Assembly: GCA_024220505.1 (NCBI GenBank)
Contig: JAKZZE010000017.1
Span: 868,001 to 932,000, forward strand
Source: Rhizopus arrhizus
Lineage: Eukaryota > Mucoromycota > Mucoromycetes > Mucorales > Rhizopodaceae
Length of the DNA: 64,000 nt
Reading direction: 5' to 3'
Positions 1 to 64,000 of the stretch are shown here, piece by piece; within the stretch, counting starts at the first letter, position 1; the number at the start of each line of letters is the position of its first letter. A model generated the notes under the pieces. That model saw nothing but the letters and a program-made list of their open reading frames with translations. It had not been told where the DNA came from and did no database searches. The position numbers and the translations under genes are program-made.

Positions 1-432
1 GATAGAAGAAAGTCTGATTCTCGCTGAACTTTAGCTTAACTGATCTTTCTGTTTCTTTCCATCGATAAAGCTTGTGAATGTCGTCTACTGGTTCATAACA
101 AAAACGAAATTATATTGTTTGGACAACAATCAAATCTGTAGTAGACCAACATGATTTTTAGCTTACAAAAGATAGCACAATACGATATTCAATCATTTAT
201 AATATTTATTTGTCTTTTCCGTTTCTAGTTGGCTTCTTATTGTTGGTTCAAGAAGGATGACAACAATCAATGATCTTTCTTTTTTTTTTTCCTTTTTGAA
301 TAAAAAAGCAAAAGGGGTTATTATATGCGCTATAGTTTTATTTTGTTTTGATCATCAATAAAAATTTATTATCACTTACAAATGGATAAAAAAAAAATGA
401 AAAGAAAAGCTCACTTACATTTACACTTTTAT

Positions 433-470
<38 letters not shown>

Positions 471-1414
471 GTCAGTGAATAAAGAGTTATTTTTGTATTG
501 TAGAATGTACATTGTAAGGCATAGAGGATAAAGAGTTTTAATTGTCTTTCCTGTTAAAGTGAGAGAACTGGAGAGCATGTCGTCATCAACTGTAAAGAAA
601 AGAAAGGAGAATTTTAGGGAATGTAGGACTGGTGAGACTGTAAAAGTACATGTGGCCAAGACGATGTACGATGGAAGCATGGAGCCTATCCTAGTTTTAA
701 AACATAGCCCACAATGTGTACAGATATAAATCAGCGTTAATAAATGTCTCTTTAAAGACCTGTTGACTCCTACAAAAGGATCATTTTAAAAATAAACCAT
801 ATCCGAGATCTGTAGATCGCTGTCCATCATCATAAATACATTAGCGCACAATTTGCATTTTTTTTTAAATGAAAATATGAGATAGTTAATAGAGAACAGG
901 CTGGGAATGGACCTACCACTAGGGCGTATCGAACGAATGCTGTTTTTACTTTATTCATGTGTCAATCAGCTTATCTATTCAAACGTCTGTTTCCCCCTTT
1001 TTTTTTTTTCTTGTCTATTTACCAAGATGTTGACTACCTCATAGTCGATTACGAGTACATTGCGTTGTCTTGAAAGTAAGAGAATGTCCTAGATAGAATT
1101 ACCTGCTTTTTATAAAATGCTGCAAGTAGTTTAAAAAGTGCATACGAAAACAAGGGAGACGCATATGTTTAGATGAGAAACACTCTTTTGTATTTGTTTT
1201 GTTCTTTGTGTATTCTATTAAATAAGGAAACTCACATGAAACCTTTGAACTTCAATTGTGCTTACTCTTTTTACTCAAAACTATACAATTATAACTTTTA
1301 AGCTGAAATTCTTTCTTTTCTGGTACAATATCATGAAAAATAAATGAGTGACGAGTATAGTAAGCATTATCTGGAAAAAGAAAAGTATGTTTTAAAATTT
1401 CACAATTTATTTTA
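1..1414. other. Gene-poor left edge
   Basis: No gene can be supported in this stretch. It holds a 34-nt A tract at 434-467 and scattered A/T runs. A 50-codon plus-strand frame at 577-729 (Met-Ser-Ser-Ser start) has a coding-like composition, but no family is recognisable and no splice partner was found. The remainder is AT-rich and broken by stops in all frames. Confidence 0.4.
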
Positions 1415-3026
1415 TTAATTAGTAACTTCCTCTTCATTTGTCTTCTTCATTTGTTTTATTGAGCCAAGGTTAACTTTAGGTGGTGATGAAAATCCAAATG
1501 CTTTAGCTACCTTTGCCAAGTCTAAACTGTTGATATCAAAAATCTTTTTCAAACTAAAGGATGAATAAGCTTGAAGGTAAGATCGATAGCCATCTTTAGC
1601 TGATTGATTCAAATAATAATTTTTATCAATTAATTTCTCTAATTGACCTTGTACATTGGCTATTTTGTTGGAAGGAAATTGGTATTCATTCAAGGGTACC
1701 TTGGCATGTTTTAAATATCTTAAAAAGCCAAGTTCACTCGGTAACAAAAACAATAAACTCTTTCCTTGTCCACCTGCACGAGCCGTACGACCGACACGGT
1801 GAATATAATCACGGGGATCATCTGGTGGATCGAATTGAATGATCCAATCGACTGCTGGAATATCTAATCCTCTTGCTGCGACATCTGTACATAATAAAAT
1901 ACCTCTTTCTGCATTACAATACTCAAAGAAAGTATTTGTACGTTTTTGTTGCTTTTGTTTACCCTATATTTTCTTTATGAGCCAAGCGAATTTTTTAATA
2001 AAGTCAAACTTACGTGAAGGGCCAAGACAGGTACATCAATATAATTCAACAATTCTGCATGGTATTTTACAGAATTACAACTCGAAAAGAACACAATCAC
2101 CTTCTTCTTTAAATTCTTTCTCAAAAAGGTAAATAGCAACAAGAATCGACGATCAGAATCACATACAACATAGCCTTGTTCTAATCCATCTGCTGTTGAG
2201 GTATCTCGATTTTCATGTACGTTAATATAAAGAGGTCCTTTTTTTAAGGAAATACGAGCCAAATCTTGTACTTTGGTGGTTTGTGTAGCTGAGAAAAGCA
2301 TAGTTTGTCTTTCTGAAGGTAAAATCTTGATAATTTGTCTCATTTCTTCTTCAAAACCGATTTCCAATATACGATCAGCTTCATCGATAATCAATGCTTT
2401 TAAGTTTTTGTAAACAAATCCACGAGTGTTCTTTATATTGTATTAACATAACCAGCTTGTTATCTTCATCTCTTTCTATTTACCTGTAAATGATCCAATA
2501 ATCGACCAGGTGTAGCAACAATTAGATTAACACCCTTCACAAGTTTATCTGCCTCTGCTTTTCTATTAGCACCACCAATCACAATACCAAATGTCATTTG
2601 ATGATACTTTAAAAGCTCCTTGGCCACACCAAAGATCTGTAATGCCAATTCTCTTGTAGGTGAAACAATAATTGCACCAGTACCATTTCTAGGCTTGAAT
2701 TTTAAACGATACAGCATTTCGACAGCAGGGATCAAAAAGGCCAATGTCTTGCCAGATCCGGTCTTTGCAGCTCCTAAAACATCTCGGCCGGCCATCAAGG
2801 GTGGAATGGTACGAGCTTGAACCTCTGTCATTTTTTCAAAAGCAAGATCTTTGATTGCATTCTTTGTACGATCGCAACAATCTAAGCTTTCAAAATCATA
2901 ATTAACAGGTACATTGTCTTGGTTTTGTTGCTGTCCTAGTTCAATCTCTGTTGAATCTTTGTTTTCTTGCTTCTGCTTCTTAACTTTAACTGAACGATCA
3001 GAAGCTAACTGTCTTTTTTCTCCCAT
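1415..3026 (-). CDS. HAS1: ATP-dependent DEAD-box RNA helicase HAS1 (DDX18 family)
   Basis: Nucleolar RNA helicase needed for 18S rRNA and 40S/60S subunit maturation (family knowledge). Three exons fit without a phase break: 3026-2484, 2430-2014 and 1963-1415, giving 502 residues against about 505 in yeast Has1. Visible motifs are a basic N-terminus, a Q-motif region ending in the Walker [10 protein letters not shown] (residues 86-94), [16 protein letters not shown] just before intron 1, DEAD (197-200), SAT, and in the last exon the helicase-C block [10 protein letters not shown] and [11 protein letters not shown]. The C-terminal extension with SYLQAY is typical of the Has1/DDX18 branch. The start at 3026 is chosen because the upstream frame runs into a 34-nt homopolymer. 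Both introns are short (54 and 50 nt) with GTAAA/GTAAG donors. It lies tail-on to the gene at 3150-4159 on the same strand. Confidence 0.93.
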
Positions 3027-3046
3027 TGAAACAACAAGAAAAGAGG

Positions 3047-3080
<34 letters not shown>
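3047..3080. repeat. 34-nt A homopolymer before HAS1 start
   Basis: An uninterrupted A run on the plus strand (T run in the sense of HAS1) ends 21 nt upstream of the HAS1 start codon. Poly(dA:dT) is known to exclude nucleosomes, so it may be part of the promoter or leader. The exact length may be affected by sequencing slippage. Confidence 0.6.
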
Positions 3081-3082
<2 letters not shown>

Positions 3083-3149
3083 CAGTTCTGTGACCATTTT
3101 CTAGAAAGAAGGGAAAAAAAATAATATTCATTCGGAGATTGAACATAAT

Positions 3150-4159
3150 TTATTTTGGTTTATGAGCAGAGATAAAAGAGGTTGGTTTTTTTACAAGAGA
3201 AGTACGTGGAGCTCTTATTGGAAAAGTTCTTTTTGGATTCTTTAGATCGAGCAACAAAATGCCTGAAGGTGACATGCTTGGTATTTCTTCTTTTTTAGGT
3301 TCCTTTTGTTGCTGAGTCGATCTTTGTAACTTGGCTCTTAATGCTTCCATCACTTTGTTATGATTTAAAGGTGTTTTTCCTGGTTCTTCTTGCTCTTTTT
3401 TCTCTGTTATTTTCTCTTTTTCCTCTTTTGCTTCTTCTTCCTCTTCTTTTGAAGGATGTATTTGAGATGATCGATTCTTTTTAGATAATGCTTTTACAGA
3501 TGGCTTTCGTGTTGATCTTGTTCTTGAAAACGTGCGTTTACAAGAAACTCTTTCTTTCTCTTGTTCTTTTGTTTCTGTCTTTTTTTCTTGTTTGTTTAAC
3601 GTAGTTGTTTCTGATAGAACAGGAGAAGAAGGTGCTGACAAATTCAAGTTTGCAAATGGGACATCAAATAGGGTATAAGGTGATAAAGGTAATTGAGAAG
3701 GTGAAGGTGGGGTATTATTGCTTATAAAAGGTGATATCAAGTCACTACTGCTATTTGTTGTTGCTTGGTAAGGTAACCAATCAGTTGAAGAAAAACCTTG
3801 TGATTTTACAAGTAAGCTTTTTTTTACTGAGTTTAATATTTTATTTTTATTTTTACCCAGTGAAGTATCATCTATAACAGATGATGAACGACGACTTTGG
3901 TCTAACTGTAAATCAATAAATTTTGATTGTAATCTTGCTTCTTCTGCTTTTCTCATCTCTTCTGCTCCTCTTCTCTATAAATTATACAAAGAAAAATAAG
4001 ATGAGTATTATGTTTAATATTATTATTCATGCTTACTTTGTCTTCTTCAGCTTTTGCTATTAAAATATGCTTTAATAATTCTGTATCATTTTTATATATT
4101 TCTAATATTTCTCCAACTGTAACATCAACAAGTGAATTATAGCTATTGTCATTCAGCAT
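3150..4159 (-). CDS. Uncharacterised protein with N-terminal coiled coil and Ser/Pro/Lys-rich tail
   Basis: Two exons (4159-4037 and 3974-3150) join in phase 0 to give 315 residues. Exon 1 carries a helical start followed by ELLKHILIAKAEEDK. Exon 2 continues with RRGAEEMRKAEEARLQSKFIDLQ, so residues about 15-65 form one charged amphipathic helix typical of a dimerising coiled coil. The remainder is low complexity: Ser/Pro-rich around 80-140, then strongly Lys/Glu-rich with several basic KK/KR clusters that could act as nuclear signals (inference). I recall similar 'LLKxILxAKAEEDKRRxEE' N-termini in uncharacterised fungal regulatory proteins but cannot name the family. No catalytic domain is visible. 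The intron (62 nt) has a consensus GTAAGC donor and TATAG acceptor. Confidence 0.7.
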
Positions 4160-5303
4160 TTGACAGAAATATTTTTTATAGGCTTAAAAAAGAAAAAAGA
4201 AAAAAATAGAAGAAATAAAAAAAAGAAAAAAAAAATCCCCTTTTTTTGAATGCTGCTGGGTAAACTGTGTTTCCGAAATAAGTCTCTTGTCCAATGAAAG
4301 ATATTCCAGTTCAATCGAAGCCACATTATAATTTATTTTCGTACTGTTTTCTACTTTGGTAACATAAAGGTACACAAGCAAACATAGTGTTTTGCGTTTA
4401 AAAATCAAATTTTTGCTTGACCAATCAAGATTAGTGTCTCATCAATCAAGAAAAAAAAAAGGACACTATATATTTTCATTTTGAGAGTTTTTCAATACTT
4501 GGTGAGTTATTGGGAATTATCTATAGTACTCAAGTTTTGATGTTCTTGTTCCTTAAGGGTATGTGATTCTACCTTAAAAATTAACCTACTTAGAAGCAGC
4601 GTTACACGTAATAAAAAAAATGCCAAACATGACTATACAGCTGATTTTTTTCTTTCTTAGTGAATATGGTATCTTTTAGATGTTGTTCATTAACATTTAT
4701 AAATGCGCAACTCTCTGTTTAAAATGAAATTCAAATGAATATATGTCACAAATACTGAATACTCAGGTTTTTTTTATAGGTTTTATCAAAATAAGTATCA
4801 TCATTCCTTGACTGTAATGAATCTATTTCTTTTGTACATGATACTTTACTATTTTTTCGTATTGCGAAAATATTAGTTATGCTGAGATGTGTCGCATCTT
4901 CTGACTATCAAAGGTGATTCTTTGAGTGTCAAGGCATAATGGTAGAATTTTGTGGGTGATTCATTGATCATGATTTTGTATATGAATAAAATTGATTTAC
5001 CAGAACCAGAAGATCTAAAAATAATAAAAATCTTGGACAGTTTGTACACTTGATAAAATTAACAAAAAAAAAAAGTACTATATTTTTTAAGAGGAATAGT
5101 AATATTTAAAAAATATATTCATAAATAAAAAACGAATGTTTTTTTTTTTAACTTTATGGTAAATTCATCTACATGAGTACTTTGTATTTTTGAAGCAATT
5201 TGCAATGGTTGATATTAGCTGAGATTTTTTTTTTTTTTTCATTGAAGAGTGACGAGGACAGCTCTGAATCCTTTGACTTGATAATACTTTTTTCCATGCG
5301 ACT
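4160..5303. other. Intergenic, no supported gene
   Basis: AT-rich DNA with many short A or T runs and stops in all frames. I see no gene, RNA or repeat in it that I can support. Confidence 0.4.
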
Positions 5304-5829
5304 CTAATAGTTATAAGAAATTGTCATTAGTACATAGTTATTATTATGGTTTAAATAACTAAAAAAAAATACTTTAAATCCTAACAACAATTCTAGAGCT
5401 TCATCAATGAACGACACAGAGTCACGACAAGTTGGGAAGACAAATTTTGCCATAAGCGTGTAACCATAAAATCCATTTTTAAAATAAACAATATATTGTT
5501 CAATACTTTCTCCTAAAGAAAAATGTAAATAAAATAAAAATGCATATATTATATTAACATGATTACCGTGAACCAAAATACCAAATGTAAATGGTTCTTC
5601 TGAGTATTATGCTGTTTTTGAACGTAAACGCAGTTGTCTTTTGGCAACTTTCAACATTTTTACACGATCGAGTTTTACTAATTTTTTAGAGGCTTTTCTT
5701 GGCTTTATTTCGCCATTTCCAACTTCGACAACTGTGTCATCTTCATATTTAACATAAAAAGTAAAATCAGGTCTATAGAGTTTTTTATTTAAATCTTTGG
5801 TATTTTGATATACAGAGGATATGGTATCC
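5304..5829 (-). pseudogene. Relic of a Mucoromycota expanded family with a PD-(D/E)XK-like motif
   Basis: A minus-strand reading frame begins at a good 3' splice site (polypyrimidine then TTAG before 5829), so an upstream exon is expected but was not found. It runs through YRPDFTFYVKYEDD, then VEVGNGEIKPRKASKKL, to an in-frame TAA at 5607-5609, and continues after it (TFGILVHGNHVNIIYAF ... FPTCRDSVSFIDEALELLLGFK) to a second stop at 5304. The spacing of Pro-Asp, a distal acidic residue and Glu-x-Lys resembles a PD-(D/E)XK nuclease core (inference). The architecture resembles multicopy hypothetical proteins I associate with Mucorales genomes. The internal stop and missing 5' end make it most likely a pseudogene. 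Stop-codon readthrough or an unseen intron across the stop are less likely alternatives. Confidence 0.5.
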
Positions 5830-6096
5830 CTAATATAAAAGAAATAATTTTAAATAAACACTTTTCTGTCACTGTTCCTTTTCTTTTCTTGCTTTACCAT
5901 TTTACAGATATAGGTGATTGAATATGAAACAATGAACAAATGACGTTGCTAATTGACTTGACTATAAACTCCAATTCACCTTGAGTCTTTTGGCAATTGG
6001 TGGGTGCTGAATGTTGAAGATAAGTATTCGCGAGTATGGATAGATGCTTTCAATTTCTTTATTCCACACCTCGCTTTCACTCAAGACAATGTATGC

Positions 6097-6340
6097 TCAA
6101 TCCTCTGGTCTTTTCAGCAGTTTCCTTTTGTTGACAACACTGATCTCTGGACTCTCAGCTGCTGTGTGCTTTCCGTTGCCTGGCGTGCCCATTGAAGATT
6201 TTTTATTGACGGCTTTCCTTTTACTGACAAACAGTTTGTCACTCTTGTTATGTCGCAGTTTGCCACCCTCAAAAGGGGCGCTCTCGACTTTGACTAGCAT
6301 GTGCAATCGCTTACACTCTGTTTCTTTTGGCTCACACCGC
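6097..6340 (-). pseudogene. Possible coding remnant, basic low-complexity segment
   Basis: A stop-free minus-strand frame with coding-like composition (basic, SKRKAVNKKSS and KRKLLKR blocks) ends at a stop at about 6095. It has no recognisable domain and no convincing start. It may be part of the same decayed gene as 5304-5829, because it lies upstream on the same strand in an island of broken mobile-element genes. That link is inference only. Confidence 0.2.
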
Positions 6341-6373
6341 TCTCAGACGTGTGACTTTTATTATATTTTATAA

Positions 6374-7130
6374 ATAAAAATAAACTATTTATTTACAAAA
6401 AAGGAAAAATTTGTGATTCCAAAAAGTAATGTCGCAGTCAATTAAAATCAAAATTAGTGTTACAAAGCATTCAAAATCATATCCGCATTTTTATATGCAA
6501 CAACCGTATTTTTAGAAATAAAACCGCTTGCTTAAAAGCCATGTCGTAATTCTTGGCGCTTCAATACATGTAAATAAAGTATTTTTTAGGTATTTTTGCT
6601 TTTTAAACTTTACAATAACATGAGTACAATATTTTACTATGAAGATACGATATTCTCCTGCGATCTGGTAATTTGGGCAGAAGCGTGGTCACACAAGGTC
6701 CAAATAATCGTTGGTTGAAGTCCTAAAAGAGAAGATAGTCAGGATAAAGCTCGACACATGGTATAAGTTGAGAGGGAATCAAATTTAGACCGCATTTGCT
6801 TCAATTGAAACATTGGCAGCGTTTCTTGGGCTTGCATCGTACTTTCATTAGTCATGCTTGCATTCGCCAATTCGATTGATTCCATGTCGAGAAAAAATGT
6901 GACGTTAAGGGTCCAATGTTAACAGAGACGATATCAAGGTGAATGCTGAATGTGATTAAAAGGCTGCAGGTACGCGCGTCGATGATGAGCTTTTTAATTC
7001 CATCACTTTGTATCAGCACAATCGCTGAATGACTGTATACACCTCTTGAATCAGGATAAGAAGATGGCATCCCAGGTAACTGCCGCTCGAAATGGGCATC
7101 CAATGATGAGTCACAGAAATATGATTCGAC
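6374..7130. other. AT-rich segment, perhaps the decayed 5' part of a transposase
   Basis: No intact frame. From about 6850 the composition becomes less AT-rich and both strands show moderately long frames, which suggests old coding DNA. I could not align a helix-turn-helix region convincingly, so the left end of the transposon relic at 7132 is undefined. Confidence 0.25.
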
Positions 7131-7131
7131 C

Positions 7132-7878
7132 GTGCTGATGAGAATCGCCTGCCTATTGTATATCATCATAGCACCGGCGAATAATTGCGATGAACGAAAT
7201 CGAAGTTGCAGATATAATCGCCAATTTTTAAAGAGAGTTGCAAAGATTCCTGCCAAACGGAACTCTCCTGACGTTATTGAACTAAGATTTGGAGCGGTTG
7301 AGGCGGGGATTAAAGATTCTAACATCAGGCTTATGCAGAACTGTATCTTCACTGATGGATCTGGGTTCAATCTTCATACTGTAAGAAGTCAGGGCAGATC
7401 CAAGAAAGGTGAACCTGCAAAAGTTGTAGTATCAAACACCAGGGGATCATCAGTTTCCATACTAGGCGCAATTTGTTCCCTTGGCGTTGTTATTGCTGGG
7501 CTCAAAGTAACTGAAGCTGGCACAAAATGGAAAGAATTTATGGCATTTCTTATACACGTCATGAATGTTCTTGATAAACACAACTTGAAAGATTACAACT
7601 TAGTCATGGATAATACACTTATCTATAATCCTGAAAGGATCACAAAGAAGGTCAATAAGAGAGGGTATAGGATAATATATCTTCCACCTTATTCCCTTTC
7701 TTAAACCCAATAGATGAGTTTTGGACCAAGGTGAAGACACTTGTTCACCAGTTTTCGATGACAGATCGTGACAACTTAGTAGCAAGATAAGAGAGGGGGC
7801 TCCTGAGGACCGTCAAGGCTGGATTAGGCATCCTGAATCCTTCTTTGAGCGTTGTTTAAATAAAGAGCTTCTTTAATT
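7132..7878 (+). pseudogene. Frameshifted DDE transposase (IS630/Tc1-mariner superfamily)
   Basis: The plus strand encodes the catalytic half of a DDE transposase. Visible parts are KRVAKIPAKRNSPDVIELR, then NCIFTDGSGFNLH with the first Asp, RSKKGEPAKVVV, a core VSILGAIC strand, YNLVMDNTLIYNPE with the second Asp, and RGYRIIYLPPYS. The frame is then broken near 7700. A shifted frame continues PFLNPIDEFWTKVKTLV, and after a further break the C-terminus RQGWIRHPESFFERC is readable to about 7870. The position that is usually Glu in NPIE-x-FW reads Asp (NPIDEFW). Two frameshifts and this replacement indicate a dead copy. It is followed by evenly spaced repeats at 7933-8006. Confidence 0.8.
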
Positions 7879-7932
7879 CGAACATACAGTTAAGAATTCA
7901 TTGCAACTTGATCAAACTTATTTTTATTTTTA

Positions 7933-8006
7933 GTCGAAATAAAAGCACACAAATGGTCGAAATAAGCGAGTCCATTGGGTCGAAATTTATTTTTTATTGG
8001 TCGAAT
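7933..8006 (+). repeat. Four evenly spaced GTCGAAAT subterminal repeats
   Basis: The octamer GTCGAAAT occurs at 7933, 7956 and 7979, with a variant GTCGAAT at 8000. The spacing is 23, 23 and 21 bp, about two helical turns. The cluster lies directly after the end of the DDE transposase relic. Regularly spaced short repeats near a transposon end are a common arrangement of transposase-binding sites, so this is probably the right subterminal region of that element (inference). Confidence 0.55.
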
Positions 8007-8129
8007 TTAGTTATCGTTTTGTATACTGATAGTGCCTTTATTTTATTATATTTAAGCTTTAAACTTCGTTAATTTCACAGTTGTTTTAGGCACTTTCATC
8101 AGCTTTATGCAGAGTGCACAGTTGCTTTA

Positions 8130-8263
8130 CAGTGTTTTAATCTAAAATGAGATGATTTAATAAAATAAATTGGACACTTTAAAAGATAAAAGAGTCGAAC
8201 GCTAATCTTTTTTGAGACAAGTGAACAAAACAAATTAAGCAATGCAGATTCTTTTTGTAGACG
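8130..8263 (+). repeat. Left terminal inverted repeat of the Fanzor element
   Basis: Its first 17 nt are identical to the reverse complement of the right end. The block 8173-8194 matches the complement of 10875-10896 over 22 nt, and 8251-8263 matches the complement of 10807-10819. Between these blocks are scattered substitutions and small indels. Similarity stops after 8263. Confidence 0.85.
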
Positions 8264-8325
8264 AAGCAATCCCTTATATTATTGTTCAAAGACTTACACT
8301 GTATCTGGGATTAATGCAGTGTTAA
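8264..8325 (-). ncRNA. Candidate guide-RNA (omega-RNA) region downstream of Fanzor
   Basis: This is the stretch between the Fanzor stop (8326) and the terminal repeat. In TnpB and in characterised Fanzors, the guide RNA scaffold overlaps or follows the 3' end of the nuclease gene and reads toward the element end. By analogy the RNA would run from here through the TIR with a guide taken from beyond 8129. No structure or transcript can be shown from sequence alone. Confidence 0.25.
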
Positions 8326-10440
8326 CTACAAAGGATTATTTGGTCTTTTTGTCTGTTGACTAGTGCTAACTGATGATGATGATATATTCTTTCTTTTAGA
8401 GCCGGTGGAGAGAGGTTTCTTCGATCTGCAGAAACGTTCTGGCCTTTCATCATTTGCACGTAGGCTAAAGAGGATGTGTCTAAAGTTTAATGTAGCAGCT
8501 ATATCACGATTCCAAAGACGACAAAGAGGAATTTTAGCAGTAGCTTCCATTGTACTGGTCACAACCTTTAAACATTGTTGGTTTTTGCACCTGAGCAGAA
8601 ATTATGAAAGTTTGTAATTTTTTTTTCTTGCATATAAAAAGCATTTACCTTAAAAGGCCATGACGATCTACAATGGGACACTTTTCTCTTTGATATGGTC
8701 TAGGGTTCTGTACTTTTTTAAACGTTTCAAGTTCACCGTTTTGGCAAGAAGGGCACATATTAGAAGTCCGACACTCGTTAAGGAGGTACACCTGGAAGCC
8801 TTCTTTGGCTAGCATTCTTCTCATTCGACGCCTCTAATGGGTTCATGATACTTTACATTTCCTGTAGACCGGTTACCAAATATTAAGATAGCATTATTCC
8901 CAAACTTCTCTCTAAGCTTATTGGCTAGCCATTTGCCAGCTTGTTGCTGATTAATGAAACTTGAGGGCTTCATTTTTCTAAAGGATAAGAGACCACCGGC
9001 ACGCTGATCTTCTTCTGCAGGGCGATCTTCATTTGAAGTAGTACGCTTTCATGACTGGGTGACTTTGGCTCTTTCTTGAGGATACTCGACAAACCTGTCT
9101 TTGTTGACAGTGGAAGATTTGAAATGCGGCAGAAAAAGCTCGGCTGCAATCACTTCGTCTCTGTTCAAGTTGTTCCTGAACTTTTTGAATTTTCTGGATT
9201 TGGTTTCGATTGCTTGTATATCCGTAAATCGTTTTATTTTCTACAGTGCTCTTTTCATGCATACAGTAAAGCAAACCTCGACGGTCAGGATGAATTAATG
9301 CACATTTGCCAACAATTCTTCTTTTCCCAACTTCTCAACGTACTGGAATTCGTCTGCTTCAATAGACTTTGACTTTCCGCTACTGCTGCCGCCTTTCCTC
9401 TTCGTATCGTAGTTTTGCTTTAATACCGACACACCTACGCCATCTGTGTATATCGTACCTCTAAACTTTATGAACTTTCTTTCTCCTTGTGGTTTCATTG
9501 CCTTTGATGTAACATCAAGAATGGCTTCCCATACTACTTCTTTATCCAAGTGGCTGATGATGGAATTCTTCAAGATTTGAGTATTTAAAATAGACGTATC
9601 ACTCGCCATGTACGATGATATGAAGCCCTTTCTTAATGGGAAGCAATTGAATGGTTTGTTTTGAAGTGCTTCGCACATGCTTGATAGTCTATAGTACGCT
9701 TTTATGCGTTTGAGAGGGTTAGCTCTGCAGTCATAATAGATCGAGCCTTTTGCAAATCGATAATTCGTCGAATATTAGTCAAAAAGATTACGGATTATAT
9801 CTAAACCATTTGAGAAAACTCCTTTAGACATATCTTCAATGTTTCTTGACGATATAGCTAGCTTAACCTTGCTTATTTGCTCTGTTATTGTCTTTACAGT
9901 TGCCGCAATCTCTTTCTCTGTTCCCCTGTTCTTCTTCATCTCGCTTTTCAGCGCCTTGATTCTTTCATTCTCCTTTATGAGCAATTAAGAAACATTCGAA
10001 CTTTGTTTCCGAATTGAAGCTTGACCCCATTCAGATAAGCAGTGACTATCTTTACCACTTCATAAGAGGCTATTTGACTAGTATACTTCATATTAACTGG
10101 CTCGTACAAGCAGCACTGAAAGCACTGGTGTCGATAGTTGAGTACTAGCCCTTTGCAAGTTCTTGATTTTGTTGAAGCTTTCTGTTTGTCTGGCTTGTAG
10201 TTATTGAGGAGGAACAAAAAGACTTTTTTAAAAAAAAGTCAACATTAATGAAATCCTCCAAGGGAAACGCAGGGTTTTTTCCAGTTCATGAATAAAGATG
10301 TACTTCAAAAAGGAGAATATATGTAACACAAGGGTATGAGCATTAGCTATAAGCGTCTTGAGTAGCGAAATATATTGTGGCTTCCGCCCAATACCAGCGA
10401 TTGAACTTTTAACTGCTATGGTCTTTAGAGGCAGTTCCAT
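8326..10440 (-). pseudogene. Decayed Fanzor (eukaryotic TnpB-like RNA-guided nuclease) gene, copy 1
   Basis: Read from 10440 down, the pieces are an N-terminal domain (SIAGIGRKPQYISLLKTL), YLNGVKLQFGNKVRMFLN, a Lys-rich helix (MLIKENERIKALKSEMK), FRGTIYTDGVGVSVLKQN, GKCALIHPDRRGLLYCM, then NKLREKFGNNAILIFG, a zinc ribbon (MCPSC ... CKNQQC) and RLWNRDIAATLNF. The last is the RuvC-III-like segment with its Asp intact. An intron with good borders (8648-8591) separates HGLLR from CKNQQC. Lesions include an in-frame stop near 9776, a stop at 9049-9051, and frameshifts near 9985-10230, 9300, 9210 and 8830. The RuvC-I-like IDPG motif reads IHPD, so the catalytic Asp is lost. Assignment to Fanzor rests on motif order and the C-terminal zinc ribbon plus NRD motif. 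It cannot make an active nuclease as it stands. Confidence 0.8.
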
Positions 10441-10806
10441 AAAGAAAAGGAAAAGAAAAAGATGAATTGACAGCATTTTTTATTACTGTTGTCATTTGTG
10501 CTATCATTGTCTTTTGATAATATATTGTCACTGCTAGAGTGGAATTACAACAATGAAACAATTCTACCTATAACCTTAAACTATATGATGATGAATAGTG
10601 ATCAAATAGTCCAATACTTCATAACATAATGTCTTGATGATTGAATTATAAGCTCCATCCCTCTTAGACATCATGAAGAAAGCGCTTATACTGTTGCCAT
10701 TTCAGATAAAATACTACAAAGCTAATGATATGTGTGCATATAGTCAGTTGCTCAATTACATTGTACTCCCCAGCAAAAGGTGGCAAATGACGGCAAGACA
10801 AAAAAA

Positions 10807-10938
10807 CGTCTACAAAAAGAATTTGCCTTGTCTAATTGGTTTTGTTCACTTGTTACAAAAAATTGGGTGTTTGTCTCTTTTATCTTTTAAAGTGTCTAAT
10901 TTACTTTATTAAATCGCCTCATTTAGATTAAAACACTG
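10807..10938 (-). repeat. Right terminal inverted repeat of the Fanzor element
   Basis: This is the reverse-complement partner of 8130-8263, ending in CACTG followed by TA at 10939-10940. An apparent open frame across 10673-10912 is explained by this repeat and is not a gene. Confidence 0.85.
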
Positions 10939-11003
10939 TATAAAAAATCGACTTTTGCTGCTAAAATCGAATTAAACTCTTTTTATTGGCTATTGTCTTC
11001 CTT

Positions 11004-11004
<1 letters not shown>

Positions 11005-11060
<56 letters not shown>
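11005..11060. repeat. 56-nt A homopolymer before MCMBP
   Basis: An uninterrupted A tract ending 43 nt upstream of the MCMBP start codon. It is a likely nucleosome-excluding promoter element, or a slippage-expanded leader tract. Its true length is uncertain. Confidence 0.6.
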
Positions 11061-11063
<3 letters not shown>

Positions 11064-11103
11064 GAAAGAAAAATTTGTCACTTTTTTTTATTTCTTGTTA
11101 ATC

Positions 11104-13171
11104 ATGAATTTAGAGGAACCTTTAAAACTTGTCTCTCAATTATTTGGTAAAACCTGCTACTGATATTTTTAATTAATGATTGACACAATTTTTATAGAGG
11201 AACATTTAAAAAGTGATACAAATGCCACCCCAGAAACATTTGATCCTTCTTCTTCATTTCTTGACATTTTAGAAACACACAGAGATCAAGTAACGATTGA
11301 AAGAAAAAAAAAATTTCCTCGCTGTTGACATTTTCCCCTCTTCACGAATAGATCATTTCATTTAACGATGTACATGCGCAACAAATCCCCAAAAACACTC
11401 TGGTACGATTTCGTTGTATGATTCAAGATACTGGTTTAGGACAAGAAATGCTTGTCTCTGCTTATGAAACAAGAAATGAGGATGGCACAACAAAATTATG
11501 CTGCTATCGTTATACAGACGATCCAATTGAAGTATATATATATATATAAAGAATAAATTAGATGACTTATTACTTTTCGGCATAGTTACATGAATATCGT
11601 ATGCCTGAAGATTACCTCTTGGAGCGTACGCTTGTCTATTGTGTTTCTCCTCCTGGTGAAAACCAATGGACAAAAGAGGCCTATGATGTATATAATAGTA
11701 AATAGTGAATAAGAAAATTAAAAAGAAAAGGAAACTTACGGTATACGGCAGGTTCATTGGAAAATCAATTGAATTGCTTAAGCATTGAAGATAACAAATC
11801 TCCAAATATTGCCAAAAAATATCCTTTGCCCGGCAAAAAACATACATCAGCTATTGTTAAATTCTACAACGGCATGGATGAATCAATTCGAGTAGGACAG
11901 TTAGTGGAAGTGATTGGCATTCGTGGACAGGATCTTCAACAAGAAGAAGCAAATAATGAATATGAACTTGAATCTCCTTTGCATTCATTTTCTAATACGC
12001 CTGTCTTACATGCTATTGCATTCAAAAATCTGAATCACAGTACACCACTGAAAGCTTATGAAGCAGCAAGTGATTGTTCGGTTGAACAGATTCGTTATGA
12101 CTTGATTGAGTATATCGCATCTGTCTTGGGTGGCGATAAATTGGCTGCCGAATTTGTCTTGTTACAATTATTATCAAGAGTGTAAAAGAAAGTACAAAAT
12201 ATATCATCATCAGGCTAACATATTTGCATGATAGAACAACAAAGATAAATGGACTAAAAATCGGTCATCTTACTATCAATCTCAACGGTTTCCCGTTTTA
12301 TAAGTCAACAAAAGAAAATGAACCTGTTCTTTTTAGCTCAACTAATCCCGTATCACAACCCTTGATTGATGTCCTTGAGAATTTGACTGTTCATTCTGTC
12401 AATTTACCTTTGACAATTCAAGGACTCAATCAATCCAAGTTCACCCCCAAATGTGTGAGTGAAAGCTTAGAGGCAGGTGTATTACAATTAGTAGATGGTA
12501 CTATGCTTCTAGTGGATGAGACTGTATTAGATGAAGGACAACTGCAAGACGCTGGCGTTCGTAATTTTCAAGCACTTCAAACCTTGATTCAAACCCAAAC
12601 ATTGGGCTATGAATTTCCTTATAGTCAATATGATTTCGATACAGACATCAGTATCCTTTCAATTTCTTCAAACAAGTCTATATTGCCTGTAAGCTTTAAT
12701 TTACTATTATTGCTATTATGACTAATAATTAAATTTTGTATGTAGAATCATTGTTCTGTACTTCTTAAGCCTACGAACCCACTTGAAGATTCCAAACAAG
12801 ATATGTTGAAGTTATCTAAAGAACAACTTGTACAATTTAGAAGATTTATCCATACAGCAAAACATGCCTCCTACGATATTCCTGAACAAGTATCTGAGGT
12901 AAATAAAAAGAGGTTATATAAAACAAGCAATAACATATGACCACAGTACATTCAAGAGTCATTTGTGAATGAAAGAAAGAAGGCTACAGATACAAAGAGT
13001 GAGTTACCAACACAAGAAGAGTTGATGCTTCGCATGAGTTTGGCAAGATTGGCTGCTGTATCATTTGGTGAAAATACTCTTTCTAAAGAAAGATATGATT
13101 ATGTCGTAGAATTAGATAATCAACGTAAATTAAGACAGACATCAGCAACCATTAAACATATGAACAAGTAA
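11104..13171 (+). CDS. MCMBP: Mini-chromosome maintenance complex-binding protein (MCMBP/ETG1)
   Basis: Binds MCM3-7 and helps supply and unload the replicative helicase in the nucleus (family knowledge). Eight exons join in consistent phase: 11104-11146, 11198-11289, 11352-11531, 11586-11697, 11752-12181, 12235-12688, 12746-12898 and 12947-13171, giving 562 residues (human about 640). Family features are IPKNTLVRFRCMIQDTG, ERTLVYCVSPPGENQWTKEAY, KYPLPGKKHTSAIVKFY, VGQLVEVIGIRG, then the C-terminal winged region DKLAAEFVLLQLLSRV and GVLQLVDGTMLLVDETVLDEGQL, and VRNFQALQTLIQTQTLGYEFPY. Introns are 51-62 nt. The fourth intron was placed at 11698 rather than 11689 because only that donor keeps the frame. 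It is followed, 181 bp on, by the kinase gene on the same strand. Confidence 0.93.
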
Positions 13172-13352
13172 AAACCACGTCTTTGTATAAAAACATTATT
13201 TTGCATAAATAAAAAAATAATATTCATTGTTATTATTATTATTATTATTTTACCAGTTTAAATTTCAAGTAAGGTGAAGTATTTATACATGCACTGATTT
13301 ATAAAAATACAATGAACTTGTAGCTTTTTATTTTCTCTTTCTTTCGTTTAAT

Positions 13353-14841
13353 ATGAACCTATTTAAGACTAATATAAATGAGCCTATTGTAGATAATAAA
13401 AAGGGCCAAAGCATGTTGGAAAAATTATTAAGTAAGTCCTCTTTTGATCGCATACAGTTTTTTTTTTTAATCTCATAAAGTATATAGGATTATTTAAACA
13501 AAAAAAGAAATTACAAGATAGTACAATGGTTATTTCATGGCCGTTTGAAGCTATTCATAAAACACATATTCATTTAGATATAAATACTGGTGAATTATCT
13601 TTAACAAATGGTTGGGAATCAAGTAAGTTTTTATTGTAACTATGAGCATATTTGTTCATTATATTTTAGCTAGAGGAGAAGGCAGTAATCAACAAGATAT
13701 TTTATTATCTTCCTTTGTAAAGCGAATTTATGCCGAGTTTGAAATGATTCCATCGCCGCCACCAATACCCTCACCACCTTCATTACTTCCACTACCCCAA
13801 AAGGCGATACTTCATAAATACATGACAACCATTGAAGCGTCTCGCGCATTATCCAAGTTATGTAGAGAAGAAGACCCTCATCAATATTATGCCGACATGA
13901 CTAAAATTGGAGAGGGAGCTTCAGGCTCTGTTTACAAAGCATACGCCATTCAAAAAGAACACACGGTGGTAGCCATCAAACAGATTCATCTTCGACGCCA
14001 ATCAAGGAAGGATCTGATTGTTGAGGAAGTGCGCCTGGGTCAAGAAAAGCCCTATCACGACAACTTGGTCAAACACGTTGAATCTTTTCTTTGGAAACAC
14101 GATGTCTGGATTGTGATGGAATATATGGAAGGAGGTAGCTTGACAGACGTCGTGGCACATAATTGTATGACAGAAAAAGAGATTGCAGCCATTTGCTTAG
14201 AACTATTAAAAGCTTTGGATTATCTTCACTCAAGAGGTGTTATTCACAGAGATATAAAGAGCGATAATATATTGATCGGTCCACAGGGACAAATTAAACT
14301 TTGTGAGCATTTTTTTTTATATTTTTTTTATATTTGATTAATCTTTATTATATAGCGGATTTCGGCTATTGTGCTCAAATAGATAAAATACGCTCAAAAC
14401 GAACTACATTAGCTGGTACATTATGCTGGGTAAGTTAGGGTGTTTTTATTAAAGTAGAGGGACTTATAGTTTTGATATCAGATGGCACCAGAAATTGTTC
14501 AATGTAAAGAGTACGGCCCCAATGTCGATATTTGGTCTTTGGGTATAACAGCAATTGAAATGGTGGAAGGAAGTCCGCCTCATTTAGAGAACCCTCAGCA
14601 AGCCATCCAAATTTTGAAGACACAGCATACTCCACCAAGCCTGAAAAATCCAGAGCAATTGTCACCTTATTTTCGTGATTTTCTAAACCAATGTCTTCAA
14701 TTTAATGCCGAAGATAGGCCGACGGCTCATGACTTACTACAGCATCCCTTTTTATCAGATGCAGCGCCTCTTTGCTCACTGCTACCATTAATTGAAAATG
14801 CCAAAAATCAAATCACGATGGACGATGAATTTTGTTTATAG
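13353..14841 (+). CDS. PAK/STE20-type serine/threonine kinase with CRIB-like N-terminus
   Basis: p21-activated kinase relative that would act downstream of Cdc42/Rac in polarity or MAPK signalling. Five exons (13353-13431, 13488-13622, 13670-14302, 14356-14429, 14482-14841) give 426 residues. Residues about 40-72 hold a CRIB-like core ([16 protein letters not shown] ... NGWES), a Pro-rich linker follows, and the kinase domain starts at the glycine loop GEGASGSVY (152-160). Further motifs are VAIKQI with the lysine, [17 protein letters not shown], and the activation-loop end GTLCWMAPE, in which PAKs usually have [20 protein letters not shown] and the subdomain XI Arg in [13 protein letters not shown] are present. 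It is short for a PAK and lacks the long N-terminus or PH domain of Cla4, so it may be a minor paralogue. The CRIB is divergent. Confidence 0.88.
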
Positions 14842-16938
14842 ATTCATTTGAAATATGTAAATTTTATCATTAATTATGTTTAAAACGTAAAACAAAGAGG
14901 AAGAGTAGTACAAATGTAAATTATATGATTTCCTTATAATTACTTTCTTTTTATGTCATAAAAACTAAATAAAATGTTTAAATTCCTTAAAGGTTTATTG
15001 AATGATAAAAGACATGTTCTGCATCTTTATTCATAAATTGAGCGCGTCTTGACTCAATACACCATGATGAGTGAAAAACCAAGATAATTCCAGGTCTATT
15101 TGTAAATTATTAATCTAGACAATGTTCATTTTGTAATTTCTTTTTCACTGGAATACTGACATAAAATGGGAAAATGATCCTTGCATATCTCAAGAAGATG
15201 ATACTAAATACTATACAGAGTTCTACAGCATAGAATATTAGAAACAATGCAAATTTACTTGCTTTTGGTTTCTAATCTAGCCAAAGTTCTAACCTGAGTT
15301 CTCTTAGATTATGCAAAATAAGCATTTTTTATAGACAGCTTCTGATTTTGATAACCAATTAGGTGTATGTGAACATTTGAAATTGTAAAAAAAATTGTTG
15401 TTAGATCTTCGTAAGTGATATGATCAATAGGAAGTGGTATTATGTTATTCTCCAACCCTGTGCTATTACTCCTGCTAGAAAAACTTTAGCTGAAAGTCAG
15501 ACAGATTCAAGTAGAGACAATGACTTCAATATTATAAAAACTATATAAAAAAAAAGAAATTCAAGTAATTCGGAAACTGATAAAGTACATGAGAACAACG
15601 AGAATATGAAATGTGTATTAACAAAGACCTAGCGGTTGTTAAAAAAAAGAAAGACGAAAAAATATATTACTTGTTTTTAGCCTCTTTAAGAAGACAAAGC
15701 CTATAGGATGCATGTAATATTTATAAAATGGTCAAAGTTACGCTTAATCATGAGCGTTTGATACATAAGCTAATAACATAATTGGTAGCCAATGGTTTCT
15801 TGATTCTGTTTGACTATCTCATTAGAAATAATGCAGAAATTGATAACTATATACGGACTAGCCTAGGTATCAAGAATCATATGTCAGTAGTAGTTCAAGA
15901 ACACCAAGGGTAAGAAAGTGTGTTGGAACAAACTGACTATATGATGTGTTTGTTTGGAAACAATTTGTATTAATACTGCGTATGGTGCTCAACCTCTGTG
16001 TATTTTTTGGCACTGGTCTGGTACTAGTGTCAAGGAATCCTCATTATCACTACTCAAGGTCGTAGTACAGGTCATTGCATAAACATCTAATCTTTATAAG
16101 TGGCTCTGTAAGAAACTTTAAAGGCAAAGAGCAATATCAAATTATATTAATCATAGTTTTTATGGTTATGATTCATACAATGCACTCTTTTTTTTTTGGC
16201 ATTATCTTATCAACTAAGCGATAAAGCCATGTGTAGATAAGTTTTTAAAAATAACATCAAGTATATCATTGATATATCTTGTAGGGGAAGCTAGGTGCTT
16301 TGTGTATTATTATCATTTTTCGTTGTTGTTATTACTGTTAGATATTATTTCTCTTTAGAGAGTGCCGTATATTCTATATATATTCATGTATACGATGAGG
16401 AAATATTGGACAGTTTATATATGAATGCTTATCATAGATTTGTTACTTGAGTATTTTGGCTGTAAAGGGTAAGCGTCTAGATCGCATAACAAGCCTTTTC
16501 CTTTTCTTGTCAGATCAAGCCTTTAAGTTTGATCAGGATACTCTTTTGCTATTAATAATATCTATTTAGTTAAAGTATGGTTTACATATGTGAATTGTTT
16601 ATAAACTCTTAAATGTTTGTATGACACAAACAATACGACAATCATCATACTGTTTGGTTCGTTCATGAAAAAAATGAAAAAATGAAAAAAGAAAAAAAGA
16701 AAAGAAAAACTATATAAACCCTCAAGTATCTTGTGCGAACATGCTTCTTTACTCTCAAATCTCATCTGTACGTTTCTGGTATAATAAACTGAACAAGAAA
16801 AGAAAAAAGAAAAAGAAAAAAGAAAAAGAAAGGAGGGAAAATAAAGCTCTTTTACTTACCGATCTCTTTTTTATTATTCTTATTATCATCATCATTATCA
16901 TTATTTCTTTCTTTCTCTACCTTAATTAGATATTAAAC
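14842..16938. other. Intergenic, no supported gene
   Basis: Mostly AT-rich with stops in all frames. Some stretches (15760-16080) have short coding-like frames on the plus strand but no motif I can name. From 16680 there are purine runs and then a pyrimidine-rich leader that belong to the promoter and 5' UTR of the next gene. Confidence 0.4.
16711..16718 (+). promoter_or_regulatory. TATA-like box of the beta-trefoil gene
   Basis: TATATAAA lies in a purine-rich tract 221 bp before the start codon at 16939. A long pyrimidine-rich segment follows (16860-16925), as is common in leaders of strongly expressed fungal genes. The distance allows a leader of about 190 nt. No start site can be proven. 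Confidence 0.35.
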
Positions 16939-17382
16939 ATGGAAAAGAACAAGCACTTTTACTTGAAGCACAACCAAAGTGGTTTAGTTGCTGATGTTGA
17001 AAACAACAGCATGGATGTCGATGCCTACATTGTATTGAAGAAGAAGGTTGACAATGACTGGGAAAGTAAGCAGGCCTGGTACTATGATGAAATGGAGCAA
17101 ATAGTCAATGTTCAGACCGGCAAAATTATTGGCTACATCGATAGGGATCCCAACACTTCCAACCACAAGACCTTGGTTCAAAAGGCAAATGAACACAATG
17201 AAAAGTATCAATGCACCTATGACGCTAGTAAGAAGATCATCTACATCAAGCAAAGTGGTCCTGGATATAGCTTTGGTCCACATGCCGACAATACCTTTGA
17301 CGGATGCAAGCTGTGTGTGAACAACAACAGAACCAACACATATCCTTCCGATCTCTTTGTAATTGAATACAAGGAAAACTAA
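16939..17382 (+). CDS. Small ricin-B-like beta-trefoil protein
   Basis: Single-exon protein of 147 residues without a signal peptide, so probably cytosolic. The start HFYLKHNQSGLVADVENNSMDVDAYIVLKKK and the pattern KQAWYYDEMEQIVNVQTGKIIGY match the repeated Gln-x-Trp type of ricin-B/R-type lectin folds (KQAW = QxW). Two more degenerate repeats follow (HNEKYQCTYD, GCKLCVNNN). Many fungi carry such small lectin-like proteins of unknown ligand. Codons are unusually enriched in C-ending AAC, TAC, AAG and GAC compared with neighbouring genes. Together with the TATA box and the T-rich 3' end this suggests high expression (inference). Carbohydrate binding is not shown. Confidence 0.75.
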   Translation: MEKNKHFYLKHNQSGLVADVENNSMDVDAYIVLKKKVDNDWESKQAWYYDEMEQIVNVQTGKIIGYIDRDPNTSNHKTLVQKANEHNEKYQCTYDASKKIIYIKQSGPGYSFGPHADNTFDGCKLCVNNNRTNTYPSDLFVIEYKEN

Positions 17383-17399
17383 CTGAGTGATGACTACAC

Positions 17400-17424
17400 T
17401 TTTTTTTTTTTTTTTTTTTTTTTT
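17400..17424. repeat. T tract just after the beta-trefoil stop codon
   Basis: A 25-nt T run starts 18 nt after the stop codon and is followed by AATAAA at about 17447, the likely polyadenylation signal of this gene. Confidence 0.5.
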
Positions 17425-17464
17425 CACTCTCCTTTCTCTTATTCAAACAATAAAAGATAGCCAT

Positions 17465-18631
17465 TTACTATGTAATGGCTTTTTTGTGTTTATGATTCTT
17501 TTTGGTCTTCTTTGACTATTATTGTTATTATTATTATTGTTATTATTACTGCTATTATTATTATTAATTATCCATTAAGAGGCTTTCTTATAGCAGCAAA
17601 AGATTAGTAAAGAATAGTAGCTTAAGAAAAGTAGCGATGCCTTTTCTTTTCTTCGTTATTGTTTTATAGACTCTTTCTCAAACTATGCGTAGGTTGTCAT
17701 TATACGCTTCTTATAGATCTTCTTTTCTTTCCTCCGAAAGTGTGCACCTTACTCTTCTTCAGAGATATAGTTCCCTCCTTCTTTTCTATTTTGCACTAGA
17801 CCATTTCAACGATCGTCTGTAATTTAAAACTGTAGTGCCATCGATTGCACTATTTTTGGTATCAGATAATCCCATTGATATTTTATGCTTGATTAAGCAC
17901 TCTCCATTCCAGCAATTCTTTTAAGGTATTCTATAAACCGTTGGACCTTTACAGATCACCAACTTGGCCTCTCTTGATTAGACTTTATCCTTTCATTATT
18001 TTGCATTGCTTACCGCATATTCAAAATCTATCGTAATTCTGTAGCTACCTTTTCACTATTCGTTATTGATTGAATAGAACTTTGAGGAAACAGCTCAAGC
18101 AAGAAATGTTTTACAGTAGACTAGTCTATTTTATGCAGAAATTAATTTTCTGTGCTTTTAGAGAGCGATCTATAAAGACTATTTCTATTGATTCAACTTC
18201 TTATGGTAGTAGTTTCTTCTCTTAATATGTTGTTATTTTTTGCTACTTGACTACTTTAACTGTATGGCCATCAAGGTTGTGAATACTTTTTTTGTTAGTT
18301 TTCTTACATTTTTCTTTAGTATCACTCATCAAATTGAAGCGAAAAAATGTGGCAGATAAAATTGATAAATGGACATATACCATGATATTTCGTGCTTTAT
18401 AATTTATTCATTTTGACGAGGAATATAAACTAATTTAATAAAAAAAAAAGTCTATACGATTGGAGGCAGAATGTTGATGTATTGATAGGAATCTCCCCTT
18501 TTTTGTTTTTCTAATTTAATTTAATCGAATAATTTGGATGGTTTTGAAATTTTTGTTATATCGAAACACGCAAACCCTAAAAAATGTATAAATAAGTGTA
18601 AAATTTATTCCTTGTGTTTTACAGAAAAATA
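17465..18631. other. Intergenic, promoter side of the CotH gene
   Basis: Contains a short TAT/TTG trinucleotide-rich run (17517-17570) and AT-rich DNA. No gene supported. The last 200 bp should hold the CotH promoter, but no clear TATA box at a standard distance was found. Confidence 0.35.
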
Positions 18632-20482
18632 ATGTTGATCAGTTGGCTTTCTACTTGTAAGTATGTTTAATTTTTATACAAAGCAAAACGATCTGGTATA
18701 CTAACTTGAGCACTCTCAGTCCTCGTTCTTGTTATTGCTTTTGTAAATGTAGAAGGAAAACCTCTTTTTGAAACAATTACTTACAGTGTCGTTGCCCTGC
18801 TGAATAACTCTCAGCTCATGGGGGTTGAAATTGATAACGCCATCCATTTCCTTCAACTTGATCAACCAAGTACCATACTCTATAGGGGCAAAGCACCTGT
18901 AGCTCGACATAGCTACAGATATGTCAAAATCAATGTAGAAAGTTACTGCGTCACAGCTGAAGGATTCTACCGGCCACCAGAAACAATTGACACTGTTAAT
19001 GAATATTTTAATCGAACATGGAACAAGAAACAGATCACGCCCTTTCCCCAAGTTTATGAGCCGTTACCGATCATCAAACGGATCCCTACTAAACTGCATA
19101 AAGAGGGCGAAATTTCTACTATTCACTTGGTCGCTGATCAGCAAGAACTAGACAAAATGCACCAAAACTATAATAAAGACATTGACGTGAAGGCAACCAT
19201 GTCCTACGTTTCCTTGACCGACAGCCTTTTTTTTAAACATATCAAGATGTCAATTTCCGGTCACAGTTCTCGATGGATGCCAAAGGTCCCTTACAATATT
19301 AAGATAGAGGACGGCGATAGGCTCTATGGATTTCAACGTATCAAGATTAGATCCTTGGGCAATGACCCATCCTATCTTCGTGAAAAACTTGCCTATGACA
19401 TGATCAAAGCTCTCGGTCTTCCCGATACAGAATTCTCTTACTGTCGTCTTTTCCTAAATGGTCAAGAACTTGGCCTTTTTGGCGTGATTGAAATGTTTCA
19501 AGACCCTTGGACAACTCTCGAATTTGGAAATGGTGATAAGGGTTATGAAAGCGGAATTATCTATCAGGCTCATGGTCATGCCCCAAGTGGCCGCTATTCT
19601 GACTTGGAGTATCTGGAAAATCTATCTGATTACAAAGACGGACAGTATGATATAAAGTCAGATGGTAAGAAAAGTTTTAAGCCCCTTCAGAAGCTTACCA
19701 AATTTATTGCGGAGGGCCCTGTGGAAGGTAAGAATGTGGTTGATACTTGGAACACGATGCTTCATATGGAGGCTTTTCTTCGTTCTATGGTGCTGGAAGT
19801 CTTGAATTCTGACTGGGATGGCCTTATAGCTCACAATCACAATTTCTATCTTTACAACAGCCCTGATACTAACAACTTTATTTACATCTCTGCGGATTTG
19901 GACTTTACATTCGGCTGTTCCGCTGTTGATCTCAAGCCCATGTTGACTGGTAACTATAACACGTTTCCTGGAATGCATACACAGCGTTTGATGTCCAAGG
20001 TACTTCAGATTCGAGAGTTTAGAGAACAATTTGAGGGGATGCTTTTTCATGTCACAAAACATCTTGTCAATCCTGAAGCTACCAACGGCCGTATTGATGA
20101 CTTGGCTGATATGATTCAAGAGGACGTCATTTGGGATCAGACCTTGCCTCGACTGAGTGTCTTTGTGAAAAATCTAGCAAAGAAGTTCAACATACCTTTC
20201 GAAAATGGTAGAATTCCAGCTGACTTGGACGTTAGGTCCATGATTCGTCAGACTTTGACAAGCAATACTGAAGAACTTGGAGAATTTGCTCATATGATTC
20301 CTAAGGGTGACCCTGGGAATGTCGAAAGAACCTTACTTTATATCGAATCTATTCTTAAAGGTGTGCCTTTTTTTGAAGCCGTTTATAGTACTACAGGATA
20401 TGAGGTCATTATGGGAATTAAAGAATATATTCGAACAATCAGCAGAAATACACTGGATTATTTTTATTCTACCGGTTATTAA
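18632..20482 (+). CDS. Secreted CotH-family (spore coat protein H kinase-like) protein
   Basis: CotH proteins share a kinase-like fold; in Mucorales they are secreted or surface proteins and some act as host-binding invasins (established for CotH3). Exon 1 (18632-18656) has only eight full codons and joins at phase 1 to exon 2 (18720-20482), restoring a signal peptide (MLISWLSTFLVLVIAFVNVEG) and giving 595 residues. Family motifs are IKIRSLGNDPSYLREKLAYD, the CotH core LEVLNSDWDGL, HNFYLYNSP and ADLDFTFG with its metal-binding Asp pair. The C-terminus (NTLDYFYSTGY) has no hydrophobic GPI-attachment tail, so it is more like the non-anchored members than CotH1-3. The mature protein may be a coat or secreted protein. 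Substrate unknown. Confidence 0.9.
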
Positions 20483-20695
20483 ATTTACTTTACCTCCCCT
20501 TTTTTTGTGTATATGAAATACTATTATTTATTTTCTTATCTTAATAAAAAATGCCCATTTCATAAAGTCTTTTTTTTTTCTTGCAGTTGTACACTCCTTG
20601 CTTTTATTGTATATCAGCAAACTTCTTTAAATTCATGGCGCGATGTTCTGTTAATCTATCTTCCGCTTCTTGTTTTATTTTTTTGCATCCAAAAG

Positions 20696-22129
20696 ATGTC
20701 AACCGAAGAAGATAATTCAACATTCATTCCCTCAATAAGAGCTTTACATGATCGCTACATCTTTATTTTAGAAAAATGTGATGAATGGAACAAAAAGAAA
20801 CCTATCCTTGGCTTACACAGATACACAAACTCACTTGAGGCAGAAAAGCAATTTTTAGAAAAGGTTTCATTAGGAAAATTGATGCATATATCTGTTAACA
20901 TGATTTACTATTGCTAGTTGTTAGAAAATCCAGCTTTAATAAAAAAGGAACATATTCAAAGTACCAATCTTGGTTATTTGGAGCCTGTTTATGAAGCACT
21001 TGCAGCCATTGATCAAAAGAACGAGGTCATGCGAATCATTGGCGTGCCTTTTCCAGATGATACTGCTTGGATGTCTCAAACAGCAATGATAAAACGCCGC
21101 AGTATAAAAGTGGACATTGTTGCCGACAATGGTTTAACTTGGATAAAAGTGATTGCTAGAAACGCAAAGGCATTTAGACATGAAGTCATGGGCTTGGAAC
21201 AAGATGAGGATGAGGATGAGGATGAAGATGAGGAAGAAGAAGAAGAGTTGTTGGGTTCAGCAGCCGAAAATGATTTTGACAGTTTGCCTATTTTTAGAAA
21301 GGCTCGAGAATATCTCAATACTGCAAAGGCTCATCATCTTCATTTTCATACGCCAATTGTTGTTTTCGCCTTTATGCGTATCCGACCTGATGAAGATATT
21401 TTTGTACAAAAGATTATGGATAGACTGAGAGAGATGGGCGTGATGATTCATTTACAAACTCCCGAAAATGATTTACAATCAAGCTATAGACATCTATTGA
21501 AAGGCATTGATGCTTCAAATATATCTACAGATAAACTCAATTTGGATGTAAGCAGTATCTTTGCTCTTATATCTGAGCTATCTCACCACCCTTGTTCACC
21601 AGACGATATTTCTGCAATCCCTATCAAAGTTCAAGCAGAAAGAGAAGCATCCGTTCCTTGCTTACCTCAACTGAAGCGACTTGTCCTTAACAAAAAGCTA
21701 TTCATGGTTCAAAGTGCATACGATCGACTCAAGGATATTGTGGACGTTGTAGGTGGATCTAGAGAGATAGCAAGATTCAAATACCTGTTTAGGTATTCAT
21801 TGGGTACCCCTGATCTTGCATTCGATCAAGATCTTTGGACAATTCTTCCTTCTTTAGAAGTGCAGGTGATAGAAGACTCTCCGTCAAAGGAATTCTTTCA
21901 ACTGCTGGAACCTGCTTCACAAAAATCAAAACTCAACAATGGCCGAAAGATACGCACACGATTTTCAGATTTTCACGCCATCATATTTGGAAGCGGTAAC
22001 TATTATAAAATGACAACGCTAACAGCTATTCAGTGGATGGAAAAGGCCTTGGCGGATGCAGGTGTCTTGGGAACTTTTATTATTTGTCATGAGCCGAGAT
22101 CGTTGGCTGAACAAAAAATTCTAAAGTAA
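20696..22129 (+). CDS. DUF1308 protein (C7orf25/UPF0415 homologue)
   Basis: Two exons (20696-20863 and 20918-22129) give 459 residues. The start is set at the Met opening MSTEEDNSTFIPSI; the same frame is open further upstream but reads as a hydrophobic leader without family support. Conserved parts are HRYTNSLEAEKQFLEK, LGYLEPVYEALA, the DUF1308 block DIVADNGLTWIKVIARN, an acidic stretch of alternating Asp/Glu (21204-21248), AREYLNTAKAH, PIVVFAFM and the C-terminal RFKYLFRYSLGTPD plus TLTAIQWMEKALADAG. The function of the family is unknown. The intron is 54 nt with an unusual GTTTCA donor, so the exon 1 end is less certain. It is transcribed in the same direction as CotH, 213 bp downstream, with no functional link seen. 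Confidence 0.85.
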
Positions 22130-22211
22130 AGCTGTAGGTTCATTTAAGTTGAATAAAGTTTAGAAAAGGGAGGGAAAGACGAAATTGACTACATAAGGTT
22201 GAAATATGTTG

Positions 22212-22214
<3 letters not shown>

Positions 22215-22249
<35 letters not shown>
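22215..22249. repeat. 35-nt A homopolymer in the DUF1308 3' region
   Basis: An A tract between the convergent DUF1308 gene and the small minus-strand gene, probably in their overlapping 3' ends. Confidence 0.5.
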
Positions 22250-22251
<2 letters not shown>

Positions 22252-22308
22252 AAACGGGAATATTTGTTTTTATTATTAAACAAAATGGTATATAAATTTC
22301 CTAAGAAT

Positions 22309-22578
22309 TCAAGTCGATAGGCTGTTAATGGGTATAGAATCGTGTTTATCGTAAACTGTAGAGAGAGGCTCTTCTTTATCATTGACTGATAACCATTCAT
22401 CATATTCAAGATTAGTTTCTAGACTCCACTGCGAAGGATGAATACCATTCCTAGGACATGAAGACTAATAAAACATTAGACCCTTGAGCATATTTATAAT
22501 GTCTTTATTTACAGAATGAGCTGGAAGCCAATTGCCACATAATTCACAAGTAGCTGGTAAAAGAGTAATGAGTTGCAT
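22309..22578 (-). CDS. Candidate small CxxC protein, 73 residues
   Basis: Two exons (22578-22513 and 22464-22309) joined by a clean 48-nt intron (GTAAAT...TTAG) in phase 0 give 73 residues: MQLITLLPATCELCGNWLPA, then HSSSCPRNGIHPSQW and an acidic tail. It carries one CxxC and a third Cys, which could bind zinc. No family recognised. Support comes from the splice sites, the phase match and a composition unlike flanking DNA. It converges on DUF1308 (stop 22129). Confidence 0.45.
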
Positions 22579-24030
22579 TTTTAAAATAAGAAAGAAAAAG
22601 ATTAGATTCCCAATCTCATTTTTTGCTTTTTAAAAGAAACTTGTCAAATTAATAATTCATGTGTTTACTCCCTAATTTGAAAGTATCCTTTTATACCTTT
22701 TTATGTTGTTTATCTGTTCCTCATCACCTCTATTGTATAAGCCTTCATTTCTATTCATGATCCTTAAGATCTTGTTTGCTTCCCTTACTTCTTTCATGTT
22801 ATGTCTCATGTGCACTGATTATTACTGATCATATGGTATATATAAATACTTTGTACTCTTTACAATCACACCTGTTGTGTAATCCTATTGTTCCTATAAA
22901 AAGCATTAGGGATCATGCTCATATGTAGTTTGATATAAGCAAGATGATGTTTATAAGCCTTGTCTATTAAATGTCTTTTGTGATATAATGTCCATCTTAA
23001 TTTCACAAAATACAAAAGTGAGGATGATCTCTACTAAAGCTTAATTTTAATTCACATTACTGATACTTACTCTTGCTTTTGTATGAATAGAAACACTCCA
23101 TTTTTATCGAAAGAGTATCATGATTGATTAGAGGATATTAAATGGGTATCCTTTGAGGACATACAAAACTACTTAAACGTATGTGGTGCTCTTGAATGAT
23201 TTAAACTGATTTAAGATTAAAACATTTTGAATTACTATTCATAGAACTTATCCTAATTCTTTAATTTGCATAAAACAGAACAACTAATACAGAAGTTTCA
23301 ATTGTTTAAATATAAAGTGAAAAAGATGATGTATATTACATAGTAGTTTGCATAGTTTTCTAGCTTAAAGTATCATGATATAACTATTGGTACATAAACC
23401 TATCATGTCTTTCCATTTACTCAATCACTTTCTAATTACTTGATATTTCCTATGTTTCTATAAAGCTTTCTGAATCTTTTACAATGATTTTCAACAAACC
23501 ATGAAGCAAATTTAAATTTTGGTCTAAAAAGTAAATAGATTCATCAGAACAGCTCAAGCAATCATGTTCCTTTTTCTGCTGAAAGACTTGTAAAACAAAG
23601 GGGGTGCGGAATCATGCCGGCCATCACATGAAAGAGAGATGGAAGGGTAAAGTGGAAGAAGGGGCTGTTCAGAGTGAACGAATAGGGCTTTGATGGTGCT
23701 AACTAAAATGATGTACGTAGAAAAGGAAAATCAGTACAAGAACGATAGATGTTCTCATGACTTGCTGAGAGTAAGAAGGATGATGACAAAAGAATAAGGG
23801 CTTGCTCAATTTTGATAAAACCGATAAAGATGATTGTAATTTAGATGCGATATTTTTTATTTATATTGTTCTATGCGTATTTATCATCAAAACTATAACA
23901 TCAGATACTCTTCTTCTAAGTATATTTACAGTATGGAATGAAGAGAGCAAGGGAATTATAAAAGAAAAAGAATAATGTATAGGTCTAATAAAATGAAGAA
24001 ATGTGTGATAATAAAATGGATGGGTAAAAA
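22579..24030. other. Intergenic, no supported gene
   Basis: AT-rich. A less AT-rich patch at about 23600-23720 stands out by base composition but has no long frame, no tRNA or snRNA features that I recognise, and no clear repeat. It may be transcribed 3' sequence of the transporter gene or an unannotated RNA. Confidence 0.3.
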
Positions 24031-25474
24031 CTATTTGTTGAAATCATGAACAAGAGCTTTGACAGCATCGATTGTACCGAAAATACAACCCACTACACCC
24101 AATAGAAGAGTAAGAGCACAGAATGCTAATTCGTAAATAGGCTTATTGCGAACACCCGTCAATTTCAAGTAACAAAGCACAGGCAGCAAGAAGACCAAAC
24201 CACAGTTTGCCAAGGCACCAACAAGACTCATAAAGTCATCAAAGTAGGGCACAAAGATGGCCAAGATAACCAAGATAGCCATACAAATAGTACGAATCAA
24301 GGCACGAGCAAGCCAAGCCTTGACTTTACCGAGTCTTTCATCAGTAGCATTCGTCCACTTTTCCATCTCGAGTGAGAAAGAGGTGGTGTAGATAGGAATA
24401 GCAAGGATAACGTGAATAGTCATCACAATCACAGCAACCATTCTTCCGGCACCATCAGGGAGAGCGTTATAGATAGGAGATACTGTGTTACGACCATAAG
24501 ACCAGTAACCAGGAATGGCAGTCAACAAGTAAAGAGCGGTACAGGCACTCATACCAGCAAAGACGGCCCACTTCCACTGATGAGGCTTCTTCAAAGCATG
24601 TTCTACATGAGGATAGGTGTTGATACCACCATAAGAGAAAGCAATAGTAGCCAAAGAAGAAGGAAAACCGGTCCAGATGACAGAGTCAGTAATAACAGCT
24701 CTTTCGGGGTGTGCCATACGATCCATGGGACCTTGGATGACAACAACAAAAACGGCAATCATAGTACAGACAGCACCTGTGGCGGAAAGGACAGTGACTT
24801 CTTTTAAAGTTTTAGCGACCAAGGAGGGAATGAGCAAGACAGCGCCGACGATACATGTCCATGTGGTAGAATTCAAGGCGGCACTCTTTAAAAAATGATT
24901 AGTTTAACAAGACGATTTAAAAGATAGAAACTTACTGTATCACGAAGCAAATAGTTCAAGTTACTAGCAGCCAAGACCAAGTAAAGAGCAGGACAACCAA
25001 ACAAGTTGAGAAAGTGAAGTGCGGAGGCAACAATATAACCTACCCAACCGAATGCAGCAGTTCCGACTTCTTTGTAGTCATGGAGACGTTGACCAGGCTT
25101 ATGATATAAGCAACGAATTAAGATGATGCCGTTATAGACAGACATAAAGTAAGCCAACATCATGATAAGGATACCGAGCCAACCACCAAGTGCAAAAGCG
25201 TCTGTTTGAAATGTAAATTAATGATGTTGTAGAAATGACACAAACAAAACTTACGAGGAAGACCCAAGGTACCAGTACCAGCAACAATACAGGTCACATT
25301 AAAGAAGGCTGTCATAAAGTTACCATTTCCATGGCCAAACTCATTAACAATTGAATTATTATCTTCTTCAGCTCCAAAGTTATCAATTGCTGTTTCCTCG
25401 ATTTTAAAGCTTTCAGCATAGCTACGGTTGGGGGATGGAGGGGAACTATGCTTCTCGATCTCGTGCATGGCCAT
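24031..25474 (-). CDS. Vacuolar-type amino acid transporter (AAAP family, AVT-like)
   Basis: Secondary amino-acid/H+ transporter, probably in the vacuolar or plasma membrane. Three exons (25474-25255, 25201-24936, 24885-24031) give 446 residues. After a polar N-terminus of about 50 residues comes the diagnostic first helix: FFNVTCIVAGTGTLGLP and, across intron 1, HAFALGGWLGI. The two-base carry-over across intron 1 restores this motif, supporting the junction. About 11 membrane helices follow, including GFPSSLATIAFSYGGINTYPHVEHAL, IPIYTTSFSLEMEKW and a final VVGCIFGTIDAVKALV. This is the standard Aa_trans pattern. Substrate is not predictable. A divergent 4.6-kb non-coding region lies upstream. 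Confidence 0.9.
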
Positions 25475-28400
25475 GTTTTTATTTAATTTAAATCAAAATT
25501 TGTTGGAAATTCAAAAATAAGGGAAAGAGAAGGGGAGGGCCAATTAAGTTTATAGAAAAAAAAAAAAAAACAGTTGATGTTCTTTTTTTTTTTATATAAA
25601 AAAAAAATTACAAAGAAAAAAAGGTCAGATCATATTTTTCTTAAACCATTGGACCCTTTAAATATATTTTTTTTCCCTATTAAAATTTTTTTTTTTGGAA
25701 ATTGACAAGCGAAACTCGGAAAGGAGAAAATGCTGATGTTTAATGATTTGAACCACAGAAGGATAGTTTCAGTAAGAAGGAAAATAAGGTAAAGTTTAGT
25801 TTATAAGCCTTGATTCTAGTCAATTCGATACTATAATTTATTCTATTTATTTTAATATAAAAAGATCAATAAACAACCTTCAAAAAAGACCTTGATTCTC
25901 GTATTGAATGAAATAACAGTACGGCCAAATACGGAAATGAAAAAATTATAAATCATTGTCAGTTCCAAGATTAGATTAAAGTTCACAAGATTTGTGTCAC
26001 AAAAAAGATGCAGAATATGTCAAACAGTCACTTTTTCCCACACTCTTTGAACCTCATTCTTTTCCAATACATCATGTCAATTACTTAATAATTGACGGGC
26101 TGTTTGATTCGAAAAGTAAAGAAAGAAAAACGAAAAAGAAGCAGCTTGTTTTCTTCTTCATCTCTTTTGTCTCCGCTAAGATTTCAGTTGATACAAATTA
26201 AACAGTAACAAGATAAGATAAGCCTTTTCAAGCTCAACTGCTCTTCATCTCACTCACCCGACTGTTCACCTCACTCAAGGATAAAGAAATAAAACTAGGG
26301 TATTGACTGTGATGTATTTTGCTCACTGAATGTAATCCATTCTCTATTTTCATATAATCTGGCTTACAAATGATATTTTAGTGATCCAATATGATAACCA
26401 ATAAAATTCATTTTATTTTTGTTATAATCCCACTGATTCTCCCCACATTTTGCTGAGAGATTCGGACACTATTTATCCATTCTTGTAACACAAGCAAGCG
26501 GTCCATTGATCTACTTTAGGAATTTAAATGTGTCTTGCAAAAAAAAAATCACGTTCATTATTAGGTCACAAACGCACGCTTTTTATAACTGTCGCTCTAA
26601 ACTGACGTGATATTTGAGAATAGAGTACTTAATGAAGGACAATTTATTAAGAAATAGGAACATGTCACTAAAGAGAAGAACAAAGGGTCATTTAGTGAAT
26701 GCTATTGATATAAATTAATTATTTGATTTTTAATGCTGTACAATACCAAAGATTTCTTGGCTCAATTTGTTTAATTTCTATTTTTCATTCATCTTGGATC
26801 CATATTTTTAAAATCAGAAAGAAAAGAACAGGCTTGATTAAAGTAAATCGAAATGACCCTGAACAAAGTATTTAGTCACATCAAATCACAAATGAATTTG
26901 TCTCATTTTCACTTGCAATTTGAAGATGATCCTCTTTTGTTGAATCTCATTAGTCTATTTTATGTTCAATGAATAGTAGATAGCAATAAGTTGATTTGAC
27001 CTTTTTGATAATAGCTAGATTACTTTATATTTTCTTGTTTTTATTTAAAAAAAAAGCAAATTGTATATAATTTTTGTTGGATTTAATAAACAAATCTAAA
27101 CATAGCATTAACCTATCTAAAGCATCTCCAAGGTTTGATAGCTCAAGATTTTCATGTTGATTTCAATCGATTTATGAGGAGAAAAAAAAAAAAAGTACAA
27201 TTGAAATTTAAAACTCAATTGATTCTAATTGGATTAATTGATCTCTTTCTTTTACACCATTTCCAGAAATTAAAGTCGCATTTTGTAATGTTTTATAATA
27301 CAATTTATATGTCATTGCGACAAGCCACGGCGACTTTAATTTCTGGAAATAGTATACATGTTTACTGAATTGATTTCAGTGAATCTGGAAGGCACATTGG
27401 CGATTTATATTCGATGATGTTCCTTTTGATTCCACTATTGTTCATAACCAAATTTTACTCATGATTGCGTCAATGCGATCGAACGCACTGCATTCACTAG
27501 TATAATACTCAAACATCTTCAAGTTGTTTGATTTTCTTTTGTCTATCTGAAGTCAAGAAGTTCACCGCTGTCTAACACGTGACTTTATTCATTTATTCAT
27601 TTTAATAAAACTGGCTTCATAGCCCCTACAAAAAAAAATGATTTCAGTGACAAGTGAACTCTAACTTGATTCATTATTAAAGCTTTGTTATAAACAAGCT
27701 ATTTGATTGCGTTCAACTGTCTCTTGCTTTACTGCAAAATAAAATTTATTAAAGGCTCAAGTTTTTTTTTTGTTTTTTTGTTTTTTTGTTTGCATAAGCC
27801 AGTTTTCCGGCAAAGAAACAATGAGTTGAGAGAAATAATCTTGTTCTTTGTATCAGTGATTTATTAAAATCAAATTAAACCAAGTTATTCAAACCAAGAA
27901 ATCAAATGTGAATCGATAACATTGATTCATACAATCTGTCCATACACTCTTTATTCTTTTGTTTATAATCAACATCTGTTACACAAACATGTCTATCAAG
28001 TTTGAATGGGTCAAATATCATCTTTCATCCAATCTACTTGAAGCATAGATCATGGATTTCATAAAGAATATACATCAGATAAAAAGACATGTTTATTCAA
28101 AAGTAAAACAAAAAGAATACATTTTTTTTTAAAAAAAGTACAGTCTAAATGTTTATCCGATATGATTCTATAGGTTTGACATATTTAGTCAATATTGAAT
28201 AATACTTTTAAAAAGAAAGGTTACATGCAAGCTAGACTTATCACTGACAATTTATTCTATTCATCCTTTATTGTTTTTGCTTTTAGAAGGACTCAATAGG
28301 ATTATGAATACTTACACTGTTTTAGAGAATGTTACAAGAGTATATCACTACTCACTTGTGTATAAGTAAATGTTGATTTAAACAAGGTCTCTTTCTACTA

Positions 28401-30119
28401 TGGAGTTCTGATATATACCATTCGAATCTTCTTCTTTCTGTTTATTTGGCTTTGAGAAGAAGACAGAGTGAATGCTTTTTCTATTTTAATAAAAAAAAAA
28501 TATACTTTTTTATTCTCAACTCATCTTACATCAGCAAAGGATCATCATTTTGACAACTTGACCAAAGCATTTTCTTTCTCTCTTTTAATGTGTCAAAAAG
28601 TATAGACATTGAAAATCAAAGAAAAGAGATGGTAAATTTAGTTTTATATCAATTTCTTTTAGATATTATTCAATTGTACAAGGATTGTAAGACAATTTTA
28701 TAGTGAAATGGTTTTGAAATTCTGATTTGTTTTACATGTGGCACCTGTTATAAATAAAATCAGGTTACTTTATTTGGAGAATATGGATCGTATGCTCTCT
28801 CTCTCTCTTTTTCAGTATCTTATAATTGAGCTACAAGATACACTTTATCATTGTTTCTAATTCTATATTCACTCGATTTTATTTATCCAATTTCATTCAT
28901 CCAAAACTTTAAAAGATATGCCCTTATTTCGTACGACTGATCAACATTCTCCTTTTTCTTTTATTTTGCCATTGTGAATTGTTTCTTTCCAACTTCTACC
29001 CGCTTTTTGCATTGAATAAAATAGTTGAACAAGAAAAAAATAAAAATAAAAAAGCTCTCTTTCTTTTTTGATGTTATTTTAGGATAGTTAAATTGAAAAA
29101 AAAAAGAAGAGTGGGGGGTTTATATTAGACAATACATGTTTAAATATTTAAATTATGTCTTTTTTTTTTTACAAAAAGATTATCTTTGCTTTAAACTATA
29201 ACAAACAATTGATTAAAACACAGGTTATTAAATCCTATCAAACATGCTCTATTTCTATTCAATAATCGAAAAGAACATACCCTTTCACAGCCTCTCCAAA
29301 TTACCTGATGTCATTATTTAATAATCAAGTCTCTTATCTTTTTGTACATTTAATAACAATTCAACAGTATCTCTCTGCTGTTTATAAACAGTAAGATGCT
29401 AATAATCAATGCCAACTTCATTTGGCACTTTTTAGCTCTTACTTCACACAGGAGGTCGTTAAATGAAATATAGCCAATGAAAAAGAATGTGTCATAAGAC
29501 ATAAAGACAAAAGAAAAAAAAAAGGTTTATATTCAAGTTTATCAAAGGATGAATAGATACAAGAACGATTGACTTGTGTTCTATTGAATCAGTCACTCTA
29601 CCTTTTTGCTGAATACAAGAACAGAATAAATAACAATTTCTTTTTCTTTTTTTTTTTTTCTTTTTTTTTTTTTTTTCTCAACGGCATGTGAGTTTATTGA
29701 AAGGTACTGTTTTCAATTAAATATCCGCTGCATTGGAATTAGGATGCGTGGGTAAAGAGAATAGAAGACGATAGAAAAGGTTGATTTGATTAGAATGAGA
29801 AGAGGAAATATAGACAGTGTAAACTATATTCTTCTGATTTGCAAATAAAGAAAAAATACTGAAAATTAAAGGAATAAGACTGGAATAAAAAGAATAGCAT
29901 CTCCGGGTTGTTCCTTTTTGTGTGATCTTGTTAGTGTAACACCAAATGAGGCAATGAAACCTTCCGTATAAAATAGCACTTGTAATAAATAAATAAAAAA
30001 TCTTGCTCTTCTCAAGAGTACTTTTTCTTTTTTGAATTCATGTGTTTTTTGATATAATTATTTTTTTTTTAATATTGTTTTGATCGATACTGATTCATAT
30101 CTATTCGTTAATATCTCGT
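25475..30119. other. Large gene-free AT-rich interval
   Basis: About 4.6 kb without a supported gene on either strand. It contains many A/T runs, a short CT repeat near 28796-28812, and a 21-bp inverted repeat at 27259-27350 (listed separately). Short frames such as that at 27135 start in low-complexity sequence and lack splice partners or motifs. Confidence 0.4.
27259..27350. repeat. Perfect 21-bp inverted repeat with 50-nt loop
   Basis: The arm at 27259-27279 is the exact complement of 27330-27350 (outer end ATTTCCAGAAAT, inner end AAAGTCGC). Transcription through it would give a 21-bp hairpin. No TIR-like ends, target duplication or gene are seen. It could be a hairpin RNA, a protein-binding palindrome or a footprint of a tiny element. 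Confidence 0.6.
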
Positions 30120-31762
30120 ATGATACAATTGTCACCTTATGGACAAAGGGTTGTATTAAGAATTAATCTCATTGGGATGTGGATAGCTGTACTAGTGAGC
30201 ATAAGAAACTTCTTTGTTTGCTATAGACAATATTCAAAAACAAGAGGAAAAATGTAAGAAAAGGATACTAGTTAAATCATCAAAACTAAATCTTACCCCT
30301 TAAAGTCATTTAGTGAACATGGCCCAAGTGATCGTCTTGTGCGTTCACAGATTTTTGTATGGCATCATTCCTTTATTCGAGATCTCTACTTGTGCATATT
30401 TTCCGTTGTTGGTTTCGTAAGTTGCCTTTGTCTATCGATCCATTTTTAACTATTTATTGTATAGTTTTTGGCACATAAGTAAAAAAAGAAAAAGAAAAAG
30501 AGATTTCTTTATGATCACTGACTTGCTTATTTAAGCTTACATTTTATTTTATATCGTCATGTTTATGCGCTTGATCATATTAGAACTAGATCGATACTCT
30601 CGCTGGATCAAAGCTATCGGTGTTTTATTAATTGGTTTAAGATTTGCTGATTGGCCTTATGAACTTGCCTTTATTTCTATTCAGCAAGCAATCATGGCAC
30701 AATCACCTAATAATGGTGCAACTTGTTGGGCCATATGGTAAGTGAATGATGTAAATGAATAAGATGATTTAATCAACATGTAATAAAAAGGGGAAAAGGT
30801 GTTATTATCTTGAACTTTGTTAGTGATTCACTAGCCAATCTGTTCCTTAGCGGTATGTTTATTCGAAGGTAATGACAGTGACATCTTACAAAACACACAC
30901 ACACATTGATTAAAAGCATGTATACATAGGCTTTTTGTTCACATCAATCATTCCAAGACATTATCCAGTCCTCACAGTCAACTGATTGAGAAAATCGCAA
31001 GAAAATCCTTGTTGTGTTTTGCATTTACATTTGTAGTTAACTTGACCATGAATTTACTCAAGGTTACAATGTTTCTTGGCACCGAATCGGACGTAAATAG
31101 CTTTTATTTGCGCACCATCTTTTTTTTTTTTTGCATCTTACTAAATTTAGTATTTCATATAGGCTTTTACAGTTTATTTTCAACTTATTGAATCTACCTT
31201 GTTAATTGAAGCTCTTCGTAATGATAGTGTGATGAAAGCAGAATCAAATGCATTAATATGTGAGAGCTGTCATAAAGTAGGCCCCTCCCAAAAAAAAAAG
31301 GATATTCAAAGCTAACATTTCATTTAGGAATTGAGTCGTTCTGCAGGCCAAAACGGATTCAGTGAAGACAATAGTGATTTAAATAATCAAATAATAGCTG
31401 GCACTTTTAGAGAACATAATAAAATAATGGACTTAAGACAGGATTCAGATATCGAAAATATAAAAAATGAATCGAAAAATTACAACATCACACCAGCTGA
31501 ATCAGCCATTCTTTCTCAAAGACAACCTCCAACAGAAGAACAACCCTATCCATCACCTTTTCCAACCTCACTGGCTCCAAGGCCTTATACATCTCAAAGC
31601 AAGGAGACTTCTACCACATCCACATCCTTTATAAATGAAACCTTTTTGATGACTAATTTCGTAAAAGATAAAAGCCTCTTTCCACCGAGAATAACAGGAT
31701 CAGAAAACAGTTCTAGCAGTAGTCATTCGTCAAGGAGAATTGACCGCTTTAATCCTATTTAA
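30120..31762 (+). CDS. Uncharacterised seven-helix membrane protein
   Basis: Eight exons fit in phase: 30120-30253, 30306-30416, 30465-30478 (14 nt), 30536-30737, 30791-30868, 30930-31092, 31163-31276 and 31328-31762, giving 416 residues. Hydrophobic segments occur at INLIGMWIAVLVSI, MAQVIVLCVHRFLYGIIP, AYFPLLVSFWHITYILFYIVMFM, AIGVLLIGLRFADW, GVIILNFVSDSLANLFLSGMF, SLLCFAFTFVVNLTMNLLKV and AFTVYFQLIESTLLIEAL, i.e. seven helices. A long polar Ser/Pro-rich cytoplasmic-type tail follows. Only the reading through the 14-nt exon keeps the frame, joining LLVS to FWHI. The topology suggests a receptor-like or lipid-organising protein, but no conserved GPCR motif is visible and no family is recognised. 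It converges on ERG25. Confidence 0.75.
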
Positions 31763-31963
31763 TTTGCATAAACAAACTTACAACTGTACCGTTTTTTATA
31801 ATAATTTATTTGAAATAATAATAAAAACAACATTGAACAGTAAAAAAAAAGAAAACTAGTTATTATAGAATATAGAAAGGTAATGAATAAATGCAATTAT
31901 ATGAAGAGGGATAGACAATTAACCTGTATTTATCATCAACAGGCCTTCCTCTCTTTTTTTTTT

Positions 31964-32910
31964 TTATAACTTTTTCTTTTGATCCAATCGCTTTTGTTCT
32001 GCTTGCTTTTTACGATAAGCACGATATTTGACATCCGTGCCAAAGATATAATCCCACCATCGAAATGAGGAAGCATAATTACCCACAAAAGCCATATGAT
32101 GATAATCATGATGGTCTGCACCAGCCCAAAAGGGAATAAAATGACGAAGGGACCAAGGGAAATCATAACCAGAGTGACAATCAATGGCTTGGCACAAACG
32201 ACATACAATCCAAAAGAGCATCGTGAATAGGTGAAGCTGCCAATTACGGTCTGAATGAAATACGTATTTCTCAACAGCATGATAGATCAGTGGCCCACCG
32301 ATCGTGCCAAAGCCAAGGATCGTAGTCTCCAGTGGATGGGCATACTCTGCAGCGATACCAAAGGGGGATGCGTATTCATGATGAACTTTGTGAATGCGTT
32401 TATAAAGGGGTGGCCAATGCATCAATCTGTGAACAGCATAGTGGTAAGCGTCTTCAAATACAAAAAAGATGGCTACTTGAGGTAAAACATATTTCCTTTT
32501 TTAAAAAAAAAAATAGAATCTTTTAGACCTCCCCTTCTTTCTCTCTTTCTTTCTTTTATATACACTTACCATTCAGGAAAAGGACAATCTGTATTCATAC
32601 CCAACAAGGATGCCATAGGATGAAACAAGAAAATAAGTGGTCCTTCAAATAGAAAATGTTGATACAAGACCTGTTTTGTACACTTCCAATAATCAGCCGA
32701 TGTATTCACTTTGTTTTGTTGAATCTTGTATTGTTTAAAATAAGGTATAAAGTCACATATCAAGAATGGAATGAATCTACCAAAATAAACGAGTTCATGC
32801 ATCGTAAACGCAAGGATTCCAGTGACAAGTAAAGGGTTGCGGTCCCGATAGAATTCTTGCCACTGATGTTCTAACCAACTCGCTTGGTCCAATGGGATCG
32901 TCGAGTTCAT
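31964..32910 (-). CDS. ERG25: C-4 methylsterol oxidase (ERG25)
   Basis: Non-haem di-iron ER enzyme that starts C-4 demethylation in ergosterol synthesis. Two exons (32910-32570 and 32495-31964) give 290 residues (yeast 309). Exon 1 holds the membrane region [27 protein letters not shown]. The acceptor at 32496 restores [22 protein letters not shown]. The three His clusters of the fatty-acid hydroxylase superfamily are present: [17 protein letters not shown] and, near the end, HHDYHH after [12 protein letters not shown]. The C-terminus is Lys-rich, compatible with an ER-retention KKxx-like end (QKKKL). Coding-like exons lie directly upstream (33002-33117) and can be spliced in phase to this start, so an N-terminal extension is possible. 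Confidence 0.93.
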
Positions 32911-33001
32911 TCCTCCTTTACTTTTTTTAAATACAAAATAAAGGGAAAAAGAGAATTAAAAAAAAAGTGCTTTATACCATCTTCTCTTCGGAACAACTTA
33001 C

Positions 33002-33212
33002 AGAACGCGTTCAAGTGGGATGATTTTTCTTTCGGAATATAAAAATTCACTATAAAAGTGTACTGCATAGATGAAGGGAATCAAGTAAAAAGAAAACCAT
33101 CGTCTTTGAGGCCATTTCTGCAAAATCTATTCTATTATTAAATGAACACTGAAAAAAAAGGGGGGAAGTCAGCTTGGAATTCTTTTGGAGGATAAGAGAA
33201 AGGGGGGTACAT
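33002..33212 (-). CDS. Coding-like exon(s) upstream of ERG25: short membrane peptide or ERG25 extension
   Basis: The segment 33117-33002 reads KWPQRRWFSFYLIPFIYAVH then FYSEFLYSERKIIPLERVL and a stop. It has one strong membrane helix and follows a good 3' splice site (TTTTGCAG). The TAA stop is also the core of a perfect GTAAGT donor. Splicing it to an acceptor just before the ERG25 start (AAAAAAAG at about 32920) keeps the frame (ERVL-KGG-MNST). Upstream, 33212-33150 encodes MYPPFSYPPKEFQADFPPFFS and would join in phase, but only through a very short 32-nt intron. It could be a separate 60-residue protein, or the N-terminus of an ERG25 isoform. Known ERG25 proteins do not need it. Confidence 0.35.
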
Positions 33213-34333
33213 CCTACTACTATAAAGGGAAATTGATTGTCAGCGGTATAGCTTGTTTATGACAGAAATGTCGTGCAAAAAACTCTTGAGGCCTAGAAAA
33301 AAAAAAGCTTATGATTAAAAAGGTTAAAAAAATAATGTATAGATAATAGCACATATAAAGCCCAATTTGTTTTCAAAGATTAATAGTAAAGAGGATATGT
33401 ATTTACCTTGGTTTAAGCTTGATTAGATCAAATTCACTTGATTCTCTCGATGGCTACAATCATGTGGAAGCCTTCAATTAGATGCTAGTTGTTGAATGAT
33501 AAAATTCTGTACAAAACTACGATACTGAAAAAGTAGTGTTAGGGAAGATTAAAGCTGATTTCAAGCAAGTTTAGTATAGTTAGACTATGAAATGATTAGA
33601 AAGAAGAACTTGGATTAACATCCTCAATTCATTTCATAGGAGAGAGAAATAAGGATTTGTTTATTAATTATGTATAAAAGCATACATTTTATTCATTGTA
33701 TTTATTTTTTTTAAAAATCTAATCGTACATATTACACTTGTTTTAAAATTATAAAGTGCTCAATAGAAATAAAATCATAAATAGACTATAGTAATAAACA
33801 TAAATACTTGCATCTTACTCGATTGGTTTTCCTGATCATTTGTGCTGTAAACTCCCCTTTGGTATTCGCTTTATGCCATATAAACAGGGTTTGATAGGTG
33901 GTACCTTTTTTTTTTTCTTTATGAAAAAGACATAACTATGGATTTATAGGCTGTAAAATGCTTGAAAGCTAGATATAAGGACTTTTTTTTATGTAATGCC
34001 TCAAAGGCATCACTCAGTGGTTTATATGTCGAATAAAAATTGAGCACAGATAAACCTCTCACAGTAAAATCCACCGACAAATGATATAATCTAGAATTGA
34101 TAACACAAACCTTAAATAGAGGTTAATCAAATGACAACAAATATATTTTCCATTTTGCTTACCCTACATCAAGATGCATAACTTAGCTGCTTCAACACCA
34201 TCCTCGTGTGCATTCTTGAGCCGAACATGCAACTTTCTGCTATAGATTTTCAATATTCTTACACGTGCTTAATCAACTTCCATTTTCATCTCTCGGTTAC
34301 TAATTCCTACAGTTATGCCTTTACTGTCGGTGG

Positions 34334-34370
<37 letters not shown>

Positions 34371-34633
34371 AGGATACACTAAGCTTTTAAAAAAAAGTTA
34401 TTATTATCATGAAAAGACCAAGTTTCACTAAATAATCAACTTCATTTTTGGATACAAAGTCAAATTCATCTTTATTTAAGCTTTAATTTACTTGCACTGT
34501 TTAAATACAGATCTGTTATGATATGATTCAGCTTTGATCCTTCTAATGTTTAAGAATTCAGATTCAGATTCATCATTGTTCCATTTCCTATTATGATAAA
34601 GATTGTTTTTTTTTGAATAAAAGTAAAAATAAA
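33213..34633. other. Intergenic with possible 5' exons of the upstream ERG25 transcript
   Basis: A consensus donor at about 33413 (minus strand, GTAAAT) and an acceptor at about 33294 (TTTTTCTAG) suggest an intron in an untranslated leader on the minus strand. No intact long frame is present. A 32-nt A tract occupies 34337-34368. Confidence 0.3.
34337..34368. repeat. 32-nt A homopolymer
   Basis: Uninterrupted A tract in intergenic DNA about 270 bp before the second Fanzor relic. No gene border is close. Confidence 0.5.
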
Positions 34634-35761
34634 ATGAGTGATAGCAAAGTTCTCTGTCAAAATATTCTTGGTCGTTGGTGGACTAATAGTATTAATAAAA
34701 CGAACCTCTGGGCCGAAATAATTAATATAAATTCTGCAGCTTTGAAACCTCAAGAACTTGATGTACTTCAATTGCGTGGAAGAATACAAACAGATGATGT
34801 GGGTGCCACAGTATTTAAAAAAGACAGAATACAAAGCACCGATACATTGGTCTTCAAGGTACTTCAGTAGAACCAGCGTCTTATATAATAGATCTTTATG
34901 CTCAATAACATGGAGAAATTACTGGCCGCTGTGTTATTATTGACCCTGGAAGGCGAGACCTTTTGAACTGTGTACATAAAAACTCTATTGCTGATACACC
35001 AAGTCTTGTCAAGTTAAGATGGAAAAAGCAAAGAAGTATCGTGGCATCTGTGAAGCCATTAAACTACAAGAGATATAAAATGTTGAAGATACTCTTATAA
35101 ATCCTCGATCTTTAAATCTACAAAATTTTGAAGAATACCTTAGAAAACGTATATTGGTTACTGAATTGTTACAAAGACATTATACTAAAACTACAACTAA
35201 TCACCTGACGATGCATTCCTTGCAGCGAAAGTTGAAACTGTCCAAGTGCATTAGAAGGCAGAAAGCTAGCGAGGATATGGTCGTCAAACTGAAAAGTAAA
35301 TTTGGAAACGATGCTGTTTTTGTTATGGGCAACTATTCCACTCTAAGCAACTGGTGTCAACAGCCTGTGCGGGACGTCAGATGCAGAAGGCTGCTGAAGA
35401 AGCATGGGATTTTTAGTGTATTTGATTGATGAGTTTTGGTCAAGTCAGTACTGTCCCTCTTGTGGATATTGTAGTCTGACAACCTTCAAGAGAGTACCAA
35501 ATCCATAATCGTATCAAAGACAAAATAATCCTGAGGTGATTTTTCATGGTTTACTTGGGTAATCAAATACTCTGATTAATAATTATTAAAATTGTTCGCT
35601 GACTTGTCTTTTTATTGTTCTCATCCTTCGCTTAAATGGTGAAATAACAGAGGGATTTCAGCATGCTGGAGCTGAAAGGAGAGGCCCGACTAGGACAAGA
35701 TTTGAAGAGAATGAAGAACGATGAGTTTTATCTAGAACCCTGTAACTTTCCAACATAATCA
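34634..35761 (+). pseudogene. Decayed Fanzor gene, copy 2 (5'-truncated)
   Basis: Plus-strand pieces in Fanzor order: ALKPQELDVLQLRGRIQTDDVGATVFKKD (parallel to FRGTIYTDGVGVSVLKQN of copy 1), GRCVIIDPGRRDLLNCVHKN with the RuvC-I-like Asp intact, INPRSLNLQNFEEYLRKR, LQRKLKLSKCIRRQKA, KLKSKFGNDAVFVMGNYS, RRLLKKHG, then after a shift LIDEFWSSQYCPSCGYCSLTTFKRVPNP. A last readable piece, LRLNGEITEGFQ with AGAERRGPTRTRFEENEER, ends at about 35727. Breaks occur near 34870, 34900, 35097, 35400 and 35510, and the second Cys pair and NRD motif cannot be found. The N-terminal half is absent. It differs clearly in sequence from copy 1, so it is a separate lineage rather than a recent duplicate. No TIRs like those of copy 1 were seen. 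Confidence 0.72.
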
Positions 35762-35861
35762 TCGCTGTGTTACCTTAGATGCACTTTGGTAGGTTTGAAC
35801 TTGATTAACTTAATATTTTGTTTATTAACATTCAGTTGATGTACCTTTTATCATTGAATGT

Positions 35862-36473
35862 ATGTTTCGAGTTATTGGTAAGTTTCATATTGATATATTA
35901 TCTATTTTCTACTAATTGATTTTTTTTTCTTTTATTACATGAACTTATTATTGCTACTACCCTTATTCTATCTTTTGCAACATTTTTTTTTATCTTATTT
36001 GTACGAATTTTTTCTTAAAAGTATATCAATAATTTTGGAATAAAATGTACTAGAGTCAATCTTAATTATCAATAGCACCCAATGTAAATATCTGTTGCCG
36101 ACAGTAGATCTACACCTTACACTTGTAATTCAAGTAGTTTATTATCAACTGTGACTTACAGTACAGCTTACAGAGAACAAACAAATTAAATTTTATTCCA
36201 TTCATTCCTATTAATCACACAGTTGCCGGATTGAAAGGTGAAGGTGAGGTGATAAAGACTTTTTTTGCCATGCTTTATTTTCAATCTTAATATCTAACAG
36301 ACTTTCTAAGTCCTATTTCTTCAGATCTTGAAAGTGCCTTGGTCATTCTTTGTTGCTTATATTTTGGAAGAAAGAGTAACAAAGAAATTGAATCAAAAGC
36401 ACAAGGGCGAGCAACTACCACATCTTCATCTTCCACTCCGGCAACTGTGTGGTCTGTAAATCCTCGATTTTGA
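35862..36473 (+). CDS. Tentative small spliced gene, 59 residues
   Basis: The exon at 36325-36473 follows a good acceptor (TTCTTCAG) and reads DLESALVILCCLYFGRKSNK, a Ser/Thr-rich segment and a stop. Two tiny exons, 35862-35877 (MFRVI) and 36223-36237, with GTAAGT and GTGAAG donors join in phase to give 59 residues. The first intron would be 345 nt, long for this region, and the middle exon only 15 nt. Only the last exon has good coding character. The true start may lie elsewhere. Confidence 0.25.
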
Positions 36474-36986
36474 ATTTCCTAATCTTAGCTTGACGTTGCT
36501 GGTATCGCAAAGCAAAGAGCAACCTAATGAAAAGGAGGATGGAAAAATGATGAGATTCTTTTTTTACTCATTTAAATAGCGATGTTAAAAGAACGTGTGA
36601 TACCTTCCCTTGTTGGCAATAACAGATTTGTTTGACCGTATATTTCACAAAAAATTCCATCATGTGCAACAGAACAAAAAAATCAGAAAAGGGGGGATTG
36701 AATTAATGGAGAATTGTTTGCTCAGCCAATTTGCTGGATTGACTTTAGGTTTAAGCTTTCTAAAGGCTGTTAACTAATTAAAGGTATTAGCGGTGTTTTT
36801 ATAGTGTTATTCATGAAGATTCAATAGACTAAAAAGTTGCAGATACGAAAGAAATCAATTTGTTTACTTCCATAAATAGTAAGTCTATGACGACATTTTA
36901 GGTTGCACACAAAAAGAGTCTGGGCCTTAAAAAAAAGGAAATTTCGTTTTTTTTTTCTTTTTTTTTTTTTTTCTACTTTTTATAAA
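36474..36986. other. Promoter region of the tyrosine phosphatase
   Basis: AT-rich non-coding DNA ending in a T-rich tract (36948-36972) and a TATAAAATG start context at 36981-36989. No gene seen. Confidence 0.35.
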
Positions 36987-39478
36987 ATGAGCTTGACTTT
37001 TGAGTCCCCAACACATATAGGAAACCAAGCGAATGATGCCTATTTTACTCCTTTAAATGCACCTACTTCACTGTCCACAACCAGCAATTCTAGCAATATA
37101 AACAATAGCACCAATGATTCTTTAACTGCAAGTACTCCATATTATACTGCTCCTATTAACCCTGTACTCCATCAAGAGTTTTTGAATGCCATTCAAGCTC
37201 GTCAAGCTTCCCAACCAACTGTCCTTAGCAGCCCTTCAAACGGGCAAAAACCCGTTTTAGCCATGGGTTCACTTGCTAATCGTAGACTAAAATTACAACA
37301 GCAACAGCAGCAGCAATCTCAACAAAAACAAAAAGTGACAGACAACGAATGTAGCACGCTTTCTTCCGTAGCACCTATTGTTCCTAATCAGTTAAATGAG
37401 CTTCTGACCAAGACCAATTCAGGCTCTTTACTCATCTTGGATGTTCGTTCGTTTGTTCAATTTTCACATTCAAGGATTTGTGGCTCTATTAATGTTTCTA
37501 TACCAAACACAATATTAAAACGGCCCACATTTACTTTGGATAAAGTTTACGAAGCCATTGTTCATGAAGGAGCTAGAGAAAAATTACGAAGCTGGCAAAC
37601 AGCCGATCACATCGTATTTTATGATCAACAATCACAATTTTTGCAAGAAAATAACGCCTGTACTTATTTAAGCACTAAATTAATTAAATCAGGCTTCAAA
37701 GGAAGACTACACTACTTGAAAGGTATAAATTAAAAAAAAGCAAGAATAAATAGACGAAACAAAAAATATTAATACACTGTCTACAGGTGGCTTTGATTCC
37801 TTTTCTGACCAGTACATGGAAAAAATTGAATCTAACCCAATTAGTCCTACATCTGGACTCATGAATGGAGGTATTCCAACTGGACCACCTACGACTATCG
37901 GAGGCACTTCTGGTTTTTCTTTGAACCTCAATGGCGGTGGTGGTCGACGTCCTATGCTTCGTTTAAATAACTTGCCTATGGCTACACCCACACTCGGACC
38001 ATTTACGGCGCCTATGCCGCAATTTGACAACCAAGCATTTAATCCTTTCTTTTCAAACATCCGTCAAAACATGGAATTGTCACATGGGCCCATTCGAGAG
38101 CGATTTCCTATTAGATTGCCGCCTAAATGTTATATTGATCCAAGCGACAATGATCATATTCAAGTAGATAGATCTCCGCTACTTGTTGCTGGTAGTCAAA
38201 TGGATTCTGAACATACAAATTGCTTCAAGGCACCCACTTGGTTACAAAATACAGTAAAAGAGCAAGGACCAAAATTATTAGCTGAAAGTTATGAGGTAAA
38301 TCACCCTTGCTTTATCATTGGATTTTTGCTTATCATTGTTGCCATAGAAACTAGAACGAACAGAACAAAGAAGACTTCAAAATATCATGCATTTTCATTC
38401 TAAACATACAAATAACCCTGCCGAATTTCCTTTTAGTATTGTTGCTGGTATTGAAATGGGTGCGTTAAACAGATATACAAACATTTGGCCATATGGTAAA
38501 TAACAGAAAGTATACATAATAAACAATGGGTCCTAATATCACTTTTTAGAATACACAAGAGTTAAAATAAAAGAACATCACAGTTCGGATTACATCAATG
38601 CAAGCTACATTCAATATATTGATGGAGAAGGATGCATATCTGATGCAAAGCCAGAAGCGATAGACGTGAAATATATAGAAGCAATGAAAAATAGCAAGAA
38701 AACATCACCTTATCGTCAATATATTTCAACTCAAGGCCCATTGCCTGCAACGTTTAACGATTTTTGGCAGGTTGTTTGGGAACAGAATTCTAGAGTGCTG
38801 GTCATGTTAACAAAAGAAGAAGAAATGAACAAAGTAAAAAGAAGATTGTGTTGATAACAAAGTTTTTTAATTTTTTCCCTTTTACCTTAGATAAAATGCC
38901 ATCGTTACTGGCCCAAGACATTAAATGAGGCTGTTACATACGGACAAACTACGGTTACATTAACTAGCGAGAATATACACAAAGTGAAATGCCTAGGAGA
39001 TGATAAGAATGAAGAGGATGCGATCATTATAAGGCAATTAACAATTTCAAAAAAAGGGGATAGTCGATCTATCACTCATTTACAATATACCGGCTGGATG
39101 GATTTTGGAGTACCAGATAATCCTTTAGGAACATTGCAAATTATTCAAATGGCTAGTAAAGCGCAGGAAACGTACTCAAAACCAGATTCAGCGGTAGGTC
39201 CAATGATTGTTCACTGTTCTGCTGGTTGTGGTCGATCGGGTGCCTTTTGTGCAATTGATACTGTACTCTATCGATTGTCTCAAACGAATTGTAGTACAAA
39301 GTCAGATGTTTTGTTAGAAACAATTTCCCGTTTCCGTGAGCAAAGACTAAGCATGGTGCAGACACTAAGACAATTTGTTTTTTGCTATGAGGCTATCTTG
39401 TGGTGGCTACTAGGCTACGGTCAAGACATAGATAGTGAATCATCGGCAAATGCAGAAGATATGGATACCTCTTTGTAG
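36987..39478 (+). CDS. Protein tyrosine phosphatase with N-terminal rhodanese domain (Pyp1/Ptp2/Ptp3 type)
   Basis: Probable MAP-kinase tyrosine phosphatase. Five exons (36987-37722, 37787-38295, 38348-38495, 38550-38833, 38891-39478) give 754 residues. Residues about 125-260 form a rhodanese/CH2 domain ([26 protein letters not shown] ... [10 protein letters not shown]). A Gly/Pro-rich linker follows, then the catalytic PTP domain: [48 protein letters not shown], a [10 protein letters not shown] loop in the place of the WPD loop (Trp replaced by Phe), and the P-loop [12 protein letters not shown]. The rhodanese plus PTP order is known from S. pombe Pyp1/2 and yeast Ptp2/3, which dephosphorylate stress and pheromone MAPKs. 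A polyglutamine stretch lies at about 37290-37335. It converges on MDM34 with 144 bp between stops. Confidence 0.9.
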
Positions 39479-39622
39479 ATACAAGACTTTTGTTTTAAAA
39501 TAAAAAAAGTAAATTTCCTTTATTTCGATACAATAGTTTATATACATGTGCATATAGTGAGTAAAATAAATAAATATGGTATACATTTGAGAAAGAGAAA
39601 CACATAATCAGTAATAATGTTC

Positions 39623-41281
39623 TCATGTGTTTGTTGATGACTGAGTACTTAGTCGAATAATACGTCTTTTTGGTTTCTTCTTTGGCTTCGACTTTAATTC
39701 AACCTTGACTGTATGCGGTAAGGAACGGTATGTGAAATGTTCTATTGTATGTGTGAATGGTGATATTGTATGATGGATACTTGTTAGTTGTGCCAATTTG
39801 GCTGCAACAGTGTTTTCTCTAGGATTTAATACAATGTCTTCATCCATTGGCATCATTGTTAGTCTCTTTTCTTCCTGTTTAACCAGTGGTAGTTCTGGCC
39901 CTTCAGTTATATACCAAGGAGCATCTACATCATCTGCATACATTTCTGCTGCCACCATTGAGTTTACTGAAGATTCATCATAATAATAGTCTTCGTATTC
40001 ATCCTCTGCTAATTTTGTTTGTGAGTCTCCAAATTCAGAATAGGGTGGTGTCTTTAAGGCTGCAAGCCGACTGCTGTAGAGTTCATTCAGCGTAGATAGG
40101 TTGGCTGCTGTAACTGGTATACTTTGATTGTTTATAAAAGGTGATTCTTTCATATTAGTTGCTTCTGGTGACGTAGATAACAATTCACTGTTTCTAGCAT
40201 TTCCATTTGTTGTTTCATGCATAAAATGTAAATCACTAAAGCTGCCGTACATGGAAGTAGCATTCGGTCTTCTAAAAGAGCTGTTGGCTAATTCTTGGCC
40301 ATATGAAAATGACAGGGGTAAATTGGGTAATGTATTCGTTCGTGGTGAAGAGGAATCAAATTCTGGCATTGATAAAACATCAAATGGCTTATTGTTGCTC
40401 ATTGAAGCGGAATTTGGAATGGTTGTAGTAGCAGTTGTTGCCATGGCATTGTTGCGCTCAACGCCAGGATCGGAAAATACAGAGCGAGCTTTGTGGGCAT
40501 TTTTTTTCAAAAGATCTAATCTTTGGGCTTGTAGCCATTCTTCTTGATCTTTTTTAGCTTGCATCTCTTGTTCTTTTTGAATATGACGTAAACTTAGATT
40601 ATGTATCATTACAGGTAAATCTTCTTGAAATAAATTTCGCAACTGATTTTCAATCTCTCGCTGTAAAAATGATCGAACACTAGTGATGCTGTCAAAGGTA
40701 GAGCTTACAAGAATACTTTCCAATGGATCATTTTTAAAGACGAGTGTAATACCCTTTGTTTTTGAAACAACAAGTACAATAATTCCTCTTAATTTAAGAT
40801 CACTGATTCTTAATAACATCGGTACAATCAATGGTTGATTTGCAGCCAAGACAGTAGGTTGAGTGTGTCGAGGTAAATCTGATTCTTTTGCATGCATTGG
40901 ATTTGCCTAAATACTTTATTTAATCATTTATTTTATAACTGAATATTTTCTTTTTACCTGAACTTTTGTTTGTATCACAATGTATGCATCACCACAATAA
41001 GTTAACTTGAATATTCCTCGGAATTTATCAGTAGAGAGCTCCCCTATTTCCAATATTTCTAATTCAGGTGCCTAGTAATTAATAAAGGAAAAGTAAGGAG
41101 TGGTTTTTCAAATATTGTTTTTTCTAGAAATTACAGTGGTGCCCATGTGTAATTCAGTGACGGAAATATAATCAACAATATTTTTTGGTTTGTTTCCTTT
41201 ATTCAATGCTGTTTCAAGTTGTGAACGAGCTTCTTGATAGAATTCAGCATCGAATTCGGGCCAGTTGAATTTGAAGGCCAT
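39623..41281 (-). CDS. MDM34: ERMES tether subunit MDM34
   Basis: Outer-mitochondrial-membrane subunit of the ER-mitochondria encounter structure; its SMP domain carries phospholipids. Three exons (41281-41135, 41071-40958, 40906-39623) give 514 residues. The N-terminus [15 protein letters not shown] is nearly the family signature, followed by [63 protein letters not shown] and [31 protein letters not shown], which complete the SMP domain at about residue 195. The rest is a low-complexity Ser/Asn-rich and acidic tail ending in a basic [15 protein letters not shown] block, as in many fungal Mdm34 proteins. Both introns are consensus and phase 0. Confidence 0.93.
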
Positions 41282-41375
41282 TTAAATTCTTTTATTCTTA
41301 ATTTGAAGAATATAATTATTTGTGCTGATAAAAGAAAAAAAAAAAAAATGCATATTTTTTCTGTAGGGTTCCTAA

Positions 41376-41377
<2 letters not shown>

Positions 41378-41435
<58 letters not shown>
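41378..41435. repeat. 58-nt T homopolymer upstream of MDM34
   Basis: Uninterrupted T run (A run in the sense of MDM34) 97 bp before its start codon. The longest such tract in the window and a likely nucleosome-free promoter core. Confidence 0.6.
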
Positions 41436-41438
<3 letters not shown>

Positions 41439-41802
41439 GATGACGTTTTTCTTTTTTCTTTTGGAGACCAGTTGGTGTGGGGCATTACTCAAAAGATTTG
41501 AAGCAAATAAATGAAATAGCCTTCATTTTTAACTGTTGTGCTAAACAAAATTTAACTCAATTTTTTACTACAACTGCTTCTTTAATGCTTTCAAAATTCT
41601 ACTGATCGAAATCAATGCAATTGTATTTTCGATAGCAACATTGCTATTGAACAGAGAATAACTTGTGTGATAAAGCAGGTGACATCGTTCAATAATTTTG
41701 ATAACGAGGATATATAAAACAGGACTTGATTTTACAAAAAAAAAGTCTTTATTTAAAAAAGGCTCATTTTTCGAAGTGACAAAAATCATGAGTACTTGCT
41801 GT

Positions 41803-42954
41803 TTACTTAAACTCTTTAAAATTATCACGATTCTTCTTAAAATATTCCTTCACGCTGCGAGGTTCGGCGTTCAAAATTTCCTTGAGATCGTTAGTGCAAA
41901 TATCTTGCTTATCAGCATTAGCTAAGTGCCAGCCTTCCATCATCATTTCAACCGCATGGTCGTGGAGATATTTACCAAGAGGAAAAGACCATGGTCCATC
42001 ACGTTCGAATTTTTCAATTTCTTCTCGCCAATTTTGTTCGTGATGAACGGAGCGTTCCTTGAATCGCTTGTCATCTCTCATACGGCGAAGGTATTCTTTC
42101 ATTTGATGTTCAGATATTTCCTTGAAATGCAACCCTTCACGTCCCAATCCAACACCAATTTCACGAGCTATCTCCTTGGATGTCATAGTGTGCATAGGAG
42201 TGAATTCATAAAGCTTTTTCATTTTACTAGATTTTTTGCCGCGTCCGTCATGCTCCATACTCGCTAACTTATATATAGCATTAGTCACATCATTGATGTC
42301 AATACAACCCCATTTAGCATTCTCCCTGACAGGAAGAGCAAGCATATTTTCGCCTTCGATCTGAGGGGCCATGAAATAAAAGTATTGATTAAATCTGGAA
42401 TGACGAACAATACAGTGGTTCTCATGAAAATGCTCCTTGACCATCTTCTCAATCTTGTGGAGCTTCATAAAGTTGGGGTACTTGTGTTGCTCATCAGCTT
42501 GACGTTCTTCAATGCGGTCAACACCAACACTATTATACGTGTCTATAATTAGCTTTGATAGCAATATATAGTTGCATATATCCTCTTACAATGAGTGCAT
42601 ACAAAAGAACTCAACTTTATGGTATTGGCTGACCTTTATCATATGTTCAGCTTCCTTAAGACTATCGTGGGATTTTTCTGGAATAAGAGCAACAGTACGG
42701 GCATCCTTCAAAGCCTGGCGGAGCTTTTCCTCATCTTTGTAATCGACTTCCATCACATCTGCTCCCATTTTTTCAAGAAGATTAAAACCATAACCATGTC
42801 GACTGCGGCAAAGAACACGCAGTTTATGTTCAACTGCAAAATTATCTTCACGTTTCTTTTGCGCTTGGAGCATACGGTAAGCCATGGCAAAGCCAAGGAA
42901 AGAGTCACCATTGGTAATGATGCAAACATTTCGAGTATTAGTATTAGCAGACAT
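41803..42954 (-). CDS. NmrA-like NAD(P)-binding family protein
   Basis: Atypical short-chain dehydrogenase fold that binds NAD(P) and often acts as a redox sensor rather than an enzyme. Two exons (42954-42590 and 42529-41803) give 363 residues. The N-terminal Rossmann start is VCIITNGDSFLGFAMAYRML, where the classic GxxGxxG is degenerate (NGDSFLG). It is followed by ADVMEVDYKDEEKLRQALKDARTVALIPEKS and, across the intron, KVEFFCMHS-FVGVDRIEE and HKIEKMVKEHFHENHCIVRHSRFNQYF. GCIDINDVTNAIYKL and TSKEIAREIGVGLGREGLHFKEISEHQMKEYL are typical of the NmrA C-terminal half. The intron chosen (GTAAGA donor, AATAG acceptor, 60 nt) gives the best family match. A GTCAGC donor is an inferior alternative. 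Confidence 0.85.
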
Positions 42955-43245
42955 TTTCGTGAATGAAAAAAAAGGGAAGTTTTATCTTGCCCTTATATAC
43001 AAATATTTTTTTTTGTAGTTTCAATGTACCTGTCATTGACATGTCTAAAAAATATATGTTTTTTTTTCAGATCTATCTTAATTCTTGTTATTGACAAGTG
43101 ATAAGAATCGTTTAATCCTTGTTGAAACAATACATAATATAACATCAAAGTATTAAATTAAAATTCCTGCCTCATTTTGTCCGAATTTAAGCTCTATTTT
43201 ATTTAAACAAGTATGGTACAATTTCTGATCTATGATACGGGTTTT

Positions 43246-43707
43246 TCATGAAGCACGACAAAGAACTTCACCGCCTACGTTCTTTTCAATAGCTTCCTGA
43301 AGTTCTAAGACGCCTCGGTTTGTGTTTACAATAGCAATTTCTCCAGGCTGAAGTGGCTTAATAAATTGTGCTCTTCTTCCATTAGCAACATTTTTTAGTT
43401 CATTTACTGTAAAGTGAACTTTCTTTGAAGGCTTACTAACAACAGCAAACTTTGATAAAACAGGTGTGTTTTCCTTGTATTTCAATGTAAGCCAAAGTCG
43501 TCTAGTAGCCACATTATCATTCGTTGTAGGGATATAGGTTTGATCTGGGCCAAGGTGATTACCACGAGTGACAGAAGAGATAAATCCTTCCTTATAAAGA
43601 ATGTTAGAAACAGCTAAATTCATCTTTGTTTCTGGTATCGCAATTGATTGGAGCCTGGCACGAAAGCCGTTTTGAACTCTAGCACAAAGGTCGTAAATGC
43701 GAGGCAT
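43246..43707 (-). CDS. MRPS8: Mitochondrial small ribosomal subunit protein uS8m
   Basis: Intron-free gene for 153 residues. Family features are the N-terminal YDLCARVQNGFRARLQSIAIPETKMNLAVSNILYKEGFISSVTRGN, a WLTLKYKENTPVLSKFAVVSKPSKKV core, and the conserved C-terminal GEIAIVNTNRGVLELQEAIEKNVGGEVLCRAS with the S8 'TxxGVLxxxEA' pattern. It binds the central domain of the mitochondrial small-subunit rRNA (known for S8). The start at 43707 gives the full N-terminal helix and no removable presequence, as in other fungal Mrps8 proteins. Confidence 0.93.
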   Translation of the reverse strand: MPRIYDLCARVQNGFRARLQSIAIPETKMNLAVSNILYKEGFISSVTRGNHLGPDQTYIPTTNDNVATRRLWLTLKYKENTPVLSKFAVVSKPSKKVHFTVNELKNVANGRRAQFIKPLQPGEIAIVNTNRGVLELQEAIEKNVGGEVLCRAS

Positions 43708-44373
43708 TCTTCCAACAACTAAACAATATTGGGAGGAAGGGGGCTAAAACAAAACTAATGCCCAAATAAAGAAAACGGGTCCAGATGCCTTTTTGTCCAA
43801 TCAAATTCAAATTTAACTTAACTATAAGCCACTGCACTAAGTTTTGTTCAATAATATGCTTCCAACCTCCGGTATTGGTACTGATAATGCGGCTAAAGTA
43901 TCCTTTCGCATGAAGTCATCTTTTTTAAAATTGACACTATTATGATTATTAGCTAAAGACAATTAGCAAACCTGCTAGAAAGCTAAAGGACTGCCTAAAC
44001 ATATAAATATAATACTAGGAGATAGGTATTTTATACTTATAGCTATTGAATAGTTTTTTCTTTTCTTTTTCACTGATCGAGCTTATCCACATAAGTACAT
44101 AGTTATCATTGATGAAGTCTGTGTGCCAAATGCCCCAATAAAATTAAGTGAATTTTTTTAGTGTTGAAGCATGTGATAACTTAACTACATGAAGCGTCCT
44201 AAAAAGTCTATTATCACTATACGCATCTTTTTTAATGGTTTGGAGCAAAATCTATTTAATACATAGAACAGAGACTCATGCTGCTTTCAACAAAAGAAAG
44301 TAGATAAAATAAAAAATTTGTTTCATTAAATAATTTCCATAAAAGAGAATAATAAAACATAATACTATTTTTG
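43708..44373. other. Intergenic, no supported gene
   Basis: AT-rich spacer between the uS8m promoter and the 3' end of the glucan synthase gene. Nothing else recognised. Confidence 0.4.
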
Positions 44374-47300
44374 CTACATTAACAAAGGGATTTTAAACTT
44401 CAGTTGTGGTTTGATAATAGCAGGTGCAACAATCAAGCCAAGAAAGACAGTAAATAAAGATATAAGAAGAAAACCATACATGGTTGCCACCTTTCTTCTT
44501 TTGGAGCGTTCAATGGAAGAATAAACAGGTTCCTGTATTTGATCCTTTGGTCTAAGCCAGAAAAGCATCAAAGAGTGCCATTTGTCTATTCCTGGAATTA
44601 GGCAAATAATAAACAGGAAAAATATAATAAAATGGCCCATTACAAAATCCGTGGCAAACAAAGTCATCTCCGTAATCTTACAAACATACTCGCGATAGGG
44701 CTGCGATAATGCATACCATCCAAACTATTAATAAATATTAGTGATAGAACTGTTTTAATAATTTATCTAGTACTTACATTTCGACCATACCATCGTCCTG
44801 TCCACCATGCTTGATTGGTCTGACCTTCACCAAGCTCTCTTGTTAGTAAAGCTACTGTCATGAGCTTTATAATAAAACGCTGGACAAATCCAGCAGCAAT
44901 GATGCCCAACAAAAGCGATGAGAATTGCCAATTTTCCAGAAAATATAATAATTCAAAAAACGCAATCAAGTTCAAAACAGCCCATCCATGAGCAACAGCA
45001 GCTATTGTAGAGCCAAATTTCACACCACAGCAACATGAAGCAATACATCCTCCAAAGAGAGATACAAAAAATAAAATCACCAGGATGCCAGCATTAAGTA
45101 AGATAGGACCAAAAGATATAGCAAGTACCCTGAGAAGAGTATTTGATTGATGTGAAAGGCGAATAGAGTTTGCAGATTCAAAACTATGAAAATATACATA
45201 TGCAAATACACAAAGAGTCGCTAAAATAAAAGGAACAAGTAATTCAGAGAAAAAAACAGCCATAAATCGAGATTTTGAGTGAAATGCTTGATTACTTTTG
45301 TCAGAGTCCTCAAGTTGCTTCTTTTTTATACCAGTGGTTCGTAACCGTATTGATCTACAATGCCCAATCCAAGAGTTGTTATGACTTTTCCCATTACCAC
45401 GGCAAAGCCATCGAATATATTCTCGATAATCATAGAGAAAATCAGTTAGGGCAAACTGGTGAGGATTGAAGACGAATGGAGATATAATAAGAGCTAAAAC
45501 TGTCATCCAAAAGTACAATAAATGGGGCATCCATAGAACAGTGGAGCCAAACAACAAAATTAAAGCCAGTCTGGCACCAGCATACATACTGACATCTGCA
45601 AATCTTGAGTACAGCAGCGGGAATGAAAGTCGAGTGGTTGCAATACCACGACCTGTTCCAATATACTTCGCACCACCAAATGTTAAATTGTTTAAAATTG
45701 CGTTTGTATACGTTTGTGTGACAAAAATTTCAAAAAATGGTGAAAGAGATAACATGTGTTTGCATAATCGACTGAAAGCCCGGAATAGTCCTTTTTCGGT
45801 TGTTTCTTGCAAAAACAAGGGCAAAAAGGAAACTGATATAACCGAAAAGATAGAGATCATGACACGTTTCAGCCATTCGTAAATAGGAGTGAAATTGTAG
45901 CACTCTCCGGACGTAAGTACTGTTTCGGATGTAGAGTTATCAGTTTCACATAGTGTCAAAGGCATGCTCGTTGCACCAACAAAAAATAACATGAGAATGA
46001 ATGTGTGGATTGAGAACATAATGAATATGTTGTTTATATGAAATCCAGGGTGAGCATAATAGAACGTCAAAAACCGGTCCAGTGGAAGTTGAGTACCGAG
46101 ATAATAGTATTCACGGGAAAGCATCTGCTCACCCATACCACTTCCAATTTTTGTGACAAAATTAAGCACAGATCCAAATCCTAAATCACGTCCTTTTCCA
46201 CATTGAAAATATTCTACATGCTTGATTCTTCCTCCTCTTTGAAAAGCGTTCATGCCGGCATAAATGTCTTCGTTCAAATGTAAGCCCTTTTGAGCTTTGC
46301 TGACACCACCACGAGTCGTCATAAAAGTAGCATTTAAAATATCTGGATGACCGTAATGGAGCTACATATCAACAACAGTGAAATTAGATACATACAAAGG
46401 TCACAAATTTATTCATGGTATTACCCTTCCTCCAATGGTTGCCATAATCCGTTGTGTTAGGGTGCCAAAAGTCTGCTCTTTACCAGCAGCAACATCACCA
46501 AGAATACCAACATTTTCTGAAAAGATATATTCACGAGCTCCTACAATTGCCACAGGACTTTTATTGGATTCTGTTTGTGCATACGGCGATCTATCAGGAG
46601 GGGTTGTCTCTTCAAACTCTCCAAGTACACTGCGAATCTTTATGCACTCTTCTAAATAGTTGTCTTGGTTAGCATCAATCAACTGGAGGTATTCGCCTCT
46701 ATAGTATATCAAAGCTGTGTTTTGGTTGTCTGATTTTCCGTCACCTAGGATAGGATTACCTGGAAGTCGGATTCGATACTTTGGGGAACGTCTACCATCA
46801 TGGGATATAGGGCAGTTACCATCAATAAGAACAGAGTAAAAAGCATTCTCCTTTTTTATGTCATTATCGTCAGTATCTTCGATTGTAAGGGATTCTTGCT
46901 CCAAATATGCAATCTGCAAGTCAGGATAGGCTTTCATTATATATTCCACATTTTCTTTTTCTTCTTTGTTGAACGAACTGTATCTCTGCATCGCAATTAC
47001 AAATTTGAATTTTCGCTTAGCCATTTGATCAAGCTCTAAGTCTGTAAGATTATGATTTGTAGACGGAGATGGCTGAATATTTGGGAGATCAGGGGTTTCA
47101 ACGCGATATAGAAGTTTAATTGCCTTTTGGTAGTTCATAAATCCACTGATGGTTCGATAAAGAGTTTGTGATCGAAGAGAAGCCCATATACGAGTTCTAA
47201 TGGTGTACTCTGGTGCTGCTGATTTAAACCCAACGCAATAAAATGGTAGATCATCAATTTTATGTTTTGTTTCTGTTTTTTCATCTGCAATAGCACTCGA

Positions 47301-50300
47301 AATTGATTGCGAATGTAGCTGGGCTATTGAAGATGTATTTCGTACATTTACGACTTTAGCATCACTTTTTTCTTCATCTGGTAAATATAAAGCTTCATCT
47401 GCTAATACTTTTGTATCTTTAACAAAGTTCTCCCATTCAAATGCATGTAGATGTTTCAAGTATTCAAGTAGTGTAATTTTCGTATTTCTACCTTCTTCTC
47501 GGATAATCTCGCGAAGAGAAAGAATGATTTTCTCGCTGTAATGTGGAATCAATACTGTAAATGTTGGCATGTTTGGAACGGGTACAGCTTCAGGCATAGG
47601 CGTCGTTAAGCTTTGAGCAAAGAATTGTATTCGACGTTCAGCTTCACCTTTTTGGGTATAATACTCGGTTTTAAAAGCTGCATCTTCTTGGAAGACAAAG
47701 AAATTTGGGGATTTCAATACATGCTTTGAGTTATTTATATCTGGAATCTTTTTTATAAAATTAAGTTAGAAAACCAATAAAAGCAACGAATTCATGAGTA
47801 TAGAGCTACCTGTCTATATAAGAGCTTTGAAGCATGCTCTGCAGAAAGAATATGTTCACGAAACATGGATACTACCAAAGCATTCCATATTTGAGAGCAG
47901 AGAGCTTTAGACTGTAACTGTATATCCATCTCAGAAGCAGCTAAGATCTTTGTATAGATTCTTTTTGGAAGTCTTGAAAATACATTTCTCCAAGGACTCC
48001 AAACAGATATACCGAGATAAAAAGAACGAGCAACGGAGAAAGCCGTGTTCCAAATGACATACCAAAGATATGTATCCAAAAAGAAGAGAAACAGCTCTAC
48101 CAAAGTCATAAGAAGCAATAAAAAATGCGGCATATGTGAACAAAGGAGGGAGCCCAATGTTGATTCCTTACAGTTTTCAATTTTGATTTTGGCAATTGCT
48201 TTAAGCGGATCCTTGAATGAAAGTGCCATGAAAAAGTATGATTCAAGGAATTTACAGCCAAAGACGCAGAACCAAAGACCAATAGAAATAATACGATCCT
48301 CTTTCTTTAATATGGGGAAGTTAGCGGTAAAAGCTTGGTCGGCGCGTGTTTCTTTCTTATTTGTAGGACAAATGGGGGTAAAGAGTAAAGACTGCGGCGT
48401 TGCGGCAAAATAGATACTTGTGATCAAGCTGACTATAATCTGAGCACTAGCAACAGCTACGGAAGGCCCACCAATGCGTTGAATCTTGACACAGTAAACT
48501 GAAGGCCCAAAATTGATGATAAAAATGAGAAATAAAATAGCCATACGGTGCAAAAGAATACGAATATTTTTAAAGGTTGTAGGAATATAAATAAATTCAG
48601 CTATTGTAGAGATCATTACTAATAGTACAGCTACTGCTCCTCCTAAAGCGGCTACTGACATTTGGACTGCAATTTCTTGTTTAGCAATGTGCTTGTCACT
48701 GTCAAGATACATAATCTCTGAATTTGCAGCAATATAATACCAAAAGGACACAATATGAAGAATCCATATTCTTGAAAAGTTTACGGCTAGATGCATCCAG
48801 GATCGTTTTTCTTTAAATGTCTTGCGAAATGCCTTCTTCCAATTGACAAGTCGTAGCGCTTTGTATCTTAAATGAAGCTCTATCGTATTAAAAGCTGTCT
48901 TGTCATCTAAAACCAATGCATTCATTTTTTCATGATTCCAAAACAGTTGATTTATATCATCATATCCAACAATATCTGCATGATCTTTGTCGCGTCTTAC
49001 AAATTCACCATTCTTATCATTTTTATAAACTTGGCTTCTGATAAAGTTATATAAGGGTGTTATAACATTATCTAGGTAATCCCCTTCCTGCACAGAGTCA
49101 ATTGATGAATTTTCTCGAAGCATATCGTCAGCAAGCTTAAAGATGAAGCATAACAGTTCAGGACAAAATCGAATGACAGAAGCCTCTCCCCAGAGCATCA
49201 ACCACAGTGCGAGTTGTTGAAGTTTCTCTGTATCTGACATTTGCTCCATTCGTACTCTCCATTTGTGCTCCAAATCTTTAAGCTGATGCATCTTTGATTT
49301 AGAATTGTCAGGATCAAAAAAGGAATCTGCATTATCATCCATTGTTTCATTATCTTTTTTCTGAGTTTTTGTTATATTTTTTGGTTCTAGTTGCGTTACA
49401 AAGTACCATTTTCGATAGTTAGCGTTAGGGCCACCAATATAGTCAGCATGCAGCGTTAGCAAAGCCATTTTGGCTGACATCCGAGAAGATCGTGAATCTA
49501 ACATTACTAGAAGGTGATCTAACATATTGAGCATGCTATCATATTGAAATCCAAAAGCATTTTTTAAACGGATAAATATTTCTTGTATGGTTTGCAAAGA
49601 TGGTAAGTTTTCATTGTTAGCCGCTAATGTCCAAGATGAGTACGCATCATAGTTCCCGTCAACTAAGGTAGATGAGGATATACCATGAGGCATTTCTGTT
49701 GTGGTAGAAAACCCGGTTCCCGTTAACTTATGCATCTGATAACTTTTAGACTCTAATAATGCTGAAAGTGATTCACTTGAAGGAGCATAATTGAAATAAC
49801 GATCAAAGTTGTGAATGTCATTGCGTAGGGTTTGCATTAAATCGATACTTTCTGGTATAGACGATGTAGTTACTATTGAATGAGATTGGTCTGCAAAATG
49901 TGTATTAAATGTAGTAGAATAGGTTGAGGATGAAGCTTCAATGCATTCTGAGCCGTCAAATTCACAATCAGCAAAACTGTTCCCATGATTTAATGAATTT
50001 TTGTTGCTTTCAATTATGTTCTGCTCTTTATTAGTAATGCCTACTTTTTATATGAAAAAGTAAAGAGTGAGTACCACTAAATAATGAGCATATTTAAAAA
50101 TTACATTTATTACTGTCTAGCTCTTGGGAATTTATATCTAGAAGTCTATTTGAAGCAAAGTGTGAGAGCAATGCATAAAATAAAGGAGCTTCACTTACTG
50201 ATTTTTTTTATATAAAATCCTTGGACCAGCCGAGTGTATTTCCATTCTGTCTGTGATATCCAGGTCGTTTGTTTCGGTTTTGCTGACAAGTAATTTTTCA

Positions 50301-50374
50301 CTATCTTCTAGGAGAGGAGGGTTTTGTAAGCTATTGGTTGGTTTTGCTAAATTCTCATTGAAAGTATTTTTCAT
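44374..50374 (-). CDS. FKS1: 1,3-beta-glucan synthase catalytic subunit (FKS family)
   Basis: Plasma-membrane UDP-glucose glucosyltransferase (GT48), target of echinocandins. Six exons (50374-50199, 50145-50105, 50043-47810, 47747-46425, 46361-44778, 44724-44374) give 1902 residues. The N-terminal half contains the Fks1 domain ([25 protein letters not shown]) and the first membrane cluster. The central cytosolic catalytic part includes [62 protein letters not shown] and the [32 protein letters not shown] block, then [38 protein letters not shown] and [20 protein letters not shown] second membrane cluster completes the protein. The N-terminus (exons 1-3) is less conserved and its small exon of 41 nt is inferred from phase. 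Known drug hot-spot segments are divergent (see findings). Confidence 0.95.
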
Positions 50375-50747
50375 AGTATTTTTTGTACAATAAATTAGAC
50401 AAGTTTAATAAAGTGCAAAGAAGAAAAAGTGATTATTTGGGATTATACTTATTTAAATTGAGTATATCTATCACCGCTTTTGAATTAAATTAGAATGGTG
50501 TTATTGCTTCAATCCCCTTCAAAAACCTTTGATTATTCACGTTTTTAATATATACCCTTTACAACAACAATTAATAAGAAGCGCATTGACTTTTTCACTT
50601 TTGTTGGAACATTCCATCCCTTATCCCCTTTTGACTAACTCCTGCTACCCCTATTATCTTTAGTAGACAATATTTGAAAATAGGATGGGTATTACATTAA
50701 ACTTTATTTATTGATTGCTATTTTTATATGTGTCTGGATTCACTCAT
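50375..50747. other. Spacer between SZT2 and FKS1
   Basis: 373 bp between two head-to-tail minus-strand genes. It must hold both the SZT2 polyadenylation site and the FKS1 promoter. No clear TATA box seen. Confidence 0.4.
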
Positions 50748-53700
50748 TCAAATGTTATTTTTATCTGAAATCACTCTCCACAAGTAGTAGTAAAGAAGTT
50801 TTGCTAAATTAATAACTTGTTCTTTTTCAGCGCCTTCAACATTGGCTTCTTCTGTTCGTTTTTCTCGAGTAACCAGCCACCCTTGTATAGCATTGTCTTG
50901 GCTCACCCTTAAATGAATCATGAAGTCCATATATCTCGCATTGTATACTAATGTATGTCTATTGCTATTTGCATAAAAATGTTTCACATTATTTCGCATC
51001 AATGTATTGACTGTATTTAATACTGCATCCCAATTTAGTTCCATTTTGAAAATGGATGCAACATCATCGTCCAGTTCTGCGATATCTGTATGCTCGAACT
51101 TGCTTAATAAGTCAATAAAGTCAGGACGCTCTGTCTTAGGAGAGCTTATATCTGCACAGTAAAGCTTGTTCCAATTGTGTATCTGCTTACTTGTTGTTGT
51201 AACCTATGAAAATTCATTTTAGCAGTTAATAACCATCCCTCTCCCTCTCTCTTTACAGTACCTCAGAAACTATATCGTCTATCCTAGCTTTTGCTCCTTG
51301 TATAATATCCGCTACACTGTAACCTTCATCAATAAGTTTAATCGAAGATAAATCTGTTATGTCATTTAACGATCGTTGATTAGTGTTCCAACTCTTTCTA
51401 GTCATATTCTGAGGTATCATATTCTCTTGGTTTGAAACAAGGATAAAATATTCAATTGTAATACTATACATAGGAGGATTTTTTGTGTTTCTCCTATCAG
51501 CAATTTCGGAATCATCTCTTTTAAAAAGATTTTCATCTGCGGGACTCATGACCAGCGTGTACTTCCATTTGGAGCTCAATAGGCTATCCTCTCTCTGTTT
51601 AGTCTTGAAAAACGGGTCTGAACTTGAAGTACTTGTGGCCAAGAAGCGGTCCTTTGATAATACGTTGCGGAAGCCACATCGTGTAGATATTTTGAACAAA
51701 TTTTCAAAAAATGTTGCTTGGTTGATATTAGCGATATTAATATTATATAATCCACGTATCATACGAGCTTTAGAAAAAGGCGATGAATATTGATTTAATA
51801 GAGCAAATCGTCGAACAAAAAACATGATATCAAAATTGGCGGGAAGGTTTTCTGGACTTTCCAATGCTTTTTGCATATATCGTACATGAAAATCGTAAAC
51901 AAAGGAATTAATATGTATAAGTTGCTTGAAACGACCACAATTTTTTTCAAACTTCCTGAAATTTTCTCTCTTTTTGCCTCGCGTTTCTGGTCGGAATCTT
52001 TTGTAGTCCAGACGACCATATTGTCGATGTAAAGTGTATAATGTGACAGATAAGAAGATACCTGTCAATCTAATTTCACAAATAATTGAACCTCCTTCAA
52101 ATACGCTGAGCAAATATGCAGGAGAACAATTGGCTTTCAAGTTTTTTCCTAAATCAAATTCTGATGTGATCATTACATGCTGGGTCTCATCATCTTCAGA
52201 TTTAGCAAAATCAATGGGTTGCATATCAGCCCTTTCAAGGTAAGCGGTATATTCAGATATTAGAGTTTCAGCCATATCTTTGTACCAGTTAACAACAGGT
52301 TCGGTTGTTTGGCCTTGTGCTTGTCCTATCCAATCTTTTTCAGGATCACAGAATGTTAGTGATGTTCGACAAAAGTGAAGAACTCTAGAAGATCTCATAA
52401 TAGTTGAAACATCTCGTCTTGATAGCTTTTCAGTTGTATCTAGTTCTGTTTGGGGGTCACCATAACGCTTCCTCCATTTAATATAAATCTTTAATGCTTT
52501 ACGGTGTGCTGATTGAACTTTAGATCGCCTTAGAAATGCTTCTAAAAATGTCTGACCATGGCGTCTCAAAGCATCATAATTTTTTCCAAAAGGAGTTTCA
52601 GCTACGGAGTTTGTAATTGAATCCATAAGTGCTTGATCCAATTCAGTGTTTCTAATTAGTGATTTTTGAAGAACTTTATCTAAGTAAGCGTCTTGTTCTT
52701 TTGACTTTATCGTCGACGATGTTTCGCTAGGTTTATGACCGTCTAATTGATTTCTGGGAGGGATGCTTGTAGCATATGATATCATGTCTTTAAAATCAAG
52801 CATATTTGCGAACGGCAATATACTGCTTTCCGTGCTACGTCTTGTAGATCCTCTAGAAGCAGAGAAATTAAGGGCTCCCGAATGTTCTGTTTGTGATGAC
52901 TTTTTAGGTATCGGAGAGCCAATATGGTTTTGTGATATAGAAGATGAGAAAACTGAATTAGACATTACACTTGCTGATAATAGCTTTGCACTTTGTTCAA
53001 GAGAAAAAACAGACCTTTCCACAGAGTCCTTAATAGATTCTGCATGGTGAAATAGACCCATTTTTTGATGTAGTACATTTGTGAGGATTCCGACACGTGC
53101 TTCTTGTCTACTGGCGATAGATGCAATGTTTTTGAATAAATCAAGGGATATTGATTCAGACCAGTTGTATGTATAAATTGAAAGGCTGTCTTCGCTTAAA
53201 GTCATAATTAAAAAGCAGTGTTTTTTTGCGTCTAACTGTGGACCATTTCTTTGTGTGCTTCCTGGATTCGAAATGGTACTAGAAGCCCTAGAACGATCTT
53301 GTCGGACGCTTTTTGTGTTTCTTTGTTGTCCGCTGTTTTCTGTAACTGTCGAATCTCCAGAATTTCTTCTTGATATCGATTTTTGACTATCTATAATACT
53401 CGCAGCACTTAAGCGTCTATTTTGTATAGATGTATGAGATATGTTTCCAAATTTCTCTACAAATTCTTGCAATCCGCTGACAGCAACTAATCGAATGTTC
53501 TCTTGAATTTTTTGTTGATGAAGGTATTCATAGTCTTTATATAATATCCAGTCACTACTTGATGCAGAAAAATCATCGTTGTCATCCCATGGCTCCTTTT
53601 TACACACTTTGGAAGCAACAACAGGCTTAAGGTTACTATCTATTTTGCGTAATGTCATATCAATATATCGTAAAAGGTCGTCCATACACCATGGTGTCGT

Positions 53701-56700
53701 TCTGATTGATTTGCTCATACAATAAACGGTAGGGCTGTTTAACTGCCATGCCTTTTGTAGGGTGTATAATATAGAGTCAACAAATTTGTTTCTCAAGATG
53801 CTCCCCAGGCCTCCTTTTGATTTAGCAGTAATTGCTTTCTGTAAAGCTTTTCTATCCGAAAGAACTGAGCTAAAGTCCATAGATACAGTTTTCTCAATAA
53901 AATAATCACACAAACTTTGTCGATAACATTCGTATAAATGCTGCGTTAAAGCGTCACTATCTACAGTACCGATAGTCCAGAAATCAATGCAAATATAATA
54001 GTACGTCTCTTCAGTGGCCACTTCACGAAAATCCTGTTCAAGACATTGGCGAGCAGTTTCAGGATCAAATTCAAAGTTTCGAGGCCCTTCTCTTTTGGAT
54101 TTTGGCATCGGTGCACCTGCTTCATCTAGAAGCGTTATACATATACCTGCCATACCTTGTCCCACAAGTAGTTCAAGTGATGTGGATGATCCTGGTACAC
54201 GCTTGGTACAATTATAATAAAAGCAAAGAGTATTAGAAAGCGAGTCTTTTGCCGATTCGCGATGACTACACAAATTTTTATTACTATAAACAATATATAC
54301 TAATGTATTTCTTTAGCAAATACCTATCATTTGGGATTCTGGGCACAATATTTCTTGTTTCATTATTTTCATTGTAAAATAGATCATTATAGTAATTTTT
54401 TACAACAGATCCAACATGGGGGCCGTTCAAGGACTTTATGCTATCTGCTACAATAATTTGACTAAGATAGTGAAGAAGTAAACAAGGGTTGTCGATGGCT
54501 CTTGGGATTCTCATAATCTCTCTGCGTGCTGGTGGTTTCCATACAGGTAATATAAATTCAACGTCCTACATTAAAATATTTAGCTAAAAATAAAAAAAAA
54601 AAATTGTAGGAGAAAGCTTACAGCTAAGGTGGGCTTTGACGTTGAGTTTCTTGCAAAAAACTGCTGCACCTCTGTAAGAGTGAGTTGAGTTATTAGCCTG
54701 TTTTCTATCATGTCAATGAATTCTGATTCAACCCAAGCAGGAAGATTGATGCCAAAGACTTGGATAACTAGCTCTCTAGACTCATTACCAATATTCCTTG
54801 AACTACTTGTAGTTCTTGCTCTAACAGGTGATGCTGGATTTGTTACTGCATGGTCTCGCTTGGCACTGCTTTCAAAGTTAAAGCTGGCGATTGTTTTAGA
54901 ATCATCTTCTACAGGCTTTAATCGCTCTGACTGTCCAGGTGAACTACATACAGTATTAGGGGACGTATTCGAGTTGTCTCCAGCGATTTCTTCTGATATT
55001 TTGCAGTAAACAATTGATCCATCTCTCTCTATTACAAACATATTGGGTCGGTTGACGACTTTAAAAAGTCGTAAAACATCAGACGCCAGAAACTTTAGAG
55101 AAATATTGGGTTGAAGGCGCCAATGAAGAGGGAATCGCTTGATAAAAACAATAGGACAAGAAAACTGACCGGGGGAAAAATTCGACCTGTACTCCTGATT
55201 AGTTTTTACATTATTCGCAAGTGTATCAGGAGATTCAATGCCACTATGATTCTCATCCGATTCATCTTCTGAGTATGAGACAGCTTCTTCCGTCGTTCCC
55301 GGTGCTTCAAGGTATGCACTATAAGATGATTAATTATCCTTCATAATAGGATCAAAAACTGTGACATATACCTGCAAATACGGGTTTTTTGCAAGTAATT
55401 TAGTAATGATATTTGATTTGTCTTCTCTTCTATCCGTCTTATCTTCTCTTTCACAGCTTCCAATACTTCAGAATTGGTGGATAATGTTGGCATCTTAGAG
55501 TAGTAGTAAATTTGAACATATGCTCTATGAGGAACCATTATTAACCAATACAATGGACGTTTAAATAATGGGGCGTCAGATTCATCTACAAGCGTCGCTT
55601 CATCGTCAACTTTGCCGTTTGGCGAGCATATAGATATACCCAATCCTTCGCAATAATTCTCACATTGTGTGTCGGTTTCAGAATGAGGTGGGTTTTCAGT
55701 CGCTATTGGTGAATTGCTATTTGAATATGAAGCCTCATCTCCCATGTTAAACACAGAGTCCTCAGATACATAAAAATAGTTGCCTAAGCGTCTGAGATTA
55801 TACTTTCTGTTGTTGTTATAGCCGTCTTTTTCAAGTTCTTTCATAAAAATCTGCCTGCTATTCTTGCTATTCCTCACAAAGTGGAAGGGTATACTAATAG
55901 ATGCGGGATGCACAATGTAAGGGTTAGGTTTGCTTAATTTTTTTTCGACATAATTCAATATAGGCATTGTTATATTTGGTGCCTTTAATAATCCATGTAG
56001 TGTCTCTTCCACTAAGAGCCATTTTACTCGTGATTCTATATCTATTAAGGCAAGCTGCTGCTCTGTATTTAGAGAATCAAAGCATTCAGGTTGGGATTTC
56101 ATAGAGCGTGTTAGGTCCCTGTTACAGATTAAGTTAGAGTCATTTCATAAGATAACGAATATGATCGACATACTCAACGGTTTCAGAAGGTACATCATTG
56201 TGAATATTTAAGTCGGAATTTTCTAACTCTGTCTTCGGCATATTTAGAAATACCAGCTGTAGTGATACTTGCTTGTCTTTAAGTACAAAGGGATGATCAT
56301 TTGAGCTTTTGCTCTTTTCAGAATTCTTCTTTTCTTTTATATTTATAGAATCTAAATATGATGTTGGAAGAGTATTAACAGGCACGACAGTTTCTGGGGG
56401 TTTCTTAGCCTCCGGATTCTTGTTATCAGGAACATTTTTATAAGCACATAGTAATTTGACTAAGAGAGGACTTCGTGAATGTGTAGCTAAGTTGACAATA
56501 AAGGATATTTTGCTATTTTCTGAAGCATCATCCGATTGCATATTTGCTACATTATACCTGCTGAATGATGGTTTGTAGTAAAACAGGTTTGTTTGTTTTC
56601 CGCTCTTTGTATGAACAAGTGAAAAATATTGATTAAAAATGGCATTAAATTTGCCTTGAGATTCTGCTACTTGAACATCTCTAGACCTAAGAAAAAATAT

Positions 56701-59700
56701 TAACACACAAAACTGCCATATGAAGCAACCCTTACAAACTAATATACTCCTCCTTTTGCATTTCCATCATATTCATAAATTCTGTTAAATCTAACTCCAT
56801 ATTTGATTCATGACATACTTCCAATACTTTGCTGAGGTCATCGTCACAAGCTGTAAATCCTCTTACAAGAGATGCATAGAATGAATTAAAAAAGCTTTTG
56901 GAGTAATGCTTAACAATATCCTGAGCAACACGCAGTGTTCTTTCAGAAACTTGAGCATTATTTTGACAACCATTAAAATGACCTTCATAAAGCTCTGGTC
57001 TAAGCATTTCACCCAATCCATCTGACTCGTGAATAAGAAATTCTATAGGCTTTATGTTGACTCTGTCTGTGTCGTCAATAATATTTTCAGTTAAGAAATG
57101 ATTTGATGTTCTAGATGCTACAACATCCTTCGTAGGTTTCATAGGTTTTTGACGAATGCATTCAAACATAAACACATCAATTTTTTTGTTATATTCAGAA
57201 GCAAATAAAGAGTTGTCATTTGTATTATCCTTCTGCAGTTTCAAAAGGCTGTTTATGATAGAATCCAGATTTGGAGACAGTGTCACTACAAATGATCTTG
57301 GATCAAAAACCTTTACAAAACATCGCATCTTGCGTAAATCAGTAACTAAGGATGTGCTTGTCAATTTTTGATCTTTCGAAAGTTTGCAAATTGCATTTCT
57401 AAGTTCATTCCAAAAGCTTGTACCGAGATTATGATGAGACATGTTGATTTCGCCGCTTGATATGTATTCCAAAGAGCGTTCGACAAAGTAATGAAGCATA
57501 GCGTAACTTTGTAATGTGACATTCAGCCCAATGATATTCCTTACATTACTAGATAAAAGAGGGTCAGGTCTTATAACAAATAGGTTTTGCTCTTCAGATG
57601 ATAATGATAGATTAATTGCAAAATCAGCAGGGCTATGATTCACACTCCTTCGCAAATACCGCTGTGTCCTCGTAAGGCTTTTATTCTTGATATTGGGAGT
57701 ATTGGCCGCAGTATTAACATTGCTAGCGACACCTTCTTCATTCGTTTTTTCATATTCATCTGGGTGAGGAACTATTAATTGTAATCCAGTCTGTTGAGAA
57801 CGTGATATTATTTCGAACTTGGGGCATCTAAAGGAAGCAACAACAAACTTGTTGGACTGTAAAACTGAAGAGACATCAAACAGCTGAGGAAGTAGAAAGA
57901 TGTTACTGTCATTTTCATCGCTTTCTGTAGTCTGAAAAGTCTTTATTTTCTCTTTGAACTCACCAATCCCTCTGGATCTGCCAATTGCATGTACTTGGTC
58001 AAATGTTACTAATTGAGAAATCTTCTTTCTATCTGGTTCAAATGTCCATTTTTTAACACGATCGTATTGTCCAATATCAAATTCGCCAGCAGGCTCTATC
58101 CATAGTTCAGTGGTAATTTTTTCTGTAGCAGGATCTTTCCAAACAAAGTATTGTATAGCACAAAGAGCAACATGTTTGCCATTGGCTGCTGGAAGAGTTA
58201 TCTCTTGATAAAACTGTGTGCTGTCTTGTCGAGGAGAAACTAGTTGGTAGCCCTAAAAGTAATACAATGATAAGCCAAAAATTGAATGACTTGTTGGAAA
58301 AATTCATTTTGCAATTATACCTGATCGAGTCTAGCTTGGCATAAAAATTGAAAGGCCAAGTCATGTATAGGCATCATCCTATTGTTTTTATGGTATGTAT
58401 CATCATGGCTATCTGTTTGCCAGGACCATGCGGTATGATGAAGATAATCATGCACGATATGTTCACTAGTCAGCCATGTGGCAAAGGGTAAATACCATGA
58501 TTTAGATCTATTTTGATGCTTAGGCGAATTCCCTAATGCTTTCACATTTTCCCCTTGATTTTCAATATCAGGTGATGAGACAGAATTGTCTGAGAAATGT
58601 TTGGAATCCCTCATCAATAGCATAGAAAAAGAACGTTGGCAAATCATGTTACATGGCAAAGCTGTTAAAGGCGAAGTTTTTAAGATATGTACTAAATTCT
58701 CCTTAACCTTAGTCCTCGTCAAACATTCAATATTAAAAAACAAAAGTCTAAGCGTTATCAAGCGGCCATATTCATGTCGAACACGAAGTTCGCAAAATGA
58801 GGGTGGTAACTTTGAAAATTGTGCAAATGTCTCTTTTGTAATATCATCATGGCTCGTGAACAGACTTGGTAGAGCTTTGTGTATTATTTTTACAAATGTT
58901 CCATCTTCTCCTACAAAATCAGCCCAGTCTTCCATTACAGATTTGACATTTTCTATCATGATTCGAATATTTCCTTCTACATTATTCACAAAGTCTTGAT
59001 TGTAGACTGACAAAAGTTTTGGTGACATAAAAGGTGAAACGTCTCCAACAAGAAGATCAATACATCCTGAATCGTACCAACATCTAGTACGGGCTCTTGT
59101 TTCAGCTGTATTTAAACGATCCCAGAATATCTTAAATGATTTGATAGACAGTTCTTGTTGTTGTGCAATATGATACCTCCCAGTTGCTTCATTAAAATTT
59201 TGACCCTCAGGCCACAAAGATGAAGGCAAAGAATGTAAAGTTGATTCACTTGTTGAGATATTCATCCAGAATTTACCAGGAAAACCAATGGTGGATTTTA
59301 GGGCTTCGTCTCCTTCATAAATATCAACCAAATATTTCTTAAGCTTTTCAATCTTTGAATAAACAGGTGCAGCATACGTTTCACCAAAGTAAATATAACC
59401 TGTCACCACACCCATCATTTGTGCCCTTCTCTTGAAAACATCCCAATTTTGCAGCATATGAGCAAAGCTAACATCCGTTCGCACATATATTTCTGCTCGA
59501 GGTGCTTTAGCACGAGGAAATATTCCACTGGACATTAATAAAGTTTCGTTATTATAAGCATTCGAGCTTCCAATGACAAGTGGTAGCCAAGTTGCTCTAA
59601 TCCTGTACTCTATTACCACATTGGGCTGCCAATGCATGATCATTACAATCTGAACCCTCTCCTTCCTCATAGTCAATAGGTTTTTTGCTTCCAAATCATG

Positions 59701-61414
59701 GATACCAGGGTCTACCTGTTGTGATCCAGTCCCATCATCAAATGACACAGATTGAACTACAAATCCTTCTCTAGCTCTAGCTGCAATGATATGAGAGAAT
59801 TCGGATGGTAGCATATATTCTCCGTATTTCAAAAGACGCCATTCTTCTTCTGGCGCTTTGGCATACGGATCCCAAGGAAAATTAGAATACGTTTTTCTTC
59901 GCTCGCTATCAATATCTCTGCTAGTTTCTCTTCTCTTCATATGTCCTCGGGAATCGCTATCAGATGCTAGTCTTACTTCATTATGAGTTTTTGCAAAAGT
60001 TGTTTCTCTAAACAAAAATCGATGGTGATAGATGTTCGGATTTGGTATATTCTTGGACTGATTGATATCTACAAAATTAACAGCTGAATGAATTGCAGCA
60101 AAATCTGATTGTGTTTGATTGCGTTCTTTGTCAGAAGCCATGAGAGATATACTGGTTACTTGTGAACACCTTTCAGAATACATGAATGTCCCATTTGTAG
60201 CACGCGCTACGAACTTCAAAATTTCTGTGTCTGGCACAAATCCAAAATTTTTTCCTGGAATAAAGCCGTTGCTGCTACCTACTTGTATAATATGGCATGT
60301 GATGTCTTCTTCTGCAAATTGACGCACAAAAGTACTGTCATGAACATTGGATTTCATTGAACCATCTGTGATTAATATCAATCGTGCAGAACCTTCTTTT
60401 GGTAAAAGTTTTAAAGCAAAATGACCAGCATGAAGAATACGAGAGAGATTGGCACCTGATTTTCCAATTCCCCAAACCTCCTTCTTGGATGACTGACGAC
60501 TTGTATCCTTTGAACTTTGATCAATATCGGCTTGTGATTCTGATATGTTTTGATTTGGTGTGTCTTCTCTGTTTTCATCAACCTGATTCTTTTGATTTTT
60601 ATTGATTGACAAGCTGTGTCTGCGCTTTGAAGTAAATGATGTTGCATCCAATACATCTGCAACCGATGGGTCTGTCTTACTTCCTACATCCAAATTATAT
60701 CCCATGTTGTTGCGAATTCTTTTGATCTCTTTCCTAAACTGGGCAGTGTCCTGTTGAAATGCCATAAATTCTAATTTTAATTTTTTCAAAATATGTTGTA
60801 TGTTGTTGGGAGTAATAATAACATTTTGCATAAAAACGCGCATTGTAGGATGTCCCACCAATACTGGTATAATATTTATATTAGAAGCAAACTGAGAATA
60901 ATCTGCCATGATGGTAATACGGATAGACGGCTGAAACTAATGACAGTATTAAAAAATGACAAGCGCTTTTAGTATAGCAGCCTCTTACCACTGCTTTCTC
61001 TGTCGGTGAAACTTGCATTGAAAAAGGTTGTACAAGTCCTTCCAAGGAATCACATAAACTTAACAAAAAAGCAGGTAAAAAATCATCAATTAAAAATATG
61101 TAAATACCATACTTACGTTCTGTACACTTCAGATAACAGAATATCTGATTGTGTATCTCCTATTGTTGCCAAACTTGAACTAAGATCTACAATGTATACA
61201 ATGCGATTTTCTTGTGAAACTGTCATAATAGTCGTTTTTGGTGTGATGACATAAAGTTGATCTTTATTCCTCTGAATCAAATGTCCCATATTTTGCTCTA
61301 TAATAAGAAGGTTACAAACTTATACAATTGTAACACAGCAAATAAACCTTGATTTATAGAAAAATCTGTGGTCCAAATCCTTCTTCTACTTCTTGATAAA
61401 TAAATAATATTCAT
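50748..61414 (-). CDS. SZT2: SZT2 homologue (KICSTOR scaffold, TORC1 regulation)
   Basis: In animals SZT2 anchors KICSTOR, which brings GATOR1 to the lysosome to switch off TORC1 on amino-acid loss. Eleven exons join in unbroken phase: 61414-61348, 61297-61117, 61058-60989, 60930-58321, 58252-56736, 56686-56174, 56118-55372, 55318-54622, 54565-54324, 54283-51262 and 51203-50748, giving 3373 residues (human 3432). The first 450 residues match in order: RSRRRIWTTDFS, IVYIVDLSSSLATIGDTQSDILLSEV (a von Willebrand-like DxSxS), PSIRITIMADYSQ, LHAGHFALKLLPKEGSARLILITDGS, ITCHIIQVGSSNG and VPDTEILKFVARATNGTF. Later parts are large, Ser-rich loops with scattered conserved blocks, ending in LNTVNTLMRNNVKHFYANS. 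The 40-nt ninth intron and the first exon (GTTTAT donor) are the least certain points. Confidence 0.86.
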
Positions 61415-61605
61415 GCACTAAATAAAATTTTAGAAAGCTCTCAATTTTTCATTTCTACTCGTCTGAATACCTCACTATCTTGCCTCAAGCATGGTTGATA
61501 TAGCAATTTCAACAGCCACTGTGTATATTCATTTTTTGTACATAGCTTTGATGTCTTTAAAAATATTACAGCTGTCTTTGCTTCAACGAGCTAGTTTCTG
61601 TAGTG

Positions 61606-61755
61606 TCAATAAAGCATATTTTTAAGAAGGTTGGTTGCGTTTACTTTCATATCTTGTTTCGAAGAGTTTGTTGAAGAAAGCGAACTTTGATCTTTATGCG
61701 CTTTAGTTTCTAATCCACTCGATTGTAAATTTAATTCGGGATTTTTATGTGACAT
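61606..61755 (-). CDS. Tentative 49-residue hydrophilic protein
   Basis: Frame beginning MSHKNPELNLQSSGLETKAH and ending TNLLKNMLY, Ser/Lys/Gln-rich, with no motif. The composition is coding-like, but the gene is short, no intron or neighbour supports it, and it is unrelated to SZT2, whose start lies 192 bp away on the same strand. Confidence 0.2.
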   Translation of the reverse strand: MSHKNPELNLQSSGLETKAHKDQSSLSSTNSSKQDMKVNATNLLKNMLY

Positions 61756-62039
61756 GTCAAAATAAGTTATACAGGAAAAAAAGGCGAGCAGGAAAAAAAT
61801 GAAGGGTTTGCAGTAGTTCGAGCTTCGACCAATAAAAATCTGTATTTTGACCAGAGTCACAAAAATAGTGGTTGTATTTTTCAGCAAATTTAAGATAAAA
61901 TGAAATATTTAGAAATCTGATAAAATGCTTTTACTATAACTGACAATGAGTCAGAGCTAAATCAATAATCGCTTAGGAAAATTGAGAAATTTGTAGACTA
62001 TTTTTTTTTTTCTGCGTGATTCACATTCCACAAACAATG

Positions 62040-62620
62040 AACACTGATTTCGAGATGAGCGAATCAAACCTTCAGCATGATGAAAAGCAGGCAATTGAGA
62101 TCTACATTAGTATGATGTCTATAATGAAGTTAATGAGAAACTGAGACACCCAATATCGAAGAAGATACATTCAGCTCTAAGAATGAAGAAGCTCGAGATG
62201 AAAAGAAATATATACAATCTAGTATAGAAGAGTTCGCAAAAAAGCTCGCCAGTAACAGTACCAATTTGAAGAAGAAGGCTACTAGGTACAGAAAATTCAT
62301 TAAAGCACAAACAATAGAATTTATTGAGCTGGTAACTGAAATAATCTCGGTAAAAGAAGCAGATTTACGTACTGGTATCGTTTCAAGAACGGCATATTGT
62401 TTTAGAAATCAATGGATGGAGAGGATCTTTTTTTGCAGAAAAGAAAAAGAAGGGATGTGTTGGCGGAACTCTTTCTGACTTGAAATATGAGCATACAACA
62501 TTCTTAATCAAGATCATTTATGAGTTTGCGACCACGTATATGAACAACTTGCATTTAAAGCATGTATTCAATATGCAATTCATATTTCATGCTGTATTTT
62601 TTTTTTTCCTATAATTATCT
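62040..62620 (+). pseudogene. Relic of the DNA-binding half of an IS630/Tc1-mariner-like transposase
   Basis: The plus strand gives TIEFIELVTEIISVKEADLRTGIVSRTAYCFRNQW, which has the helix-turn-helix spacing of the N-terminal domain of these transposases. After a frame change GGTLSDLKYEHTTFLIKIIYEFATTYMNN follows, resembling the conserved linker before the second helix-turn-helix. The catalytic part is absent. Stops and at least one frameshift show it is dead. It is a different segment from the relic at 7132-7878, so the two cannot be compared directly. Confidence 0.5.
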
Positions 62621-64000
62621 AGCTGACAGTTAATAGCTGCTAATAAGAGGATAGTAACCATGATGGAATTCAACAAATTTTTAAATTGTATTATAAATAT
62701 TTATTGGTTATTTATATAGCCAATTTATCTGCAACTTCTATAAAGGTCTATTTTTATGTCTAGACCTTACTGTGGAGCCCTATAGCCTCTTAAAGTTTAC
62801 TATTATCCCTAGATTATGCTTCAGAAAAGAGGGAGTTTACATTACTACTCTTTATTTACGTAACAAATACTATAATGAAAGTGAAAATTAACCAACTACA
62901 TACTAAAAGGATAATAATAACGTATATTTGCCTTCATATTCCAGTAAATTTGATAGAGCCAGACAAAACCTCTAGCTTGTATTCCATGTTGGATTTTATC
63001 AACAACGAATCTTCCAACCAAAACACATAAATAGGGTCATTGAGCTCAAACTGAAGGTTCTAGAATTTTAGGTTGATGAGTAAAAATTAAGGTCAGGCGA
63101 AAAAAATATGCATCGTATCAGCAGCATGCACAAAAAATACTTTAGCGCAGCGAAATGTTTCCATACTAGATGCACCGTCTTTGATATCTAGTTTTATTGA
63201 ATGAAAATTAAAGCTATAAAAAATTTAAGTATAACTCATAACGTTAATCGGCACACAATCAATAAAGTGCTATTAACATTACTCTAAAAACACCTAAAAG
63301 GTACATTACCATCTCATCATTACCTTCGGCCGCTGGAACATCTCTTATAGCTTTCTTATATTTCTTAATGTCGCTCTATGGCATGTATTACCAAATTAGA
63401 GACGATAAAATTTATTATGTATACCACAAACAGTGCTTACACTATCAATGAATTTGTTTATTTATGGAATGTATACTGTAGGGAGATGGAAACTTTTTTG
63501 CCCATGAATTTTTACCTTCCTTGCAGATTTTTTTTGCCCAACTTTGGATGGGAGGAAATTTCCCTACCATATCTAATCATCCCATGAGATTCGGAGCTAT
63601 AACAATAGATAATGTAAACTTTTTGAGCATTGCTTCCTAACGTAACAGAAGCATTTAAAAATAACCAAGTGTTTATCTGAACGGATGGAGCTCTTCATTA
63701 TTAGCGAGGAAATTTGACCTAGTCTTTCCCGACGCTAACAATCTATAAAAAGTCAAATATTAGTAACAGTTTAGTGGATTTCTACAGTTTCTCATACTTT
63801 ACATTTACTTCTTTCTTTCTTCTTTTTTATGGGAAATATATAGGATTTTCACTCTAAGTCTAGGTATCAAATTTTGCGCAAGCCTGTATTTTATACTATA
63901 AAATAAAATTGTGATATGCAAATTTCTAGCCAATTTTTTATATGATATCAATTGTAGCACGTTGTTATGACCAATGATAGTATTATTGAAAGTATTACCG
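62621..64000. other. AT-rich right edge, no supported gene
   Basis: No gene, RNA or clear repeat recognised. Short plus-strand frames (for example at 63378) lack motifs and splice partners. Confidence 0.4.

Follow-up and report, generated by a model that had tools for sequence, protein, structure and literature searches.

A locus in the 64,000 nucleotides of Rhizopus arrhizus DNA analysed here (the window) raised the question of how an element moves when its only gene is a decayed Fanzor nuclease, and what such a nuclease does for the element that carries it.

Borders and gene of the window element

The element extended over 2.8 kb (8130-10938) between inverted repeats (TIRs) of about 133 bp starting with CAGTG, and TA was present at both ends, a trait of Tc1/mariner transposons. 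The left arm matched the right arm at 86% in genome-wide searches, with E values of about 1e-34 to 1e-36, so that chance is excluded as the source of their likeness. Two inverted arm pairs were also found directly in the window, 8145-8212 with 10857-10924 (84%) and 8208-8263 with 10807-10862 (88%). The TIR-bounded, TA-flanked element put forward in the initial annotation, with CAGTG at both ends, was thus confirmed. A second Tc1/mariner trait, the internal DDE transposase, was missing: no transposase was seen inside the element, where the longest stop-free stretch was 159 codons, and the element is termed non-autonomous for this reason. Nor was an internal transposase seen in any copy of the family.

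Table 1. Positions of the parts of the element in the window
Feature	Position	Strand	Remarks
TA flank, Fanzor-downstream side	8128..8129		presumed target-site duplication
TIR, Fanzor-downstream (3') side	8130..8263	+	
Fanzor exon 2 relic	about 8326..8590	-	second zinc-finger half, NRD motif; lower limit inferred from L062
Fanzor intron	8591..8648	-	58 bases, GT...AG
Fanzor exon 1 relic	about 10440-8649	-	broken by stops and frame changes
TIR, Fanzor-upstream (5') side	10807..10938	-	
TA flank, Fanzor-upstream side	10939..10940		flank in Fanzor orientation ends ...TTTTTTATA; TAM-like side

The only gene was, as had been claimed, a decayed Fanzor, a disrupted Fanzor1 of two exons on the minus strand (Table 1) in which the motif series of the family was interrupted. 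A closely similar intron was present in the other 11 copies read, and exon 2 with the zinc-finger half and NRD in all 12, with residues changed in some; in copy L061, one zinc-finger cysteine, in exon 1, was changed. The spliced reading of copy L062 had 719 amino acids and the Fanzor1 motif order of D, zinc finger and RD, represented by LIDPGRRD, CPSC...CKNQQC and WNRD. When exon 1 of L062 was compared with solved chains, the relation to Fanzor1 was clear, the nearest relative being Parasitella PpFz1 (E 3e-151), followed by SpuFz1 (E 5.7e-44). A Pfam scan of the same exon gave no family at E 0.01. The homologue search gave at least 79 matches among the 7994 candidates scored, the best being 100% over 81% of the query, and PF26935 was precomputed on 68 of the 79 homologues listed. 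Judged by its sequence, the window gene belongs to Fanzor1, and RNA-guided DNA cleavage is predicted for its family.

A run of 56 A was located at 11005-11060, 66 bases to the right of the element. The LINE tail that this poly(A) suggested was rejected, the 66 intervening bases having no second genomic match among the scored candidates.

Related copies, a candidate transposase and the base before TA

The family was dispersed. At least 29 genomic places matched the window element in a genome-wide search; only the candidates of a first look were scored, so the counts from the genome searches are lower bounds. The 22-base terminus with its TA had 55 matches at up to three mismatches, compared with one for the reversed pattern. 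The initial annotation had named a lack of shared ends elsewhere in the genome as grounds for abandoning its proposal, and these matches answer the point in its favor. Twenty of the 29 loci were fetched for a frame scan, and seven had an unbroken first exon (617-639 codons between stops); in an eighth near-identical copy, L017/L065, this frame was cut to 542. The window element had 88-89% DNA identity to the full-length copies listed and on this comparison is a copy of an older lineage of the family. No usable paralogous empty site was found in the genome.

A search with the pattern TACAGTNTTTTAANCTAAANTGAGACG gave 59 matches at up to three mismatches and none for the reversed pattern, and about half of the matches were the family's own ends. 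A further match, the L078 terminus, belongs to a Tc1/mariner family of the same genome that has a DDE_3 transposase frame. It agreed with the left end of the window element at 26 of 31 bases and with copy L027 at 27 of 31, which relates the Fanzor TIRs to a transposase-bearing member. The right end of the window element, which has small deletions, agreed at only 19 of 31 bases without gaps, and this weighs against L078 as the mover. A small BLAST comparison gave 76% identity over 51 bases (E 2.8e-5), the match starting at the outer terminus in L078 and the Fanzor element alike; in the other repeat of this L078 copy, the outer 39 bases gave no match. In a survey that sampled the clade incompletely (96 of 1496 candidates scored), three of the 14 loci at least 50% identical to the L078 transposase had the TIR motif at a distance of 171-180 bases from the matched gene, where about 0.008 were expected, and it was within 250 bases at none of the other 81 loci listed. 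The remaining 11 L078-clade loci had no motif match nearby, which counts against this assignment. Taken together, an L078-clade DDE_3 transposase is the likely mover of the Fanzor element in trans. The earlier claim that the ends identify the transposase therefore held in part: a DDE_3 family with a related terminus does exist in the same genome, but the likeness is limited to the outer ~31-51 bases of the element and mobilization is what we infer from it.

Other partners were considered and rejected. L068 (G000:C4:1001480-1003540), a 1.97-kb element with fully complementary inverted arms of 324 bases, has the same outer terminus but no ORF over 97 amino acids. L076 (G000:C40:130930-132790) is a Tc1/mariner element with a 462-residue DDE_3 frame that starts with TA and TTGTATTTTTCAG and ends with ...CTGAAAAATACAA and TA. 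Its TIR was paired with open frames of 467-471 codons at seven places, so L076 was probably active recently; as a source of the Fanzor ends it was discarded because the termini are unlike (16 of 31 against L078, and no match to the ends of the window element). A deletion remnant of the Fanzor element, made up of a 42-base end and 252 internal bases, was present in four copies on C23, one of them L079 (G000:C23:1605880-1606400), each next to a transposase-like frame. These loci carry Fanzor-derived ends (L079 was the one of the four that was read). The adjacent frames, 343 bases from the motif and 36% identical to L078, were rejected as a partner: each is marked with one stop, and the repeated layout appears to be one duplicated segment.

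The base preceding the flanking TA differed between the two sides of the element. Upstream of Fanzor, 10 of 11 ends had an A there, compared with 3 of 13 downstream (Fisher p=0.0013); in the window as a whole, counting both strands, an A precedes 35% of TA sites. These counts of ends are small, and some rows were excluded. Each independent site was counted once; the six LINE-bearing copies described below entered once upstream and singly downstream, and the C11 end (L023) was included. Ends lacking terminal bases were left out (C23:226194, C9:331007, C1:1260530 and C23:268886, the last replaced by the true L063 end), as were C41:971568 (no TA), C23:647994 and C4:1310797 (doubtful), remnant L079, and motif matches with unfetched flanks (e.g. 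C34:1620295) or without TA (C19:733669). When L079 was restored, the counts were 10 of 11 and 4 of 14 (p=0.004), and when the two doubtful ends were restored as well, 11 of 12 and 5 of 15 (p=0.005). The TAM of PpFz1 is ATN (PMC11423790), and SpuFz1 loci have an extra CA on the same, upstream side (PMC10432273). The bias is read as the mark of the nuclease on the persistence of insertions; alternatively, the transposase may have a target preference that depends on orientation. By analogy with SpuFz1, the Fanzor-downstream TIR is expected to hold the scaffold of the guide RNA, with the guide taken from the flank to its left. Folding of 3' ends for a guide-RNA structure gave results no better than shuffles for all three ends folded.

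The reading that we favor, with a probability of about 0.8, is that the window element is a decayed, non-autonomous Tc1/mariner-type copy with Fanzor1 as cargo that was moved in trans by a DDE_3 transposase, and that cutting of the donor site restores the element. A transposase encoded elsewhere in the genome, most probably of the L078 clade, would cut the element at its TIRs and paste it into a TA site. In living copies, published Fanzor and TnpB biology suggests that Fanzor would take up a guide RNA from the downstream repeat and flank and cleave the donor site, once emptied, beside an ATA motif, and repair from another copy would then restore the element there. The window copy decayed after its insertion.

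Ends of the young copies

Over the aligned part, nine copies, here called young, had 97.9-100% identity to L062, and their two ends were strikingly different. The downstream end was present in all nine and, in eight, began at TA followed by TAGTG or CAGTG; the terminal bases of L061 were altered. A plain upstream TIR with TA, in unrelated sequence, was found only in L063, where the TIR is split by a LINE-type insertion. The other eight are without plain two-ended insertion ends, which counts against simple transposition. Six of the nine continued upstream into the same 0.5-kb 3' part of a LINE, mutually 99.4-100% alike, while other copies of this stretch reached at most 96% (40 of 261 candidates scored). 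L021 was truncated at reference base 637. Upstream, L060 switched shortly before the gene, at around column 391-472, to an old end with 88-90% identity to L062, and it had a different LINE junction. L060 is thus a hybrid, of the kind that gene conversion leaves, with an old upstream end and LINE flank joined to a young Fanzor gene and downstream end.

The stretch was called a LINE on the following grounds: the solo copy L067 matched zf-RVT (E 1.9e-7), the sequence resembles a protein that bears RVT_1, a poly(A) is present, and the one solo copy checked has a target duplication of 14 bases; the piece in the composite itself matched zf-RVT with E 0.014, below the cut-off. Copying of the Fanzor-LINE unit as RNA by the LINE machinery would account for the LINE 3' part with a poly(A) of 25-34 that edges three young copies. 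However, no target duplication of the LINE type was found around the Fanzor-LINE units, in contrast to the solo copy, and this route is disfavored as very improbable.

The LINE-bearing copies could instead stem from a composite DNA transposon formed by the Fanzor-downstream TIR and the right TIR of a neighboring L076-type mariner, a possibility that we hold only tentatively and at less than even odds. It explains L064 and L065 well, since both end, like L076, with ...CTGAAAAATACAA and TA, have TA followed by TAGTG or CAGTG at the opposite end and differ in their flanks on both sides; L076, moreover, holds the DDE_3 frame. The same scheme is at odds with L061 and L062, which stop at the LINE poly(A), with L066, which runs into a DIRS-like element, and with L059, where an L076-type end about 12 kb from its start is altered and without TA. 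The L076 and Fanzor termini are also unlike. The right flanks of L059 and L066 contained, beside the LINE tail, a 4.1-kb repeat with reverse-transcriptase-like and tyrosine-recombinase-like frames, which we take to be a DIRS-like element; its phage-integrase match (E 0.00015) was below the Pfam cut-off.

A third possibility is that two-ended cut-and-paste is no longer the main way in which the family moves and that the young copies arose one-sidedly, with the Fanzor-downstream end as anchor and the upstream end set where copying or repair stops. The downstream end common to all nine copies, the solitary upstream TIR and TA of L063, the continuation of six copies into the LINE tail, the old end of L060 and the truncation of L021 are what it would leave, yet we consider it unlikely: older copies, such as that of the window, appear two-ended, each end having its TA, the edge of L064 and L065 is the right TIR of a second transposon followed by TA, as composite DNA transposition would give, and conversion or deletion after insertion could account for L060 and L021. 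It is correspondingly doubtful that one-sided copying at the Fanzor-downstream, guide-RNA end drags in upstream LINE and mariner sequence, which would make the family an open-ended carrier and not a closed transposon.

Simple cut-and-paste does not predict the lopsided ends of these young copies, which are the most noteworthy part of the results; neither these ends nor the unbroken copies elsewhere are visible from one window. Because dead and unbroken copies with exact borders occur in one genome, together with a candidate transposase acting in trans and a TAM-like imprint, the role of Fanzor for its transposon can be tested by comparing strains.

Comparison with known Fanzor elements

Carriage of Fanzor by mariner-type elements, which the initial annotation had taken as known, is documented by Bao & Jurka 2013, who described TA-flanked mariner-type Fanzor1 elements that include Fanzor-only ones such as PUl-4 (PMC3627910). 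Bounded elements are found there and in PMC10432273, so the statement that exact borders are rarely available for fungal Fanzor elements was too strong. Table 1 of PMC3627910 lists four Fanzor1 families in R. oryzae RA 99-880, and the window family may therefore be among those already catalogued. Among the openly available Fanzor papers searched, PMC10711439 included, no description of its copies was found.

PUl-4-type elements resemble the window family in being Fanzor-only, with mariner-like TIRs and TA target duplications, whereas the window family is multicopy, has ~133-bp TIRs and resides in a Rhizopus genome (PMC3627910). In Spizellomyces punctatus, Saito 2023 reported SpuFz1 genes, full or partial, at 42 loci, and those that are complete lie between inverted repeats (PMC10432273). 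These are also Fanzor-only units, with extra conserved bases upstream of the 5' repeat only, CA in SpuFz1 and A in the window family, but the repeats are 30 nt long compared with ~133 here. The best solved sequence relative, PpFz1 of Parasitella parasitica, has an ATN TAM that agrees with the ATA found here (PMC11423790). L062 has no equivalent of about 105 PpFz1 residues that separate the two matched stretches, the gap falling near residues 481-491 of its exon-1 reading; a RuvC insertion of Fanzor has been reported in Parasitella and Rhizopus (PMC11423790). MCi-2 of Mucor circinelloides has a constant 3' Fanzor part and 5' regions that vary among copies, as here, but differs in being without recognizable TIRs and in having target duplications of 11-12 bp (PMC3627910). 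Fanzor1 in mariner-like elements has thus been known since 2013, and the window family is a well-bounded example with unusual ends in its young copies.
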